Shown piece after piece: positions 1-64,000 of a DNA stretch of 64,000 nucleotides. The stretch comes from Leucothrix mucor DSM 2157. Its GTDB lineage: Bacteria; Pseudomonadota; Gammaproteobacteria; Thiotrichales; Thiotrichaceae. The DNA is taken from positions 2,402,655-2,466,654 of the forward strand of contig NZ_ATTE01000001.1 of assembly GCF_000419525.1 (NCBI RefSeq), written 5' to 3'. Positions within the stretch are counted from its first letter, which is position 1. Every line of letters starts with the position of its first letter. The translations under genes and the position numbers were made by a program. The notes under the pieces are model-generated. The model worked only from the letters and a program-made list of their open reading frames with translations, was not told the DNA's origin and did no database searches.

Positions 1-345
1 CAGTACCTCAGCGCGCGGCACATCCCAATCCGGCTTTAAAATCTCATCGCCAAATAACAGAATATCCACATCCAGCGTACGCGAGGCAAACTTAATCCCA
101 TCGCGGGTACGCTTCTGCCGCTCTTCCAATTGCTTCAGGTAAGAGCGCAATTCCAGATAGCTCAGCGTGGTACTGAAGCCAGCTGAGAGGTTGATAAAAT
201 CATCCCCCTCAAAGCCTTCGGACTTCGACTCATAAGGCGTCGAAAATACAATATCCGGAAAGTCCTCACGCAACTGTAAGACACAGGCACTAATATTATG
301 GTCGCGATCAATATTGCTGCCGATATCTACAAATACCTGAGTCAT
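1..345 (-). CDS. folK: HPPK (folate biosynthesis), 3' end cut by window edge
   Basis: This is the N-terminal 115 residues of 2-amino-4-hydroxy-6-hydroxymethyldihydropteridine pyrophosphokinase, which transfers pyrophosphate from ATP to the pterin in tetrahydrofolate synthesis. I translated it by hand from the complement. It begins MTQVFVDIGSNID and contains the family signature RTLDVDILLFGDE, followed by a PRAE motif at the edge. There is no stop before base 1, so the gene continues outside the window. Its ATG (345-343) overlaps the folB stop in an ATGA, which indicates translational coupling. The folB-folK pair catalyses consecutive steps of one pathway. Confidence 0.93.
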   Translation of the reverse strand, partial: MTQVFVDIGSNIDRDHNISACVLQLREDFPDIVFSTPYESKSEGFEGDDFINLSAGFSTTLSYLELRSYLKQLEERQKRTRDGIKFASRTLDVDILLFGDEILKPDWDVPRAEVL

Positions 346-707
346 GAGACGATATCCTTTGCGTAGCGCTCGATAATAACGCCCACTTCACGGGACCCAT
401 TAACCGCGACTGGCTTACCGAGACTGACTTTCACCCACGGTAATTTCATTTCAGTTAATAGCAAAGCCGCAATGCGCTCAGCCAGTGTTTCCACCAGCTG
501 AAACTCGCTTTCTCTGGCAAAGGCCGCAACCAACTTAGCGCACTCTTTATAGTTGAGTGTGTAAGCAATATCATCGGTGTTAGCAGCTGGGCGATTATCC
601 CACCCCATCTCCAAATCGATGGTAATTTGCTGGCGAATTTTGCGCTCCCAGTCGTAAATACCGATGCAGGCATCAACTCGTAATTCACGAATATAAACAA
701 TATCCAT
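342..707 (-). CDS. folB: Dihydroneopterin aldolase
   Basis: About 121 residues, the usual length for FolB, which cleaves dihydroneopterin to 6-hydroxymethyl-dihydropterin and glycolaldehyde in folate synthesis. Visible family features are the N-terminal IYIRELRVDACIGIYDWE-like strand and helix (here DIVYIRELRVDACIG), the NYKE segment and the C-terminal VSLGKPVAV strand. I chose the ATG at 707 because AGGA lies seven bases upstream. A GTG at 710 is also in frame. The stop overlaps the folK start by ATGA. The parC stop lies 13 bases upstream on the same strand, so the two could be cotranscribed. Confidence 0.93.
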   Translation of the reverse strand: MDIVYIRELRVDACIGIYDWERKIRQQITIDLEMGWDNRPAANTDDIAYTLNYKECAKLVAAFARESEFQLVETLAERIAALLLTEMKLPWVKVSLGKPVAVNGSREVGVIIERYAKDIVS

Positions 708-720
708 CACAATTTCCTAG

Positions 721-2943
721 TTAAGCCTGCACTTCCAGACGTGATACGTTTTGGTAGCCTTTAGGTAATAACTTACCGCGACGACCTCGTTCACCAAGAT
801 ACTCTTTTAGCTCATCCTGCTGAATCACTTTATGCTGCTTGCCAGCATGTACCACGAGCTTAGCATCTGCCGAGACAACAACCATATCCTGCACAAATTC
901 CTCACCAGCTTTAAGCTTAGCCGATGGGATATTAATGATCTTATTTCCTTTACCGCGCGATAGCTGAGGAATCTCAGACATACTCACTGCCAGCAAATAG
1001 CCAGCCGAAGTCACTACCACGAGGTAATCTTTAACCGGCGCATCCAATCTGGCAGGCGCTAGTAGTTTCGCCCCTTTAGTTAGACTAACAACCGCTTTAC
1101 CGCTTTTAGTCCGGCTAATCAGGTCTTCGAATTTACAGATGAAGCCATAACCAAAGTTACTGGCCATCAGCAAATACTGTGACTCAGCCCCCATAATTAC
1201 CTGCTCAAAGCTGGCATTAGCCGGTGCACTGAAGTATCCACTTAAGGGGTCACCCTGTCCACGTGCCGATGGCAGCGTGTGTGCGGATAACGTATAACCA
1301 CGACCGGTACTGTCCATTAGCACCGCTTGCTGATTAGATCGGCCATGCGCGGAGGTCAGGAAACTATCGCCGGTTTTATAACTTAAGGCTTCAGGGTCGA
1401 TATCATGGCCTTTTGCCGCACGAATCCAGCCCATTTTTGATAATACAACAGTGACTGGCTCACTAGGCAATAGCGCGGTTTGATCCAATTGCTGAGCGGC
1501 TGAGCGCTCTTTTAACGGCGAACGACGATCATCGCCATACAGCTCTGCATCCTGCTTTAACTCGTCACGAATCAAGTTGGATAAAAGCTCTGGCGAATTC
1601 AGCAAGCTTTCCAGATAATCACGCTCATCTTCCAACTCATCCTGCTCAGCTTTTAGGGTGAACTCTTCCAGTTTAGCCAGATTACGCAAACGCAAATTCA
1701 GAATGGCTTCGGCTTGAATATCGCTAATACCAAAGCGCTCCATCATTATCGCTTTCGGCTCATCTTCATTTCGGATGATTTCAATCACTTCATCAATATT
1801 CAGATAAGCGACCAATAAACCTTCCAAGATATGCAAGCGGTCCATAACCTTTTCCAATCGCCATTCAAGACGACGGGTCACGGTTTGGCGACGGAACTCT
1901 AACCACTCCACCAACACTTCGCGTAGGTTTTTAACCCGCGGCCGACCATCAATCCCAATCATATTCATATTGACGCGGTAGCTACGCTCAAGGTCAGTAC
2001 TGGCAAATAAATGCAGCATTAGCTGATCTAAATCGACTCGATTGGAGCGCGGGGTAATCAGTAAGCGAGTTGGGCTTTCATGATCGGATTCGTCACGAAG
2101 GTCAGCCACCATTGGCAACTTTTTGGAACGCATTTGCTGAGCGATCTGCTCTAGAACTTTGCTACCAGAAGTCTGGTATGGCAGGTCGGTAATGACAATA
2201 TCCGAGCCTTCTCTATTCCAGCGCGCACGCATCCGCAGACTGCCATGGCCTTTCTCGTAAAGTGCAATCAGGTCTTGTCTGGGTGTAATCACTTCAGCAG
2301 CGGTCGGAAAATCTGGCCCCTGAATATGTTCGCACAAATCAGTGACATCAGCATCCGGCTCATCCAGCAAATGCAAACAAGCGTTCACCACTTCCCGCAA
2401 ATTGTGCGGTGGAATATCAGTAGCCATACCAACGGCAATACCGGAGCCACCGTTTAGCAGTACATTTGGCAAACGCGCAGGTAATAACGCAGGCTCCGTC
2501 AAAGTACCATCAAAGTTAGGTGTCCATTCTACCGTTCCCTGACCTAACTCTTGCAGCAGCACTTTGGCATAAGGCGTTAGGCGCGACTCGGTATAACGCA
2601 TCGCGGCAAAGGATTTCGGGTCATCCGAAGAGCCCCAGTTACCTTGCCCGTCGACCAGCGGATAGCGATAAGAAAATGGCTGAGCCATCAGAACCATCGC
2701 TTCGTAACAGGCGCTATCGCCATGCGGATGGAATTTACCCAATACGTCACCGACGGTACGGGCAGATTTTTTATGCTTGGAGCTAGCCGATAAGCCAAGC
2801 TCAGACATCGCATACACGATGCGTCGCTGTACCGGCTTTAAGCCATCGCCGATATGTGGCAAGGCGCGGTCTAAAATGACGTACATGGAGTAGTCCAGAT
2901 ACGCTTTTTCGGTATATTCCTGAAGTGCTAAAGTTTCACTCAT
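721..2943 (-). CDS. parC: DNA topoisomerase IV subunit A
   Basis: 740 residues, the normal ParC length. ParC forms the A2B2 topoisomerase IV with ParE and decatenates daughter chromosomes. The active-site tyrosine is Y117 in [12 protein letters not shown]. The winged-helix/quinolone region [12 protein letters not shown] gives S77 and E81 at the positions of E. coli S80 and E84, the residues of quinolone-sensitive enzymes. A long coiled coil with the [17 protein letters not shown] element follows, and then a beta-pinwheel C-terminal domain. parE is not in this window. The gene stands between the PolB-like gene upstream and folB downstream, all on the same strand. Confidence 0.97.
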
Positions 2944-2970
2944 AGTCTGTCGGTCAATTCCGTTAAATTA

Positions 2971-3714
2971 TTATTGTTGGCTTAGCCAAAGATCGGCATA
3001 ACGCTGCAAATTTGCGTGGCCACTGGCCTGTAAATACTGGCTTAGCGCATCGTGTCGCGATTCAAGTTCAGCAGCTGACAACTGGCCCTGCTGATGCTGT
3101 AAGCGTAGATAAATCAAATAAGTATTTAGTGCATCAGCGGTACACGCCTCAGCAACTTTCTCTTGCTGTCCGGATTGGTACTGCTCTAATACCGTGGCCG
3201 CATCCAACCCTAAATTACCGGGCAAACCCAGTACTGTGGATAAGTCATCCAGAGAGACTTTTGCCGATGCTTGCTGTCGGGATAACTGGCTTTGCAAACC
3301 AGTGACATTTCCCCATAAAGCTGGGCAAGCAATGCCATGTTTGAGTAAGCGATACGTGAGTACTGGCAATACAAACTCGGTATCTCGCCAAGTCACGATA
3401 GCTTTTGATTTTTCCAGCAGCTTTGCCAAAGCGCTTAGCAGGTCTGCTTCCGAGGCACCCGAGGACTTGGAGCCGCTGGCTTGTGAATCCAATACCGAGC
3501 CCGCACGAAGAACCGTTTCCTGATTCGCTTCAAGCACTGAAATCGCCACAATGCGATGTTGCTGTAAAGGTAACAAGGCGGTGCCGGTCTGCTGATTCTG
3601 CAAATGCAGCATGGCTTTATACACACCACTTTCCGGCAAATCACCTAGATTATGAATCGCACGCCCTGCTTCCGCATCCGGAATGGTGGCGATATTAATA
3701 ACAATGGTACTCAT
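2971..3714 (-). CDS. PolB-type 3'-5' exonuclease homologue, catalytic acids apparently lost
   Basis: 247 residues resembling the predicted 3'-5' exonucleases related to the proofreading domain of DNA polymerase II (PF10108-like). The family pattern is visible in TIPDAEAGR (residues 10-18), AIVTWRDTEFVLPVLTYR (105-122), SLDDLSTVLGLPGNLGLD (154-171) and ADALNTYLIYLRL (193-205). From memory of the family, the ExoI motif should read D-I-E-T; here it is N7-I-A9-T. The ExoII motif should contain FDLPVL; here it is FVLPVL (V115). Only the ExoIII aspartate (D194) seems kept. It is probably a pseudoenzyme with a retained fold, perhaps binding nucleic acid. Its ATG overlaps the cysM stop (ATGA), so expression is coupled to cysM. 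Confidence 0.7.
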   Translation of the reverse strand: MSTIVINIATIPDAEAGRAIHNLGDLPESGVYKAMLHLQNQQTGTALLPLQQHRIVAISVLEANQETVLRAGSVLDSQASGSKSSGASEADLLSALAKLLEKSKAIVTWRDTEFVLPVLTYRLLKHGIACPALWGNVTGLQSQLSRQQASAKVSLDDLSTVLGLPGNLGLDAATVLEQYQSGQQEKVAEACTADALNTYLIYLRLQHQQGQLSAAELESRHDALSQYLQASGHANLQRYADLWLSQQ

Positions 3715-4604
3715 CCCGGAAAGACTCCTGTAGAGATGTAGCGATCTCCGCGATCACAAATAATGCAAACGATGGTGGCATTTTCAAGCTGCTGCGATAA
3801 TTTAAGCGCCGCCGCTACTGAGCCACCGGAGGATACGCCACAGAAAATCCCTTCTTCTGTCGCTAATCGACGCATGGTGTCTTCAGCTTCTGGCTGACTA
3901 ATATCAATCGTTTTATCAACGCGACTCGCTTCGAAGATTTCTGGCAAATAGGCGGCCGGCCAGCGGCGAATTCCCGGAATGGAATCGCTGTCAGTTGCAG
4001 GCTGCACGCCAACAATTTGCACATCTGAATTTTGTTCTTTCAGAAAACGCGAGGTACCCATAATAGTTCCGGTGGTCCCCATTGCGCTAACAAAGTGCGT
4101 GATTTCGCCATCAGTATCTCGCCAAATTTCGGGGCCAGTCGATTGATAATGAGCTAAAGGATTATCTTGGTTGGCAAACTGATTTAGCACCAAGCCTTCG
4201 CCATTTTCCTGCATTTTCAATGCCAGATCACGCGCACCTTCAATTCCTTCGGCAGCGCTCACGGAGATAATCTCAGCGCCATAGGCCTTCATTGACGCAC
4301 GACGCTCTTCGCTCATGCTTTCAGACATGATCAGCTTCATGCGATAGCCGCGAATCGCAGCAACCATGGCCAATGCAATGCCGGTATTGCCACTGGTGGC
4401 CTCAATCAAACTATCACCCGGCTTGATCGCTCCACGTGCTTCAGCCTGCTTGATCATGCTTAATGCCGCACGGTCTTTAACCGAACCACCAGGATTATTA
4501 CCCTCAAGCTTAGCCAGAATCGTGTTAGTGGTATTTCCCGGTAATCGCTGAAAACGCACTAAAGGCGTATTGCCAACCAATGTTTCAAGGCTTTTATAAT
4601 TCAT
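3711..4604 (-). CDS. cysM: Cysteine synthase B
   Basis: 297 residues of the PLP-dependent O-acetylserine (thiol)-lyase family, which makes cysteine from O-acetylserine and sulfide or thiosulfate. The PLP lysine is K43 in GGSVKDRAAL, and the cofactor-phosphate/substrate loop is TSGNTG at 70-75. The short length and the C-terminal EGIFCGVSSGGSVAAAL region fit CysM rather than CysK. CysM enzymes can accept thiosulfate, which would suit a sulfur oxidiser, but substrate preference cannot be read from sequence. Two bases separate it from acpS upstream, and its stop overlaps the next gene. Confidence 0.92.
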   Translation of the reverse strand: MNYKSLETLVGNTPLVRFQRLPGNTTNTILAKLEGNNPGGSVKDRAALSMIKQAEARGAIKPGDSLIEATSGNTGIALAMVAAIRGYRMKLIMSESMSEERRASMKAYGAEIISVSAAEGIEGARDLALKMQENGEGLVLNQFANQDNPLAHYQSTGPEIWRDTDGEITHFVSAMGTTGTIMGTSRFLKEQNSDVQIVGVQPATDSDSIPGIRRWPAAYLPEIFEASRVDKTIDISQPEAEDTMRRLATEEGIFCGVSSGGSVAAALKLSQQLENATIVCIICDRGDRYISTGVFPG

Positions 4605-4606
4605 TG

Positions 4607-4984
4607 TTATCCCTCCAAAACCACGTTCGCGACAGCATAATCCTGCTCATCGGACAGTGAAATAAATAGATTTTTTACGCCCAACTGCTCGGCCTTTTCC
4701 AAAGTCGTTCCGTGTAAACGTAAATGTGGCCGGCCATTTTCATCCAGATGAGTTTCGATTTCATTGAAATTCACCCCTTTGGCGATACCTGTTCCCAAGG
4801 CTTTAGATAAGGCCTCTTTGGCCGCATAGCGCTTGGCGAAATAAGCAAGTGGCTGACTGTGTTGTTGGTAGACTGCCATTTCATTGGTATGCAGAACGCG
4901 CGTAGCAAAACGCCCTTCATGGCGCTCCAAAACTCGCTTCACTCGTGATACCTGCACGATATCCACTCCGATTCCAACTATCAT
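4607..4984 (-). CDS. acpS: Holo-ACP synthase
   Basis: 125 residues, typical of AcpS, which moves phosphopantetheine from CoA to the serine of acyl carrier protein. It begins MIVGIGVDIVQVSRV with the metal-binding D8. The second signature is FAKRYAAKEALSKALG with the metal-binding glutamate in AAKEA. Upstream lies a 129-base gap to recO. In Pseudomonas and E. coli, pdxJ usually sits between recO and acpS; it is absent here. Confidence 0.95.
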   Translation of the reverse strand: MIVGIGVDIVQVSRVKRVLERHEGRFATRVLHTNEMAVYQQHSQPLAYFAKRYAAKEALSKALGTGIAKGVNFNEIETHLDENGRPHLRLHGTTLEKAEQLGVKNLFISLSDEQDYAVANVVLEG

Positions 4985-5113
4985 TCACCGCTCACCGGTT
5001 TTTATACAAGGTGCCGATTATCGCTTGTTTTTAAACGGATTGCCAAAGCCTGTCGCTTGAATTGGGATATTGTATTCAGGCAGAACGCCTTAGAAGTGAA
5101 ATGTCGCTGAGAC

Positions 5114-5809
5114 TTATCGAAGTTGTAGCAATTTTCGGCTATTAAATGGCTTACCGACAATACGTAACCAGAGACGATCTAAGAAACGTCGCAAGCTTTG
5201 CTGTTGCCCTAAACTCAGAGCCTCATCAGTACGCAGCGCCACTAAGAGCTCACCTTGAATAGGCACGCCTGACACTGCTTGGGAAGACTCAACGGAAGGC
5301 AATAAACCCGACCCCAGACTGTAGTGATAACTGTGCTCAGCAACTATTTCATGACCATGAACATCGTCATGCCATAAATTGACAGGATGGCCCAATGCTT
5401 CTAGTAATGACAATTCAAACTGCATCACTGCTGACATTGGCGCTTCTGCCTGAGTCAAGCCATGCACCGTGTGCTGATAATGTGTGAATAGCTGATCCAG
5501 ATTGCTATGCGGCTGAATCAACTTAAGAATTAACTCATTCAAGTACAAGCCGTACAACAAGTGACCGCCTGGCACCCGATGCCGGAATCGCTCATCAGTC
5601 TGCGTCAGACGGCTCATCTCACCACGGCCTTGCCAGTCCATTTGTAGCAACCTGAATGCCTGCAAATGACCACGCTGTACTTTGCCACGCAGCTTGGCTG
5701 GCCGACTCATACACGCAAAACGGCCCGCATCCTGAGTAAAAACGTCAACAATGACGCTAGTATCAGAATACGGGCGCGTGCGTAACACATAGCCCAACGA
5801 GCTCTGCAT
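5114..5809 (-). CDS. recO: DNA repair protein RecO
   Basis: 231 residues of the RecO family, which loads RecA on SSB-coated gaps together with RecR. The N-terminal OB fold is recognisable by GYVLRTRPYSDTSVIVDVFT and the following RGKVQRGHLQAFRLL. The C-terminal part is helical and lacks the four zinc-binding cysteines found in some homologues. The ATG overlaps the era stop by one base (TGATG), so the pair should be translationally coupled. The era-recO order is conserved across gammaproteobacteria. Confidence 0.93.
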   Translation of the reverse strand: MQSSLGYVLRTRPYSDTSVIVDVFTQDAGRFACMSRPAKLRGKVQRGHLQAFRLLQMDWQGRGEMSRLTQTDERFRHRVPGGHLLYGLYLNELILKLIQPHSNLDQLFTHYQHTVHGLTQAEAPMSAVMQFELSLLEALGHPVNLWHDDVHGHEIVAEHSYHYSLGSGLLPSVESSQAVSGVPIQGELLVALRTDEALSLGQQQSLRRFLDRLWLRIVGKPFNSRKLLQLR

Positions 5810-6702
5810 CAGCGGTTAGACATTATGCCAAGCTCTTGCAATAAGTGTGGGTTGTTTTGCCAATCTTCTTCCAGCTTAACCCATTGCTTAATAATGACTT
5901 TCTTATCAAGAAACTCTTCGATGGAGTGACGCGAGCCAGTACCAATTCGCTTTAAGGTCTCACCTTTCTTACCGATGATAATACCTTTCTGACTCTCACG
6001 AGCAACCCAAATGGTGGCATCAATTTCGACAAACTTCTCGGTCTCTTCAAAGCGCTCAATATTCACCGCAGTGAAATATGGCAATTCCTGGTGTAGGTTA
6101 ACAACCAATTGCTCACGAATCAGTTCAGCACAAATAGAGCGCACTGATTGGTCAGTAATGCTGTCTTCATCATGAATCCATTCGTCTTCTGGCATCACAT
6201 CAACTAATGCTTTAGTCAGTTGATCGATATTAATTTTGCTGGTCGCAGAACCGGGAATGATTTCTTTAAAGGCGTACTTCGCCGCTACTTTTTCCAAATA
6301 CGGGAATAAGCGCTCTTTTGGTGTCACCCGATCAACTTTATTGACCAGCAAGAAAACCGGCACATTCAAATGCTTAAGACGCTTTAATGCCAACTCATCT
6401 TCATCAGTCCACTTCAGTGCTTCAACTACCATCACTGCTGCGTCAATTGACTCCAGCGAGGCAACCGCTTCACTGTTCAGCGTCATGTTGAGCAAGTTTT
6501 TAGACTGCTGGTGAATACCGGGTGTATCAGTAAAGATTAGCTGATAATAATCTTCCGTTAAAATACCGCGAATATTTGTTCGGGTAGTTTGAGGCTTATT
6601 GGCAATCGCCGATATTTTATAGCCTACTAACAGATTCAAAAGAGTAGATTTACCGACATTTGGACGACCGACAATCGCAACATAACCGCAGCGCTTATTC
6701 AT
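5809..6702 (-). CDS. era: GTPase Era
   Basis: 297 residues. Era binds the 3' end of 16S rRNA and assists 30S subunit maturation. The G1 loop is GRPNVGKSTLLN near residue 12, G3 is DTPGIHQ and G4 is NKVDR. The C-terminal KH domain includes ESQKGIIIGKKGETLKRIG, which contains the GxxG RNA-binding loop. It overlaps the rnc stop by four bases, and RNase III also acts on rRNA, a classical functional pairing. Confidence 0.97.
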   Translation of the reverse strand: MNKRCGYVAIVGRPNVGKSTLLNLLVGYKISAIANKPQTTRTNIRGILTEDYYQLIFTDTPGIHQQSKNLLNMTLNSEAVASLESIDAAVMVVEALKWTDEDELALKRLKHLNVPVFLLVNKVDRVTPKERLFPYLEKVAAKYAFKEIIPGSATSKINIDQLTKALVDVMPEDEWIHDEDSITDQSVRSICAELIREQLVVNLHQELPYFTAVNIERFEETEKFVEIDATIWVARESQKGIIIGKKGETLKRIGTGSRHSIEEFLDKKVIIKQWVKLEEDWQNNPHLLQELGIMSNR

Positions 6703-7367
6703 TTAGATGTTACCTGTTTATAAGCCGATGCAGCGGATAGCTGCTCTGCTTTGCGGCGGCTAGTAGCGACGCCTTCTGTTTTAATCTTCAGACTTTCAAT
6801 TTTGCATTCAGTCGTAAAAGTTTGACGATGCGCATCACCTGTGGTGGAAATCAGAGAGTACTCTGGCAAATCCAGTCCGCGAGATTGCAAGAACTCCTGC
6901 AAGCGACTCTTAGGATCTTTTAGCTCATCTTCTTCAGGGAGATTCTTTAGGCGACTCCGGAACATCTGAAGCACAAAGTCTTTTGATGCTTCAATTCCAC
7001 GCTCAAGATACACGCTGGCAATCAGCGCTTCAAAAGCATCTGCTAAAGTAGATTTGCGACGGAAGCCACCGCTTTTGAGTTCACCACTGCCTAACTTCAA
7101 GTGGTCACCCAATTGTAGCTCAGCACCGATCTCGGACAGAACGTCCTCATTAACCAGAGAGGCGCGCAGACGACTAAGGTAGCCTTCAGACGCGCCCGGC
7201 ATTTGTTGGTAGAGTGCCTCGCTGATGATCACACCCAATATGCTATCACCCAGAAACTCCATCCGCTCGTTATGCTTACTGCTCGCACTGCGATGCGTCA
7301 TTGCGAGATTGAAGTGTGAGCTATCGAGAAACTCTTTACCCAGTAATGTTTTTAGTTTTGTTGCCAA
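6699..7367 (-). CDS. rnc: Ribonuclease III
   Basis: 222 residues with the catalytic signature NERMEFLGDSILG (33-45; E37 and D41 are metal-site acids). A C-terminal double-stranded RNA-binding domain starts near DPKSRLQEFLQSRGL (about 152). It cuts rRNA precursors and structured mRNAs. It lies between the DUF4845 gene and era, as in the lepA-lepB-rnc-era-recO operon of other gammaproteobacteria. Confidence 0.97.
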   Translation of the reverse strand: MATKLKTLLGKEFLDSSHFNLAMTHRSASSKHNERMEFLGDSILGVIISEALYQQMPGASEGYLSRLRASLVNEDVLSEIGAELQLGDHLKLGSGELKSGGFRRKSTLADAFEALIASVYLERGIEASKDFVLQMFRSRLKNLPEEDELKDPKSRLQEFLQSRGLDLPEYSLISTTGDAHRQTFTTECKIESLKIKTEGVATSRRKAEQLSAASAYKQVTSK

Positions 7368-7414
7368 TCGACTATCAATTCCTTTTCAGTCACCGGCATG
7401 AAACATTGCCGGCC

Positions 7415-7840
7415 TTATTGTTGTTTACCCAATGGTACCTGATACTTGTAATCCATCAAGAAAGACAAATTACCCATCCATGACTTGCGCACTTCATATT
7501 GTACGGCCAACTCACGCTGATTCGTTTTCTTTATCTTTACAATTTTAAACGGGTTTTCAGTGCCCGGCTTACCACTCTTTCCTGCGTAGTAGGCATCGCT
7601 CAAGCTATCCATACTATTCACATTCAAGTAGCGCTCAACCTTCGCCATAATCTCACGCTTATTTGCCCGCTCAATGCCCGGCTCAGACGCGATACTATTC
7701 ATTAGGCTGCGAACGGAGTTATATTCCAAGTAGTAAGGCCCCACTTTCAATCCCGCACTCACGATAACAATACCAATTGAAACCATGATCAACCAAGTGA
7801 TGAGTGTGGCACCTTGTTGGGCCTTCGGAGACTTTTTCAT
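7415..7840 (-). CDS. DUF4845 single-pass membrane protein
   Basis: 141 residues. A prepilin-like N-terminus (MKKSPKAQQGATLITWLI) runs into one hydrophobic segment at about residues 14-36, and the remainder is a soluble domain. This matches the DUF4845 family commonly encoded between lepB and rnc in Pseudomonas-type genomes, whose function is unknown. The resemblance to type IV pilin leaders (G before a hydrophobic stretch) is noted, but the usual glutamate at position 5 after the glycine is not obvious. It is probably inner-membrane anchored with the C-terminus in the periplasm. Confidence 0.8.
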   Translation of the reverse strand: MKKSPKAQQGATLITWLIMVSIGIVIVSAGLKVGPYYLEYNSVRSLMNSIASEPGIERANKREIMAKVERYLNVNSMDSLSDAYYAGKSGKPGTENPFKIVKIKKTNQRELAVQYEVRKSWMGNLSFLMDYKYQVPLGKQQ

Positions 7841-7951
7841 TATTATTATTCCAATGAGTCGCTGTTAGTTTAAATACAATTCAGCACTCATTGTCTGGTT
7901 TTGCGAGCCGCGCTGTCAATCTGAGGTGACAGGCGGCCAGTCCCATTTTGC

Positions 7952-8743
7952 TTACTTTAGCGAGGTTCCAATCCGTGAGAAATTGAAGCCATCACCGCCC
8001 TTTTGCCAGTTCCAATGCAACCAAACAAAAGCAGCCTTACCAACCAAGTTTTCTTCAGGCATATAACCCCAAAAACGGCTATCCGCACTGTTATCGCGGT
8101 TATCACCCATCATGAAGTAATGGCCTTCTGGTACAACCCACTCACCAGTGCGGCTTAAGCCAGGCTCTAAGATCACTTCATGCTTATGGTCAGCATCTGC
8201 AGATGGCAAGGTCTCGCGTAAGCGTGTTACTTCAATCTCACCAGAGCGAGCACTGTTATACGTGTATGGTTCCAGCATTTCCTCACCAACCAACTCACCA
8301 TTTAGCATTAACTTCTTATCAGAAGTCCACTCAATGCGATCGCCCGGTAAGCCAATCAAGCGCTTGATGTAGTTAATGGATGGATCTTCCGGATAACGGA
8401 AAACCACGACATCACCACGCTGAGGTGAGCCAGTTTCAATGATTTTCTTCTGGATAACTGGCAAACGAATACCGTAGGCATACTTCTGCACCAGAATGAA
8501 ATCGCCAATCTGCAGCGTTGGAATCATCGAGCCGGATGGAATCCGAAATGGCTCAACCACAAATGAACGCAGCACAACAACCACTAGCAACACAGGGAAG
8601 AAAGAGCGTGCATAATCGATCAGCATCGGCTCATTGCCGACATCACTCTTACGCCCCATCACGAAGCGATAAACAAACAAAATAATTCCGCAGACTAGCG
8701 TGGCGAATACCAGCCAGAACTCAAGACCAAACGTGAACTTCAT
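7952..8743 (-). CDS. lepB: Signal peptidase I
   Basis: 263 residues. LepB cleaves signal peptides of exported proteins at the periplasmic face of the inner membrane. There are two N-terminal membrane segments (about 6-26 and 47-62). The catalytic serine is S72 in RIPSGSMIPTL and the general-base lysine is K127 in INYIKRLIGLPGD; their 55-residue spacing equals that in the E. coli enzyme. The C-terminal box GDNRDNSADSRFWG is also present. It starts one base after lepA ends and should be co-transcribed with it. Confidence 0.97.
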   Translation of the reverse strand: MKFTFGLEFWLVFATLVCGIILFVYRFVMGRKSDVGNEPMLIDYARSFFPVLLVVVVLRSFVVEPFRIPSGSMIPTLQIGDFILVQKYAYGIRLPVIQKKIIETGSPQRGDVVVFRYPEDPSINYIKRLIGLPGDRIEWTSDKKLMLNGELVGEEMLEPYTYNSARSGEIEVTRLRETLPSADADHKHEVILEPGLSRTGEWVVPEGHYFMMGDNRDNSADSRFWGYMPEENLVGKAAFVWLHWNWQKGGDGFNFSRIGTSLK

Positions 8744-8744
8744 G

Positions 8745-10550
8745 TTACTTATCCCCTACCTTTAGCACTGCTAGGAATGCCTCCTGAGGAATCTCGACAC
8801 GTCCGATTGATTTCATGCGTTTCTTACCTTTTTTCTGTTTATCCAACAGTTTACGCTTACGAGAAACGTCACCACCATAACACTTGGCGATAACATTCTT
8901 ACGTAATGCTTTTACGTTTGTACGAGCAATGATATTGGTTCCGATAGACGCTTGGATCGCAACATCAAACATCTGACGAGGAATCAGCTCTTTCATTCGT
9001 TCAGCAAGGTCACGGCCTTTAGCAGCTGCAAACTCTTTGTGTACGATAATCGCTAAAGCATCCACTCGCTCGCCATTGATCAGAACATCCACACGCACCA
9101 GATTAGCTGGCTGGAAGTGGCTGAGTTCATAATCAAATGAGGCGTAACCACGACTCACTGACTTTAGCTGATCAAAGAAGTCCAAAACGACTTCATTCAT
9201 CGGTAGCTCATACGTCAAAGAGACTTGAGTACCCATGTATTGCATGTTCTTTTGTACACCACGACGACCCACGCACAAGGTAATCACATTACCCAAGTAA
9301 TCCTGCGGAACCAGAATATTAGCGACAATGATTGGCTCGCGAATCTCAGCGATCTTGTTAACCGCTGGCAACTGCGATGGGTTGTGAATTTTAATCACTT
9401 CACCGTCAGTTTGCTCAACTTCATAAACCACAGTCGGTGCAGTGGTAATCAAGTCCAGATCGTATTCACGCTCCAAACGCTCTTGCACAATTTCCATGTG
9501 CAACATACCAAGGAAACCACAACGGAAACCAAAACCCAGCGCCTGAGACGTTTCAGGCTCGTAGTTCAACGAGGAGTCGTTAAGATTCAGCTTGCTAAGT
9601 GCATCACGCAGATTTTCATAGTCATCTGAGCTCACAGGGAATATACCCGCGAATACTCGTGGTTGCACTTCCTGGAAACCTGCTAGTGGCGCAGCGGCAG
9701 GCCTAGCGGCATCCGTAAAGGTATCACCGACTTTAGCAGCGTCGATCTCTTTAATACCCGCGATGATAAAACCTACTTCACCGGCATTCAGCTGCGGCAT
9801 ATCGTGCATCTTAGGCGTGAAAATACCCACACGATCTACCTGAAAATCCAGATTAGTATGCATCGCGCGGATTTTTTGCTTCTTACGAATTTGCCCATTC
9901 ATGACTCGCACTAAGGACACAACACCAAGGTAATTATCGAACCATGAGTCAATGATCAAGGCCTGTAACGGCTCATCCAAATCACCCTTTGGTGGTGGAA
10001 TTTTCTCAACCAATTGCTCCAGCAGATCTTCAATACCAACACCCGTTTTCGCGCTGCAATGCACCGCTTCTGAGGCATCAATACCGATAATGTCTTCAAT
10101 TTCCTGCGAGACACGGTCAACGTCAGCCGCTGGCAAGTCGATCTTGTTCAGCACTGGTACCACTTCAAGGTCCAGATTGATTGCCGTGTAGCAGTTGGCC
10201 ACACTCTGCGCTTCCACACCTTGAGAAGCGTCTACCACTAGCAGCGCTCCCTCACAGGCAGACAAAGAGCGCGAGACTTCATAAGAGAAGTCCACGTGAC
10301 CTGGTGTATCAATGAAGTTCAGGTGATAAGTCTCACCATTTCTGGCTTTATAATCCAGCGAAACACTTTGCGCTTTTATGGTAATACCACGCTCACGCTC
10401 GATATCCATGGAGTCCAAGACCTGCGCCGCCATTTCCCGCTGCGTTAAACCGCCGCAGTACTGAATAAAGCGATCGGATAAGGTGGATTTACCATGATCG
10501 ATGTGAGCAATGACCGAAAAATTTCGAATATTCTGATTAGCTTGGTGCAT
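8745..10550 (-). CDS. lepA: Elongation factor 4 (back-translocase)
   Basis: 601 residues, full length. LepA/EF4 is a ribosomal GTPase that acts in initiation or back-translocation. The G1 motif is [15 protein letters not shown]2 is [10 protein letters not shown]3 is DTPGHVDF and G4 is NKID. Domain III/V and the LepA-specific C-terminal domain ([18 protein letters not shown]) are present. Its start lies inside the 3' end of the glutaredoxin-like gene (14-base overlap), consistent with one operon from the sigma-E block. Confidence 0.98.
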
Positions 10551-10791
10551 GAGTAAACGTCAGTCTAAGTTGTTCTTCATCAAAAAAATGATACATAATC
10601 ACTTCGTCCTGATATTTCACTACGGGGATATCCACATTATAGCGACGTGTCAGTTCGGGATCTTTATCAATATCTACCCATTCAATCTGGTAGTTAAATT
10701 CTGCCTGATACTGGCTCAGGTGAACCGCCATCTCGTCACAGAGATGACAGCCTCGGCGATAATACACTATGAGCGCCCTATCGTATGCCAC
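10537..10791 (-). CDS. Glutaredoxin-like protein
   Basis: 84 residues of the glutaredoxin-like family often labelled DUF836. The redox motif is C15-H-L-C18 after beta strand ALIVYYRRG, and the cis-proline region is VDIPVVKYQ. The start is GTG with no strong Shine-Dalgarno sequence, so coupling to the upstream protease gene is likely. It overlaps lepA by 14 bases. A role as a small thiol-disulfide carrier is probable. The partner is unknown. Confidence 0.8.
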
Positions 10792-12224
10792 TATTTTTCT
10801 GATTCCACGTCAGGCTTGAATGCAAGGAAGCGCGCAGCACCATCACGAATCACCAAAATAGCCAAGGTGCGATCCCCTGTAATTTGTGCGACCATTTTCT
10901 TAAAGCCCTGCACATCTTCAACCTGTTGACCGTCGAACTGAGTAATAATATCGCCTCGCTCTACTTCCGCTTTGATGGCTGCATCACCCATCACTCGCTG
11001 TACCAAAATACCGCCTTTATCTAAGCCAACAGAGTCACGAATTTCATCATCCAGATCTTCAACGGCGATACCAAGAACGACATCAGATGTTCTCTCTACA
11101 TCCTCAACCTCTTCAATATCTTCCTCGATTGCATCCTGCTTTTGAAGCTCGCCTAGTTTAAGGCTGACCAATACATTGGAACCTGCACGGCGCACTAAAA
11201 TATCGACAGTCTCATCAACTGAAGCCGAACCGACATGAAATGGCAGCGTCTGAGAGTTCACAACCGGCTTACCGGCAAACTCCAGAATGATATCGCCTTG
11301 CTTCAACAAGCCATCAGCAGGACCACCAGGCATAACCTCAGCAACTAATGCACCTTTTGGATGATCTAAACCAAAAGTCGTTGCCAATTCTCGTGTGACC
11401 TCCTGAATAAATACGCCCAACCAGCCGCGACGAACTTCTCCGTTAGTCTTGAGCTGCTCAATCACGTTCTCAGCAACATCCACGGGAATCGAAAACGATA
11501 AGCCCATAAAGCCACCGGTGCGGCTATATATTTGTGAGTTTATTCCAACCACTTCGCCTTTCAGATTAAACAAAGGACCGCCTGAGTTACCAGGGTTAAT
11601 AGCCACGTCTGTTTGAATAAAAGGGATATAACTTTCAGAAGGAAGATTACGTTCTTTTGCAGAGACAATACCAGCCGTTACGCTGTAATCAAAGCCGAAT
11701 GGAGAGCCAATAGCGACGACCCATTCACCAACTTCCAACGCATCAGAATCACCAAATGTGGTACTAGGTAACGACTCAGCGCTGACTTTGAGCAAGGCCA
11801 AGTCACTGCGCTTGTCCGTACCAATAATTTTAGCGGAGAACTCACGGCGATCATTGAGCTTAACAACAATTTTTTCCGCACCATCTACCACATGGTGATT
11901 AGTCACCACATAACCATCGGTGGAAATAATAAAACCAGAACCTAAGGAGTCAGAGTCACTATCATCATCCTGCCCGAAATCAAAAAACCGCTGCAGAAAT
12001 TCGTCAAGCGCTTCATTTCCAGTGCCTTCTTCAGGGATTTCAATACCGGGGGGGAGCTTTGAGCGACTAGGAAGTTTGCGTTCGGTGCTGATATTCACAA
12101 CCGCCGCGCTTTGTTGCTTTACCAAAGTAGTAAAGTTTGGCAATCCTTCTGCCGAGGCAGTCAGAGATAGCGTCCCGACCAGCCCGTATATAATTATTCC
12201 AATGAAATATGTCCGCATGCGCAT
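10791..12224 (-). CDS. Periplasmic serine protease, DegP/MucD type
   Basis: About 477 residues from the ATG at 12224, which has GGGAG nine bases upstream and starts a clean signal peptide (MRMRTYFIGIIIYGLVGT, cleavage near SASAEG). The apparent longer reading frame begins with TTG and is rejected. From this start, the catalytic triad is H111 in TNHHVVDGA, D141 in KRSDLALLK and S214 in NPGNSGGPLF. Two PDZ domains follow (about 265-355 and 375-470). The location at the end of the rpoE-rseA-rseB-rseC block matches MucD, a periplasmic quality-control protease under sigma-E control. Confidence 0.93.
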   Translation of the reverse strand: MRMRTYFIGIIIYGLVGTLSLTASAEGLPNFTTLVKQQSAAVVNISTERKLPSRSKLPPGIEIPEEGTGNEALDEFLQRFFDFGQDDDSDSDSLGSGFIISTDGYVVTNHHVVDGAEKIVVKLNDRREFSAKIIGTDKRSDLALLKVSAESLPSTTFGDSDALEVGEWVVAIGSPFGFDYSVTAGIVSAKERNLPSESYIPFIQTDVAINPGNSGGPLFNLKGEVVGINSQIYSRTGGFMGLSFSIPVDVAENVIEQLKTNGEVRRGWLGVFIQEVTRELATTFGLDHPKGALVAEVMPGGPADGLLKQGDIILEFAGKPVVNSQTLPFHVGSASVDETVDILVRRAGSNVLVSLKLGELQKQDAIEEDIEEVEDVERTSDVVLGIAVEDLDDEIRDSVGLDKGGILVQRVMGDAAIKAEVERGDIITQFDGQQVEDVQGFKKMVAQITGDRTLAILVIRDGAARFLAFKPDVESEK

Positions 12225-12309
12225 GCAGTAGCACTCCCGAAGCTTACCCAGCAAATTGACGTCGCAATCTACCTGCCAAACAAGCCAGTCGCGAACGAAA
12301 GAGCGCTAA

Positions 12310-12795
12310 TTATAACCTAAGCAGAGCGGATGCTTGACTAAATTCAATGACTTTTTCTTCAGCTTTGCGCTTACCGAGCATGACAGGCTCTAACCGACCA
12401 CAAACCGCTAAATTAGCCGTTGTGCGATTCACCGCAAAAAAACCAAATGCCAGACCGGATAAACCCAGCAAAATACTGGCCGTTTCAGAGAAAAACACCT
12501 TACCCAACAATGCAAAAATAATAAGGCATAAAATTGGCAGCAAATAGACCAGCGCAGAGCTAATCAAAAGATTAACCGAGTGAATCCCGACAATCACATG
12601 CTCACCTGGCTCAACCGCTTCCAAGTTAACAATCCGAATAGTGCGCTCTGATTTGCGCTTTAAAATCCCTTTTAAAAAGGATGTTGAGCAGGCCCCAGAG
12701 GACTCGCATCCGCTGCAGCTACTATTTTCTAAGGGTGACACCCAGGCATATTGCCCGTTACTACTGACGACTATCGCTTCTTCTTCGATCATCAT
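12310..12795 (-). CDS. rseC: RseC/MucC family protein
   Basis: About 161 residues. RseC proteins are inner-membrane proteins linked to sigma-E signalling and, in some species, to the reducing system for SoxR. The N-terminal soluble part carries a cysteine cluster (CSGCESSGAC) that could bind an iron-sulfur centre or work in redox. Two hydrophobic helices follow, at about 75-97 and 101-122. I chose the ATG at 12795, which has GGGGGAG seven bases upstream; a GTG at 12801 is the alternative. It sits between rseB and the DegP-like protease, as in the algU operon of Pseudomonas. Confidence 0.87.
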   Translation of the reverse strand: MMIEEEAIVVSSNGQYAWVSPLENSSCSGCESSGACSTSFLKGILKRKSERTIRIVNLEAVEPGEHVIVGIHSVNLLISSALVYLLPILCLIIFALLGKVFFSETASILLGLSGLAFGFFAVNRTTANLAVCGRLEPVMLGKRKAEEKVIEFSQASALLRL

Positions 12796-12830
12796 AACCA
12801 CTCTCCCCCGATATGCGGTTTGATCGTGAC

Positions 12831-13730
12831 TTAGTTTACGCCACGATAATGCAAGCCTGTAAATATACGCTGCATAGTTCCTTTTGGAACCTCCCCTACC
12901 AAAGTGATTCTGTGATTATTCTTTTGTGAGGTCAACACATTTAGAGCGCCAGAGCTAATCCCAGACATATTTTCTGGTTGAGCGGTAGTGATTGGTGAAA
13001 TAAAAACCGACACTGAGCTTAAACCGTCCGTCACCACAAAGTGCTCGGTATTATCCGCTTTTTGGCCAACTTGGGCCGACGCACGGACTTTACCGAACGT
13101 AAAACCTTTAGGCAGTTTTTCAACCGTCCAATCACCAGAAGGCTGCAAGCTACCTAACAAGGTTTGCGGCGCAGCAGAAGCCACACTGGCATAAGCCTTT
13201 TGTAACTGATCCGGATTTGGCTCTGAAATCTCAACCGCTGTAAAAGTAAATTGCTCGACCACATTGTGATTATTATCAATCAATGAATATGCCAACGGCA
13301 GCTTGGTTAAGCTATCAATGCAGTACTTTTGCAAGTAACGCATCTTATCTTTAGGTCTGGCAATCACAATTTGACACTTACGGTCGGCAACTTTCTTAAA
13401 TGCACCCACATCCAGTGAATACACTTTATCCATCACCTCGATGGAATCTGGAACCTGTGACAAGCTAAACGGTTGAGTCTGACGTGACACGCTTTCTTGC
13501 GACTCATTCAGACTGGAAATAACTTCATTTTCCACGCCATCGATATACTCATGCGAGATTCTCAGCGTATTAAGATCAGCGCCTTTAATGTGCACTAGCG
13601 TCCCGCTGTAATTTAATCGATGCAGAGCGTCAGTCATCTCAACCATTAAATCCATACCAACGTCTTTGGCACTGACAGGCGCCATTAACGTTGCCAACAA
13701 AACTATCGCGAAGCCACGAGGAGCCATCAT
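12831..13730 (-). CDS. rseB: Sigma-E regulatory protein RseB/MucB
   Basis: 299 residues with a signal peptide (cleavage near APVSAKD). RseB binds the periplasmic part of the anti-sigma factor RseA, shields it from proteolysis and senses mislocalised lipopolysaccharide or lipoproteins. The N-terminal lipid-binding domain includes LNYSGTLVHI and the C-terminal domain includes WTVEKLPKGFTF and a MQRIFTGLHYRG-like ending. The start overlaps the rseA stop (ATGATG). Confidence 0.93.
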   Translation of the reverse strand: MMAPRGFAIVLLATLMAPVSAKDVGMDLMVEMTDALHRLNYSGTLVHIKGADLNTLRISHEYIDGVENEVISSLNESQESVSRQTQPFSLSQVPDSIEVMDKVYSLDVGAFKKVADRKCQIVIARPKDKMRYLQKYCIDSLTKLPLAYSLIDNNHNVVEQFTFTAVEISEPNPDQLQKAYASVASAAPQTLLGSLQPSGDWTVEKLPKGFTFGKVRASAQVGQKADNTEHFVVTDGLSSVSVFISPITTAQPENMSGISSGALNVLTSQKNNHRITLVGEVPKGTMQRIFTGLHYRGVN

Positions 13731-14383
13731 CTGAAGTCCGTAGAGTAACTAACTGCCCGCACAGCAGGCATTAACGTATTGCTACTAGCATATTGAAAAT
13801 GCTGCGCCACGTATTCATCAATCATGCCACGCATTGCCGCATCTGGGATGCTATACACCGGCTCAGCCGCCGGCGTGAATGAAGCACGCATGGTGGTCAA
13901 TTGAGCAACCTCTTGCGCTTTTGCAACGGGCATTTTCGGCTCAGCTTGTGCCAGTACAGGCGCGGCCGGCTCTGAAACCGATGCGATGCTTTGAGCAGGT
14001 TCAACCGTCATAAAATAATTTTGTAAACTAATCGCAGCTACAGCTACAACGGACGCCGCGACGGCATACCCTGCAACTTTGGTAGGCCATAATTGTTTTT
14101 TCTTTACTGGTAATGGAATCACGTTTGGCGTTGATTCCGGCACTTCAGCCACTGGAATCGCTTCATCTTTCAGCGCTTCTTGTATCCCGGCCAAAAATGA
14201 CGGCCCGACACGAGCAGTTTGCTGCTGATTACGCATGGCTTCGCCAATGAGTGCATAGTTCGCCAACTTAGTTTGCATCTCAGTATCAGAATCCAGGGCA
14301 TCACATAGCCGGTGCTGCTCAAAAGACCCTGCTTCGCCATCCAGAAGCGCTGACAAGTATTCTTGTTTTGTTGTTTGACTCAT
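13727..14383 (-). CDS. rseA: Anti-sigma-E factor RseA/MucA
   Basis: 218 residues. The N-terminal cytoplasmic domain (KQEYLSALLDGE) would hold sigma-E. One membrane helix lies at about 102-124 (VAGYAVAASVVAVAAISL), followed by a periplasmic tail that RseB would contact. Under envelope stress such proteins are cut by DegS and then RseP, releasing sigma-E. The C-terminal tail differs from the E. coli protein, so the exact DegS-sensing residues cannot be assigned. It sits 34 bases downstream of rpoE. Confidence 0.93.
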   Translation of the reverse strand: MSQTTKQEYLSALLDGEAGSFEQHRLCDALDSDTEMQTKLANYALIGEAMRNQQQTARVGPSFLAGIQEALKDEAIPVAEVPESTPNVIPLPVKKKQLWPTKVAGYAVAASVVAVAAISLQNYFMTVEPAQSIASVSEPAAPVLAQAEPKMPVAKAQEVAQLTTMRASFTPAAEPVYSIPDAAMRGMIDEYVAQHFQYASSNTLMPAVRAVSYSTDFR

Positions 14384-14417
14384 AATATCAACCCGTTTCG
14401 CCCAATTTCACTGTCGC

Positions 14418-15002
14418 CTAATCCATTAATGGCTTCAGTTCTTTTTCAATCGCTTCACGTGCCCGGAAAATCCGTGACCTCACTGTCCCGATCGGACACT
14501 CCATTGCCTCCGCAATTTCTTCGTAGCTCATTGCCTCCAACTCACGCAGCGTAATCGCAACTCGCAAGTCTTCCGGCAATGCGTTGATGGCATCCATCAC
14601 TGTGACATGAATCTCATCTTTCAGTAATTCATGCTCGGGGGTTGCATTATCCCGCAAGCTATCCGCACTCAGGTATTGCTCAGCTTCCTGTGCATCAATA
14701 TCACTATCCGGCATACGCCGGTTTTTGGAGACCAGATGGTTCTTCGCCGTATTTATCGCAATACGGTATAACCATGTATAGAAAGCACTCTCTCCGCGAA
14801 AGTTCCCCAGCCCTCGGTACGCTTTGATAAAGGCTTCTTGTGCAACGTCCATCGATGTATGAGGATCGTGCACATAGCGATTCACCAAATTGATGACCTT
14901 CTGCTGGTATTTAAGAACCAGTACGTCAAACGCAGACATATCACCTGCCTGTACACGTTTGACCAATTCTAAATCGGTTTGGTTCCCGCCCATCTGGGCC
15001 AC
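14418..15002 (-). CDS. rpoE: Envelope-stress ECF sigma factor (sigma-E/AlgU)
   Basis: 194 residues, typical of RpoE/AlgU. Region 2 is visible in RVQAGDMSAFDVLVLKYQ and DVAQEAFIKAYRGL, and region 4 in MSYEEIAEAMECPIGTVRSR, the helix-turn-helix that reads the -35 element. The downstream order rseA-rseB-rseC-mucD is the complete envelope-stress module. A sigma-E-like promoter lies about 90 bases upstream, which suggests autoregulation. A good ribosome-binding site (AAGGAGT) precedes the ATG. Confidence 0.97.
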   Translation of the reverse strand: MAQMGGNQTDLELVKRVQAGDMSAFDVLVLKYQQKVINLVNRYVHDPHTSMDVAQEAFIKAYRGLGNFRGESAFYTWLYRIAINTAKNHLVSKNRRMPDSDIDAQEAEQYLSADSLRDNATPEHELLKDEIHVTVMDAINALPEDLRVAITLRELEAMSYEEIAEAMECPIGTVRSRIFRAREAIEKELKPLMD

Positions 15003-15091
15003 ACTCCTTGATATAATTAACTACCTAAGCTTTTGGCCGGATAGTAGCATTATTGTCTCGCAAAGTGTAAACCATAGTATCTACACCCACT

Positions 15092-15118
15092 TAAGACCCG
15101 AACAAATCAGATAGTTCC
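15092..15118 (-). promoter_or_regulatory. Candidate sigma-E-type promoter of rpoE
   Basis: On the minus strand GGAACT (15118-15113) is followed after 15 bases by GTCTTA (15097-15092). Sigma-E/AlgU promoters read GGAACTT - 15 - GTCTAA or similar, so the match is good but the spacing is one base short. It lies in the 331-base divergent region between rpoE and nadB (15003-15333), which otherwise holds the nadB promoter and no ORF. Confidence 0.5.
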
Positions 15119-15271
15119 GTTTATTTTATCTAAGCCGATAAACAGCTATTGCCGACACCTTGTGAGATCGACATTCGGGCGGATTAACATACTACAATCC
15201 GATCGACAAATGAACTCCCGAAACCGCATCCTGACCAGACCACCGTAGCCATTAGGCTGACTGATACTGCT

Positions 15272-15300
15272 TTTACTTAAACTTTAAGTTTCCCTATAAT
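15272..15300 (+). promoter_or_regulatory. Sigma-70 promoter of nadB
   Basis: TTTACT (15272-15277), a 17-base spacer and a perfect TATAAT (15295-15300), 34 bases before the nadB ATG. The -35 box matches the consensus at four of six positions. Confidence 0.7.
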
Positions 15301-15333
15301 GACCAATCGACCTTTCGGACAGGCACAAACCCT

Positions 15334-16947
15334 ATGCAACATGACGTATTGATTATCGGTAGTGGCGCTGCAGGACTCAGTCTGGCACTGAGCCTCCCTT
15401 CACACATTAGTGTCGCTGTACTTAGTAAGGACGTGCTATCAGAAGGCAGCACATTCTATGCGCAAGGTGGCATCTCTGCCGTGCTGGACCAGTCTGACAG
15501 CATTGAATCACATGTTTCTGATACCTTAATTGCAGGCGCTGGCTTGTGCGATGTTGATGCCGTGCGGCACGTCGTGAGCAATGGCAGCAACGCCATCCAG
15601 TGGCTACTAGACAAGGGTGTGCCATTTACCCGCCAACATGAAGGCCCGGATGCGCCAACTATTGGCAACTTACACCTAACACGGGAAGGTGGTCACTCCA
15701 GCCGTCGAGTTGCGCATGCTGATGATGCCAGTGGAAAAGCCATTGAAACCACCCTGCTCGACCGAGTCAGAAGCTGTGGCAATATTTCGCTTTTTGAGCA
15801 TCACATCGCCATCGATGTAGTGACCACCAGACGACTCGGGCGTACCCGTGAAAATCGCTGCCTCGGCGCGTATGTGTTAGACAGAGAAAGCGGCGACATC
15901 AAAACATTTGAGGCTCGCTTTACAGTTTTAGCTACTGGTGGTGCCAGCAAAGTTTATTTGTATACCAGTAACCCAGATGGCGCGAGCGGTGATGGTATTG
16001 CCATGGGTTGGCGTGCAGGCTGCCGTGTCGCCAATATGGAATTTATGCAGTTCCACCCGACCTGCCTGTACCACCCCCACGCAAAGTCTAATCTGATCAC
16101 TGAAGCAGTACGCGGCGAAGGTGGAAGATTATTACTGCCAGATGGCACTCGCTTTATGCAGAACTTCGACCCGCGCGGGGAGTTAGCACCACGTGATATC
16201 GTCGCTCGCACTATCGACCACGAAATGAAGCGGCTCGGTATTGACTCTGTCTTCTTAGACATTAGTCATAAACCGAAAGACTTCATCCTAAAACACTTCC
16301 CGAATGTGTTCGCAACCTGTGAAAACTTTGGTTACGACATGAGCAAGGAACCCGTTCCAGTGGTTCCGGCGGCGCATTACACCTGCGGCGGCTTAATGGT
16401 CGATCAGGATGGTCATACCGATATCCATAGCTTGTATGCAATTGGCGAAACCAGCTACACCGGCTTACACGGCGCAAATCGGCTGGCCAGCAACTCATTG
16501 CTGGAGTGCATTGTTTACGGAAAATCCTGCGCGGAAGACATTGTTCGTAACTACGATACCCACCACCCAAGGATCAAAATTCCGGAATGGGATGAAAGCC
16601 GGGTCATTGACTCTGATGAGCGCGTTGTTATCAACCATAACTGGCATGAAGTACGCCGCTTTATGTGGGACTATGTCGGCATTGTAAGAACCTCCAAGCG
16701 ATTAGCCCGCGCTCGCAACCGAATTGAGTTGTTACTTAAAGAGATTGACGAGTACTACACCAACTTCAAAGTGACTGGCGACTTGATCGAACTGAGAAAT
16801 CTGGCCGAGGTTGCCAGACTTATTATTCGTTCAGCACAAAGTCGCAGTGAAAGTCGAGGCCTGCACTACACCCTAGACTTCCCCGAGAGCAATCCGGAAA
16901 TGGAACAAGTGAGCACTATACTTGACCCAATTCGTCGCTCTCCCTAG
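15334..16947 (+). CDS. nadB: L-aspartate oxidase
   Basis: 537 residues, the usual NadB length. It oxidises aspartate to iminoaspartate, the first step of de novo NAD synthesis; NadA (not in this window) would take the product. The FAD dinucleotide fold is [15 protein letters not shown] at the N-terminus. The succinate-dehydrogenase-like substrate region includes HPTCLYHP and the C-terminal [15 protein letters not shown] signature, which contains residues typical of NadB and SdhA. It is transcribed divergently from rpoE and followed 95 bases later by purB. Confidence 0.96.
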
Positions 16948-16969
16948 ACAAAAATCAAGGACCTTTACT

Positions 16970-18410
<1,441 letters not shown>

Positions 18411-18418
18411 GGACGACT

Positions 18419-19609
18419 ATGTCACAGGGTGTATTCGGCGAACTCAGCACTGAAGATTTTCTAAGTCAGTATTGGCAACAAAAGCCATTATTGGTGCGTT
18501 CAGCATTTGAAGTGCCTGAACTTAGCTTTGATGCAGGAGAACTAGCGGGACTGGCTTGCGATACGGAAGCCCCATCCCGCATTGTGCTTGAGCATGGCGA
18601 ACAACCCTGGCAACTTAAGCAAGGTCCTTTTGAGGAGGCAGACTTCACTAGCCTGCCACAAACTCATTGGACCTTGCTGATTAATGACATTGAGAATTAC
18701 TTTCCGGAACTTCGGGATTTCATAACGCCATTCCGGTTTATTCCGGACTGGCGCATTGATGACCTCATGATTAGCTATGCAGCTGATCAAGGCTCGGTTG
18801 GCCCTCATGTTGATCAATATGATGTATTTTTGATCCAACTGGAAGGTAAACGGGTTTGGTCTATTGATGACCGTCCGGACTATGATACAACCCCGGTTTC
18901 GGGACCAGCCCTTAAAATTCTACAGAATTTCTCTGATAACCACAGCTGGACACTTGAGCCCGGCGACATGCTTTACCTGCCACCGAACGTGCCACACCAT
19001 GGCGTCGCAGATGGCGAGTGCATGACCTTATCGGTTGGCTTCAGAGCACCCTCACGCAATGACTTAGTGCAAGCATGGCTGGACCAACTATCTGCTGCAC
19101 CCTCATTCAAAAAACGCTTCAGTGATCCAATGCGTGCGATGCAAAGCAATCCGGGTGAAATTAGCGCGACTGACACGCAAGCATTACGCCAGCTCATACT
19201 GGAAGGCATTGAAGAAGAATCTGCCTCACTGGATAGTTGGCTGGGGAAATATTTAACCGAGAGCAAGCTGCCGGACCCTGCATTAACCGAAGATTTGTCA
19301 GAGCCCCCTGAAGATTATGATGCGGCCTGCGATTTTGAACGCTACCCAGGCTTGCGTATCGCTTACACTCTAAAACAGGATGCAATTCTACTGTTCGTCG
19401 GAGGAAATGAGCTTTTACTCGACTTAAACTTGCTTTCACTTGTACAATATTTATGTAAAGAGCACTACTACAGTGCTAATGAACTCGCCGCAGCGTGTAC
19501 CGATCCGGAAGCCTGCGAGCTAGTTAATACACTAATAAAAAATAATAACATCGTATTAACGGAACCAGAATCATGCATATCTCAGCAGGAATTCGATCAG
19601 CACTCGTAG
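18419..19609 (+). CDS. roxA: Cupin-type ribosomal oxygenase (RoxA/YcfD family)
   Basis: 396 residues of the JmjC-like 2-oxoglutarate/Fe(II) oxygenases that hydroxylate an arginine of ribosomal protein L16. The iron ligands are H130 and D132 in GPHVDQYDVFL and H193 in NVPHHGVADG. The N-terminal WQQKPLLVRSAF and the C-terminal dimerisation/winged-helix region (FERYPGLRI onwards) follow the E. coli YcfD layout. The assignment to L16 is by family only. Its 3' end overlaps the DUF1287 gene by 37 bases in another frame. Confidence 0.88.
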   Translation: MSQGVFGELSTEDFLSQYWQQKPLLVRSAFEVPELSFDAGELAGLACDTEAPSRIVLEHGEQPWQLKQGPFEEADFTSLPQTHWTLLINDIENYFPELRDFITPFRFIPDWRIDDLMISYAADQGSVGPHVDQYDVFLIQLEGKRVWSIDDRPDYDTTPVSGPALKILQNFSDNHSWTLEPGDMLYLPPNVPHHGVADGECMTLSVGFRAPSRNDLVQAWLDQLSAAPSFKKRFSDPMRAMQSNPGEISATDTQALRQLILEGIEEESASLDSWLGKYLTESKLPDPALTEDLSEPPEDYDAACDFERYPGLRIAYTLKQDAILLFVGGNELLLDLNLLSLVQYLCKEHYYSANELAAACTDPEACELVNTLIKNNNIVLTEPESCISQQEFDQHS

Positions 19610-20181
19610 CACTTACCCTTTTATCAGGCCCGGCATCCGCTAACAATTACATGGCACAGCTGCTAACCGATGCGGCTAGCGAGCGGACTCAGCACTCTGT
19701 CACCTATGACGGTCGCTACCAGAAGATCGGCTTCCCGTGGGGCGATGTATCAAATGATATTGGCGTTTGTACTGATGTCGTTGTTCGCGCCTATCGACGC
19801 CTTGGTATTGATCTACAGCAACTTGTCAATCACGACATGTCACTTAATTTTTACGCCTACCCAAGTTTCAGTAACTGGCGACTCGTTAAGCCTGACCCAA
19901 ATATCGATCACCGCAGAGTTCCCAACCTTCAGGTGTTTTTCGCCCGAGCAGGACAAAGCCTTCCAATTAGTTACAATCCAAGATCCTACTCACCTGGCGA
20001 TATAGTGACTTGGGATATTAGGCCAAACCTTCCACATATTGGCATTGTTTCCGACAAAGTTGCATCAGACGGCATTACACCACTGATCGTACACAATATC
20101 GGAAAAGGCCCCGTTCACGAGAATATCCTCTTCAAAATGAATATAACTGGCCACTTTAAGTACTTCCCAGAAATAATCTGA
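19573..20181 (+). CDS. Exported DUF1287 (YijF-like) protein
   Basis: 202 residues with a signal peptide (MHISAGIRSALVALTLL, cleavage near GPASA). The DUF1287 core is recognised by GVCTDVVVRAYRRLGIDLQQL and SPGDIVTWDI, LPHIGIVSD and VHNIGKGPV. The layout of a cysteine early and a histidine in a PHIGIV motif resembles NlpC/P60 and amidase-type cysteine peptidases, so a role in the cell wall or periplasm is plausible but unproven. The start lies inside the roxA-like gene, suggesting translational coupling. Confidence 0.82.
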   Translation: MHISAGIRSALVALTLLSGPASANNYMAQLLTDAASERTQHSVTYDGRYQKIGFPWGDVSNDIGVCTDVVVRAYRRLGIDLQQLVNHDMSLNFYAYPSFSNWRLVKPDPNIDHRRVPNLQVFFARAGQSLPISYNPRSYSPGDIVTWDIRPNLPHIGIVSDKVASDGITPLIVHNIGKGPVHENILFKMNITGHFKYFPEII

Positions 20182-20355
20182 TAAAAAAACCTGCATGGGC
20201 GCCTACTTCTTAGGCAATTCATTCAGCTTATATTCAGAATTAAAACTCCATAATTGCCTCATCATAAACGGGTGGCATATTGCTTTGCGCGTGCCCGTAA
20301 ATATCAAGGACAGTTAATCAAAAATTATTGATAAGCATCCTTTAGAATCCGGCTT

Positions 20356-20379
20356 TTTAGGTAATGGGCTTTACCTAAA
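20356..20379. repeat. Perfect 9-bp inverted repeat in the PepSY gene leader
   Basis: TTTAGGTAA, a 6-base centre (TGGGCT) and TTACCTAAA form a perfect inverted repeat about 155 bases before the PepSY gene. The whole 352-base gap (20182-20533) has no credible ORF. The element could be an operator for the two-component system just downstream or an RNA hairpin. No T-run follows, so it is not a typical terminator. Confidence 0.45.
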
Positions 20380-20533
20380 CACCGACAAAATACGCCGATC
20401 GGATGTTGATTGATCGCTCAGCCGTGACCGAGGAGACTTGGCCGCGCCCTTAGCATATTCGGCATTTGTATTAATTCCATACAAACCACCGTTAGCGACT
20501 GGTTTGCGGCAATGCATTTTTTGGGGAGATACG

Positions 20534-20830
20534 ATGCCAGGCAAAGAACACGCTACACTCAAGACATGTCTGCTGACACTGTTGACGACATTAACACTAC
20601 TTATTGCGAGCGACGCATCGGCGCGCGAGATTCACTACAAAGTCGATAGAGCGGGATCAGACAGACCAGTTAGCCCGCTTCAAGTAATGGACTACATCAA
20701 TAAGCGCCACCACGGTGATGCGATCGGCTTTAAGAAAACACCTCAAGAAGGTTACCCGGATTGCTATGTTGTGCGTTTCATGACCATTGCCAGCGAATTA
20801 CACATCATTAGAGTAAACTGCAAAAAGTAA
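20534..20830 (+). CDS. Small exported PepSY-like protein
   Basis: 98 residues from the ATG at 20534, which has GGGGAG five bases upstream; the longer open frame upstream is discarded. A signal peptide (TCLLTLLTTLTLLIA, cleavage near SDASA) precedes a single compact domain. That domain contains PLQVMDYINKRHHGDAIGF and ends CYVVRFMTIASELHIIRV, which resembles the PepSY fold of small periplasmic proteins. Such proteins are often encoded next to PhoPQ-like systems, as here. It may modulate the sensor kinase from the periplasm, but this is inference from position. Confidence 0.7.
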   Translation: MPGKEHATLKTCLLTLLTTLTLLIASDASAREIHYKVDRAGSDRPVSPLQVMDYINKRHHGDAIGFKKTPQEGYPDCYVVRFMTIASELHIIRVNCKK

Positions 20831-20980
20831 TCACTTTTTACCTATATCCTTATAAAGTTGCCCATTGAAAATACTTTTTACACATATAACTCTGGCAATC
20901 CGTCGATATTGATTTTATATTAAACCTTCTTGTGGGACGGCGCGACTAGACACTAATAATCAAACAACTCAGGGGTGGCA

Positions 20981-21664
20981 ATGAGAGCACTAATAGTCGA
21001 AGATAATACCGAAATACGGGAAGATCTTACGCGAATTTTGAAAAAAGCAGGCTTTGTAGTAGATGCAGCAGCAGATGGCTCACAAGGCTTGTATTATGCC
21101 CTTGAGTACCCGATAGACATCGCCATTATTGACTTAGGCTTGCCGGAAGTCAGCGGTATGGATATAATCAAAAATATACGCACCAAGAACCTGGATTACC
21201 CCGTGTTAATTCTTACCGCCCGCAACCGCTGGCAGGATAGAGTTGAAGGTCTGGAAGCTGGTGCAGATGACTACCTAGATAAACCTTGCCACCATGAAGA
21301 ACTACTAGCGAGATTGCGTGCACTACTTCGTCGCACAGGACGCTGGGCACAAACAGAGTTCGCTTGCGGCCCGATCCGCCTAAACACTTCAGAGCAGCGC
21401 GTTTATTTACATGATGAAGAAGTATCTCTCACCGCTTATGAGTACAAAGTCCTTCAGCACCTGATGCTACACGCTGGCGAGGTTATCTCTAAAACAGACC
21501 TAACCGAAAGCATGTATGATGATGACTCCGACCGCGATAGCAATGTTATCGAAGTATTTATCCGTCGCTTACGGATGAAGCTTGATAAAGACAATAACTT
21601 GGGGCCGATTGAAACCTTACGTGGCCGCGGCTACCGCTTCACGCTCCCAAGGAACAATCAATAA
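20981..21664 (+). CDS. OmpR/PhoP-type response regulator
   Basis: 227 residues from the ATG at 20981, with AGGGG five bases upstream; a GTG at 20975 is also in frame. The receiver domain has the acidic pocket VEDN, phospho-acceptor D51 in AIIDLGLPE, T79 and K101 in YLDKPCH. The winged-helix output domain ends with RRLRMKLDKD and ETLRGRGYRF. The overall sequence is closest in style to PhoP/QseB. The paired kinase begins 13 bases downstream. Confidence 0.92.
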   Translation: MRALIVEDNTEIREDLTRILKKAGFVVDAAADGSQGLYYALEYPIDIAIIDLGLPEVSGMDIIKNIRTKNLDYPVLILTARNRWQDRVEGLEAGADDYLDKPCHHEELLARLRALLRRTGRWAQTEFACGPIRLNTSEQRVYLHDEEVSLTAYEYKVLQHLMLHAGEVISKTDLTESMYDDDSDRDSNVIEVFIRRLRMKLDKDNNLGPIETLRGRGYRFTLPRNNQ

Positions 21665-21676
21665 ATGTAGGTAACT

Positions 21677-23197
21677 ATGCATCCGGAAGGCAAGGCGTCA
21701 GCAGCAACAAAGACACACAATAGTTTACTTGGGCTGACGAACTCCCTCCGATGGCGGCAGTTGGTTAGCTCACTTGCAATCATTACTGCTGGCCTTGCAG
21801 GCATTGGCACCGCGTACTACCACTTTCAAAATCAGTCCCTGATTAACGAACAGATTGCCCTCTTTGAAAAAGATGGCGTGAGCTTGTTGCTATATGTTGA
21901 ACCCCATCCGACACTTAACTTCCTACTGACTGCTGATAACGCAGTAGACGAGCTTAGGGCTTTTTTAAAGGAACGAAATTTTTCGGAAGTTGGCGACAAC
22001 CCAGCCAGTGAATACTATGCGTACATTCAAGATACCGGCCCAGAAGGCAGTATTGTTTGGTCCACTAAGTACGCTTTTGAGACAGCTCTAAATGGAGAGT
22101 CTCCCTACAAAACCCTGAAGCGTGGCTTTTTAACATTTGATATCAATGTAACGCCCAACAATCCATTTAGCGGCATTCTTAACCCCATTATCCCCCAAGG
22201 TCGAAACTTTAATAACAAAGAACGGGAAAAGCAGAATAGCGATGGTTTTTTGGTCTACGCAAAAGCTTTTAGCTATGCCGACAAAAACTACCAAATGGTA
22301 CTGGCCAAATCCGCCAAAAAAATCAATGAAAGCAAGCAAACCCTTGCTCGCGACCTGCCCAGAGTCGTCATACTTACCACCCTGCTCGTACTAATCGCCC
22401 AACTAGTTGGAAGCTACTTGGTGCTCTCCCCTATCCGCCGCATTGAGAATGAAATCAAGCTGATAGAAGCTGGGGAAAAAGACCTAATCGAACACACCTA
22501 CCCTTACGAATTAACACCCGTCAAAAGCGCGATCAACACGCTTATTCATGCGGAGAAGGGCCAGAAAAAACGCTATCGCGATGCACTTGATAACCTCGCT
22601 CACGCACTCAAAACACCGCTTGCTGCACTGCAAGGCGCCTCCATGCGCTCAACAGATGGCAAGCAAGTGAATCAAGAGTATGTGGATGATCAAATTCAGC
22701 GCATGAATGATATCGTTGCTTACCACTTACGACGCGCCGTTGTCAGCGACCACAATGCTATCGTCAAACTTGAAAGCTTACGCCCAATCTTATTCCGCCT
22801 TCGTGAATCATTGCGCAAAGTCTATTTTGATAAAAATTTCGAGATAGAGATCAATGTGGACGAATACGCACGCTGCCGGGTCGACTACGACGATCTAATG
22901 GAAGTATTCGGAAACCTTCTGAACAACGCTTGCCGCTTCTGCGAATCCAAAGTAACCGTTAGCGCGAATAAAGACGTTGATTTTCTGGTCGTCGATATTG
23001 ATGACGACGGAATGGGCTTTCCTGACAGCAACCCTTCCACCCTACTCACCCGAGGCATGCGTGCCGACAGCAAAACAGAGGGCCAAGGAATTGGCTTAGC
23101 CGTCAGCGCGGAAATCGTGGAAAATGCTGGCGGCAAGATATCGCTAATGATGTCACCCTATGTTGGCGCACGCGTCAGATTACATCTTCCAGCATAA
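21677..23197 (+). CDS. PhoQ-like sensor histidine kinase
   Basis: 506 residues. There are two membrane helices (about 29-48 and 229-250) flanking a periplasmic sensor domain of roughly 180 residues. A short HAMP-like linker (LSPIRRIENEIKLIEAGE) follows, and then the phospho-accepting H309 in NLAHALKTPLAAL. The ATP-binding domain has the N box (NLLNNACRF), the G1 box (DDDGMGF) and the G2 box (GQGIGLAV). The alanine-rich LAHALKTPLAAL H box is typical of PhoQ-type kinases. The ligand is unknown; PhoQ relatives sense divalent cations or envelope stress. Confidence 0.9.
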   Translation: MHPEGKASAATKTHNSLLGLTNSLRWRQLVSSLAIITAGLAGIGTAYYHFQNQSLINEQIALFEKDGVSLLLYVEPHPTLNFLLTADNAVDELRAFLKERNFSEVGDNPASEYYAYIQDTGPEGSIVWSTKYAFETALNGESPYKTLKRGFLTFDINVTPNNPFSGILNPIIPQGRNFNNKEREKQNSDGFLVYAKAFSYADKNYQMVLAKSAKKINESKQTLARDLPRVVILTTLLVLIAQLVGSYLVLSPIRRIENEIKLIEAGEKDLIEHTYPYELTPVKSAINTLIHAEKGQKKRYRDALDNLAHALKTPLAALQGASMRSTDGKQVNQEYVDDQIQRMNDIVAYHLRRAVVSDHNAIVKLESLRPILFRLRESLRKVYFDKNFEIEINVDEYARCRVDYDDLMEVFGNLLNNACRFCESKVTVSANKDVDFLVVDIDDDGMGFPDSNPSTLLTRGMRADSKTEGQGIGLAVSAEIVENAGGKISLMMSPYVGARVRLHLPA

Positions 23198-23203
23198 AAC
23201 AAC

Positions 23204-23272
23204 CGGATAGCGGATAGCGGATAGCGGATAGCGGATAGCGGATAGCGGATAGCGGATAGCGGATAGCGGATA
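23204..23272. repeat. Tandem heptamer repeat, 9 full copies of CGGATAG
   Basis: Nine perfect copies of the 7-bp unit CGGATAG run from 23204 to 23266, with a further six bases (CGGATA) of a tenth copy. The array begins six bases after the stop codon of the kinase gene. A G9 homopolymer follows at about 23344-23352. The 7-bp unit and perfect copies point to recent slippage expansion; a unit of seven would shift frame if it lay inside a gene. Confidence 0.98.
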
Positions 23273-23399
23273 TTATCCACTGAGACTTAAGTAAATGCAG
23301 AAATAAAACCCAGTCTTTGAGGTTTTTTAAGAATTACTTACTGTGGGGGGGGGTAACTTAGACTAACTAGAAAGGTAAGAGCGAAGAGAAAATTTAAAA

Positions 23400-23474
23400 T
23401 GGTGTCCCCACGGGGATTCGAACCCCGATTACCGCCGTGAAAGGGCGATGTCCTAACCGTTAGACGATGGGGAC
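23400..23474 (-). tRNA. tRNA-Glu (UUC), copy nearest the repeat
   Basis: 75 bases including an encoded CCA. The acceptor stem is GTCCCCA/TGGGGAC, and the anticodon loop CCTTTCACG carries TTC. It is identical to the copies at 23505 and 23730, and lies last in a four-gene tRNA-Glu series transcribed on the minus strand. Confidence 0.97.
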
Positions 23475-23504
23475 AATTTTAAATACTTCGTTACTGCAAT
23501 GACA

Positions 23505-23579
23505 TGGTGTCCCCACGGGGATTCGAACCCCGATTACCGCCGTGAAAGGGCGATGTCCTAACCGTTAGACGATGGGGAC
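23505..23579 (-). tRNA. tRNA-Glu (UUC)
   Basis: 75 bases with an encoded CCA and anticodon TTC. Identical to its neighbours at 23400 and 23730. It is separated from the previous copy by 30 bases. Confidence 0.97.
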
Positions 23580-23608
23580 TAAATATCATTTCAAACACGT
23601 TGCCTATT

Positions 23609-23684
23609 TGGCGTCCCCACGGGGACTCGAACCCCGGTTACCGCCGTGAAAGGGCGATGTCCTAGGCCACTAGACGATGGGGAC
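23609..23684 (-). tRNA. tRNA-Glu (UUC), divergent copy
   Basis: 76 bases with an encoded CCA and the same anticodon TTC. It differs from the other three copies in the D loop (one base longer: CTAGTGGCCTAG), in compensatory T-stem positions and in a G discriminator instead of A. It may be a distinct isoacceptor or simply an unconverted ancestral copy. Confidence 0.96.
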
Positions 23685-23729
23685 TCGGAACGTATTCAAA
23701 TTTTAAATGTAGAAAACCACTGTACAACA

Positions 23730-23804
23730 TGGTGTCCCCACGGGGATTCGAACCCCGATTACCGCCGTGAAAGGGCGATGTCCTAACCGTTAGACGATGG
23801 GGAC
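23730..23804 (-). tRNA. tRNA-Glu (UUC), first of four
   Basis: 75 bases with an encoded CCA and anticodon TTC, identical to two others. Its 5' end lies 13 bases after the stop codon of the small membrane protein gene, so processing of this tRNA would also define the 3' end of that mRNA. Confidence 0.97.
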
Positions 23805-23817
23805 ATGGGTACAGCTA

Positions 23818-24039
23818 TTACAACGACGAATCGTCGAATCTGTCTCTACTATCAGGCGAATTCATTAATGTTGTTGTAAGGCCAGCAAAACCAACCATAA
23901 ACCCTATCGGGACAATCATCAAAAAAAACTTCGCCCATTCGCTACTACCGAAAAACATCAAACCAAAACCAGCAACGAGGCCTATTAAGGTTATAACGAA
24001 TCCAATAATTAACAAATATCGGCCTATCTTTAAAGCCAT
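23818..24039 (-). CDS. Small two-helix membrane protein inside a tRNA operon
   Basis: 73 residues. Two hydrophobic helices span about 7-29 (YLLIIGFVITLIGLVAGF) and 35-58, with a charged C-terminus (SPDSRDRFDDSS). I do not recognise a family. It is supported by an AAGGTG sequence just before the ATG, by a membrane-protein composition unlike random sequence, and by filling the space between tRNA-Ala and tRNA-Glu. It would be transcribed from the tRNA-Ala promoter. No function is claimed. Confidence 0.6.
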   Translation of the reverse strand: MALKIGRYLLIIGFVITLIGLVAGFGLMFFGSSEWAKFFLMIVPIGFMVGFAGLTTTLMNSPDSRDRFDDSSL

Positions 24040-24061
24040 AATGCACCTTAAACAATAGCGT

Positions 24062-24137
24062 TGGTGGAGCTAAGCGGGATCGAACCGCTGACCTCTGCAA
24101 TGCCATTGCAGCGCTCTCCCAGCTGAGCTATAGCCCC
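24062..24137 (-). tRNA. tRNA-Ala (GGC)
   Basis: 76 bases with an encoded CCA. The acceptor is GGGGCTA/TAGCTCC, and the anticodon stem CTGCA/TGCAG encloses the loop ATGGCAT, which reads GGC. It is first in the tRNA operon, 22 bases before the small membrane protein gene. Confidence 0.97.
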
Positions 24138-24155
24138 AACGCCGAAGAAGCGCGA

Positions 24156-24184
24156 ATTTTGCGTTATCCTTGGAATTCTGTCAA
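24156..24184 (-). promoter_or_regulatory. Promoter of the tRNA-Ala/tRNA-Glu operon
   Basis: On the minus strand a perfect TTGACA (24184-24179) is followed after 17 bases by CAAAAT (24161-24156). The following sequence is GC-rich (TCGCGC), like the discriminators of stringently controlled stable-RNA promoters. The tRNA-Ala 5' end lies 18 bases further on. Confidence 0.75.
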
Positions 24185-24311
24185 GCCGATTTTTAAAAAA
24201 AATTATCTTTATTCATCTACATGAACAATTTCTGAACCCAAGCTGTATAAATTACAATAACTTAGCCAACTCAACCACTAATCCGAAAGCACAAGAAACC
24301 TAAATCAATGT

Positions 24312-24477
24312 TGCTATACTCAAGACTGAATAACAATAACCAAGGGGAAAGCGCTGGTTACGGGGACAAACACAACAAATTAGAGCGGGGCTTCAATCAA
24401 CCTATCTCTAAAAACCCTTAAAGCTGTGTTTCGTTTATAACTAGTCTGCATCGCCCCAAAATCGTCTGGTAATAAAA
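24312..24477 (+). promoter_or_regulatory. Extended -10 promoter and long leader of the first glycosidase-like gene
   Basis: TGCTATACT (24312-24320) is an extended -10 element; no -35 box is clear. It would give a leader of roughly 150 bases before the ATG at 24478. The leader contains TAACCA/TGGTTA arms (24337-24342 and 24355-24360) around a purine-rich loop. It matches no riboswitch class I know. The rest of the 340-base gap (24138-24477) holds the tRNA promoter and no ORF. Confidence 0.45.
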
Positions 24478-27075
24478 ATGAGAATAATAAAAAAGCCGCT
24501 AGGTACAGTGGGCATGCTTGGCTTAGCCTGCTTGCTGCTTCTACCATCCTCCCCCAGCGTAGCTGGCTATAATAACTCTCTCTCTCCACTTGGGATTAAC
24601 ACTAACGAAGTACTTGATGACGATGCCAGCGCACCATTCGTCGACGTGTTTCGCGACAGCACACCATTTGAAGAAGCACGCCCCTGGCTTACCAAGGGCA
24701 ACATCGCTTACGATAAGAACGGCTGGCCGATTCGCCTAAATGGTGGACAGGTTGGTGCACGCTTTATTAACAAGCTACCTGCCGGAACAATTCCGGATGG
24801 CAAATATACCGTTTTATATGACGGCAAAGGCACACTGCAGTACGGAAATGACGCCAAGCTAGTTTCAAAGACGCCTGGCCGCGAAGTAATCTCGATTATC
24901 GCTGGCAAGGATCGTGAAATCAGAGCGACCCTGCTAATTATGAAAACGGATGTTAAAGACCCTATCCGTAATATTCGCATCCTAATGCCGGGCGGAATCT
25001 GCAGTAACAACCCCTATAAGCGAGTGAATGATGCAAGAACGTGTCGTGGCTCAGCATATTTAGCGTTTGAGAAACACTACAAGCGGGTGATTTTCAACCC
25101 TGACTACCTCAGCTACATGAAAGAATTCAAAGTGATTCGCTTCATGAATATGGCAGGTATTACCCGCAACCCGATTAAGGAATGGCATAAACGCCCAATG
25201 CTGAATAAGTCTACTTGGGGTGGAAAGCCAACCGTTCGTGGTGCACCGCTTGAGATTATGATTGAGCTGGCCAACCAAAGTAATGCTGATCCATGGTTCT
25301 CATTGCCGCATGCTGCTGATGATAACTACATGCGCCAGTTTGCACGCTATGTCCGCAAACACCTGAAGCCAAACCTGAAAGCGTACGTTGAATATACCAA
25401 TGAAGCTTGGAACACCATCTTTGACCAAGCGCATTACATGAAAGACATGGGCATGAAATTGAAGCTTGATCCAGATCGCGATAAGGCAGGCTACAAGTAT
25501 TATTCTATGCGCTCAGTACAAGTGTTCAATATGTTTGAGCAAGAGTTTGGCGGTACGCAACGTTTAGTCCGTGTTATGGGCGGCTGGACCGGCTACACCC
25601 GACTAACAGAAATGCTGCTTGGCTACCGTGATGCATATAAAAAGACTGATGCATTTGCGATTGGCCCTTACTTTTACGGTAGCAGCAAGGCCATGATGAA
25701 GGTCCGTTCAGTTAACGACATCTTCAAAATGATCTATGACAAGTCACTGCCGTTTTCAATTCCAGGCGTCAGTAAGTTGATTGGTAAGCACGCTAAGCTC
25801 GCTAAAGGCTTTGGTGTTGATCTAATCGCTTATGAAGGTGGCCAGCATTTGGTTGACTGGAAAAACCGAGACATCAAAAAAGCACCGACCAAATACTTCA
25901 TCGCAGCTAATCGTGACTGGCGCATGGCTAAAGCCTACAAGGACTTCTTGGATGGCTGGAAAAAAGCAGGCGGACAATTGTTTGTGAGCTTCTCAGCTCC
26001 GCGTACTTACCAATGGTTTGGTAGCTGGGGAACTCGCGAGTATCTGACGCAATCTGACAATAAAGCACCTAAGCATCGCGCTCTGATGAGCTTTATCAAG
26101 AGCAACCGCTGCTGGTGGAGAAACTGCAGTAATGCACAGATCGCAAGACTTCCAAAGCCGGCAGTGAACCCTTCCGCAGGTGTGTTTGCCTTAGTGCCTA
26201 ATAACCCTAACTTCAAACCTGCTGCGAAAACAACGACGCTAGCAAAGGCTAAACCAGCAGCAAAACCAGCTCCACGTGCCCCGGTTAAAGCAAAGCCAGC
26301 ACCGGTTGCTAAAACGGCAGTGGCTACAAGCAGACCCGTACAAGCGGTCAGAGCACCGGCTCCAAGACAACAAGTTGCGAAAGCGGCACCTCCACCACGG
26401 GTTGTTGTTATTCCACCGGCACCTCCTGCTCGCCGGGCACCGGTACAGCAACAACGTCGCCAAGTCGCCGCAGCACCTGCTCGCGTTATTAACCGACATG
26501 ATGGCGTGATTAGACAGCGTCGTGGTGGCAATGACTGGAACCGACAGCCAAGTAATCAGCTACGTAATATTGTTGGTGGACACATCAGCAGTGGCGCTGA
26601 CCTAGCTGCAATCTGGCAGACTAGCTGGGACCGCGACTTCCTACACGTTCGGGTAGATACCACTGATGATCGCTTTGTCAGAGATTCTGCTGCGCCGTGG
26701 GGAGATGATTCCATTGAGTTGTTCGTAGACGCTGATGGCTCCAGAAACTCGCGCTTTGACGGTCGTAATGATTTCCACTTCATCTTCCGCTGGCGTGACC
26801 ATAAGGTGAACCTGAGCCAGAGCTCACCTCGCCGTTCGGACTTGGGCATTCAGCAGTCAATGACTCGTCATGCTAATGGCTATACATTGGAAGCCTCAAT
26901 CCCATGGAAAACGCTGGGTGTAATTCCACAGACTGGCTCCATTATCGGCCTGGAAGTTCAAGTGAACGATGATGACACTGGCGCGGATCGTGATGGCAAG
27001 CTGGCGTGGTTTTCTAAAAACGACAACGCTTGGAATAATCCACAAAACTTTGGTCGGATGCTCCTTTCCAACTAA
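24478..27075 (+). CDS. Exported glycosidase-like protein with CBM9-like C-terminal domain
   Basis: 865 residues. A signal peptide (residues 1-30) is followed by a domain with TIM-barrel glycosidase features of clan GH-A. YVEYTNEAWN places an Asn-Glu pair at N308-E309, as at acid/base sites, and LIAYEGGQHLVDW gives E453 as a candidate nucleophile. A Pro/Ala/Lys-rich linker occupies about 575-690. A beta-sandwich at about 695-865, with PWGDDSIELFVDADGSR and YTLEASIPWKTLG, resembles CBM9/DOMON sugar-binding modules. I cannot assign a GH family or substrate; polysaccharide remodelling at the cell surface, sheath or holdfast is plausible. The next gene encodes a paralogue of the catalytic part. 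Confidence 0.72.
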   Translation: MRIIKKPLGTVGMLGLACLLLLPSSPSVAGYNNSLSPLGINTNEVLDDDASAPFVDVFRDSTPFEEARPWLTKGNIAYDKNGWPIRLNGGQVGARFINKLPAGTIPDGKYTVLYDGKGTLQYGNDAKLVSKTPGREVISIIAGKDREIRATLLIMKTDVKDPIRNIRILMPGGICSNNPYKRVNDARTCRGSAYLAFEKHYKRVIFNPDYLSYMKEFKVIRFMNMAGITRNPIKEWHKRPMLNKSTWGGKPTVRGAPLEIMIELANQSNADPWFSLPHAADDNYMRQFARYVRKHLKPNLKAYVEYTNEAWNTIFDQAHYMKDMGMKLKLDPDRDKAGYKYYSMRSVQVFNMFEQEFGGTQRLVRVMGGWTGYTRLTEMLLGYRDAYKKTDAFAIGPYFYGSSKAMMKVRSVNDIFKMIYDKSLPFSIPGVSKLIGKHAKLAKGFGVDLIAYEGGQHLVDWKNRDIKKAPTKYFIAANRDWRMAKAYKDFLDGWKKAGGQLFVSFSAPRTYQWFGSWGTREYLTQSDNKAPKHRALMSFIKSNRCWWRNCSNAQIARLPKPAVNPSAGVFALVPNNPNFKPAAKTTTLAKAKPAAKPAPRAPVKAKPAPVAKTAVATSRPVQAVRAPAPRQQVAKAAPPPRVVVIPPAPPARRAPVQQQRRQVAAAPARVINRHDGVIRQRRGGNDWNRQPSNQLRNIVGGHISSGADLAAIWQTSWDRDFLHVRVDTTDDRFVRDSAAPWGDDSIELFVDADGSRNSRFDGRNDFHFIFRWRDHKVNLSQSSPRRSDLGIQQSMTRHANGYTLEASIPWKTLGVIPQTGSIIGLEVQVNDDDTGADRDGKLAWFSKNDNAWNNPQNFGRMLLSN

Positions 27076-27184
27076 ACGCAACATTCAGTCTGCCGGTATT
27101 CTCGCCGGCAGACTGATCAGCGCTTGAAATCTCATACCCCGCCGTCAATAATGCCCTTCCCTACTCCCTAAGATACTGCCTGCT

Positions 27185-28879
27185 TTGAGACTACTGTTTA
27201 AACTCATCACTCTAATCGTGATCTTGTGCCTACCCGCTGCCGCTGGCTATGTGTTTTATAAACGGGTTTTAAAGCCTAATCCAATCCCACACGCACCTCC
27301 CACAGCTTCAGAGCGCGCCACACTCATTCTGCAAAAGCAACATAGCCGCTATTTACTGGGCACCAACACCAATGAATTGCGTGAAGACAATGCCAGCATC
27401 CCATTTATTGATTTGTTTAAATCATCCATCCCGTTTCCGGATACACACCCTTGGCTAAGCTCGAAAGGTGTTGTTTATGATAAAGATGGCTGGCCAGTCG
27501 ATCTAAAAGGCGGCGTTGCAGGGACTAAATTCTTAAATCGACTGCCTGCGGGTACGGTTCCGGATGGCTTGTATACCGTGCTCTATGAGGGTGCTGGTGA
27601 GCTGCAATATGGCAATGATGCTCGCTTAGTTTCCCGACAGCCCGACAAAGACATCATTGAGATTAAAGCCGGAAAAGATCAGATTTTAAATGCATCACTG
27701 ATCATAAAATCGATTAATGCCAGCAATCCACTACGTAATATCAAAGTGTTATTACCCGGCGGAATCTGTGAGGGAAACCCTTATCGCAGAGTGGACTCCA
27801 ATACAGCCTGCGGCAAACAGCGCTACTTGTCATTTGATCAGCATCACGCACAGCTTCTGTTTAACCCTGACTACCTAAACTTTATGAAGGACTTTCGGGT
27901 AATACGGTTTATGAATATGGCCGGCATGACTCGCAACCCTGTTGAGCAATGGTCCGCACGCAATACGCTGGATAAATCGACCTGGGCAGGCAAAGAAGGC
28001 ACTCGCGGTGCACCGCTTGAGGTGATGGTCGCTCTCGCTAATCGCTTGCAGGCTGATGCTTGGTTTTCAATGCCGCACCGAGCCAGTGATGATTATATTC
28101 GTGAGTTTTCAAGCTACGCAGCAAAGCACCTTAATCCTTCACTGAAAGTCTATGTCGAATACAGTAATGAAGTTTGGAACAATATCTTCATCCATAAAAA
28201 ATACGCAATAGAGCAAGGTTTAATACGAAATCTAGATACCGACCCTCAAACGGCAGGAATCAAGTTTTACGCTAAACGCAGCGTCGAGGTATTTAAATTA
28301 TGGGAAAACACGTTTGGCGGGACTCAGCGCTTACTCAGAACCCTATCAGGATGGTCTGCGAATGAACGACTGACCAGTCAACTGCTCTCCTACGAGCAAA
28401 CCCATCGCTACACCGATGTATTTGCGATTGCACCCTACTTCTACGCTTTGCCTAAAGAGCTTCGAAAAGCGAGCACTGTAGACGACATTTTTGAGTTGAT
28501 GCTAGATAAAGGCTCAAACTACGGATTAAGTGCTAGCATTGAGCAAATGCAAACGCAGGTCGAACTAGCGAATGAGTTTGGTGTGGAGTTAGTCGCTTAT
28601 GAAGGTGGACAGCACTTGGTCGACTGGGAAACCCGCACCGTTGAGGCACATCCAAACCCACTACTCTATGCTGCAAATCGTGATCCGCGAATGGGAGAGC
28701 TCTATGGTCGCTATCTAAGTGCTTGGAAAGCGAGCGGAGCTAAAGTGTTTGTGCATTTTAGCGCCCCACGCATCTATAGCTGGTACGGAAGCTGGGGAGC
28801 TAAGGAATATATTTCTCAGCCTCGTGAGCAAGCACCTAAATACGATGCATTGCTCAACTATTTAGAGGCTAATCGTTAG
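27185..28879 (+). CDS. Membrane-anchored paralogue of the glycosidase-like protein
   Basis: 564 residues starting with TTG at 27185; no ATG lies in frame nearby, and no clear ribosome-binding site is seen. An N-terminal hydrophobic segment (about 4-25) without an obvious cleavage site should anchor it. The rest aligns along its length with the barrel domain of the preceding protein, for example FNPDYLNFMKDFRVIRFMN. It keeps N328-E329 in YVEYSNEVWN and E473 in VAYEGGQHLVDW. It lacks the linker and CBM9-like module. The pair arose by duplication: one product is secreted and sugar-binding, the other membrane-tethered. The substrate is unknown. Confidence 0.68.
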   Translation: MRLLFKLITLIVILCLPAAAGYVFYKRVLKPNPIPHAPPTASERATLILQKQHSRYLLGTNTNELREDNASIPFIDLFKSSIPFPDTHPWLSSKGVVYDKDGWPVDLKGGVAGTKFLNRLPAGTVPDGLYTVLYEGAGELQYGNDARLVSRQPDKDIIEIKAGKDQILNASLIIKSINASNPLRNIKVLLPGGICEGNPYRRVDSNTACGKQRYLSFDQHHAQLLFNPDYLNFMKDFRVIRFMNMAGMTRNPVEQWSARNTLDKSTWAGKEGTRGAPLEVMVALANRLQADAWFSMPHRASDDYIREFSSYAAKHLNPSLKVYVEYSNEVWNNIFIHKKYAIEQGLIRNLDTDPQTAGIKFYAKRSVEVFKLWENTFGGTQRLLRTLSGWSANERLTSQLLSYEQTHRYTDVFAIAPYFYALPKELRKASTVDDIFELMLDKGSNYGLSASIEQMQTQVELANEFGVELVAYEGGQHLVDWETRTVEAHPNPLLYAANRDPRMGELYGRYLSAWKASGAKVFVHFSAPRIYSWYGSWGAKEYISQPREQAPKYDALLNYLEANR

Positions 28880-28900
28880 AGTAATTACTTCAGCATGAAA

Positions 28901-29737
28901 TTAAGCAGTGGCTTTTAAACTAGCGGTTAGCGCATTGAGGACAGCCGCCGTTTCCGGCCTTTTATGACGCCATATCCAGAATGACTCAGCGGCTTGCTCA
29001 ACCAGCATCCCTAAGCCATTACTAATGGATGAGACCTGATTATCCGTACACCAGCGCTCGAAAATAGTTGGTTCCGCAGCATACATCATGTCATAAGCAT
29101 GACAACCTGACGCAACGATAGAAGCCGGCAATGGCGGTAATTCACCACCCAAGCTGGATGAAGAGCCATTGATAATTACATCAAATGCACCTTTTTCGGG
29201 AAGGTCAGCGTAACTACCTGCAGATACATTGCCAAACTCGGCAAACAAGCCAGCCAAATTCTCAGCTCGCTCTACCGTGCGGTTAACAATGTAAATTTCA
29301 GTGGGTGATTGCTCAAGCAGCGGCTGTAAAACACCTCGCACCGCACCACCGGCACCCATGATCAAAATGCGTCGGCCTTCCAACGTCACCGACTGGTTTT
29401 GAATCAAATCCCGAACCAAGCCAACACCGTCGGTATTATCACCTCGCACCCGACCATCTTCCAGAAAGCTTAAGGTATTCACTGCACCTGCTTTACGGGC
29501 ATGATCAGAGAGCTCATCAGCTGCTGCCCAAGCTTCCTGCTTAAATGGCACCGTAACATTAAGGCCCTTGCCACCTTTAGCCGAAAAGTCTCGAATCGCG
29601 GCCGCGAAAGCATCGGTATCCGCCGTCAATAAGCTGTATTCAAGGCTCTCACCCAACTGTTCAGCGAAGCTTGAATGAATCCAAGGCGACTTACTGTGAG
29701 CAATCGGATTACCAATGACTGCATACTGATCACTCAT
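28901..29737 (-). CDS. aroE: Shikimate dehydrogenase
   Basis: 278 residues. AroE reduces 3-dehydroshikimate with NADPH in aromatic amino acid synthesis. The substrate site is HSKSPWIH (15-17 is the SKS) and NVTVPFKQEAW with catalytic K66. The NADP-binding loop is IMGAGGAVRGVLQPL followed by NRTVERAE, the NRT pattern selecting NADPH. The C-terminal region has GLGMLVEQAAESFWIW. It follows hemB on the same strand with three bases between. Confidence 0.96.
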   Translation of the reverse strand: MSDQYAVIGNPIAHSKSPWIHSSFAEQLGESLEYSLLTADTDAFAAAIRDFSAKGGKGLNVTVPFKQEAWAAADELSDHARKAGAVNTLSFLEDGRVRGDNTDGVGLVRDLIQNQSVTLEGRRILIMGAGGAVRGVLQPLLEQSPTEIYIVNRTVERAENLAGLFAEFGNVSAGSYADLPEKGAFDVIINGSSSSLGGELPPLPASIVASGCHAYDMMYAAEPTIFERWCTDNQVSSISNGLGMLVEQAAESFWIWRHKRPETAAVLNALTASLKATA

Positions 29738-29740
29738 TTG

Positions 29741-31962
<2,222 letters not shown>

Positions 31963-31967
31963 TGTTA

Positions 31968-33146
31968 TCATCCTGTTGTTGGTAGGCTATTTTTTAGATT
32001 AGCTCGCAGCTTTTGCTTGCCTGCTGAGTTTATTTTTTTAAATGCCTTGTAGAAATTAAACGCGCTAAGACGATACTGGCTTGGTGTCCATACTAGCCGG
32101 TACATCGGTGTTGCCTTAGCGGCATATTGTTGTTTTTTATATGATTGCTCATTGTCATCAAACATAAAGTCGAAGCAGTTACCCTGCTCCATCGCCAAAC
32201 CGATCTCATTGCAGACCTGGTAAAACAGCGGCATATAACGATTAGCGTTCTCACGATAAAATGCACTTTGGTAGTAGTGCACCTGATGCTTATCGGTAAA
32301 TGCGTAATAACTACTAAGCGGCTTATCATTTAGCGTTAACACTTTGATATAGGCTTTGCCTTGCGGAATTAATCGCGCCAGAATGCGCTGATGAAATGCC
32401 ATAAAGCGAGTCGATTCAAAAATCAGAAAATCGGCTCGATTCTCCCAACGATCACGATGCATCGCGCGCAACTCTTCTAAGGACTCCTTCACATTACCCG
32501 CATTGGAAACCACCACATTGACGTTTCCATCCCGATCAAAGAGACGATTCTTTTTACGGTAATCCTTCTGCCAGCGATTCGGAATTGTCTCAAGATACTC
32601 AGACTGAGTGGCAACCTGTGGCACCTGATAACGGTAACCGTAGGGATAAACTTGGCTTTTAATGCCCTGCTCTGATCGCTTAAAGCATCGGAAAATTAAA
32701 GAGTTTTCTTGTAAGAAGTCGAATTCTGCAAAATCCCAACGGCGCTGATAACGATTAACCGTCGCTTCAACACTTTTAACAACCGCATCCTCATAGCCTG
32801 GCCTTACCAGCAAATCGACAAAGGGCGTAGCAATACTGTCTTCAATGTGTTCGCCAGAAGCCAGAAACCGTAAGGTCCGGCCTTGAATATAGGCATGTGG
32901 ATACTTGCGCTCAACCTGAAACGGCGCGATACCAACCAGCAAGTTATTATCGTAATAACTGAGAATGAATAGATCCCGACGATCTGTATCCGAAAACGTC
33001 TCCCACCAGGTGTACATCCAATCCCAACTGGAAAAAATCGTCGAGCGCTCAGCAACTTCATACAGTGCATTCCATTCACTCTGCAACGCTGCAAAGGCAA
33101 AGGTACAGCTAATTAGGTTGAGCTGGAGTGATTGATTTGAGTTCAT
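31968..33146 (-). CDS. GNAT-family (BioF2/CelD-like) acyltransferase
   Basis: 392 residues from the ATG at 33146, which overlaps the upstream stop by ATGA. The region resembles the acetyltransferase_6/CelD group found in polysaccharide loci: FSSWDWMYTWWETF near the N-terminus, KDYRKKNRLFDRDG in the middle, and HYYQSAFYRENANRYMPLFY near the end. These enzymes may transfer acyl or aminoacyl groups to a glycan or peptidoglycan precursor. It is tightly linked to the GT4 gene downstream and the propeller gene upstream. Confidence 0.78.
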   Translation of the reverse strand: MNSNQSLQLNLISCTFAFAALQSEWNALYEVAERSTIFSSWDWMYTWWETFSDTDRRDLFILSYYDNNLLVGIAPFQVERKYPHAYIQGRTLRFLASGEHIEDSIATPFVDLLVRPGYEDAVVKSVEATVNRYQRRWDFAEFDFLQENSLIFRCFKRSEQGIKSQVYPYGYRYQVPQVATQSEYLETIPNRWQKDYRKKNRLFDRDGNVNVVVSNAGNVKESLEELRAMHRDRWENRADFLIFESTRFMAFHQRILARLIPQGKAYIKVLTLNDKPLSSYYAFTDKHQVHYYQSAFYRENANRYMPLFYQVCNEIGLAMEQGNCFDFMFDDNEQSYKKQQYAAKATPMYRLVWTPSQYRLSAFNFYKAFKKINSAGKQKLRANLKNSLPTTG

Positions 33147-34798
33147 TTTTGACGATACCGCGAGTGCTTCCGCAAAGCATCTGCTACTGCAATCTGTGGG
33201 TTGAAATTCAAAGTATGGAGTGCAATTAAATCTTGGTCCCAATCAGGTCGGCAAACCTGCTCTGTCACTTCTTGGTAAGTATCAGGGTCAAGCTGGCAAA
33301 TCCGATTGATATTTAGACCTGCGCCATAGCTGCCAGCACAGTCCTGAGAAGGTCGGTAAACCTGATCATTCCAGTTGAAAAATTGACCTGCAGGTCGAGC
33401 CTTCGAGGCATCACTGATCACTGGGTTCTGCGTATGTGCCTGCCAAGACTGGCTTAGTGGTGAGTCGGCATAGAACAAGTGCAATTCTTCGCAACCAGAA
33501 AGGCCCACTTCGATTGCCACCGTCACAAATAACCACCAACTCCCTTCATATTCCAGCAACGTAGAGTCATAAGCCGCTAAATCACTAATCAGTGTATGAG
33601 CAAACTCCCACTGATAAGGAAATGAGGTGCAGCGATAAAGATCAATCGTGCCATTATCGCCAGACTCCGGAATCATATAAAACGCAGATTCGTACTCGAA
33701 AACGTTCGGATAAGACAGGTGATAGTCTTTCTTTAAGATGGTGGCTGGAGCGCTATGAGTTCCATCCTCAAATACTTCCATACACGACAAGTGCCCACGC
33801 TCTGTGGCAAATGGTAACTCCTCAAAAAAGACAAAATGCTGCCCTTCCCGACTCACGACAAAAGGGTCTGCCCAAAAGCAATCAGCAGACGGGACTAATT
33901 CCTGGTACTCACCAAAAGCCAGCGGCAAACTCTGCCCTGACTTATCTGAATGATTAAATCGAATCAGTATTCGCCACTGCTCTTGGGTTAAAAATTTCTG
34001 CTGTAGTTTGGCAAGCAAATGAGAGCCGAATTGGTAGTAAGCACTTACTTGATCCATGGCCGGCACAGGAGACTTAGCTGAAGAAACTGACAGTGAGTTA
34101 TAATCTGATGCTGAACTAAGTTCGTTTTCTAAGCTTGATTTGGAGCTCGCTTCTAGCAAAGAAGCTGATAAGGCTGCTGAATCATTATTCTGAAGTGTTT
34201 TATTAAGCGCCCGTGCCCACAGGTGATTCATCAACACCCAATAATAATTAAGGTTTCGGGCATATGAACCACTATCCAGACTAGGAAGCGCCTCGCTTAA
34301 AACAAACTGCTGATCAGGGTTTGCTATCAGTGAAACCGCTAAACGAGTCTGTACAGCGTTTTTGCTGTATTCACTCAACCCCAAGCACCAAGAAGAGAGG
34401 GAGTCCGAATCGGAAAAACTTGCCCGCAACACGCCTAGCTTGGCTAGAGGTATCAACTTCTGAGCAATATCAAACTCAGTGAAATCAATAACTACATCGC
34501 AATCTGCCAACTCAAACTCGGCTAATTGAGATTCTGAAACGGTAACAACCTCACCAAAAACACTAAGCTCAGCAGACTCAAATGCAGGCATTGGTGAACG
34601 AAATACTAAAGCATCCAAACGATGCAAAGATTTTATCGCCAATGGCACATGAGCCGCTGACTTCCCTAGACTAATCACTTGAGAAATTCTGATTAACTGC
34701 TGATCTAGCAGCAACTGAACCACATTTAACTGCCAACGCCACAGTACGCTGGAGCGTGCAATTATGCTGACAGATAAGCCGTGAGGATGATGGTTCAT
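33143..34798 (-). CDS. Two-domain formyltransferase-like / GH43-like propeller protein
   Basis: 551 residues. The C-terminal half (about 280-540) has repeated beta-propeller motifs, such as SADCFWADPFVVSREG, YHLSYPNVFEYESAFYMIP and STLLEYEGSWWLFVT. These resemble the bacterial proteins related to glucosamine inositolphosphorylceramide transferase. The N-terminal half looks like the formyltransferase-type domain that accompanies this propeller, but degenerate, with few invariant residues. A serine-rich insert lies between about 215 and 245. It likely acts on surface glycan or lipid with the two downstream genes. Reaction unknown. Confidence 0.62.
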   Translation of the reverse strand: MNHHPHGLSVSIIARSSVLWRWQLNVVQLLLDQQLIRISQVISLGKSAAHVPLAIKSLHRLDALVFRSPMPAFESAELSVFGEVVTVSESQLAEFELADCDVVIDFTEFDIAQKLIPLAKLGVLRASFSDSDSLSSWCLGLSEYSKNAVQTRLAVSLIANPDQQFVLSEALPSLDSGSYARNLNYYWVLMNHLWARALNKTLQNNDSAALSASLLEASSKSSLENELSSASDYNSLSVSSAKSPVPAMDQVSAYYQFGSHLLAKLQQKFLTQEQWRILIRFNHSDKSGQSLPLAFGEYQELVPSADCFWADPFVVSREGQHFVFFEELPFATERGHLSCMEVFEDGTHSAPATILKKDYHLSYPNVFEYESAFYMIPESGDNGTIDLYRCTSFPYQWEFAHTLISDLAAYDSTLLEYEGSWWLFVTVAIEVGLSGCEELHLFYADSPLSQSWQAHTQNPVISDASKARPAGQFFNWNDQVYRPSQDCAGSYGAGLNINRICQLDPDTYQEVTEQVCRPDWDQDLIALHTLNFNPQIAVADALRKHSRYRQK

Positions 34799-34880
34799 AG
34801 AGTGAAGCTTGCCTTGGCTGTCTGGCCCGGAAAGTTTTGATTATTTTTTCTTATGATGCGATCGAATTACATTGTACGAT

Positions 34881-36524
34881 CTACGCCCAACCCTGAGTAG
34901 GATTTTCCTGACAGAAGGAGCTTCCCGGCAGTACGAGCAGTCGGTTTTGGTGCTTCTGCTGGGCGAACGGTAGCACTACTGAAACGTCTCTTCGCTTCAA
35001 TTGCTGAATAAATCTCGATAGGAAAAGATTGCCTTGTGGCTTCTGTTTTAAGCTTTCCAGCCACTGTCTATCGAAGATCAAGCGCTCCGGCTGTATTTTT
35101 CTATATAAAAATAGCGGCGTCGTATCCACCGAGAAATTATTCAGCGCAATCGAACAGCCCGAGCTTCTTAGTAGACTAATCACTTTTTGAGTCTGAGGAA
35201 TCCAGCTCATCGGTATGTTGGCATCCACCATCAATGTTAACTGGCGAGCTTTATCACCCAAATTACTTAGCAATTTAAACAGCCAAATAATCGCATCCGC
35301 ATTAGCGATCACATGCTTATTTAACTCCACCAGATACATCGTTGTGCTGCTGGCAGTGTGCGTGACTTCAGAGAATAACAAGCGGTATTTCAGTTGCTCC
35401 CAAAAGCCAGTGTAATCCAGCCCTGAACTGTCTTTAACCGGCAATCGGCTGAGCAGCATATTGACCTTTTTAAACTGATCCGGCGGCACATCAAGATCCA
35501 CCCACGTCATATTCAACGGAATACGCCCTGGCGCATGCAGCTCTCTCATGCGTAAGCCAACTTGCTCATCCTGCTCAAGTTCATCCAATAAAATATCAGT
35601 ACTCTGCTTCTGATTGAGCGATGACTTGCTTTGCGACTCGGACAAACCCAACACATCATCGAATGGGTTAACCTCGACCACATCCCCTTGGTCTAATGGT
35701 AAATCCCAGATATTTAAAGGTTTGGCAACCGGAATCACCTCATCCTTATCACTGTTTTTGGTAATTTGATCAACCCAGATCTGATAGCAACGCTGCCCTT
35801 TTAAGACAACCGGTGATATATGAACTCTGGCATTAAACGGAGCGCCAGAAGTACGTCGCATGGTGAGCGCTAAGCTGGTGGAAATTCCCGGCGTTCTTTT
35901 GATTCCCACCAAGTATTTAGCAAAAAGAGCATGCTCATCTTTGGAAATTAATCGCAGTAATGAAAACCGTTGCATCTCCTCCATTGAGCTGGCGGCAAAG
36001 AGCACTAAAAAGGGAATATTGGCGTGCAAGATACGACCATTCGCAATATAGGCAATCGCTCTGGAGCTGCTATCAACTAAACGGTGAGCCCGCGTTTCTG
36101 AGAGCAATAGCAAGGATTTGCAATGCCTGAACTCTTTTTTCAACACGGTATATTGCAGCACAAACTGAAGTGCTAGCAGAAATTCTTTACGCGCGGGATC
36201 ATACACAACCTTGCAGGCTTGCAAGAGATGACTAAATGAGGGAGGTGCAAGACTAGCATTCGGATGAATCAACTCTACCAAAATGCAGTCACGGTTGTTT
36301 TTACTTAATAAACGAGCCAGCTGCTCACGGTTGCTAATCGTTTTCTGCAGTATAAAGACGACATCGACCGGCCCAGACACTAACCGCTGCTTGAGTTGCT
36401 GCGGTTGCAGTGAGACTGTATTGAGATTTAAGCCAATACTAAAGCTACGCAGCGTCTGAGACAGGGCTGCGTGCTGTGTCGGTGGACATCCCAGAATCAG
36501 GCTATGTAAGGTCGGTTTTTGCAT
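34881..36524 (-). CDS. FimX-like protein: degenerate receiver, PAS and EAL domains
   Basis: 547 residues. The N-terminus resembles a receiver domain lacking a clear phospho-acceptor (HSLILGCPPTQHAALSQTL, then VDVVFILQK). A PAS-like region follows at about 150-260 (RAIAYIANGRILHANIPF), and an EAL-like domain at about 330-540. In the last, the usual catalytic glutamate and metal ligands are not seen; the relic motif is GCSIALNNFSVDTTPLFLYR and RLIFDRQWL. Architecture and degeneracy recall FimX, a c-di-GMP receptor controlling type IV pili. The neighbour upstream is PilZ-like, as expected for such signalling. Binding ability cannot be judged. Confidence 0.6.
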   Translation of the reverse strand: MQKPTLHSLILGCPPTQHAALSQTLRSFSIGLNLNTVSLQPQQLKQRLVSGPVDVVFILQKTISNREQLARLLSKNNRDCILVELIHPNASLAPPSFSHLLQACKVVYDPARKEFLLALQFVLQYTVLKKEFRHCKSLLLLSETRAHRLVDSSSRAIAYIANGRILHANIPFLVLFAASSMEEMQRFSLLRLISKDEHALFAKYLVGIKRTPGISTSLALTMRRTSGAPFNARVHISPVVLKGQRCYQIWVDQITKNSDKDEVIPVAKPLNIWDLPLDQGDVVEVNPFDDVLGLSESQSKSSLNQKQSTDILLDELEQDEQVGLRMRELHAPGRIPLNMTWVDLDVPPDQFKKVNMLLSRLPVKDSSGLDYTGFWEQLKYRLLFSEVTHTASSTTMYLVELNKHVIANADAIIWLFKLLSNLGDKARQLTLMVDANIPMSWIPQTQKVISLLRSSGCSIALNNFSVDTTPLFLYRKIQPERLIFDRQWLESLKQKPQGNLFLSRFIQQLKRRDVSVVLPFAQQKHQNRLLVLPGSSFCQENPTQGWA

Positions 36525-36604
36525 AAGCCGAAGCTAGCTGCAAAACCCAAAAACTGCATTATCCAGTCTGACTATCGAACCAAGTTATTAGACCAGCTGC
36601 AAAA

Positions 36605-38287
36605 TCAGATAAGATCCCAGACCTCACTAAAGTCATTCTCAGTCTCGACGGGCTCTTCCTTTTCCATACCGACATAGTCACAATAAGCAAAGCTACCCGT
36701 GCACTCATCAATGGCGATAATCTGGATTTGCTCTTCGCGTCCGCCCAATACAATATTTAAGATATCTTCCAGTATAAACATATGCCCTGGCAGAATAAGT
36801 CTTGGCTTTTCATGAACGCCCTCAATCTTTGGCAAAAACAAACCATTGATAGGCAAACGCTGTGGCGCTTCACGGTTTTTGATCGCAGTGACCACAAGCC
36901 CCATGGCTTTAGGCGATAATAATTCCGCACCAAAACACAAGCCTTTATCCCGATAAAAGTCCATCCAACGAATAACGCCGATTTGCCAATTATCCGTTTC
37001 ATCTGAAGGGTCACGAATGGCAACTACTTCACCAACTCGCGCCGCCGATGGCTCAATCACTTTCTGGCGTAAGCCGTAGCCTTTAGCACTGCTATTATCG
37101 ATATGCCAAGGTTGTACCTCAACACTGCTATCTTCTAAAGAGGCTGCCACATCAAGCTCGACCCAAGGGCTAGAAACCGGATCACCCTGCGCCATTCGTT
37201 CGTAGAGGTTATCCTCAACAACCGCAGCGTCATCTTCCTCCAAATCAAAGGTACTTTCACGCACCACTGAGAACACATCACTCAGGCGCATAACCACACC
37301 CGCCACTTCATCGCGAGGGAAACGCTTGTTCTTGCGATTACTGGAGGTTGTCAGCTTCGTCAGCAGTCGCTTAGCCAAACCGCGATTTAGCATTGGTTGA
37401 TCCTGATGCAGGCCGAAATTAGAGTCTGTGGTTAAATCAATAAAATCTCGCAAGATTTTCTCAACTTTAGACACATCAAAAATACGACTTGTCGCCGAAT
37501 TAAGCACTTCACTGACCGGCATCAACGCCGCAGACTCGTCACTATTTAACAAAGCGATATGCGCGTATTCACCCTGAATATGATCCGCATCAGGCAAAAT
37601 CGAAACGCTATTTACCACGCTGGCAAAAAACTTTTCCAAACGTTCCACCTCGCCCTGTCGAAGGCTATTAGGAACACCCAAGGCTACTAAGTTGAACAAT
37701 TTGTAATAGGCTTCAATACTGAGTAGCTCACCTTGGCCATCCTGCATTTTAGGAATGGGTTTACTCTCGATTTTGTTTTCACAAGCGAGCAAGTACAAAT
37801 GATGCACGTCATGCCAAATATTGCGTTTCACTTTGATATAGACGCTATTGCTGTTCATCAGCGAGCGCCCCATATAACGAATCGCCCGACCAATTGCGAT
37901 AATCAGGCGCTTCTGGCTAATACTGCCACGCGTCAACATATCCAGCGCCGCCAGCTGATAAGAGCCTGCCAACTCCAGTTGTAGCGCTTGTTTTAAATCA
38001 AAGACTTTTTGACTGCGCTCCGGCAACGGGAACGACCGAGTTGAGAAATGGCGGTCCAAATTCTCTAGTGCAATATTCACATAAGGAAGTAACACTTCGG
38101 TGATATCGATGCGTAACACCGGCGTGATGGGGTGCTGATTAATCGCCACCAAACTCTGGTACAGCAAACGAGTGACTTCACCCATATTTGTTAGCGGTAG
38201 TGCTGCTACCCAATTATTGGCCTGTGAAACGGTGGTCAATAATGCCGCTTCTACTTTTTTCTTTTCTGGGGTTGAAAGCTGGCTCAT
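36605..38287 (-). CDS. PilZ-like domain protein
   Basis: 560 residues. The N-terminal two-thirds is helical and of unknown family. Residues about 380-500 show a PilZ-like barrel: HIDNSSAKGYGLRQ, then RVGEVVAIRDPS and WQIGVIRWMDFYRDKGLCFGAELL. The usual RxxxR motif before the D/NxSxxG motif is not obvious, so c-di-GMP binding is uncertain. Similar long proteins with a C-terminal PilZ-like segment occur in Pseudomonas relatives without defined function. It lies 80 bases from the FimX-like gene on the same strand and starts the pair. Confidence 0.6.
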   Translation of the reverse strand: MSQLSTPEKKKVEAALLTTVSQANNWVAALPLTNMGEVTRLLYQSLVAINQHPITPVLRIDITEVLLPYVNIALENLDRHFSTRSFPLPERSQKVFDLKQALQLELAGSYQLAALDMLTRGSISQKRLIIAIGRAIRYMGRSLMNSNSVYIKVKRNIWHDVHHLYLLACENKIESKPIPKMQDGQGELLSIEAYYKLFNLVALGVPNSLRQGEVERLEKFFASVVNSVSILPDADHIQGEYAHIALLNSDESAALMPVSEVLNSATSRIFDVSKVEKILRDFIDLTTDSNFGLHQDQPMLNRGLAKRLLTKLTTSSNRKNKRFPRDEVAGVVMRLSDVFSVVRESTFDLEEDDAAVVEDNLYERMAQGDPVSSPWVELDVAASLEDSSVEVQPWHIDNSSAKGYGLRQKVIEPSAARVGEVVAIRDPSDETDNWQIGVIRWMDFYRDKGLCFGAELLSPKAMGLVVTAIKNREAPQRLPINGLFLPKIEGVHEKPRLILPGHMFILEDILNIVLGGREEQIQIIAIDECTGSFAYCDYVGMEKEEPVETENDFSEVWDLI

Positions 38288-38470
38288 TGGCCACCTCCGC
38301 TAAATTTTTATTATTCGTTATCCCAAACTATACCACCGTTGTGCGATTTAAGAACAACCGTCCGACGGAAACCCCACTCAACTATATCCCTCTCCCCTCG
38401 TTGAAAAGCTTATGTTCCAAGGCAATTCCGGTTATTATACGGCGATTCATTTTTATCAGGAGTAGCCTCA

Positions 38471-39040
38471 ATGGCCAGTTACAATACCAGCGAATTCAAA
38501 AGTGGTCTGAAGTTCATGATGGACGGAGATCCATACAATATTGTCGAAAATGAATTCGTAAAACCCGGTAAAGGACAAGCCTTCAGCCGTGTGAAAATCC
38601 GTAATCTGAAAACAGGCCGCGTTCTGGATAAGACCTTTAAATCGGGTGATAAAGTTGAAGCGGCTGATGTAGTCGAAGTGGATGCAGAATACTTATATAC
38701 CGATGGTGAATACTGGCACTTTATGGAGCCAACTTCATTTGAGCAATATCAAGCGTCAGAAACCGCCGTTGCCGATGTTAAAAACTGGCTGAAAGAACAA
38801 GAAAAATACATCATCACTTTATGGAATGGTGAGCCGCTGGTTATTACGCCACCAAATTTTGTAGAGCTTAAAATCACAGAATGTGATCCAGGCATCCAAG
38901 GCAATACAGCACAAGGCGCAACCAAACCTGCCACCGTTGATACTGGCGCAACCATCAAAGTACCCTTATTTGTTGAACTGGGCGAAGTGGTCAAAATCGA
39001 CACTCGTACTGGTGAATACCTGTCTCGCGTCAGAGACTAA
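38471..39040 (+). CDS. efp: Elongation factor P
   Basis: 189 residues with the three OB-type beta domains of EF-P. The modified lysine is K34 in VKPGKGQAF, the residue that EpmA beta-lysylates in E. coli. EF-P relieves ribosome stalling at polyproline stretches; the Pro-rich linker of the glycosidase-like protein at 24.5 kb is one possible client. It is preceded by an AGGAG ribosome site and ends eight bases before epmA, so the factor and its modifying enzyme form one unit. Confidence 0.97.
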
Positions 39041-39048
39041 CTAGCAAC

Positions 39049-40005
39049 ATGCGATGGCAACCTGATGGGGATCAACAAAGCCGCTTAGCACGAGCGGCTT
39101 TGTTGCGGGCTACCCGTGAGTTTTTTTATGCGCGTCAGGTTTTGGAAGTTGAAACACCGGCGCTATCGCAGGCTGCCAATACTGACCCATACATAGATTC
39201 ATTCAGCACGCAGGGCTCAGAGCAACGCTATCTGCACACCTCGCCAGAATACCCAATGAAGCGCTTATTGGCCGCTGGCAGTGGTGATATCTATCAGATC
39301 TGTAAAGTCTGGCGACATGAGCCCATGTCACGGCAGCATAACGCCGAATTCAGTATGCTGGAGTATTACCGCTTAGGATTTGATCTGAAGCAACTCATGC
39401 AAGAAGTAGAATCTTTATTGCTGAGCTTGGTGCCGGCTTTGTTAAAAGACAGTAACTATCAAACTTATGCATCGCTATTTCTTGATAAGTTGGGATTTAA
39501 CCCCCATACCATACCGGATGACGATTTACAGCGTTATGTGAGCGAACAGGTTCCCTCTTTTGATGGCCGCCTTTCACGGCAAGGGGCTTTGGATTTGCTG
39601 CTCACGCATTGCATCGAAGGGGATTTTCCGCAAGACCGATTAACCTTTGTATCCGACTACCCTGCGACTCAAAGTGCGCTGGCTCAAACTGGCCCGCTGA
39701 CTGAGCAACCAGAGATCATGGTTGCCAAGCGTTTTGAAGTTTATGTCGGCACCTTGGAACTTGGTAACGGTTATCAGGAACTAACCTCCGCCGATGCGAA
39801 TCGCACCGTGCTTGAGCAGGAACTGGCAAGCCGTGAAGCCTTAGGATTAGATAAGGTGCCAATCGATCAGCGTTTCTTAGCCGCAATGGCCTCCGGGTTA
39901 CCAGAGTGTGCTGGAGTCGCCATTGGCTTAGATCGCGTATTAATGCTCGCGACCGGTGCAACGGAATTGCGCCAGATACTGAATTTTAGTTGGGATAATG
40001 CGTGA
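39049..40005 (+). CDS. epmA: EF-P beta-lysylation enzyme (GenX/PoxA)
   Basis: 318 residues of a class II lysyl-tRNA synthetase-like enzyme without an anticodon-binding domain. Class II motifs are visible in VLEVETPALSQAANTDPYIDSF, QICKVWRHEPMSRQHNAEFSMLEYYR and AGVAIGLDRVLM. It attaches (R)-beta-lysine to K34 of EF-P. The beta-lysine is normally made by EpmB (lysine 2,3-aminomutase), which is not in this window. Adjacent to efp. Confidence 0.95.
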   Translation: MRWQPDGDQQSRLARAALLRATREFFYARQVLEVETPALSQAANTDPYIDSFSTQGSEQRYLHTSPEYPMKRLLAAGSGDIYQICKVWRHEPMSRQHNAEFSMLEYYRLGFDLKQLMQEVESLLLSLVPALLKDSNYQTYASLFLDKLGFNPHTIPDDDLQRYVSEQVPSFDGRLSRQGALDLLLTHCIEGDFPQDRLTFVSDYPATQSALAQTGPLTEQPEIMVAKRFEVYVGTLELGNGYQELTSADANRTVLEQELASREALGLDKVPIDQRFLAAMASGLPECAGVAIGLDRVLMLATGATELRQILNFSWDNA

Positions 40006-40047
40006 ATATTACACGCATAAATATGGCATACTATGCCGCAAATTAAG

Positions 40048-40067
40048 TTGCCCGTGGTAACGGGTAA
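40048..40067 (+). promoter_or_regulatory. Hairpin in the yajC leader
   Basis: TTGCCCGT, tetraloop GGTA and ACGGGTAA can pair over eight base pairs (one G-U) 38 bases upstream of the yajC start. No T-run follows, so it is likely a leader structure rather than a terminator. Confidence 0.4.
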
Positions 40068-40105
40068 TCAAACGAATACATTAATTTTATATTTTGGAGA
40101 ATAAC

Positions 40106-40435
40106 ATGAGCTTTTTCATTTCAGACGCAATGGCAGAAGGTGCAGCAGCACCACAAGGCGGCGGTTTACAGTTGATCATTATGATGGCGATCTTCTTCGG
40201 TATCATGTACTTCATGATCATCCGCCCACAGCAGAAGCGCGCTAAAGAGCACAGAGAGCTAATCAGCTCTATCAGCAAAGGCGATGAAATCGTTGCTGGT
40301 GGCGGAATCTTAGGCAAAGTCGTTAACTTGGGTGATAACTTCATCGAGATGAGCGTTGCTGAAGGTTCAACCATCAAAGTACAACGTCAGGCGGTATCAG
40401 CGGTTATGCCAAAAGGCACCATGAAAAGCCTGTAA
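40106..40435 (+). CDS. yajC: Sec translocon accessory subunit YajC
   Basis: 109 residues from the ATG at 40106, with GGAGA just upstream; a TTG twelve bases earlier is in frame but has no ribosome site. A short N-terminal segment precedes one membrane helix at about 20-42 (LIIMMAIFFGIMYFMIIRPQQKR). The cytoplasmic domain has GDEIVAGGGILGKV. YajC binds SecDF and the SecYEG channel. It is followed by a hairpin and secD. Confidence 0.95.
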   Translation: MSFFISDAMAEGAAAPQGGGLQLIIMMAIFFGIMYFMIIRPQQKRAKEHRELISSISKGDEIVAGGGILGKVVNLGDNFIEMSVAEGSTIKVQRQAVSAVMPKGTMKSL

Positions 40436-40456
40436 TTCTCATCCATCGATCGAAAA

Positions 40457-40479
40457 AAGCCCTGCTTAGTTCAGGGCTT
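40457..40479. terminator. Hairpin between yajC and secD
   Basis: AAGCCCTG, a 7-base loop and CAGGGCTT form a perfect 8-bp stem. On the plus strand only ATTGCATAA follows, so termination would be weak and perhaps serves to lower secD relative to yajC. On the minus strand a T6 run follows, but nothing is transcribed toward it here. Confidence 0.4.
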
Positions 40480-40501
40480 ATTGCATAACCGGATTATAAC
40501 A

Positions 40502-42376
40502 ATGAATCAAAATCCAACCTGGAAGTATCTGCTACTGCTTGCCGTTCTGCTGTTCGGCTTAGTGTATGCAGTACCTAATCTGTACCCATCCAACCCCGCC
40601 TTACAAATTACCCTGACCAGCGATACTGCAACGTTCAAAGGTACTGAGACTGAGGCAATTACCAAATCACTGACCGAATCCGGCATCGCCATCAAAAAGG
40701 TGGAAACGCAGGATAATCAGCTGATGGTTCACTTTGACGACACCACTGCCCAGTTTGCAGCGGTTGATCCGGTCAAAGCGGCATTGGGTAATGAGTACAA
40801 GGTTGCTCTGAACTTAGCACCAACCACACCAAGCTGGTTAAGTGCTTTGGGTGCCGAGCCTATGTACCTTGGCCTGGACTTACGTGGTGGTGTTCACTTC
40901 CTGATGGAAGTCGACATGGCAGCGGCGATCGATAAAGCCACTGAGCGCTACAAAGATGAATTAGGTAGCTTCCTGCGCGAAAAAGACATTCGCTATCTTG
41001 GCGTAGTACGTGAAGCTGATGACTCTCTGACGGTCAAATTCAAAGACCAGGAAACACTGGATGAGGCTTACAAAGTCTTTATTCGTGAATACAATGATCA
41101 GCTGGAATTGAGTGAGATTGACGTTGCTAAAGGCACCGCCTTAAAAGCCAGCATCACCGAAACCAATCTAAGCAATATCAAAAAATTGGCGCTACAGCAA
41201 AACATCACCACCCTACGTAACCGGGTGAATGAGATTGGTGTTGCTGAGCCGATTATCCAACAGCAAGGCCTTGAGCGTATCGTGGTGCAATTGCCTGGTG
41301 TTCAGGACCCGACTGCGGCCAAAGATATTCTGGGCGCAACAGCGACACTAGAATTCCGCATGGTGGATGAGGATAACAACGCTTTTGATGCTGAGGCGAA
41401 CAGACGTGTTCCAGTTGGCGATGTGCTGTACAAAGAGCGTAACGGCAACCCTATTTTGCTGAAACGCCAAGTCATGCTAACGGGTGACTTCATTACCGAT
41501 GCATCAGCTACCTTTGACCAAAACCAACAGCCTGCGGTAAGCATTACGCTGGATGGCAAAGGCGCGCGTATGTTTGAACGTGCTACCGGTGCCAATGTTC
41601 AGAAGCTAATGGGTGTGGTATTCATTGAGAATAAAACCGACATTAGCCGTGATGCTGAAGGCAACATTGTTAAGAATACGGTTAAGAAGCAGGAAGTCAT
41701 CAACGTTGCGCGGATTCAAGAGCAACTAAGCTCTAACTTCCAGATCACCGGATTGGATTCACCTAAAGAAGCGCATGACTTAGCCTTGTTACTGCGTGCT
41801 GGTGCACTGGCCGCTCCGGTATACATCGTTGAAGAACGTACTATTGGTCCGAGCTTGGGTGCTGAAAACATCAATGCTGGCTTCCAGTCTGTAGTCTACG
41901 GATTTGTTGCTGTATTGATCTTCATGCTGTTCTACTACCGCACCTTCGGTATCGTAGCCAACTTGGCACTAAGCTTGAACCTGATCATGATTGTTGCGGT
42001 GTTATCACTATTACAAGCAACACTGACTCTGCCTGGTATTGCCGGTGTGGTACTGACTGTTGGTATGGCGGTTGATGCAAACGTACTAATCTACGAGCGT
42101 ATTAAAGAAGAAATCAGAGCCGGAACGAGCCCTCAAAGCGCGATCCACGCCGGTTACGAAAAAGCCTTCTCAACCATTACCGATGCCAATATCACAACCT
42201 TTATCGCAGCGATCGTGCTGTTTGGTATGGGTACAGGTCCGATTAAGGGCTTCGCAATTACCCTATCTATCGGTATTTTGTCTTCCATGTTTACAGCGAT
42301 TTTTGGTACTCGTGTACTGATCAATCTGATTTACGGTAACCGTCGCGTTAAAACTATCAACATAGGGAATACCTAA
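40502..42376 (+). CDS. secD: Protein translocase subunit SecD
   Basis: About 624 residues from the ATG at 40502; an upstream TTG frame is discarded. SecD forms a complex with SecF that uses the proton gradient to pull exported proteins into the periplasm. There is an N-terminal membrane helix, a long periplasmic region containing YLGLDLRGGVHFLMEVD and VQLPGVQDP, and five C-terminal membrane helices with GMAVDANVLIYERIKEE and the conserved FAITLSIGI. Followed by secF after two bases. Confidence 0.97.
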   Translation: MNQNPTWKYLLLLAVLLFGLVYAVPNLYPSNPALQITLTSDTATFKGTETEAITKSLTESGIAIKKVETQDNQLMVHFDDTTAQFAAVDPVKAALGNEYKVALNLAPTTPSWLSALGAEPMYLGLDLRGGVHFLMEVDMAAAIDKATERYKDELGSFLREKDIRYLGVVREADDSLTVKFKDQETLDEAYKVFIREYNDQLELSEIDVAKGTALKASITETNLSNIKKLALQQNITTLRNRVNEIGVAEPIIQQQGLERIVVQLPGVQDPTAAKDILGATATLEFRMVDEDNNAFDAEANRRVPVGDVLYKERNGNPILLKRQVMLTGDFITDASATFDQNQQPAVSITLDGKGARMFERATGANVQKLMGVVFIENKTDISRDAEGNIVKNTVKKQEVINVARIQEQLSSNFQITGLDSPKEAHDLALLLRAGALAAPVYIVEERTIGPSLGAENINAGFQSVVYGFVAVLIFMLFYYRTFGIVANLALSLNLIMIVAVLSLLQATLTLPGIAGVVLTVGMAVDANVLIYERIKEEIRAGTSPQSAIHAGYEKAFSTITDANITTFIAAIVLFGMGTGPIKGFAITLSIGILSSMFTAIFGTRVLINLIYGNRRVKTINIGNT

Positions 42377-42378
42377 TC

Positions 42379-43317
42379 ATGTTTGAGAAAGCACATATTA
42401 GATTTATGAAGGTGAGTAAACTCGCCCTCATTTTCTCTGTCTCACTCTTGTTAATCTCGGTGATCTCACTATTTACCCGTGGATTAAATCTGGGTGTTGA
42501 TTTCACCGGTGGTAGCGTGATTCAGGTGAGCTATCCTGGCAATGCCAACATCAGCGAGATTCGCGATACGCTAACCAATGCTGGCTACGATGCGGCGGTA
42601 CAACCCTTTGGTACGGCTCAGGATGTCTTGATTCGTCTACCAGAGCAGACGACTGGCACCGGCGCAGAACGTAACGCAGTAAGCGATAACGTACTGAAGA
42701 CACTGTCTGACGTGACTCCGGGTGTAACCCTGCAACGGGTTGAGTTTGTTGGCCCGCAGATTGGTGACGAGCTTCGCGATCAGGGTGGTATTGCCATGCT
42801 GCTGGCACTGGCTGGTATCCTGATCTATGTTGCACTGCGCTTTGAGTTCCGCTTCTCAGTGAGTGCGATTGCAGCCTTGGTACACGATGTCACCATTACC
42901 GTTGGTTTCTTCTCAATCACCGGTATGGAGTTTGATTTGACCACGCTGGCGGCGATTCTGGCCATCATCGGTTACTCACTGAACGATACCATCGTTGTAT
43001 TTGACCGGATTCGTGAGAACTTCCTGAAGCTGCGTAAAGCAGAAACAGCAGACTCTATCGACCTGTCGATTAATGAGACGCTATCCAGAACATTGATGAC
43101 CTCTTTCACAACCGTGATTGTGGTCCTGTCTTTGTTCATATTTGGTGGTGAGATCATCCACAGCTTCTCGGTTGCGATGCTGGTCGGTATCACTATCGGT
43201 ACTTATTCATCGATTTATGTTGCCAGCACCTCGCTGATCGCAATGGGTGTTACCCGCGATTCGCTGTTGCCACCGGCTAAAGATGAAGCAGATGAAGATC
43301 TGGATGCTATTCCATAA
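42379..43317 (+). CDS. secF: Protein translocase subunit SecF
   Basis: 312 residues with six membrane helices. The signature residues GVDFTGGSVIQV, the central GYSLNDTIVVFDRIRENF and ETLSRTLMTSFTTV are present. SecF acts with SecD in the late stage of protein export. The gene closes the yajC-secD-secF operon and is followed by a strong hairpin. Confidence 0.97.
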   Translation: MFEKAHIRFMKVSKLALIFSVSLLLISVISLFTRGLNLGVDFTGGSVIQVSYPGNANISEIRDTLTNAGYDAAVQPFGTAQDVLIRLPEQTTGTGAERNAVSDNVLKTLSDVTPGVTLQRVEFVGPQIGDELRDQGGIAMLLALAGILIYVALRFEFRFSVSAIAALVHDVTITVGFFSITGMEFDLTTLAAILAIIGYSLNDTIVVFDRIRENFLKLRKAETADSIDLSINETLSRTLMTSFTTVIVVLSLFIFGGEIIHSFSVAMLVGITIGTYSSIYVASTSLIAMGVTRDSLLPPAKDEADEDLDAIP

Positions 43318-43381
43318 GTGGATAACATAATCACTACTAGTCGGCGTTGGTAATTACTGGCGTCAATTCGGCAATACAAAC

Positions 43382-43411
43382 GGGGCGCTCATTTGAGCGC
43401 CTCGTTTTGTT
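43382..43411 (+). terminator. Terminator after secF (possibly two-way)
   Basis: GGGGCGCTC, a 4-base loop and GAGCGCCTC form a 9-bp stem (one G-U), followed by GTTTTGTT on the plus strand. The convergent response regulator gene ends at 43410, so the element may also stop minus-strand transcription, although the minus-strand T-run is short. Confidence 0.75.
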
Positions 43412-44060
43412 ATCCATCCCCATATTTTAGCCCGTACTCAACCGCCATTACGGCTGCGGTAATTCGAGAACTAATTCCCAGTTTTCGTAAAATTGATTTC
43501 ACGTGTAATTTCACCGTGCCATCTGAAATTCCCAAACTGCGGGCTATCGCTTTATTACTTTGCCCTTCGGAAAGGTGTAATAAAATTTCATGCTCACGAG
43601 GAGTTAAGCACCCGAAAGGATTTTTCGTTGTGGTCACTTTGCCATCTTTGATCGCACTAGCCAGTATTGGCCTTAAGTCCGGTGCGACAATGATTTTTCC
43701 CTGAATCACTTCACCGATTGCAACCACCAGTTCATCTGGCTCCATATCCTTCAGCAGATAGCCCTGTGCACCGGCACGCAACGCTTCAAGAAAGTCCTCT
43801 TTCATACAACTGGTCGTTAGCATAACAACTGGTAAATCCGGCTTAATCGATTTAATTCGCCTCAGTGCACACATGCCAGTCATCTCAGGCATTCTCACAT
43901 CCAGCAATACAATATCTATTAGCTGCTCAGAGACCAAACGAATGCCATCTATGCCGTTAGCAACCGACGCGACTACATCAATGCCACGTCGCGTTAACAG
44001 GTCCTCAAGACCTGCCCGAAACAAAGTATGATCATCAATTAATAATACGCGCTGTTTCAT
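43410..44060 (-). CDS. NarL/LuxR-type response regulator
   Basis: 216 residues from the ATG at 44060; a GTG at 44063 has a better Shine-Dalgarno distance and may be used. The receiver domain has LIDDHTLFRAGLE, phospho-acceptor D54 in VLLDVRMPEMTG and the KDM lysine. The LuxR/NarL helix-turn-helix is LTPREHEILLHLSEGQSNKAIA followed by DGTVKLHVKSILRKL (split here from one motif). It is last in the dsrR-sensor-regulator unit. It probably controls sulfur or respiratory genes, including the dsr cluster; this is inferred from position. Confidence 0.9.
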   Translation of the reverse strand: MKQRVLLIDDHTLFRAGLEDLLTRRGIDVVASVANGIDGIRLVSEQLIDIVLLDVRMPEMTGMCALRRIKSIKPDLPVVMLTTSCMKEDFLEALRAGAQGYLLKDMEPDELVVAIGEVIQGKIIVAPDLRPILASAIKDGKVTTTKNPFGCLTPREHEILLHLSEGQSNKAIARSLGISDGTVKLHVKSILRKLGISSRITAAVMAVEYGLKYGDG

Positions 44061-44064
44061 CACA

Positions 44065-45648
44065 TTAATTTCCTGAGAATCGCGAGAGGCTTAACTTCGG
44101 CGCAGAGGCTTTAAAATTTAACTGCAATAACACCCCTCCCCCATCAGAATCCAGCTGTAACTCACCACCCAAGCGCGCTGCACGTTCCTGCATAATAGTT
44201 AAGCCAATGTGCTCACCGGTTTCTGGATTGTACTTGGGGCGATCATTGGGCAAGCCAACGCCATCATCCTCCACCAAAATACTGCAGTCGCCCGCCTCGG
44301 AGCTATGCATTAAAATTCTCACCGTTTCCGAACCGCTGTGTTTACGAATATTGGTCAGCGCTTCTTGCACAATGCGCACCACTTCAAGCCCATCATCATA
44401 GCCCAAGCCTTTAAACTCCCAATTGTGATAGAAGAACACATCAAAGCCGGTTTCTTGCCGGAAACGCTCCACGACAAGCTCAACTGCACGCAATATGCCC
44501 TTGCCATCAATCGGTGCCCTAAATTGCGTAATCAAGCACCGCAACTCTCGGGAAGCCTCATCGATTCCGGAGGCTAGACCTTTCAGCTCTTGTTGCAGTT
44601 TCGGCTTATGTTCTTTCGGTAGAGATTCATCAAATAAACAGATCTTATAGCGCAGGCTAGCCAAGGTTTGTGCCAGTGAATCATGAAGCTCATGCGCCAT
44701 GCGGGTGCGCTCCTGAACAATCGACAGTAACCGAGTATTTTCTTCAACATCAGCCTGTTCAATGGCCATACCTAAGTGCTTACCAATACTTTGCAGCAAC
44801 TCATCTTCGCTGGTTAAACTGATTTCCTGATTAATCGCCCGAGGCACTAACAGGTTAAGCACTCCAATTGATTCGCCTCGGTATCGCAATGGAATTGACA
44901 ACATTTCTAAATCGTTACTGCCACTAAACTCGCTTCGATAAGTCAGTTTGCAACGAGATAAATCTGTTTTACGAATGACTTTGTTCTCAACCACACTTCT
45001 AGCACAGGCACATTCCTGATCCGGTATGCTTTGGCACGGTTCTCCAGCACAACTATCCAGGCCGATACCAGCGACTAACTTGAGCTGATTATTTTCATCC
45101 AGTAAGCGCACACCCAAAGCCTTTGCCTTGGACACCCCTTGCATAGTCTGTAGAAAACACTTTAGTAAGTCATCCAGATTAGATGAGCTGTTAATGCAGT
45201 CCGCAACCTCATAAAGCACATTTAAGTGATATTTTTTTTGGGCAAGATAGTTCTCTTGCTGAACCAGATATAACTGCTGTTGAGCAGCCATAGTTTCATA
45301 GCTGGAAGCAATACGGTTGATATGCTGACGAATATCTTTTGACGCACAATACTCGCCATGAAACGGCATTCGCGCAGATAAGTCGCTATGCAAAATACTG
45401 CTGGCCCAGTTCGATAAATCACCGGATAAACGACAGAATTCACGCCAGAGTAGATACAGCAATAGCAGTACGCCACCACCCGATAACAGCCAGATCACCG
45501 TCATTAACGGCCCCAACCAATCCGGTCTATCGCTGAACCATAACGCCCAAAAGCAACAAGCTCCGATAGTGATAAACATCAGCAGCAGGAAGCTCAAAAT
45601 GGCGATAGCCTGTCTTGGTAAATACACTCCGCGCTTTGCAAAAACCAT
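44065..45648 (-). CDS. NarX/NarQ-like sensor histidine kinase with a cysteine-rich GAF-like region
   Basis: 527 residues. There are two membrane helices (about 14-36 and 46-67) separated by only a short loop, so no large periplasmic sensor is present. A HAMP-like/coiled segment leads to a GAF-like domain (about 150-295) with a cysteine group C200, C205, C213, C215 and C233, similar in style to the central module of NarX/NarQ. The HisKA_3 H box ERTRMAHELHDSLAQTL gives H322, and the ATPase G box is VEDDGVGLP. The clustered cysteines could sense redox state or hold a metal centre. It begins three bases after dsrR and ends one base before the regulator. Confidence 0.88.
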   Translation of the reverse strand: MVFAKRGVYLPRQAIAILSFLLLMFITIGACCFWALWFSDRPDWLGPLMTVIWLLSGGGVLLLLYLLWREFCRLSGDLSNWASSILHSDLSARMPFHGEYCASKDIRQHINRIASSYETMAAQQQLYLVQQENYLAQKKYHLNVLYEVADCINSSSNLDDLLKCFLQTMQGVSKAKALGVRLLDENNQLKLVAGIGLDSCAGEPCQSIPDQECACARSVVENKVIRKTDLSRCKLTYRSEFSGSNDLEMLSIPLRYRGESIGVLNLLVPRAINQEISLTSEDELLQSIGKHLGMAIEQADVEENTRLLSIVQERTRMAHELHDSLAQTLASLRYKICLFDESLPKEHKPKLQQELKGLASGIDEASRELRCLITQFRAPIDGKGILRAVELVVERFRQETGFDVFFYHNWEFKGLGYDDGLEVVRIVQEALTNIRKHSGSETVRILMHSSEAGDCSILVEDDGVGLPNDRPKYNPETGEHIGLTIMQERAARLGGELQLDSDGGGVLLQLNFKASAPKLSLSRFSGN

Positions 45649-45651
45649 GAT

Positions 45652-45987
45652 TTACTGGCGAGCCGCAGCGGCAATCGGGGCTAAGGTTGGCTCGTAACGG
45701 GCGTCATTCGGGTTTAAAAAGATAAATTCCATTCGTCCTTCAATCTCCACAAAATCCAACATCATTCCCTGTGCCAACGGCACGGAATCGGAGTCCAGTA
45801 CGACCTGAACGCCTTGCACCTGAAATTGCTGATCACCTACGTGCGACTGTTTATCAAAACCCATCTGATAATACAGCGCACCATTTGGCTGGCGCTTGAT
45901 CGCAATCCGCAATGGTAAACCCACTGCGCCGGACTCCTCGATAGACCGCATGACCTGCTGAGCGGCGGGCTTGCTTATTTCGATCAT
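45652..45987 (-). CDS. dsrR: DsrR, A-type-carrier-like protein lacking cysteines
   Basis: 111 residues of the IscA-like fold (MIEISKPAAQQVMRSIEE; LRIAIKRQPNGALYYQMGFD; VVLDSDSVPLAQGMMLDFVE). None of the three iron-sulfur cysteines of IscA is present; the protein has no cysteine at all. That is characteristic of DsrR of sulfur oxidisers, reported to influence dsr gene expression or DsrE synthesis rather than cluster assembly. An AGGAGGAG ribosome site precedes it. It is separated from dsrP by a terminator and 186 bases, and coupled to the sensor kinase downstream. Confidence 0.85.
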   Translation of the reverse strand: MIEISKPAAQQVMRSIEESGAVGLPLRIAIKRQPNGALYYQMGFDKQSHVGDQQFQVQGVQVVLDSDSVPLAQGMMLDFVEIEGRMEFIFLNPNDARYEPTLAPIAAAARQ

Positions 45988-46070
45988 AAAACTCCTCCTG
46001 CGGTACGCTTTTACAACGGTTTAGACTGTTCGCGTTTTTCTATAGCTTAGCATACGATCTACACTTCGGC

Positions 46071-46084
46071 TTGATGTGTATCAT
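46071..46084. promoter_or_regulatory. FNR/Anr-like palindrome upstream of dsrR
   Basis: TTGAT-GTGT-ATCAT matches the FNR consensus TTGAT-N4-ATCAA in nine of ten defined bases. It lies about 85 bases before the dsrR start. Possible -10 elements TATGCT (46054-46049) and TATAGA (46044-46039) follow on the minus strand, though neither is in the exact class II register. Function needs testing; the site suggests oxygen control of dsrR and the two-component pair. Confidence 0.4.
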
Positions 46085-46118
46085 TGAATCGGCTGAAATG
46101 ACTTTCTCATCGGCCATG

Positions 46119-46143
46119 AAAAAACCGGCATCAATGGCCGGCT
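46119..46143 (-). terminator. Rho-independent terminator after dsrP
   Basis: On the minus strand GCCGGC, a loop CATTGAT and GCCGGT form a compact stem followed immediately by TTTTTT. It lies 30 bases after the dsrP stop and would end the dsrE-to-dsrP transcript. Confidence 0.85.
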
Positions 46144-46173
46144 AAATACATTTTTAGATAATCTGGATTTCAG

Positions 46174-47379
46174 CTATTGGGAGGTATCAGCATCGGACAG
46201 GCTGACGGGTACTATGCGTAGCACTTTGACTGCAATAAATACCAACATTAATGAAAGCGCTACACCACCAGCACCTAAAGCCAGCTCAGGCAAGGAAGCA
46301 CTGTATTGCGTGATAACCCCATCAAAATAAGTACTACTCACCTCCGCATTGGGAAACAGCACCAATGGATATAGTTGCCCACCGATAATAATCACGTAGA
46401 GTTGCGTCAAACCACCAAGAATAGCCAAAGCCGCCGCGATCAGTAATGCTTTTAGCGAATGGCGCAAGGCAGGAAGCCATAACAAAGCCAAAGGCAGCAA
46501 ACTACCCAATACAATTTGCACTAACCAAAATAGCCAAGTGATTTTGCTACCGCCCGCTAAGATGAACATCTCAACGCCATGATGCTCGGTCGCGTACAGG
46601 TTTGTTAAATGACGTATCAGTTCAAAAAACAGCACCAATACAATAAAAATAGCCAAGGTGTAGCGCAGGCGACTCTGGATTTCAGCACCCAGTTCGCGTT
46701 GGCTGATCTTACATAAAAAGGCCAATACCAAACTGAAGCAGGCCGTACCAAACACATAGGAAGCCGCTATAAATAAGGGGGCTAAAATGGCCGCATCATA
46801 AAACTGACGCGCCACCAAAAATCCGAAAATTGACCCTGTGCCGGTAGTTAAAATAAAGCGCCAGACAAAAGCGATATATCCCATGGGTTTGTAAAACTTG
46901 GCAGCTTGCTGACTGCGATCCATCATTGACCAAAGATAGATCGCCATAATCACTAAAAAGCCGTTATACAGCAGAATATTCCAGGCAAAGATGGATTTGA
47001 AATTGTAGTAAATCATAGCCACGATTAAGCGGTCGGCATGCCCTAAATCTAATACGAGTATGACTAAGCCACCCAGCAGTAAAGCCATGGCTAACAACAG
47101 CGATAAGCGCCCAAGCGGCTGGTAAACCGTTTTATTAAAGACCGTGCCCAGAGAGCCAATATTAGCGGCGCCCGAGGCCGCAACAATTAGGAAGATGGCG
47201 AACACATGCGGCATGCCCCATACCACCTGATTATTCATTCCCGTGACATAATGGCCATGATGCTCTACATAAAAAAAGGCAATTAATCCTGCCAGAACTA
47301 ACGTGGCCATAGCTCCCATCACACCATAAAAAATCTGGCCATCGGTATTTATTTCACGAAAAATGGGTTTAGTAGCCAC
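46174..47379 (-). CDS. dsrP: DsrP, NrfD-like membrane subunit
   Basis: 401 residues with about ten hydrophobic helices, of the NrfD/PsrC family (WGMPHVFAIFLIVAASGAANIGS near the N-terminus). In the DsrMKJOP complex it exchanges electrons between the periplasmic DsrO iron-sulfur protein and the quinone pool. It begins one base after dsrO ends. It is the last gene before the terminator. Confidence 0.93.
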   Translation of the reverse strand: MATKPIFREINTDGQIFYGVMGAMATLVLAGLIAFFYVEHHGHYVTGMNNQVVWGMPHVFAIFLIVAASGAANIGSLGTVFNKTVYQPLGRLSLLLAMALLLGGLVILVLDLGHADRLIVAMIYYNFKSIFAWNILLYNGFLVIMAIYLWSMMDRSQQAAKFYKPMGYIAFVWRFILTTGTGSIFGFLVARQFYDAAILAPLFIAASYVFGTACFSLVLAFLCKISQRELGAEIQSRLRYTLAIFIVLVLFFELIRHLTNLYATEHHGVEMFILAGGSKITWLFWLVQIVLGSLLPLALLWLPALRHSLKALLIAAALAILGGLTQLYVIIIGGQLYPLVLFPNAEVSSTYFDGVITQYSASLPELALGAGGVALSLMLVFIAVKVLRIVPVSLSDADTSQ

Positions 47380-47380
47380 C

Positions 47381-48208
47381 TTAAATCCCCCAATACCGAA
47401 CGCCAGTATTTAACTCAAAGTCCGCTCGGATTTGTTGAGCGCCATACTTAAATAAGGCTTTACTAATCGCACTATCAGGGTCATTCAAATCACCAAAGAT
47501 TGCGGCACCGGGGGTAGCTTCAATACACGCGGGTTGCTCTCCTTTATCGATACGGTGTACGCAGAGATTGCAGGATTCCACAGTACCAATGCCTCGTGGT
47601 GAATTCGGCTTTTGATTTTCCAGATTTTCATGCACAAAACTGCGTGCTTTGTAAGGGCAGGCCATCATGCAATAGCGACAACCAATACAAATATGCTTAT
47701 CCACCAGCACAATGCCATCTGCCCGCTTGAACGATGCACCTGTGGGGCATACATCGACGCAAGGCGCTGTTTCGCAGTGCTGGCACATGACCGGTAGGGA
47801 TGTTTGTTTGTGAGTGAGCTTTTCAGTAAAGGTGACTTTACGCACCCATTGCGACTGTTGGGCGGGTGAAGCTTTAGGATCATCACCCCAGCCTTGTTCT
47901 TTTTTACAGGCGGCAATCATGGCATCGCCACCATCGCTGAGCTTATTGGTATCGATCAACACTCCCCAGCGCACGGTACTACTGGCAGGCTGATCATTTG
48001 GCTTAGCTTTCACTTCTCGCAGCATGATACCCGGCGCTAGTGTCACTGCTGCGGCTGCTGTTAAACCACCTAAAAAGCGGCGGCGATAGCGGTTAATCTG
48101 GTTACCTGGATCTGCAGGTGATTGCTGAGACTCGGTCGAATCAATGACAGCTGATTTGGACTTGGTCAGCCTGGATCTAACTTGAACAGTCTTGACGTGA
48201 TTATTCAT
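47381..48208 (-). CDS. dsrO: DsrO, periplasmic iron-sulfur protein with Tat signal
   Basis: 275 residues. A twin-arginine leader reads RYRRRFLGGLTAAAAV at about 41-56, preceded by an unusually long charged N-terminus (about 40 residues). The ferredoxin-like core has CQHCETAPCVDVCPTG, CIGCRYCMMACPYKAR and CNLCVHR, enough cysteines for several [4Fe-4S] centres. It should shuttle electrons between DsrJ and DsrP on the periplasmic face. Its ATG overlaps the dsrJ stop. Confidence 0.94.
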   Translation of the reverse strand: MNNHVKTVQVRSRLTKSKSAVIDSTESQQSPADPGNQINRYRRRFLGGLTAAAAVTLAPGIMLREVKAKPNDQPASSTVRWGVLIDTNKLSDGGDAMIAACKKEQGWGDDPKASPAQQSQWVRKVTFTEKLTHKQTSLPVMCQHCETAPCVDVCPTGASFKRADGIVLVDKHICIGCRYCMMACPYKARSFVHENLENQKPNSPRGIGTVESCNLCVHRIDKGEQPACIEATPGAAIFGDLNDPDSAISKALFKYGAQQIRADFELNTGVRYWGI

Positions 48209-48609
48209 GGCTTAGCCTCCTCTGCGACTTTCATGGTCGGCCGATCAGCATGGCATTGAAAGCAATCCAACTTAACCGCCACATCAATATGGCAAGTAGC
48301 GCAGAAATGCTCGGGATCGGCATGCTTAACCACTTTCGTCGCCGTTGGCGCTGGCACATGGCAGTCAATACAGCCATTCAAGCTGTATTTTGGCGTTCGG
48401 ACGCCTTCGTGCACCGTGCGGTCGCGTTTATGCATCAATAAGTGCATGTGATTACTGCGCATCTCGACAATATGCAAATCGCGCTGCTCCGATGACTCAA
48501 ATTGGCGTTGCGCTTTCGTCAGCTCTGGCGGATTGCTATCGCAAGCGGTCAAACCAAACAGGCTAAGCATCAGCAGTATTCCAAAGGATAGTTGGCGACA
48601 ATTATTCAT
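48205..48609 (-). CDS. dsrJ: DsrJ, triheme cytochrome c
   Basis: 134 residues from the ATG at 48609, which has GGAG nine bases upstream; a GTG at 48612 is also in frame. Three c-type haem motifs are visible: CIDCH, CATCH and CFQCH. The N-terminal segment LLMLSLFGLTACDSN looks like a lipobox with C23, so the protein may be a lipoprotein. In Allochromatium, one haem of DsrJ has unusual histidine/cysteine ligation. It is the periplasmic electron entry or exit point of DsrMKJOP. Confidence 0.94.
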   Translation of the reverse strand: MNNCRQLSFGILLMLSLFGLTACDSNPPELTKAQRQFESSEQRDLHIVEMRSNHMHLLMHKRDRTVHEGVRTPKYSLNGCIDCHVPAPTATKVVKHADPEHFCATCHIDVAVKLDCFQCHADRPTMKVAEEAKP

Positions 48610-48652
48610 CACCCAGCACTCCGAGCAAGAGGCAATTCGCTAACGCCATGGC

Positions 48653-50203
48653 TTACTCTCCATCCTCATCAACATCTACCTGCCCAGTCAAAATCAACGC
48701 ATTGCTAACCAGCTGATGGACACTCACAATTTGATCCATGGAAAAGCCGTAATACGGAATGACTTTGGTAAATTGAGATTTACAGATCGCACAGATTGCC
48801 GCCATATGCGTGACGCCGTGATTCTCAGTGACATATTGCAGCGCCTGCATCCTAGGCAATGCACCTTTAATTCTGACATCCATCAGATCATCCGTGAGAA
48901 TGCCGCCACCTGCTCCACAACAGAATGTGGCATCTTTAGTCGTGTCATCCGGCATTTCAACGAAGTTATTACAAACCGCTTTAATCACACTTCGCGGATA
49001 GTCAAACTGCCCACCTTGTTGATCACCCATGCGTGAGCCACGCGCCACATTGCAGGAGTCGTGAAAGGTCAAGGTCATATCATCATTGCGGGATTTATCG
49101 ATATTCAACTTGCCATCACGCAAAGCTGGCCAAGTAATTTCCAGAACATGCTGCGGCACTGGATAGCGCTGATCTAAGAAATCAAAAGGCCCGGCCAGTG
49201 TATTTAGAAAACTGTACGCCACCCTCCAAGCATGACCACATTCGCCAAACACAATGCGCTTAACACCAAGGTCTAACGCGGCTTTTCGAATGCGCAATGC
49301 AACCTTACGCATATTTTCATAGCTGCCAACAAACATGCCGAAATTAGCACCTTCAGAAGCGTAGGAGCTAAGCGTCCAGCTATAACCAAGTTCGTGAAAT
49401 ACTTTGGCGTAGCCAATCAAGCCATCAACATGCGGTTCGGCAAAGAAATCAGCTGATGGTGTAACCAGTAGAATATCCGCGCCATATTGATCTAATGGCA
49501 GCTTAACCGGTACGCCGGTTTCATCTTCGATATCTTCTTCTAAGCCTTCCAGCGTATCAGCTAAAGCAGCTTGCGGCAGGCCGAGGTTATTCCCTATTTT
49601 ATAAACCTTACCGATGATTTCATTGCTGTATTTTTGCCCGCGACCGATATGATTTAGAATCTCACGCGCTGCCATGGACACTTCAGCGGTATCAATGCCA
49701 TAGGGGCAATACACAGAACAACGTCGGCACTGCGAGCACTGGTGATAATAGTTATACCAGTCATCAACCACTTCCTCAGTCAGATCCGTCGCGCCGACCA
49801 GTTTTGGAAAGTGTTTCCCCGCAAAAGTGAAGTAGCGCTGATACACTTTACGCAGCAAATCCTGACGCGCCACTGGCATATTTTTAGGATCGCCGGAACC
49901 AAGGTAATAATGGCATTTATCGGAGCAAGCGCCACATTTCACACAGATATCTAAATACAACTGCAGTGAGCGATACCGCCCCCGCAGATCATCCAGCTTT
50001 TCCAGCGCCGCTTCTTTCCAGTCTGGAATAAGCGACCACTTACCTTCTTCATCTTGGGAAAAGTCAGAGGGAAACCCCATTGCCTTTTGAAACTCAGGCT
50101 TGGCAATAAACGGGCCTTTACCCTGCATGGAGTCAGGCTTGATTTTCGGTGTATCCACCAAACCATCAGCCGATGATAATTTAGGTATTTCATAATCAGC
50201 CAT
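48653..50203 (-). CDS. dsrK: DsrK, catalytic iron-sulfur subunit of DsrMKJOP
   Basis: 516 residues from the ATG at 50203, which has GGAGG eight bases upstream; an ATG at 50209 is too close to it. Two [4Fe-4S] ferredoxin motifs occur: C87-x2-C90-x2-C93-x3-C97 and C156-x2-C159-x2-C162-x3-C166. CCG-type motifs of heterodisulfide reductase HdrD follow, in FHDSCNVARGSRM and TFCCGAGGG. DsrK is thought to reduce or oxidise the cysteine pair or trisulfide of DsrC at the cytoplasmic membrane face. In most sulfur oxidisers dsrL lies between dsrK and dsrJ; here only 43 bases separate them. Confidence 0.95.
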   Translation of the reverse strand: MADYEIPKLSSADGLVDTPKIKPDSMQGKGPFIAKPEFQKAMGFPSDFSQDEEGKWSLIPDWKEAALEKLDDLRGRYRSLQLYLDICVKCGACSDKCHYYLGSGDPKNMPVARQDLLRKVYQRYFTFAGKHFPKLVGATDLTEEVVDDWYNYYHQCSQCRRCSVYCPYGIDTAEVSMAAREILNHIGRGQKYSNEIIGKVYKIGNNLGLPQAALADTLEGLEEDIEDETGVPVKLPLDQYGADILLVTPSADFFAEPHVDGLIGYAKVFHELGYSWTLSSYASEGANFGMFVGSYENMRKVALRIRKAALDLGVKRIVFGECGHAWRVAYSFLNTLAGPFDFLDQRYPVPQHVLEITWPALRDGKLNIDKSRNDDMTLTFHDSCNVARGSRMGDQQGGQFDYPRSVIKAVCNNFVEMPDDTTKDATFCCGAGGGILTDDLMDVRIKGALPRMQALQYVTENHGVTHMAAICAICKSQFTKVIPYYGFSMDQIVSVHQLVSNALILTGQVDVDEDGE

Positions 50204-50286
50204 GATCATAGCCTCCTGCGCTTAATTGCCAGTGGGTTAATGGATACCTAGAACGTTTGATATTTGCAGAGTGAAGCGCTAAGCCA

Positions 50287-51027
50287 CTAATCAACCCGAT
50301 CATTGTTTTCCAGCTCAGCTGCCCATGGCGCGATATGCCGCTGCTCACGAGAATTATCCACTTGATTACGAGTTGGGCTAAAGAACACGCCCGGCGCATG
50401 CAACAACTTACTAATCGGGAAGACAATCATCAGCAAAACCACCGCACTTAGGTGCAGCAATAACGTGAAATCAGCCGGTAATGGTTGCCAGCTAAAATAC
50501 TTCAGTCCCTGAAAAAACACCTTCACCATCACGATATCGGTTGGATTGACATATTTCATCATCAAGCCGCTGCCACCAATCACTAGCAGCAATACCAACA
50601 TCAAAAAATCCGATGGCGCAGAGATATAGCGCACCCGATCAACCCAAATTCGACGCGCCAGTAATCCCAATAAACCCAGCATCAAACCAAAGCCTGCATA
50701 TAAACCAAATGGCTGGATAAAGGCAATCACGCTCCATACAGGGTCTAAAAAATAACGCAGGTGGCGCAGCACAACCAGCAATAGCGAATAGTGAAACACC
50801 ATACTGATCGCCCACAATAATTTGTCAGCACGAAACAGGCTCTGAAACAACAATACTTCCCGTGCCATCCGCCAGACTACGCCACGCTGGGTAGTTGGTG
50901 CTGGCATAGTTGGGATTTTTAGCGGTGCGGGGATATTCCAGTACAGGTGCAGCTTACGGGCAACACCGATCACTAAAATCAGTGTGGCTGCCCAAAACAA
51001 GAGGCCAAATACAATCCCCAAAAACAC
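50287..51027 (-). CDS. dsrM: DsrM, NarI-like membrane cytochrome b
   Basis: 246 residues with about five or six hydrophobic segments. Family features include LLWAISMVFHYSLLLVVLRHLRYFL and LLLHLSAVVLLMIVFPISKLLH, whose histidines fit haem b ligands. DsrM links DsrK to the quinone pool. It lies 22 bases downstream of dsrC and 83 bases upstream of dsrK. Confidence 0.92.
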   Translation of the reverse strand: MFLGIVFGLLFWAATLILVIGVARKLHLYWNIPAPLKIPTMPAPTTQRGVVWRMAREVLLFQSLFRADKLLWAISMVFHYSLLLVVLRHLRYFLDPVWSVIAFIQPFGLYAGFGLMLGLLGLLARRIWVDRVRYISAPSDFLMLVLLLVIGGSGLMMKYVNPTDIVMVKVFFQGLKYFSWQPLPADFTLLLHLSAVVLLMIVFPISKLLHAPGVFFSPTRNQVDNSREQRHIAPWAAELENNDRVD

Positions 51028-51049
51028 GCTAAATAATCCCTGTAATCAC

Positions 51050-51382
51050 TTAAACGCAGCCCGTTGGCTTTGGCAGACCAGCATATTTACAGGCTTGCTT
51101 ACCCGGGCCATAAGGGAACAGCGAATACAAATACTTGGAGTTACCTTTTTCTTTGCCTAAACGCTTGCCCACTGACTTAGTAAGTACCCGAACCGCTGGT
51201 GCGATTTGGTATTCTTCATAGTACTCGCGCAAGAAATTAATGATATCCCAGTGCTCTTCTGTCAGCGTCATATCATCTTCGCCCGCCAGTATGGTTGCAA
51301 TCTCTGGGGTCCAGCTTTCCAGGTCCATTAGGTAGCCTTCTTCATCCTGCTCAATCACCGAGCCATTTATTTCGAGTGCCAT
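51050..51382 (-). CDS. dsrC: DsrC, sulfur-carrier protein with both redox cysteines
   Basis: 110 residues of the DsrC/TusE family. The C-terminal arm ends KQACKYAGLPKPTGCV, giving C98 and C109 separated by ten residues. Both cysteines are needed for the trisulfide chemistry of the Dsr pathway; TusE has only the last. That supports a true sulfur-metabolism role rather than only tRNA thiolation. DsrC accepts sulfur from DsrEFH and interacts with DsrAB and DsrK in known systems. Confidence 0.96.
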   Translation of the reverse strand: MALEINGSVIEQDEEGYLMDLESWTPEIATILAGEDDMTLTEEHWDIINFLREYYEEYQIAPAVRVLTKSVGKRLGKEKGNSKYLYSLFPYGPGKQACKYAGLPKPTGCV

Positions 51383-51429
51383 TAGCGCTCTCCTTCTTAT
51401 CTCAAACTAACATTTAAAGTGACCGGCTT

Positions 51430-51738
51430 TTATAGCCAGCTTTGTGTTTTATCATGTTCTACGGTTAGGTCAACAAAGCCCGCATAATCCACCAGCCTAA
51501 CCCCCGGAATAATACGATCCTGACTTAGCCCGCGGGCCGCTAAATCACCGGATAATACATACACCGACTTATCCTTCAAGGCAGCGATTATCTGCTCTGC
51601 AAAGCGCGTATTTTGAATCGCTCCTACCGCCGCATCTTCAATCATCAGAACCGCATCACCCGGCAATGCATGCTGTAGACAAGACTCGAAGGCAACTCGT
51701 TCAAATGGTGACTTATTTACAATGTGTAACATGCTCAT
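51430..51738 (-). CDS. dsrH: DsrH/TusB family subunit
   Basis: 102 residues. The conserved sulfur-site cysteine is C20 in RVAFESCLQHA. DsrH forms an alpha2beta2gamma2 hexamer with DsrE and DsrF that carries sulfane sulfur to DsrC. It lies 9 bases downstream of dsrF and 47 bases upstream of dsrC. Confidence 0.93.
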   Translation of the reverse strand: MSMLHIVNKSPFERVAFESCLQHALPGDAVLMIEDAAVGAIQNTRFAEQIIAALKDKSVYVLSGDLAARGLSQDRIIPGVRLVDYAGFVDLTVEHDKTQSWL

Positions 51739-51747
51739 CGCTACCCC

Positions 51748-52152
51748 CTAGAAACTAATCACGACTTCTTGCTCAGCCATAATCCCCGCCATTTCAGCGC
51801 GGTCGATGACAAATACTGATGGCTTTTCTGCGTAGTCATCATCCTCATCTTCCCAAGTCAGCGGCATGAGGTCATCAGCGCTCAAGCCACGCCCTACCAA
51901 CGATTCACGCTCCACATACAGCTTCTTGATATCGTAATCGCCCAAGGCTTTGTACGCGGCCGAGAAGTTTTTTTGACCAATCCCAGAGGTGTCTTGCCCT
52001 TTAGTGAGCTGATACACCCCATCATCAATAAAGGCCAATGCTACATCCTGATCAAACGCCGCTGAAATCAACACCACTTCCAGTGATTCCAGAGCATAGG
52101 CTGAGCCATAAGGCGCTTTGCGATTTACAAACATAAATTTCTTAGTGGCCAT
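51748..52152 (-). CDS. dsrF: DsrF/TusC family subunit
   Basis: About 134 residues from the ATG at 52152 (MATKKFMFVNRKAPYG), with AAGGAG eight bases upstream; the longer frame back to 52209 would overlap dsrE and has no family match. FMFVNRKAPYGSAYALESLE is the usual start of DsrF. It has no catalytic cysteine in the family position, as expected, since the DsrF/TusC subunit is not the sulfur-bearing one. Confidence 0.92.
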   Translation of the reverse strand: MATKKFMFVNRKAPYGSAYALESLEVVLISAAFDQDVALAFIDDGVYQLTKGQDTSGIGQKNFSAAYKALGDYDIKKLYVERESLVGRGLSADDLMPLTWEDEDDDYAEKPSVFVIDRAEMAGIMAEQEVVISF

Positions 52153-52162
52153 TTCGCGCTCC

Positions 52163-52555
52163 TTAGTCGCCAAACACGAGGGTTCGATCAGACTGAATAC
52201 CGCCTTCAATCAGCTGCCCCAGCCCTGAAATACGGAAACCTTCAAGGATATTGTCGCCATCCAAACCTTGGCGCTTGGATTCTGCAGCATCCATTAAGCC
52301 ACGGCGCTGCGCTGCGGCAATACAAATCACTAAATCCAAATTATGCTCTTTCGCCAGATCAGACCATGCTTGCTGCACTTGTCGATCATCGCGAGGCGGC
52401 ACACTTAGCCGCGTGCCGTTATTCACTCCATCGTGATAAAAGAATACCCGAAAAATCTCATGCCCTTTGGCCAAAGCCGCCCGCGCAAACTGTAGCGCCG
52501 TATCAGACGATTGATGCTGATACGGCCCTTCATTAATCATTAATGTGTATTTCAT
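52163..52555 (-). CDS. dsrE: DsrE/TusD family subunit
   Basis: 130 residues. The active cysteine is C78 in LVICIAAAQRRG, the same number as in Allochromatium DsrE and E. coli TusD. The sequence style matches DsrE of sulfur oxidisers. It is the first gene of the cluster. The 104 bases upstream, to the end of the LysR gene, contain no remnant of dsrB. The sulfite reductase genes dsrAB, normally immediately upstream, are absent. Confidence 0.94.
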   Translation of the reverse strand: MKYTLMINEGPYQHQSSDTALQFARAALAKGHEIFRVFFYHDGVNNGTRLSVPPRDDRQVQQAWSDLAKEHNLDLVICIAAAQRRGLMDAAESKRQGLDGDNILEGFRISGLGQLIEGGIQSDRTLVFGD

Positions 52556-52601
52556 CCGACAACTCTCTTGCTCAGAAACGAATAGGCGATGCGGAGTTTA
52601 A

Positions 52602-52613
52602 GCGATTTATCGC
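52602..52613. promoter_or_regulatory. Palindrome upstream of dsrE
   Basis: GCGAT-TT-ATCGC is a symmetric 12-base element 47 bases before the dsrE start. It might be an operator. No convincing sigma-70 promoter was found in this short gap. Confidence 0.25.
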
Positions 52614-52659
52614 AGCGCGCCAGTGATCAATCGGAAATTTTGTAAATGCCGCCGTTGAA

Positions 52660-53565
52660 TTAGCGTTTAGCGGCAACATCCCAATACGGCGTCTCGCCAT
52701 AGTAAGCCACGAAGTAATCGATAAATGCCCTTACTTTTGGTGCTAATAAGCGCGAACTTGGGTACACCGCCCAAATCGCTGTCTCTTCAAGCAGAGGATA
52801 ATCCTTCAGGATCTGCACCAACTCACCACGCTCCAAATGTTTATACACACTCCAGCGCGCGCCCATGGCAATCCCCAAGCCATCCACGCAAGCATCACGC
52901 ACCGACTCACCATGATCGGTTTTAAAATGCCCTTTGCTTTTAACACTCAGTGGCCCATCGGGCGTATTAAATACCAGAGTCTCCAATCCAATCAAATGGA
53001 TACACTGATGTTGTAGTAATTCCTTAGGCGACGTGGGTTCACCATACTTTTCCAAGTATTCAGGTGACGCACAGATAATACGCTCATCGGAGGCCAACTT
53101 GCGGGCAATCAAGGTGGAATCTTTAAGGTCGGAATTCCGAATGGCGATATCAAAGCCACCTTCCACCAAGTCCACAATACTATCAGTCAGGCGAAAGTCG
53201 ACCGTCAACTCAGGATAGCGCGCTAAAAACCCTTTCAATGCCGGCACCATGTGCATACGCCCAAATGAGGAGGATGCCGTCACTCGTAAAGTACCACTGG
53301 GTACCGCATCGCCTGCCCCCACGGAGGCACGCGCTGCATCCACACTCGCCAGCACATCTTCGACATGCGGTAAAAATGCCAACCCCTCTTCGGTTAGCGA
53401 GACCTTGCGCGTAGTCCGGTGCACTAAGCGCACCCCTAAGCCCTCTTCCAACTTATTGATATGTGAGCTAGCCACCGCCGGTGATATACCCAGCTCATGG
53501 CCTGCTTGGCTAATATTATGCGTGGAGGCTAAGCGCATAAAGAGCTTAAGGTGGTCTATATTCAT
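52660..53565 (-). CDS. LysR-family transcriptional regulator
   Basis: About 301 residues from the ATG at 53565; a TTG twelve bases earlier is in frame. The winged helix-turn-helix is at the N-terminus (LKLFMRLASTHNISQAGHEL, then SHINKLEEGLGVRL). The effector-binding domain has a PDGPLSVKSKGHF-like region and ends in FIDYFVAYYGE. Its sequence type is the CrgA/AaeR-like group that regulates divergent genes. It is divergent from the DUF1330/SDR pair, the likely target, and lies upstream of dsrE on the same strand. Confidence 0.9.
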   Translation of the reverse strand: MNIDHLKLFMRLASTHNISQAGHELGISPAVASSHINKLEEGLGVRLVHRTTRKVSLTEEGLAFLPHVEDVLASVDAARASVGAGDAVPSGTLRVTASSSFGRMHMVPALKGFLARYPELTVDFRLTDSIVDLVEGGFDIAIRNSDLKDSTLIARKLASDERIICASPEYLEKYGEPTSPKELLQHQCIHLIGLETLVFNTPDGPLSVKSKGHFKTDHGESVRDACVDGLGIAMGARWSVYKHLERGELVQILKDYPLLEETAIWAVYPSSRLLAPKVRAFIDYFVAYYGETPYWDVAAKR

Positions 53566-53600
53566 ATTGATTTTCAAAAAAAACTATAAAGTAATTATTT

Positions 53601-53619
53601 ATTGAGATGTATTATCAAT
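53601..53619. promoter_or_regulatory. Candidate LysR operator
   Basis: ATTGA-N9-TCAAT is a symmetric dyad in the 116-base divergent region between the LysR gene and the DUF1330 gene. Position and symmetry suit a LysR site, although it does not follow the strict T-N11-A pattern. Confidence 0.35.
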
Positions 53620-53681
53620 ATTTAAAATGACAATTACAATACAAACCACTGACCCACTAATCCCTTTTGAGGAATCCCACC

Positions 53682-53984
53682 ATGACTTTTTACTCTGTAT
53701 TAGCTGTTACCCCTACCGCTGAAGATTGGATTCCGGTTTACACCGCCTCAGCTGGCGAGATCGTTAGTCGCCACGGTGGTAAATACATTGCGCGCACGCC
53801 AAATCACCAGCAACTTGAAGGTGCCGATGCACCAGCGGCCTTACGTATTATTATTGAGTGGCCCTCAAAAGAAGCGGCACTTGCCTTTATGAGCGACCCA
53901 GAATATCAACCATTACTTGAAGGCCGTACCGCAGGCTCTATTAGTCAGCATTTTTTGATTGAAGGCGCTGACGCACTAAGTTGA
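53682..53984 (+). CDS. DUF1330-family small protein
   Basis: 100 residues from the ATG at 53682, with GAGGA eight bases upstream. The ferredoxin-like fold of the DUF1330 family is suggested by AGEIVSRHGGKYIARTP, LRIIIEWPSKEAALAFM and SDPEYQPLLEGR. These dimeric alpha/beta-barrel proteins have no settled function; some act near oxidative or detoxification enzymes. It is 47 bases ahead of the SDR gene and divergent from the LysR gene. Confidence 0.8.
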   Translation: MTFYSVLAVTPTAEDWIPVYTASAGEIVSRHGGKYIARTPNHQQLEGADAPAALRIIIEWPSKEAALAFMSDPEYQPLLEGRTAGSISQHFLIEGADALS

Positions 53985-54031
53985 TACCCAATCGCTCTAT
54001 TGAAGCAACCGTTGAATAAGGAAAAACACTC

Positions 54032-54832
54032 ATGCAAAAAACCATTCTAATCACTGGCGCAACCGACGGTATCGGTCTGGTAACGGCCAAGATATTGGTT
54101 GAACAAGGCCATCATGTATTACTGCATGGACGTAGCCCTGCAAAGCTAGAGGCCGTGGTCGACAGCCTTTCAAAGCTAGTCACCACTGGCAGCATTGAAA
54201 GCTATATCGCCGACCTTTCAGATATTCAGCAAGTTGAAGCACTGGCTAAAGCCGTAGCCGCTCAGCACAGCTCATTGGATATTCTGATTAATAACGCCGG
54301 TATATTTAAAACTAATAGCCCTACCACAGCCGCTGGCTTGGATACGCGCTTTGTGGTTAACACACTGGCACCTTACGTGCTGACGCGACGCCTATTAACG
54401 CTAATGAATGCTGAGTCACGCGTGGTGAATTTATCCTCTGCCGCTCAAGCGCCGGTGAACCTTGACGCACTGCGCGGCAAAGCAAAGCTGGAACCAATGG
54501 AAGCTTATGCGCAAAGCAAATTGGCGATTACCAGCTGGTCTCACCACATGGCGCTTGAGCTAGGCGATACGCTGGTGATTGTGGCGGTAAACCCTGCGTC
54601 CATGCTGGGTAGTAAAATGGTGAAAGAAGGCTTTGGCGTTGATGGTGGCGATCTAAGTATTGGTGCGGATATCCTAATACGCGCTGCGCTATCGGATGAG
54701 TTTGCAGATGCTACCGGCAAGTATTTTGACAATGATGCCCGTAAATTTGCAGCCCCACATCCTGATGCATTTAATGCTCAAAAGTCAGCTGAGTTAATAC
54801 AGGTGATGGAAGCGGTTTTAGCCGAGCTTTAA
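54032..54832 (+). CDS. Short-chain dehydrogenase/reductase
   Basis: 266 residues. The NAD(P)-binding motif is TGATDGIGLVTAK, with NNAG in LINNAGIF, the catalytic serine in VVNLSSAAQ and YAQSK as the catalytic Y-x3-K. An arginine after beta-2 (HGRSPAK) suggests NADP preference. Substrate unknown. It lies downstream of the DUF1330 gene and probably belongs to the same LysR-controlled unit. Confidence 0.88.
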   Translation: MQKTILITGATDGIGLVTAKILVEQGHHVLLHGRSPAKLEAVVDSLSKLVTTGSIESYIADLSDIQQVEALAKAVAAQHSSLDILINNAGIFKTNSPTTAAGLDTRFVVNTLAPYVLTRRLLTLMNAESRVVNLSSAAQAPVNLDALRGKAKLEPMEAYAQSKLAITSWSHHMALELGDTLVIVAVNPASMLGSKMVKEGFGVDGGDLSIGADILIRAALSDEFADATGKYFDNDARKFAAPHPDAFNAQKSAELIQVMEAVLAEL

Positions 54833-55045
54833 ACGCCTTTAGCGTCTTTTTTACTGGGGCCTTGAAGCTAGGCTCCAGCATTAAGCCTGCACGACATTGA
54901 CAGCGAAATAAAGCAACCTGAATGAATAAGGCGTCTACTGAAATACATTGCCTTTAAACCCAAAAGGTATATTCTGGAAGTCTAAAATCGTTTCGTCATT
55001 TATCACCGATAAGCTGGCTGAGCGCTCAATGATTGAGGCAGCTCT

Positions 55046-55696
55046 ATGACCACGTTACGTTTAAGCTACCAAACGGTCGAGTTTGGTAAGATTGACATCC
55101 ACTTGTGTACCCTACGCAATAATCAGGAATTTCATGACCCTGAAGGCGTTGCCGAAAAGCTGGGAATCTCCTCCGCTAGCTGGCCGCTATTTGGCGTGGT
55201 TTGGCCATCCGGCTTGGTACTCGCTCATCACATGCTTGATTATGACACCAGCTCTAAGCGAATTTTGGAAGTTGGCTGTGGCATGGCGCTTTCTAGCTTG
55301 TTACTTAACAAAAAAATGGCCGACATTACCGCAACCGATTATCATCCAGAAGCGCAGGCCTTTTTAGAGCGCAATACGCTATTAAATCATGATCGGAATA
55401 TTGCTTTCGAGATGGCAGATTGGGCCGCTAAAAGCGATAAGCTTGGATTATTTGATCTCATTATTGGAAGCGACTTGCTGTATGAAGATGAGCATATTGA
55501 GTTATTGGCAGAGTTTATTCATAACCATGCCAATCCTAGTTGTGAAGTGATATTGGTCGATCCCGGCCGTGGTAGAAAAAACAAGCTGAGTACCCTAATG
55601 ACAGCTTTTGGCTTTACTGCTTCTCAATTAAAGCCAGATCATACCGAATACCTTAGCAAAGCCTTTAAGGGTCATATTCTGAAGTTTGTACGCTGA
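55046..55696 (+). CDS. SAM-dependent methyltransferase (family 16-like)
   Basis: 216 residues. The start is at ATG 55046. Motif I is RILEVGCGMALSSLLL, followed by ITATDYHPEAQAFL. The post-motif IIGSDLLYEDEHIE is typical of the protein-lysine/METTL21-type family 16. VWPSGLVLAHHM upstream of motif I also fits that family. The target is probably a protein lysine, but it could be a small molecule. The gene is alone, about 213 bases after the SDR gene, and convergent with the HAD gene. Confidence 0.75.
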   Translation: MTTLRLSYQTVEFGKIDIHLCTLRNNQEFHDPEGVAEKLGISSASWPLFGVVWPSGLVLAHHMLDYDTSSKRILEVGCGMALSSLLLNKKMADITATDYHPEAQAFLERNTLLNHDRNIAFEMADWAAKSDKLGLFDLIIGSDLLYEDEHIELLAEFIHNHANPSCEVILVDPGRGRKNKLSTLMTAFGFTASQLKPDHTEYLSKAFKGHILKFVR

Positions 55697-55776
55697 GATT
55701 TAGCTGGCTATATTCCTAACCAGCTAAACTGAAAACTAAGCAACTAAACACTCAGCAGCTAAATACCAACCAGCTG

Positions 55777-56427
55777 CTAAGCAAAGGCCTCTTCCAGCCA
55801 TGCTCCCAAGTCGCCATCGGGTAGTTGCAATATAGCACCTTCAGGGCAATGCTCAACAAGCGCTTCTGTTTCTGGATGAAATAACGTCATCATCCCTGCG
55901 GCTAAACCGGCCTTAGCGCCGGTCACACTATCCTCAATAACCAAGCACTCATTAGCAGCTAGTGAGAGAGCTTTGGCTGCAGCCAAATAGCAGTCGGGAG
56001 CGGGCTTACCCTGCTCAACATCATTACGACTTACTGTGATTTGAAAATAGTCCGCCAGCTGTGTCACTTCCAGATTTAAATTCACTTCATCACGGCTGGA
56101 ATTAGACACCAGCGCCATTGGCACACCTTTGGCAGTAAACGCATCCAAAATGGCCTGACTGTTTTTCAGCGGCTTAATACCGGCCGAGCAAGCCTGATAA
56201 TATTTCCATTTAAGCTGCTTCCACTCATCAAGTGTTAAATCCAATCCGGTAACCCTCACCACCGCTTGGTGTACTTCGACAAAGCTTGAGCCGAGCAAAG
56301 CATCATGAGTACCCGGCGGAACCGTCACACCGAGTGAGGCCATGGACTCATCAAAGGCTTGTTCGTGAGCAGGCTCACTATCGATCAAGGTGCCGTCCAT
56401 ATCCCATAAAATGGCTTTCAATGTCAT
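55777..56427 (-). CDS. HAD-family phosphatase (beta-phosphoglucomutase-like subfamily)
   Basis: About 216 residues from the ATG at 56427, with TTGGA seven bases upstream; the GTG at 56463 is less likely. Motif 1 is ILWDMDGTLIDSEP (nucleophile and acid/base aspartates). Motif 2 is ALVSNSSRDEV, and motifs 3 and 4 are GKPAPDCYLAAAK and CLVIEDSVTGAKAGLAAGM. The four-helix cap places it with sugar-phosphate phosphatases/mutases. The substrate is not predictable. Confidence 0.88.
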   Translation of the reverse strand: MTLKAILWDMDGTLIDSEPAHEQAFDESMASLGVTVPPGTHDALLGSSFVEVHQAVVRVTGLDLTLDEWKQLKWKYYQACSAGIKPLKNSQAILDAFTAKGVPMALVSNSSRDEVNLNLEVTQLADYFQITVSRNDVEQGKPAPDCYLAAAKALSLAANECLVIEDSVTGAKAGLAAGMMTLFHPETEALVEHCPEGAILQLPDGDLGAWLEEAFA

Positions 56428-56490
56428 CGTATTTCCAATATTTGCTTCGTTAGTTATACTCACTCTACCTAAGCATTCGCTAAATCAAAA

Positions 56491-56518
56491 ACAAAAAATG
56501 CCCGAACAAGTCGGGCAC
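56491..56518 (-). terminator. Terminator after the META-domain gene
   Basis: On the minus strand TGCCCGA, a loop and TCGGGCA make a 7-bp stem followed by TTTTTTG. It lies 25 bases after the stop of the META-domain gene. Confidence 0.85.
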
Positions 56519-56542
56519 TTCGGTAGTCAATACAAAAGGAAA

Positions 56543-57064
56543 TTACTCCTTAGTCATGACCAGACCTTCTTTTCCGTTTCTATCGTAGAATACCAACTTG
56601 CCGTCATCCATCTGCTGCACACTACCCATGCGGCGCATGATACGTAGGTAAGCACCTTCAAGGTTACCAAGGTGAACGGTAGGCTTACCCTCTCCCTGAC
56701 TCACTAAAGGACAAGGTGTACGCGTACGATCCATTTGAGTAATGGTAAAACCGGTGTAACCAACCTGCTTAAACTTAGCGGCATACTTATTACAGCCAGT
56801 ATCGCCAGTCATAGTGTCAAGATTAACCGTCATACTCATATCAACGACTGCAGGAACTGGATTTCCATAAGTCGACGATACACGCCATTTAGTACCTAAT
56901 AATGATGGACCACCACTATTCAAAGGGCACGATTGCGTCGCACGACTAGTGATACCTTCCGGCTCATCTAAATCTGCTGCAATCACTGGTGAAGCAAAAA
57001 TAGTCGCAGAAAATGCGCTAATTAAGCAAAAATTTAGTGTCGAACTTCTTCCGTTGGTTCTCAC
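56543..57064 (-). CDS. Exported META-domain (HslJ-like) protein
   Basis: 173 residues starting with GTG at 57064, with AGGGAGG seven bases upstream. A signal peptide (cleavage near ASPVIAADL) precedes a META-like domain: GPSLLGTKWRVSSTYG, then MTGDTGCNKYAAKFKQ and MDRTRTPCPLV. These modules occur in HslJ and other envelope-stress proteins. Two cysteines in the domain (CNKY and PCPL) and one near the N-terminus (SCPLN) could form disulfides. It has its own promoter and terminator, so it is monocistronic. Confidence 0.8.
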   Translation of the reverse strand: MRTNGRSSTLNFCLISAFSATIFASPVIAADLDEPEGITSRATQSCPLNSGGPSLLGTKWRVSSTYGNPVPAVVDMSMTVNLDTMTGDTGCNKYAAKFKQVGYTGFTITQMDRTRTPCPLVSQGEGKPTVHLGNLEGAYLRIMRRMGSVQQMDDGKLVFYDRNGKEGLVMTKE

Positions 57065-57142
57065 AAAGGACCTCCCTGATTATTCATCCTTTTAGACTAA
57101 AACAAAACAATGCCTGTGTCTTATATACCACAATTACATATC

Positions 57143-57172
57143 ATATAGGAAAAAAGATTGCCATTCTGACAA
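57143..57172 (-). promoter_or_regulatory. Promoter of the META-domain gene
   Basis: On the minus strand TTGTCA (57172-57167), an 18-base spacer and TATATG (57148-57143). It lies in the 357-base divergent region 57065-57421, which contains no other ORF supported by a ribosome site. Confidence 0.5.
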
Positions 57173-57309
57173 AAATTCGATCATATTCATTTTATGAACA
57201 TCATCATTGAATTTAATAAGAAAAAACAACACCTTCCGTGTGTCGTAAATCCATCTTCGGTTGGCTTGTATGCTATTGCATAAAGCTTAGTGCTGTGTTA
57301 AAAATCCCC

Positions 57310-57349
57310 AACACTTTAGAGAAGGGCTCCAATCGCCCCCAAAAGTGTT
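57310..57349 (+). promoter_or_regulatory. Long hairpin in the leader of the thioredoxin-like gene
   Basis: AACACTTT (57310-57317) pairs with AAAGTGTT (57342-57349), and inside it GGGC (57324-57327) pairs with GCCC (57335-57338). No T-run follows. It lies about 70 bases before the start at 57422 and could regulate translation or mRNA stability. Confidence 0.45.
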
Positions 57350-57421
57350 CGATGATAACAACAATAAAAATGAAAAGAATTTGCAGTAAAAACTTATTAT
57401 TGATTCCCCGGAGTACATTCT

Positions 57422-57907
57422 ATGAACCTCAAACCCCTCGCGCTGATGGCGAATGCCTGTGCGCTCGTCTTTATGATGCTCAGCACTTCCGTATTTGCCA
57501 TGTCTGACCTGTATGGCAATCCAAGCGAACTACAAAACCTGGTTGGCAAAGGGAAATGGATCGTTGTTAAAGTGTGGCGCTCTGACTGCGGTATTTGCAT
57601 GAAGACCATGCCTGAAACCGACTCAGCTCGCTACAGCATTCCAAACACTAACATTATCGGCGTATCGCTTGACGGTGACACCAACGTCGCCAAGAACTCG
57701 CTAAGCCGCTTCAATGTTCATTTCAAAAATTTAGTCTCTAACCGCAGCGACTTCAATCGCTACCTGAGTAAAAGTACAAGAAAGAGTATTAAAGGCTACC
57801 CGACTTATATGATTTACTCTCCGGATGGCAAGCTTAAAGCGATGCAAACCGGCGATGTAAAGCCTCGTGAACTCAGACAGTACATTAGTCAGCAAGGCTC
57901 GCTGTAA
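57422..57907 (+). CDS. Exported thioredoxin-like protein
   Basis: 161 residues with a signal peptide (cleavage near TSVFAMSD). The thioredoxin-like core has WIVVKVWRSDCGICMKTMPE, giving an active-site CGIC pair. A cis-proline lies in IKGYPTYMIYSPDG. It should act in the periplasm on disulfides or as part of a maturation system. The ribosome site is GGAG, eight bases before the ATG. It is divergent from the META-domain gene and followed by a strong terminator. Confidence 0.88.
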   Translation: MNLKPLALMANACALVFMMLSTSVFAMSDLYGNPSELQNLVGKGKWIVVKVWRSDCGICMKTMPETDSARYSIPNTNIIGVSLDGDTNVAKNSLSRFNVHFKNLVSNRSDFNRYLSKSTRKSIKGYPTYMIYSPDGKLKAMQTGDVKPRELRQYISQQGSL

Positions 57908-57940
57908 AGTTCACCAAATTATAGTAGATTAGAATATAAA

Positions 57941-57967
57941 AACCGGCTTTTTAGCCGGTTTTTTGTT
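57941..57967 (+). terminator. Terminator after the thioredoxin-like gene
   Basis: AACCGGCT, TTTT and AGCCGGTT form a perfect 8-bp stem followed by TTTTGTT. Confidence 0.92.
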
Positions 57968-58033
57968 ATACGCACCAAACACTCTAGTGGATTGAATAAT
58001 TATCGCCTGTAATGTCTATTGTCTTTGAACAGT

Positions 58034-59146
58034 TCAGGCCTTCGCTGCCGCCTTAAATCGCTCTAACGCCGCACCACTATCCAACACGCCACGCACCGCC
58101 TCTGCGGCCTCAGACATTGTCTTAAAACGCTGTAAATGCGTCAGCGCTATTGCCCCAGCATAAACCAGCGAATCATACATCATCCCCTGCTCTCCACCCA
58201 AAGCCGCCAGCCCTTGGTTTGCTGAGGCTGCTGCTAGCGCATTGCCATCAACCGATAACATAACCCCCTCTTCAACCGGAGGCTCCGGTAGATCCGCAGG
58301 CAGTGGCACGGCTCGCGAAGTCGCCTGAGTTGATACCTCATCAGGTGATAAATCCCGCTGCTCTAATTCACCCTCTCCATGATAAGAGAATAGCCGCCCA
58401 GTCTGTTGCAGTGATGGAATCGTGCCACCCTCCACACCACGCATAAACATTGCCGAGTCAAATCCTGCCTGACGCGCCAAAGCCGCATAGATTGGCGGAT
58501 AGGCTTTATGCACATAACCACTCATAAAATGCGTCTTGTGACGCGCGCGGATTGGCCCTAACAGAGACTCTACGGTATTGAGTACCTGACGCTTCACCAT
58601 GCGCTTACGTAATGGCATCAGCGCATGAAGTGCTGGCGCGAACTGCTGCTGGTCAACATAGGCCCAGCCGATATCAGTGATTTGCTTAGCGGCCGCTTCA
58701 ACACTTAAATTCACATCCAGACCTGCCGCACGTAGTACCCGATGATGAGTCGCACCAAACTTAGGGCCTACCACTTCCAATCCATGCGATACCGCATTAA
58801 CGCCTAAAGCAGCTAACACAGCCGGTAAAAATGGCGAGGCAGGCACGCCCCGTGCATAGCCATCATAAGGATCGGAAAGATCAACCAACTCATCCACCTC
58901 AGCCGTCGCATGCTGCGAACCTTCAATTAAGGCCTGCAATATTCCACGGTTCTCTTCATCAGTTTCACGCTTCATACGCAAGGCGATAAAGAATATGGAT
59001 GTTTGTACCGGGTCGGTTTCAGGTAACAGTATGGCGCGCATCGCATCGCGAGCGTCTTCAAACGATAAGTCTTTACTGTAGTCCGGACCCGTCGCTACTT
59101 TCTGAATACATTGGCGCAGGTGCAGCTGAGGATTAAAGTCATTCAT
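58034..59146 (-). CDS. TrpD2/YbiB-like protein of the anthranilate phosphoribosyltransferase family
   Basis: 370 residues with the fold of nucleoside phosphorylase/TrpD: an N-terminal helical domain (LSFEDARDAMRAIL) and an alpha/beta domain. The TrpD GTGGD phosphate-binding motif is replaced by PYDGYARGVPASPF. KTHFMSGYVHKAYPPIYAAL and MRGVEGGTIPSL are conserved. These features mark the TrpD2 group (YbiB), which binds nucleic acid and is not a tryptophan-pathway enzyme. No trp genes are nearby. It is transcribed away from tRNA-Thr. Confidence 0.8.
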   Translation of the reverse strand: MNDFNPQLHLRQCIQKVATGPDYSKDLSFEDARDAMRAILLPETDPVQTSIFFIALRMKRETDEENRGILQALIEGSQHATAEVDELVDLSDPYDGYARGVPASPFLPAVLAALGVNAVSHGLEVVGPKFGATHHRVLRAAGLDVNLSVEAAAKQITDIGWAYVDQQQFAPALHALMPLRKRMVKRQVLNTVESLLGPIRARHKTHFMSGYVHKAYPPIYAALARQAGFDSAMFMRGVEGGTIPSLQQTGRLFSYHGEGELEQRDLSPDEVSTQATSRAVPLPADLPEPPVEEGVMLSVDGNALAAASANQGLAALGGEQGMMYDSLVYAGAIALTHLQRFKTMSEAAEAVRGVLDSGAALERFKAAAKA

Positions 59147-59494
59147 AGATTTACCGATTGCAGGAGTTTAGGAGTCGTTCGTTATCACAGAAGAAATCTT
59201 CATGGGCTGAGTTTATTGTGCGGCCTTAAAATTGCAAACACAACCACCGGCAGCTATACGCTAACTCACCCTGTCAGCACTGAAATTTATCGCTAGTCAT
59301 ACACTTTTTAAATTGATTAATCTTAGTTCAGTAACCATTCATCGCCCAACTGTAGAATGGCCGACAGCTTCCAGGGGCTAACAACACGACGACAAGAATA
59401 ATAAGAATAACGAATAAAAACAATAATATACGTCGATGTTGATTTAAAGTTGGATGACGGGATAACAAAAAATAATAAAAACCCGTAAAAAAGG

Positions 59495-59522
59495 CTTGCA
59501 GGACTATAGAGTGATCTATAAA
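59495..59522 (+). promoter_or_regulatory. Promoter of tRNA-Thr
   Basis: CTTGCA (59495-59500), a 16-base spacer and TATAAA (59517-59522) followed by TGCGC, a GC-rich discriminator. The spacer is one base short of ideal. The remaining gap between TrpD2-like and tRNA-Thr (59147-59494) is AT-rich and shows no supported gene. Confidence 0.6.
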
Positions 59523-59537
59523 ATGCGCAGCTTCTTC

Positions 59538-59613
<76 letters not shown>

Positions 59614-59620
59614 AGATATC

Positions 59621-59655
59621 AAAAGGTCATAATGTTTACATTATGGCCTTTTTTT
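59621..59655 (+). terminator. Terminator after tRNA-Thr
   Basis: AAAAGGTCATAATG, TTTA and CATTATGGCCTTTTTTT form a long stem with one G-U pair and a T-run of seven. Confidence 0.92.
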
Positions 59656-59814
59656 ATGCCTGTTTTCTATATCTTAAAAAACGTGTACAGTAATCCCCGC
59701 AACACCTCCGGCTGGCAATAAATTCTCCCCCCTATTGAACTACTGACGAAATCCGGAAACTAACTACCTGCTTAATTATCTTCAACAGGATTAAAACCCT
59801 ACAGGACGTTTTCT

Positions 59815-60321
59815 ATGTTAAAACAATTATCCACCGTATTACTAAGTGCGGTAATCAGCGTCAACGCTTTTGCAGCGGCAGATCTAAATCCTGCGAAACA
59901 AGCTTTTTACAAAACACTAAACTCTGTTTCACAGGACTTCAAAAAATCCGTTCAAGCCATGCAGCAAAACGAACAGAAGCTGCAAAAGTCCCGAGCGGCG
60001 CTTCAGAAGAAGCAACACGACAACACACTGACACAACCAGAAAAGCAATGTGTCGTTGCCCTATTGGATCGTGCGACTCGCTCTTACTCTTTAGTCAGAA
60101 GCACAATCAACAACGTAAAACAGTACGACAATCAACTGACAGCCCTACGTGGCTTTGTTCAGCGCGCGACTGTTGAACAGCAAATGAAACAAGCTGCCGA
60201 CAAAGGCAACCAGATCATTAAGCAAATGGATACGATGTTTGCTAAGAACCGCACCATGTCACAGCAATGGTCTAAGAATGTGAAAACAATCTGCGATCGA
60301 GTGCCTGCACCGGCTAAATAA
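59815..60321 (+). CDS. Small exported coiled-coil protein of unknown function
   Basis: 168 residues. A signal peptide (MLKQLSTVLLSAVISVNAFA, cleavage near AFAAAD) leads to an almost wholly helical, Gln/Lys-rich protein (QAMQQNEQKLQKSRAALQKK). It has two cysteines (KQCVV and KTICDR) that may form a disulfide. I recognise no family. It is monocistronic, with a hairpin after it. It may be a periplasmic adaptor, but there is no direct evidence of function. Confidence 0.72.
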   Translation: MLKQLSTVLLSAVISVNAFAAADLNPAKQAFYKTLNSVSQDFKKSVQAMQQNEQKLQKSRAALQKKQHDNTLTQPEKQCVVALLDRATRSYSLVRSTINNVKQYDNQLTALRGFVQRATVEQQMKQAADKGNQIIKQMDTMFAKNRTMSQQWSKNVKTICDRVPAPAK

Positions 60322-60341
60322 GCTGCGCTGATCTGCTTCAT

Positions 60342-60379
60342 CGACCTTGGGCTAATCCATCTGCGATTACCCAAGGTCG
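60342..60379 (+). terminator. Hairpin after the coiled-coil protein gene
   Basis: CGACCTTGGG, an inner TAATC/GATTA stem with a 7-base loop, and CCCAAGGTCG form a strong 15-bp structure with a one-base bulge. Only CATTCTCTTTG follows, so it may stop transcription weakly or protect the 3' end. Confidence 0.55.
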
Positions 60380-60458
60380 CATTCTCTTTGAACCCATGCC
60401 ACTCCTGACGTAACATGCTTCATTCACTGATGACGCATTACAATAATAGGAATTAATA

Positions 60459-63400
60459 ATGGGAAAACTCTTCAGAATTGCGGGCGCACTGCCCTTTCTA
60501 ATGGCCGTGTTTCTCAACACAGTGGTCGATCTCGGTCACAAAATCGTCATTCAGAACACCATTTTTAAAGTCTACGATGGCAGCGAGCAGATTTACCTGA
60601 CTGCAATCGTTAACGGCTTAATCCTGCTTCCCTTTATTTTGATGTTTGGCGCGGCGGGCTATCTCTCCGATAAATACCCCAAAAATAGCGTCATGCGCTT
60701 AGCGGCCTGGGCGGCTGTCGGCCTAACCGTTGCCATTACGCTCAGCTATGCCATGGGCTGGTTCTGGCTGGCATTTGGGATGACCTTTTTACTGGCCGTG
60801 CAATCTGCCATTTACTCGCCTGCTAAGTATGGCTATATCAAATCACTCTTCGGCAAAGAGCATCTGGCAGAAGGTAATGGCTTAGTCCAAGCGATTTCGA
60901 TTATCGGCATTCTGGCTGGCACGCTAATCTTCTCGGTATTGTTTGAGCTTAAGTACCCACAAGACGCGACCGAAAAAAGTGACATCTTACTTAACTTGGT
61001 TCCACTAGGTTTCATTCTGATCATCAGCAGCGTGCTGGAACTGATTATGATGTATCGCTTGCCGCAACTGGAAACCGCACCCGTTGATGAGCGCTTTGAC
61101 TTTCAGGCACTAAAACGTGGTGCACTGACCACCGGTAACCTGAAACCCATTATCCAAAACAAGGTTATTTTTCTGTCGATTGTCGGCTTGGCTGTATTCT
61201 GGTCTATCGGACAAGTCATGCTGGCGGCCTTTCCCGCCTTTGCCAAAGCGCAAACCGGCGAAACCAATACCATTATTATCCAAGCGATCTTGGCGTCATC
61301 CGGAATTGGTATTGCGCTTGGCTCAGTGATTGCAGCTCGCTTCTCGCGTAATTATATCGAAACTGGATTAGTACCCATTGGTGCCGCAGGTGTGGCGATT
61401 GGTTTATTTGTACTGCCAAGCCTCAGCAATCAAGCCCTCATGGCGCTCGACTTTATGTTTATTGGACTAATGGGCGGCCTGTTTATAGTGCCCCTCAATT
61501 CATTAATCCAATACCATGCGGGCGAGCATGAGCTGGGTAAAGTACTGGCGGCTAATAACCTGATCCAGAACATTGCCATGCTCAAATTCTTGGTGATTAC
61601 CGTGATGTTTGCGGTCATTGGCATCGACAGCTTACATTTACTGTTTTTGATTGCAGTAGTCGCGGTCATTGGTTTTGGCTACACCGTTTACCAACTACCA
61701 CAAAGCTTGGTGCGCTTTATTCTGTCTTACCTCATGAACCTGAAATACAAGGTGAATGTTGAAGGCATGAAAAATATTCCACCCAACGGCGGCGTGTTGC
61801 TGCTTGGAAATCATATCAGCTGGATTGACTGGGCGATTGTACAACTCGCCTCTCCACGTCCGGTACGCTTCGTAATGCTGCGTAATATTTACGAGCGTTG
61901 GTACCTGAGCTGGTTCTTCAAGCTGTTCGGGTCCATTCCGATTGAGTCCGGCCCTGGCAGTACTGAGTCGCTTAAAGCCGTCGCTGACTTATTGGATGAT
62001 GGCGAAGTCGTCTGCCTATTTCCAGAAGGCACCATCAGCCGCACCGGACACTTAGGTATCTTCAAACGTGGCTATGAAAAATCTGCCGCCATGGCACACG
62101 ATGATGTAGTGATTGTACCGTTCTATCTGCATGGACTATGGGGCAGTCAATTTTCTCGCTCATCTGAACGCCTCAAACACGCGCCAAAAACACAGCGCCG
62201 CCGTGAGTTACTGGTTACCTTTGGCGTACCGATCGATAAAACCACCGAAGCCACCGTACTTAAACGACGCGTATTTGATCTCTCGATTATTGCTTGGCAG
62301 CGCTTTAGCACAGAGCTGCAAACCCTGCCTAATGCCTGGATTGATAGCGTTAAGCAGATTGATTCTGAAATGGCCTTGGCCGATACGCTGAGTGAGCCAC
62401 TTTCTGCGCGTCGCGCACTGACAGGCGCCATTGCTTTTTCACGACGCATTAATAATATCAGTCCTGAGCAAAATATCGGCTTATTACTCCCCACTAGTAG
62501 CGGTGGCGTGATTGCCAATATGGCGGGATTACTCAGCGGTAAAACGCTGGTTAATCTTAATTACACCGCCAGCACTCATGCCTTTAGCCGTGCCTTGCAG
62601 CAGGCCGAAATTAACACGGTGTATACATCATCACGCTTTTTAAAGAAGTTGCAGCAGCGCGGAATTGATCTTTCCGAGCCACTTTCCAAGGTCACTGTGG
62701 TCGAGCTGGAAACGCTCCGTGAATCCATTTCAAAACTGGAAATGTTCACCATTCTCGCTAGCATTAAATTGCTACCAGCTTCCGCACTAAAAGCAATCTA
62801 CAGCCGCAGTTATGATGCACAGGCTAATGCCGCTATTTTATTCTCCAGTGGCAGCGAAGGTGATCCGAAAGGCGTCGTGCTTAGCCATCAGAATATTATG
62901 GCGAATCTAAAACAAATTAGTCAGATTCTGAATGCAGAAGGCGATGATGTGGTAATGGCTTCTCTGCCCTTATTCCATGCCTTTGGTTTGACCGCCACGC
63001 AGTTTTTGCCATTGATTGAAGGCTTACCTATGATCTGCCATGCCGACCCAACGGATGGCTTAGGTGTGGCTAAAGCTGTCGCTAAATACCGCGCCACGAT
63101 TTTGTTTGGCACCTCAACCTTCTTCCGCCTCTACACTCGTGACCGGAAGATTAATCCGCTAATGTTTAATAGTTTACGGATTGCGGTCTCAGGCGCTGAA
63201 AAGCTTAATCCGGATGTACGCGATGCCTTTAAACTGAAATATTCACGGGATATTTACGAAGGCTATGGCACGACTGAAACCTCACCCGTGGCCAGCGTTA
63301 ATTTGCCCGACGTGCTGGATACCAGTTACTGGAAAGTTCAAGTAGGCGGCAAGCAAGGCACCGTCGGCATGCCACTACCGGGTTCCAGCTTTAAAATCGT

Positions 63401-63911
63401 TGATCCCGTATCCTTTGAAGAATTACCCGGCGGTGATGATGGCATGATTCTGATTGGTGGCCCGCAAGTCATGCAGGGCTACTTAAACGACCCTGAGCGC
63501 ACCGAGAAGACCATTATCGAGCGTGATGGCATTCGCTGGTATGTCAGCGGTGATAAGGGCCATTTAGATGAAGACGGCTTCTTAGTGATTGTCAACCGCT
63601 ATTCGCGCTTTGCCAAACTCGGCGGTGAAATGATTAGTTTGACTGCGATAGAAAGCGCGGTACGCACCAGCTTGAATGATGCTGATATTGGGATTGTTGC
63701 GGTTAATATTCCAGATGAGAAGAAAGGCGAAAGAGTCATCCTGATCACTAGTGGCGATATTGCTTTGCAGGAGTTACGGCAAGCCATGCTAGCGGCAGAA
63801 ATCAATCCATTGTTGATACCCGCAGCGGTGATGCAAGTTGAGAAACTGCCATTACTAGGTTCGGGCAAAGTGGACTTTTCGCAAGCCAAGCAATTGGCGG
63901 CTGGTAATTAG
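60459..63911 (+). CDS. LplT-PlsC-acyl-ACP ligase fusion (lysophospholipid recycling)
   Basis: 1150 residues combining three functions. Residues 1-415 form an LplT-like MFS transporter with about twelve helices, which would flip lysophospholipids into the cytoplasm. Residues about 430-620 form a PlsC-like acyltransferase with H452-x4-D457 in GNHISWIDWA and FPEGTISRTG at 521-530. Residues about 640-1150 form an AMP-forming acyl ligase with LFSSGSEGDPKGVVLSHQN at about 790-810, then YEGYGTTETSPVAS. In E. coli, LplT and Aas are separate proteins encoded side by side. The AGGA ribosome site precedes ATG 60459. Confidence 0.93.
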   Translation: MGKLFRIAGALPFLMAVFLNTVVDLGHKIVIQNTIFKVYDGSEQIYLTAIVNGLILLPFILMFGAAGYLSDKYPKNSVMRLAAWAAVGLTVAITLSYAMGWFWLAFGMTFLLAVQSAIYSPAKYGYIKSLFGKEHLAEGNGLVQAISIIGILAGTLIFSVLFELKYPQDATEKSDILLNLVPLGFILIISSVLELIMMYRLPQLETAPVDERFDFQALKRGALTTGNLKPIIQNKVIFLSIVGLAVFWSIGQVMLAAFPAFAKAQTGETNTIIIQAILASSGIGIALGSVIAARFSRNYIETGLVPIGAAGVAIGLFVLPSLSNQALMALDFMFIGLMGGLFIVPLNSLIQYHAGEHELGKVLAANNLIQNIAMLKFLVITVMFAVIGIDSLHLLFLIAVVAVIGFGYTVYQLPQSLVRFILSYLMNLKYKVNVEGMKNIPPNGGVLLLGNHISWIDWAIVQLASPRPVRFVMLRNIYERWYLSWFFKLFGSIPIESGPGSTESLKAVADLLDDGEVVCLFPEGTISRTGHLGIFKRGYEKSAAMAHDDVVIVPFYLHGLWGSQFSRSSERLKHAPKTQRRRELLVTFGVPIDKTTEATVLKRRVFDLSIIAWQRFSTELQTLPNAWIDSVKQIDSEMALADTLSEPLSARRALTGAIAFSRRINNISPEQNIGLLLPTSSGGVIANMAGLLSGKTLVNLNYTASTHAFSRALQQAEINTVYTSSRFLKKLQQRGIDLSEPLSKVTVVELETLRESISKLEMFTILASIKLLPASALKAIYSRSYDAQANAAILFSSGSEGDPKGVVLSHQNIMANLKQISQILNAEGDDVVMASLPLFHAFGLTATQFLPLIEGLPMICHADPTDGLGVAKAVAKYRATILFGTSTFFRLYTRDRKINPLMFNSLRIAVSGAEKLNPDVRDAFKLKYSRDIYEGYGTTETSPVASVNLPDVLDTSYWKVQVGGKQGTVGMPLPGSSFKIVDPVSFEELPGGDDGMILIGGPQVMQGYLNDPERTEKTIIERDGIRWYVSGDKGHLDEDGFLVIVNRYSRFAKLGGEMISLTAIESAVRTSLNDADIGIVAVNIPDEKKGERVILITSGDIALQELRQAMLAAEINPLLIPAAVMQVEKLPLLGSGKVDFSQAKQLAAGN

Positions 63912-64000
63912 TCGCGAACTAACCCAGCTGATCAAAAACAGGTAGATCGCTGGCGACAGCTCACTTAGGCACAACAAAGCCCGCACAGACTAACAATCTA

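Follow-up and report, generated by a model that had tools for sequence, protein, structure and literature searches.

In glycoside hydrolases of clan GH-A, an Asn-Glu pair ends strand 4 of the barrel and a second glutamate lies at strand 7, and an arginine at strand 2 and a tyrosine after strand 6 are found clan-wide. The clan contains the GH51 alpha-L-arabinofuranosidases, in which the C-terminal domain is a beta-sandwich. The PslG-type enzymes, which belong to GH39, are periplasmic exopolysaccharide hydrolases, and the fold of GH16 is a jelly roll. The sheath of Thiothrix is a glucosaminoglucan. One report describes PrmQ of Sphingomonas as a GH16 member of an exopolysaccharide pathway, a predicted exported hydrolase linked to the rugose colony form (PMC11340318). 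Thiothrix, which like the relatives of Leucothrix belongs to the Thiotrichaceae, is described in two papers as forming rosettes and polysaccharide sheaths (PMC9319827, PMC3368414), and the sheath layers of Thiothrix nivea are there called "of so far unknown structure" (PMC3368414).

We analysed a 64,000-nucleotide stretch of the Leucothrix mucor DSM 2157 genome (the window), in which a preliminary description had noted two exported open reading frames with NE.WN and YEGGQH motifs, both of which we could read at those places. Gene 1 (P0001; 24478–27075, forward strand) starts with ATG and encodes 865 amino acids. It has a predicted signal-peptide-like N-terminus, as judged from sequence and a hydrophobic stretch (about residues 1–29; 24478–24564), a catalytic module (residues 38–544; 24589–26109), delimited by its gap-free match to gene 2 and by the family profile, a linker rich in Pro, Ala, Lys and Arg (about residues 575–686; 26200–26535) and a CBM9 domain (residues 687–864; 26536–27069). 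The latter matches PF06452 with an E-value of 4.7e-39 (134.6 bits against a curated cut-off of 23.4, profile positions 9–183 of 185) and the CBM9 of structure 1i82 with E-values of 2.5e-19 (phmmer) and 2.7e-20, with tryptophans aligned at both positions which, in role and numbering, we take to be those that sandwich the sugar in 1i82. Gene 2 (P0002; 27185–28879, forward strand) starts with TTG and encodes 564 amino acids. Its N-terminus is hydrophobic (best 19-residue mean 2.35, residues 3–21), corresponding to a predicted membrane anchor at about residues 3–25 (27191–27259) and to a helix over residues 2–29 in the structure model, in which the chain stops directly behind the barrel. The PF06452 match and hydropathy thus agree with the suggestion that the copy carrying CBM9 is probably secreted and that the other, lacking it, is probably tethered; an inner-membrane N-terminal anchor would make the gene 2 enzyme periplasmic, off the outer surface. 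A stable hairpin lies directly 3' of the gene 1 stop codon (27085–27116, forward strand; z -5.8), and a hairpin of unrelated sequence was found at this position in all five Leucothrix-type loci. The 1.28 kb gap upstream of gene 1 contains a tRNA cluster, and a riboswitch or a hidden gene there was rejected.

The two proteins share 51% identity and 71% similarity in a gap-free alignment of 507 residues; both have AYEGGQHLVDW, and carry YVEYTNEAWN (gene 1) or YVEYSNEVWN (gene 2). The model of gene 2 (pLDDT 83.7, pTM 0.85) is a (beta/alpha)8 barrel with its eight strands in order, where Asn328-Glu329 follow the strand at 322–326 and Glu473 lies inside the strand at 468–476, while Arg241 at strand 2 and Tyr418 after strand 6 fill the other clan GH-A positions. 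From the model and the family alignment, Glu329 (codon 28169–28171, forward strand), just after strand 4, is the predicted acid/base and Glu473 (28601–28603, forward strand), in strand 7, the predicted nucleophile, to which Glu309 (25402–25404) and Glu453 (25834–25836) of gene 1 correspond by alignment, on the same strand. Arg241, Asn328 and Glu329 (gene 2 numbering) are kept in 91 of 91 family sequences, and Tyr418 and Glu473 in 90 of 91, although identity to gene 2 falls to about 24% in some sequences. The model therefore bears out the earlier label of GH-A-like, as the glutamates would sit at the C-terminal ends of strands 4 and 7; neither their absence from a modelled barrel active site nor a confident match to a non-catalytic family was found. 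Both proteins are predicted to be retaining glycoside hydrolases of the clan GH-A type, and as each keeps the complete catalytic set, the product of secreted gene 1 should be more than a binder, which does not fit the proposed split between a soluble binder and an anchored enzyme. The N-terminal region that had resisted placement is, in the model, mostly an extra beta-sandwich that separates the first two strands of the barrel (gene 2 residues 92–222; 27458–27850, forward strand; modelled alone, pLDDT 93.8), and a search with it alone gave no clear known fold (best Foldseek E 0.14, best Z 5.0), only a faint resemblance to several small beta-sandwiches.

That the family is unassigned also held, as judged against Pfam, NCBIfam and PDB: the catalytic part had no significant sequence match in any of the three, and neither Pfam nor NCBIfam has a model for the family. 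A literature search, with subscription journals mostly outside its scope, found no paper on it. Membership in GH39, GH51 or GH5 was rejected for want of a sequence match, and absence of a structural family from the fold lists is no exclusion of that family.

The pair had been described as duplicated. The host genome, however, holds 13 family genes, namely the window pair and 11 further open reading frames (15–16 matched pieces in the family search), so that the relation of gene 1 to gene 2 is no simple duplication. In a tree of 82 rows built by a quick method, after seven rows had been dropped (six fragments shorter than 400 residues, and L109 for its strong divergence), gene 2 groups with L020, a gene elsewhere in the genome with a CBM9-like tail, apart from gene 1. 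The nearest paralogue of gene 2 in its own genome (G000:C1:232840) is 57% identical to it, and this, together with the tree, led us to reject a simple tandem duplication. Among the matches listed, those with two matches close together gave 11 tandem pairs from two other genera, and all 11 combine a secreted with an anchored partner, from which it follows that the secreted-plus-anchored pair is old. Because the anchored partner in each of these 11 pairs has a C-terminal tail, of 181–229 residues, the lack of a CBM in the second gene of Leucothrix-type pairs arose late, on sequence comparison; the tail was a CBM9 match in all three second genes scanned (L014, L168 and L172). The tandem arrangement falls short of universal, since in genus g8 the listed copies lie far apart (about 85 kb in G047, for example).

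The family profile matched all 63 genomes of the host's taxonomic family, which takes the observation beyond chance; in genomes drawn from two classes the family was present in 6 of 289 and 9 of 274. Phage records gave no family match, and a mobile origin was rejected, although relatives were found on 25 plasmid records, every one below 60% identity. Labels of the plasmid relatives listed include "ABC transporter substrate-binding protein", "cadherin-like domain-containing protein", "calcium-binding protein" and "hypothetical protein", and some have no label.

We lean, by a modest measure, towards the view that both genes encode exported retaining clan GH-A hydrolases which cut the cell's own exopolysaccharide, be it sheath, holdfast or mucous matrix. 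It is the gene neighbourhoods in other lineages that make such action on the own matrix the best reading. The window pair itself has only three glycan-type genes around it, downstream on the opposite strand (30832–34798), and copies in the host and in the related genomes examined stand mostly alone amid housekeeping genes. In one set of eight loci from other lineages, wzy and wzx lie directly upstream of the relative at two; at a third a Wzy_C gene is 3.3 kb off, and at a fourth sugar-nucleotide genes are 2.5–4 kb off. The preliminary description had proposed looking for conserved neighbours in relatives, and exopolysaccharide genes do recur at several loci, but four of the eight (L149, L150, L151 and L153) have no polysaccharide genes by eye; one genome of this kind, G974, shares its family with the two wzy-wzx genomes. 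In the second class, the 83 neighbours at nine loci comprise, among the first 25 families listed, five flippases, four sugar transferases, and five group-1 and five group-2 glycosyltransferases, whereas among 104 control proteins the flippase, Bac_transf and group-1 families each have fewer than two members among the families listed. This comparison covered nine of 12 phylum-level loci, leaving out L101 (a 25 kb contig with no room for a control), L105 (size) and L109 (divergence), and the control was small, with one region per genome at round coordinates; open reading frames were called automatically for loci and controls alike, so some are non-genes, and at L103 an antisense frame covers the family match. 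Plasmid copies have exopolysaccharide-type genes around them; the neighbourhoods in Sulfitobacter and Gloeothece are only weakly polysaccharide-like.

Two other neighbourhoods fit uptake of the products as food, and against these the earlier suggestion of work on the own matrix stands only in part: the genes of a complete ABC transporter of sugar type immediately precede L030, the family member in Rhizobium, on the same strand, and the host copy L027 has a permease, a PfkB kinase and a protein of the periplasmic sugar-binding type at a distance of about 3.5 kb. Accordingly, the enzymes might serve foraging, by digesting the polysaccharides of algae or of other organisms. Leucothrix lives on seaweeds, and the secreted CBM9 form, the 13 copies and the fusion of the family module to CBM2 in a relative (E 2e-23) would suit such a life. 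We regard this as rather unlikely, given that presence in every genome of the taxonomic family contrasts with 8 of 63 for GH16 and 17 of 63 for GH5 (the host has one GH16), that all 11 tandem pairs, among the matches listed, include a membrane-anchored partner, and that wzy, wzx and glycosyltransferases adjoin more relatives than transporters do. It is improbable that the barrels are non-catalytic and cross-link or sense the matrix; the number of copies and the variety of their anchors and modules, in a family with no known activity and no Pfam or NCBIfam model, speak for it, but proteins that only bind should have lost the catalytic set in some copies, and it is kept in 90 or 91 of the 91 sequences. 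We likewise give little credence to a role in joining chains or setting polymer length, as transglycosylases or length controllers, in place of degradation, since, for all that clan-A barrels are capable of transglycosylation, that gene 2 has a membrane anchor and that the order wzy-wzx-enzyme occurs in two genomes, the data here are the same for hydrolysis and transfer.

If the enzymes indeed cut the cell's own polymer, the N-terminal helix of the gene 2 product would fix it in the inner membrane, its barrel lying in the periplasm, where it could trim or clear polymer during export, whereas the gene 1 product would be released, bind the polymer via CBM9 and take part in its remodelling outside the cell, during filament growth, gonidia release or attachment. 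More tentatively, and with odds that we place somewhat short of even, this unclassified clan-A family could be a common glycan toolkit of filamentous, attached sulfur bacteria, with 13 genes here and two compartments (anchored, facing the periplasm, and released, bearing a CBM), that shapes sheath and holdfast polysaccharides. Enzymes acting on the cell's own polymer would be tools for identifying the polysaccharides of sheath and holdfast, might find use in biofilm or bulking control, and the gene pair would offer a simple system for locating where matrix trimming happens.

The closest structural counterpart of the gene 2 barrel is a GH51 arabinofuranosidase, first among the PDB matches listed, which include GH5 and GH39 (best Foldseek E 8.7e-7; Z 23.6 over 296 residues, rmsd 3.2, 10% identity). 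In this alignment gene 2 ends, with its last residue, at about position 386 of the 499 residues in the GH51 chain, so that it has no counterpart of the GH51 C-terminal domain, and the extra beta-sandwich after strand 1 is a feature of gene 2. The GH51 Pfam model gave no match at E up to 1 in 20 family members, and a GH51 search across 150 genomes matched in one. The GH16 exopolysaccharide enzymes such as PrmQ resemble the family as predicted exported hydrolases, and one Paracoccus chain joins a GH16 to the family module, but fold and sequence family are different. With Thermotoga xylanase 10A (1i82) gene 1 shares its CBM9, the match spanning nearly the entire domain with both tryptophans kept, although in gene 1 a long, basic Pro/Ala linker connects this domain to another catalytic module. 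The structural matches of gene 2 include a GH39 xylosidase (Z 20.3). From the PslG-type enzymes the family differs in sequence, with no PF01229 match in the members scanned and an hhalign probability of 0.3% between 18 members and a small set of five GH39-type sequences, yet the job proposed for gene 2, that of a membrane-held periplasmic enzyme beside polysaccharide export, is of the PslG kind.

The two neighbouring genes for putative exported, clan-A-like glycosidases claimed in the preliminary description were borne out, with gene 1 at window positions 24478-27075 and gene 2 at 27185-28879, both on the forward strand. Over 507 gap-free aligned residues their products share 51% identity. In the gene 1 product a signal-peptide-like N-terminus precedes the catalytic module, and a Pro/Ala/Lys linker joins the module to a CBM9 domain in which both sugar-stacking Trp residues are present. 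The gene 2 product has a hydrophobic N-terminal helix and ends directly after the catalytic module. The catalytic parts of both gave no significant Pfam, NCBIfam or PDB-sequence match (best E 0.1 to 0.94, at chance level), nor did profiles built from 20 or 18 diverse relatives when searched against the PDB, and none of 20 relatives matched the Pfam glycosidase models at E up to 1.

A structure model of the gene 2 product, built with 16 sequences (pLDDT 83.7, pTM 0.85; poor at residues 85-88, 484-489 and 527-541), is an eight-stranded barrel, with strands 1 to 8 at residues 57-61, 239-242, 291-296, 322-326, 383-388, 412-415, 468-476 and 521-524. In clan GH-A an Asn-Glu pair follows strand 4 and a second Glu lies at strand 7; in the model Asn328 and then Glu329 come after strand 4 and Glu473 lies within strand 7, a predicted placement of the two glutamates that agrees with the clan. 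The top PDB matches in Foldseek were GH51 arabinofuranosidases (E 8.7e-7), and re-alignment gave Z scores of 23.6 for GH51, 22.2 for a bacterial heparanase, which we take to be GH79, up to 22.0 for GH5 and 20.3 for GH39. Arg241, Asn328 and Glu329 are present in every one of 91 aligned family sequences, and Tyr418 and Glu473 are missing only in the most divergent member found (L109:7353-9416), which also lacks the NE.W motif pattern; this member either is misaligned or belongs to a branch without catalysis. Most of the N-terminal region that could not previously be placed is a beta-sandwich inserted between strands 1 and 2 (residues about 104-203), which on its own was modelled with pLDDT 93.8 and had no clear match among known folds (best E 0.14, best Z 5.0).

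This family is real, lies within a known clan without a name of its own and has clearly expanded in a lineage. Matches at E up to 1e-10 were obtained in all 63 genomes (8 genera) of the taxonomic family of L. mucor, in 3-15 pieces per genome, and in the same genomes GH16 was found in 8 and GH5 in 17 (among seven Leucothrix-type genomes, GH5 in none and GH16 in four, L. mucor included). At E up to 1e-20, matches were obtained in 13 of 398 genomes drawn from the phylum (own genome counted, nine from one family), in 9 of 274 from the class of L. mucor (two from its own family) and in 6 of 289 from the class of another genome, G197 (including G197 and two other already known matches), so the glycosidase family is rare outside its own taxonomic family. 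Plasmid records matching it number 25, and phage records gave no match.

The 5.19 Mb L. mucor genome, in which the window lies at G000:C1:2402655-2466654, holds 13 family genes, the most divergent of which appeared as three separate pieces in one profile search. All 13 carry the NE.W and YE(G/A)G motifs, and their anchoring varies among signal-peptide-like starts, N-terminal helices and, by eye, a lipobox-like start in two (L022, L025). Of the own copies scanned in full, gene 1, L020 and both copies at L023 have a CBM9 domain, and L019, L025 and gene 2 lack it. The divergent copy at L022:6723-9428, with its lipobox-like start, adjoins murA-hisG-type genes (by eye); at the same place in another genus (L110, L114, L116, L117) there is a CBM-length copy that is a different family member.

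In a family tree of 82 rows, made by a quick method and with long branches flagged, the first gene of Cocleimonas-type pairs clusters with gene 1 (support 99), and the second, together with L020, with gene 2 (support 95). All 11 further tandem pairs that were read, from two other genera, combine a gene 1-type member bearing a tail of 275-342 residues with a gene 2- or L020-type partner that is N-terminally hydrophobic (by eye) and has a tail of 181-229 residues, with a CBM9 match in all three second-gene tails scanned (L014, L168, L172). The tailed, N-terminally hydrophobic partner indicates that the secreted-plus-anchored pair is old and that Leucothrix-type gene 2 has lost its tail. The pair is not universal, since among the matches listed the copies in genus g8 lie far apart.

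The genome collection searched has ten loci related to the window, which come from Leucothrix, Cocleimonas, other Thiotrichaceae and an unplaced proteobacterial MAG. Three (L009, L010, L018) share the order of genes surrounding the pair, and L011 does so in part. A strong hairpin follows the gene 1 stop codon in all five Leucothrix-type loci (z -3.8 to -7.6, stem sequences unrelated), in the window at 27085-27116 with no clear T run, and the start codon of gene 2 is TTG in all five, versus ATG in 3/3 Cocleimonas-type loci. Together, hairpin and start codon suggest, without proving, that the gene 2 product is made in smaller amounts than that of gene 1. Upstream, at 20975-23197, are a response regulator (95-99% identity to L009, L010 and L018) and a histidine kinase (58-64%), in the same order there, which are a possible regulator. 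The gap between them and gene 1 holds four tRNA-Glu(UUC) genes and one tRNA-Ala(GGC) gene (23400-24137, reverse strand), a cluster also found in those three loci, and amid these a small hydrophobic ORF of 73 residues (23818-24039, reverse strand) in DNA well conserved across the four loci. About nine tandem CGGATAG units upstream of the cluster (about 23200-23280) were not seen in the other three. The window also contains dsr-type sulfur genes (by eye).

Several neighbourhoods point to exopolysaccharide. On the opposite strand 3' of the pair (30832-34798) lie genes for a GT4, a GNAT (Acetyltransf_6) and a GINT1_N protein, retained in L009, L010 and L018. Plasmid relatives in Shinella, Roseobacter and Paracoccus are surrounded by glycosyltransferase, export and polymerase genes, and one in Neorhizobium has Wzy_C and group-1 and group-2 glycosyltransferase genes nearby. 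Among 83 neighbour ORFs at nine loci of a second class, by inference Alphaproteobacteria, Polysacc_synt_3, Glycos_transf_1 and Glycos_transf_2 had five members each and Bac_transf four; each had fewer than two among 104 control ORFs (one region per genome, same nine genomes), where Glyco_tranf_2_4 was the sole glycosyltransferase family with two. In another set of eight loci, wzy and then wzx come ahead of the enzyme gene at two, a third has Wzy_C at 3.3 kb and a fourth UDP-glucose dehydrogenase and phosphomannomutase-type genes at 2.5-4 kb; polysaccharide genes were not seen by eye at four of the eight, and the Sulfitobacter and Gloeothece neighbourhoods are ambiguous in this respect. Own copies are mostly set among housekeeping genes. 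Module fusions comprise CBM2 in one genome and, in Paracoccus, one chain with GH16 and RTX repeats.

Use of polysaccharide as food remains an alternative. In Rhizobium sp. BG6 (L030:7296-13200) the genes of a complete sugar-type ABC transporter, for a binding protein, two permeases and a MalK-like ATPase, run to about 230 bases upstream of a relative with a Tat-like start, on the same strand, which hints at a role in food use or recycling within this branch. The own copy L027 has a PfkB kinase at about 3.5 kb, and genes for a periplasmic binding protein and for a permease lie further off. Transglycosylation likewise remains, as does pure binding without catalysis. The putative catalytic role of the family has strong backing from structure and conservation.

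There is a fair case that the family works on the cell's own matrix. Rosettes, gonidia and sheaths of polysaccharide are known features of the organism group (PMC9319827; PMC3368414), and one of these papers describes the sheath layers as of so far unknown structure (PMC3368414). Both gene products would be retaining glycosidases acting on the cell's own exopolysaccharide, that of gene 1 being released and kept on the polymer through CBM9. The gene 2 product would be held in the inner membrane through its N-terminus, so that the enzyme would face the periplasm. PslG is, by proposal, a periplasm-facing enzyme, and the gene 2 product would resemble it in this proposed membrane-held, periplasm-facing placement.
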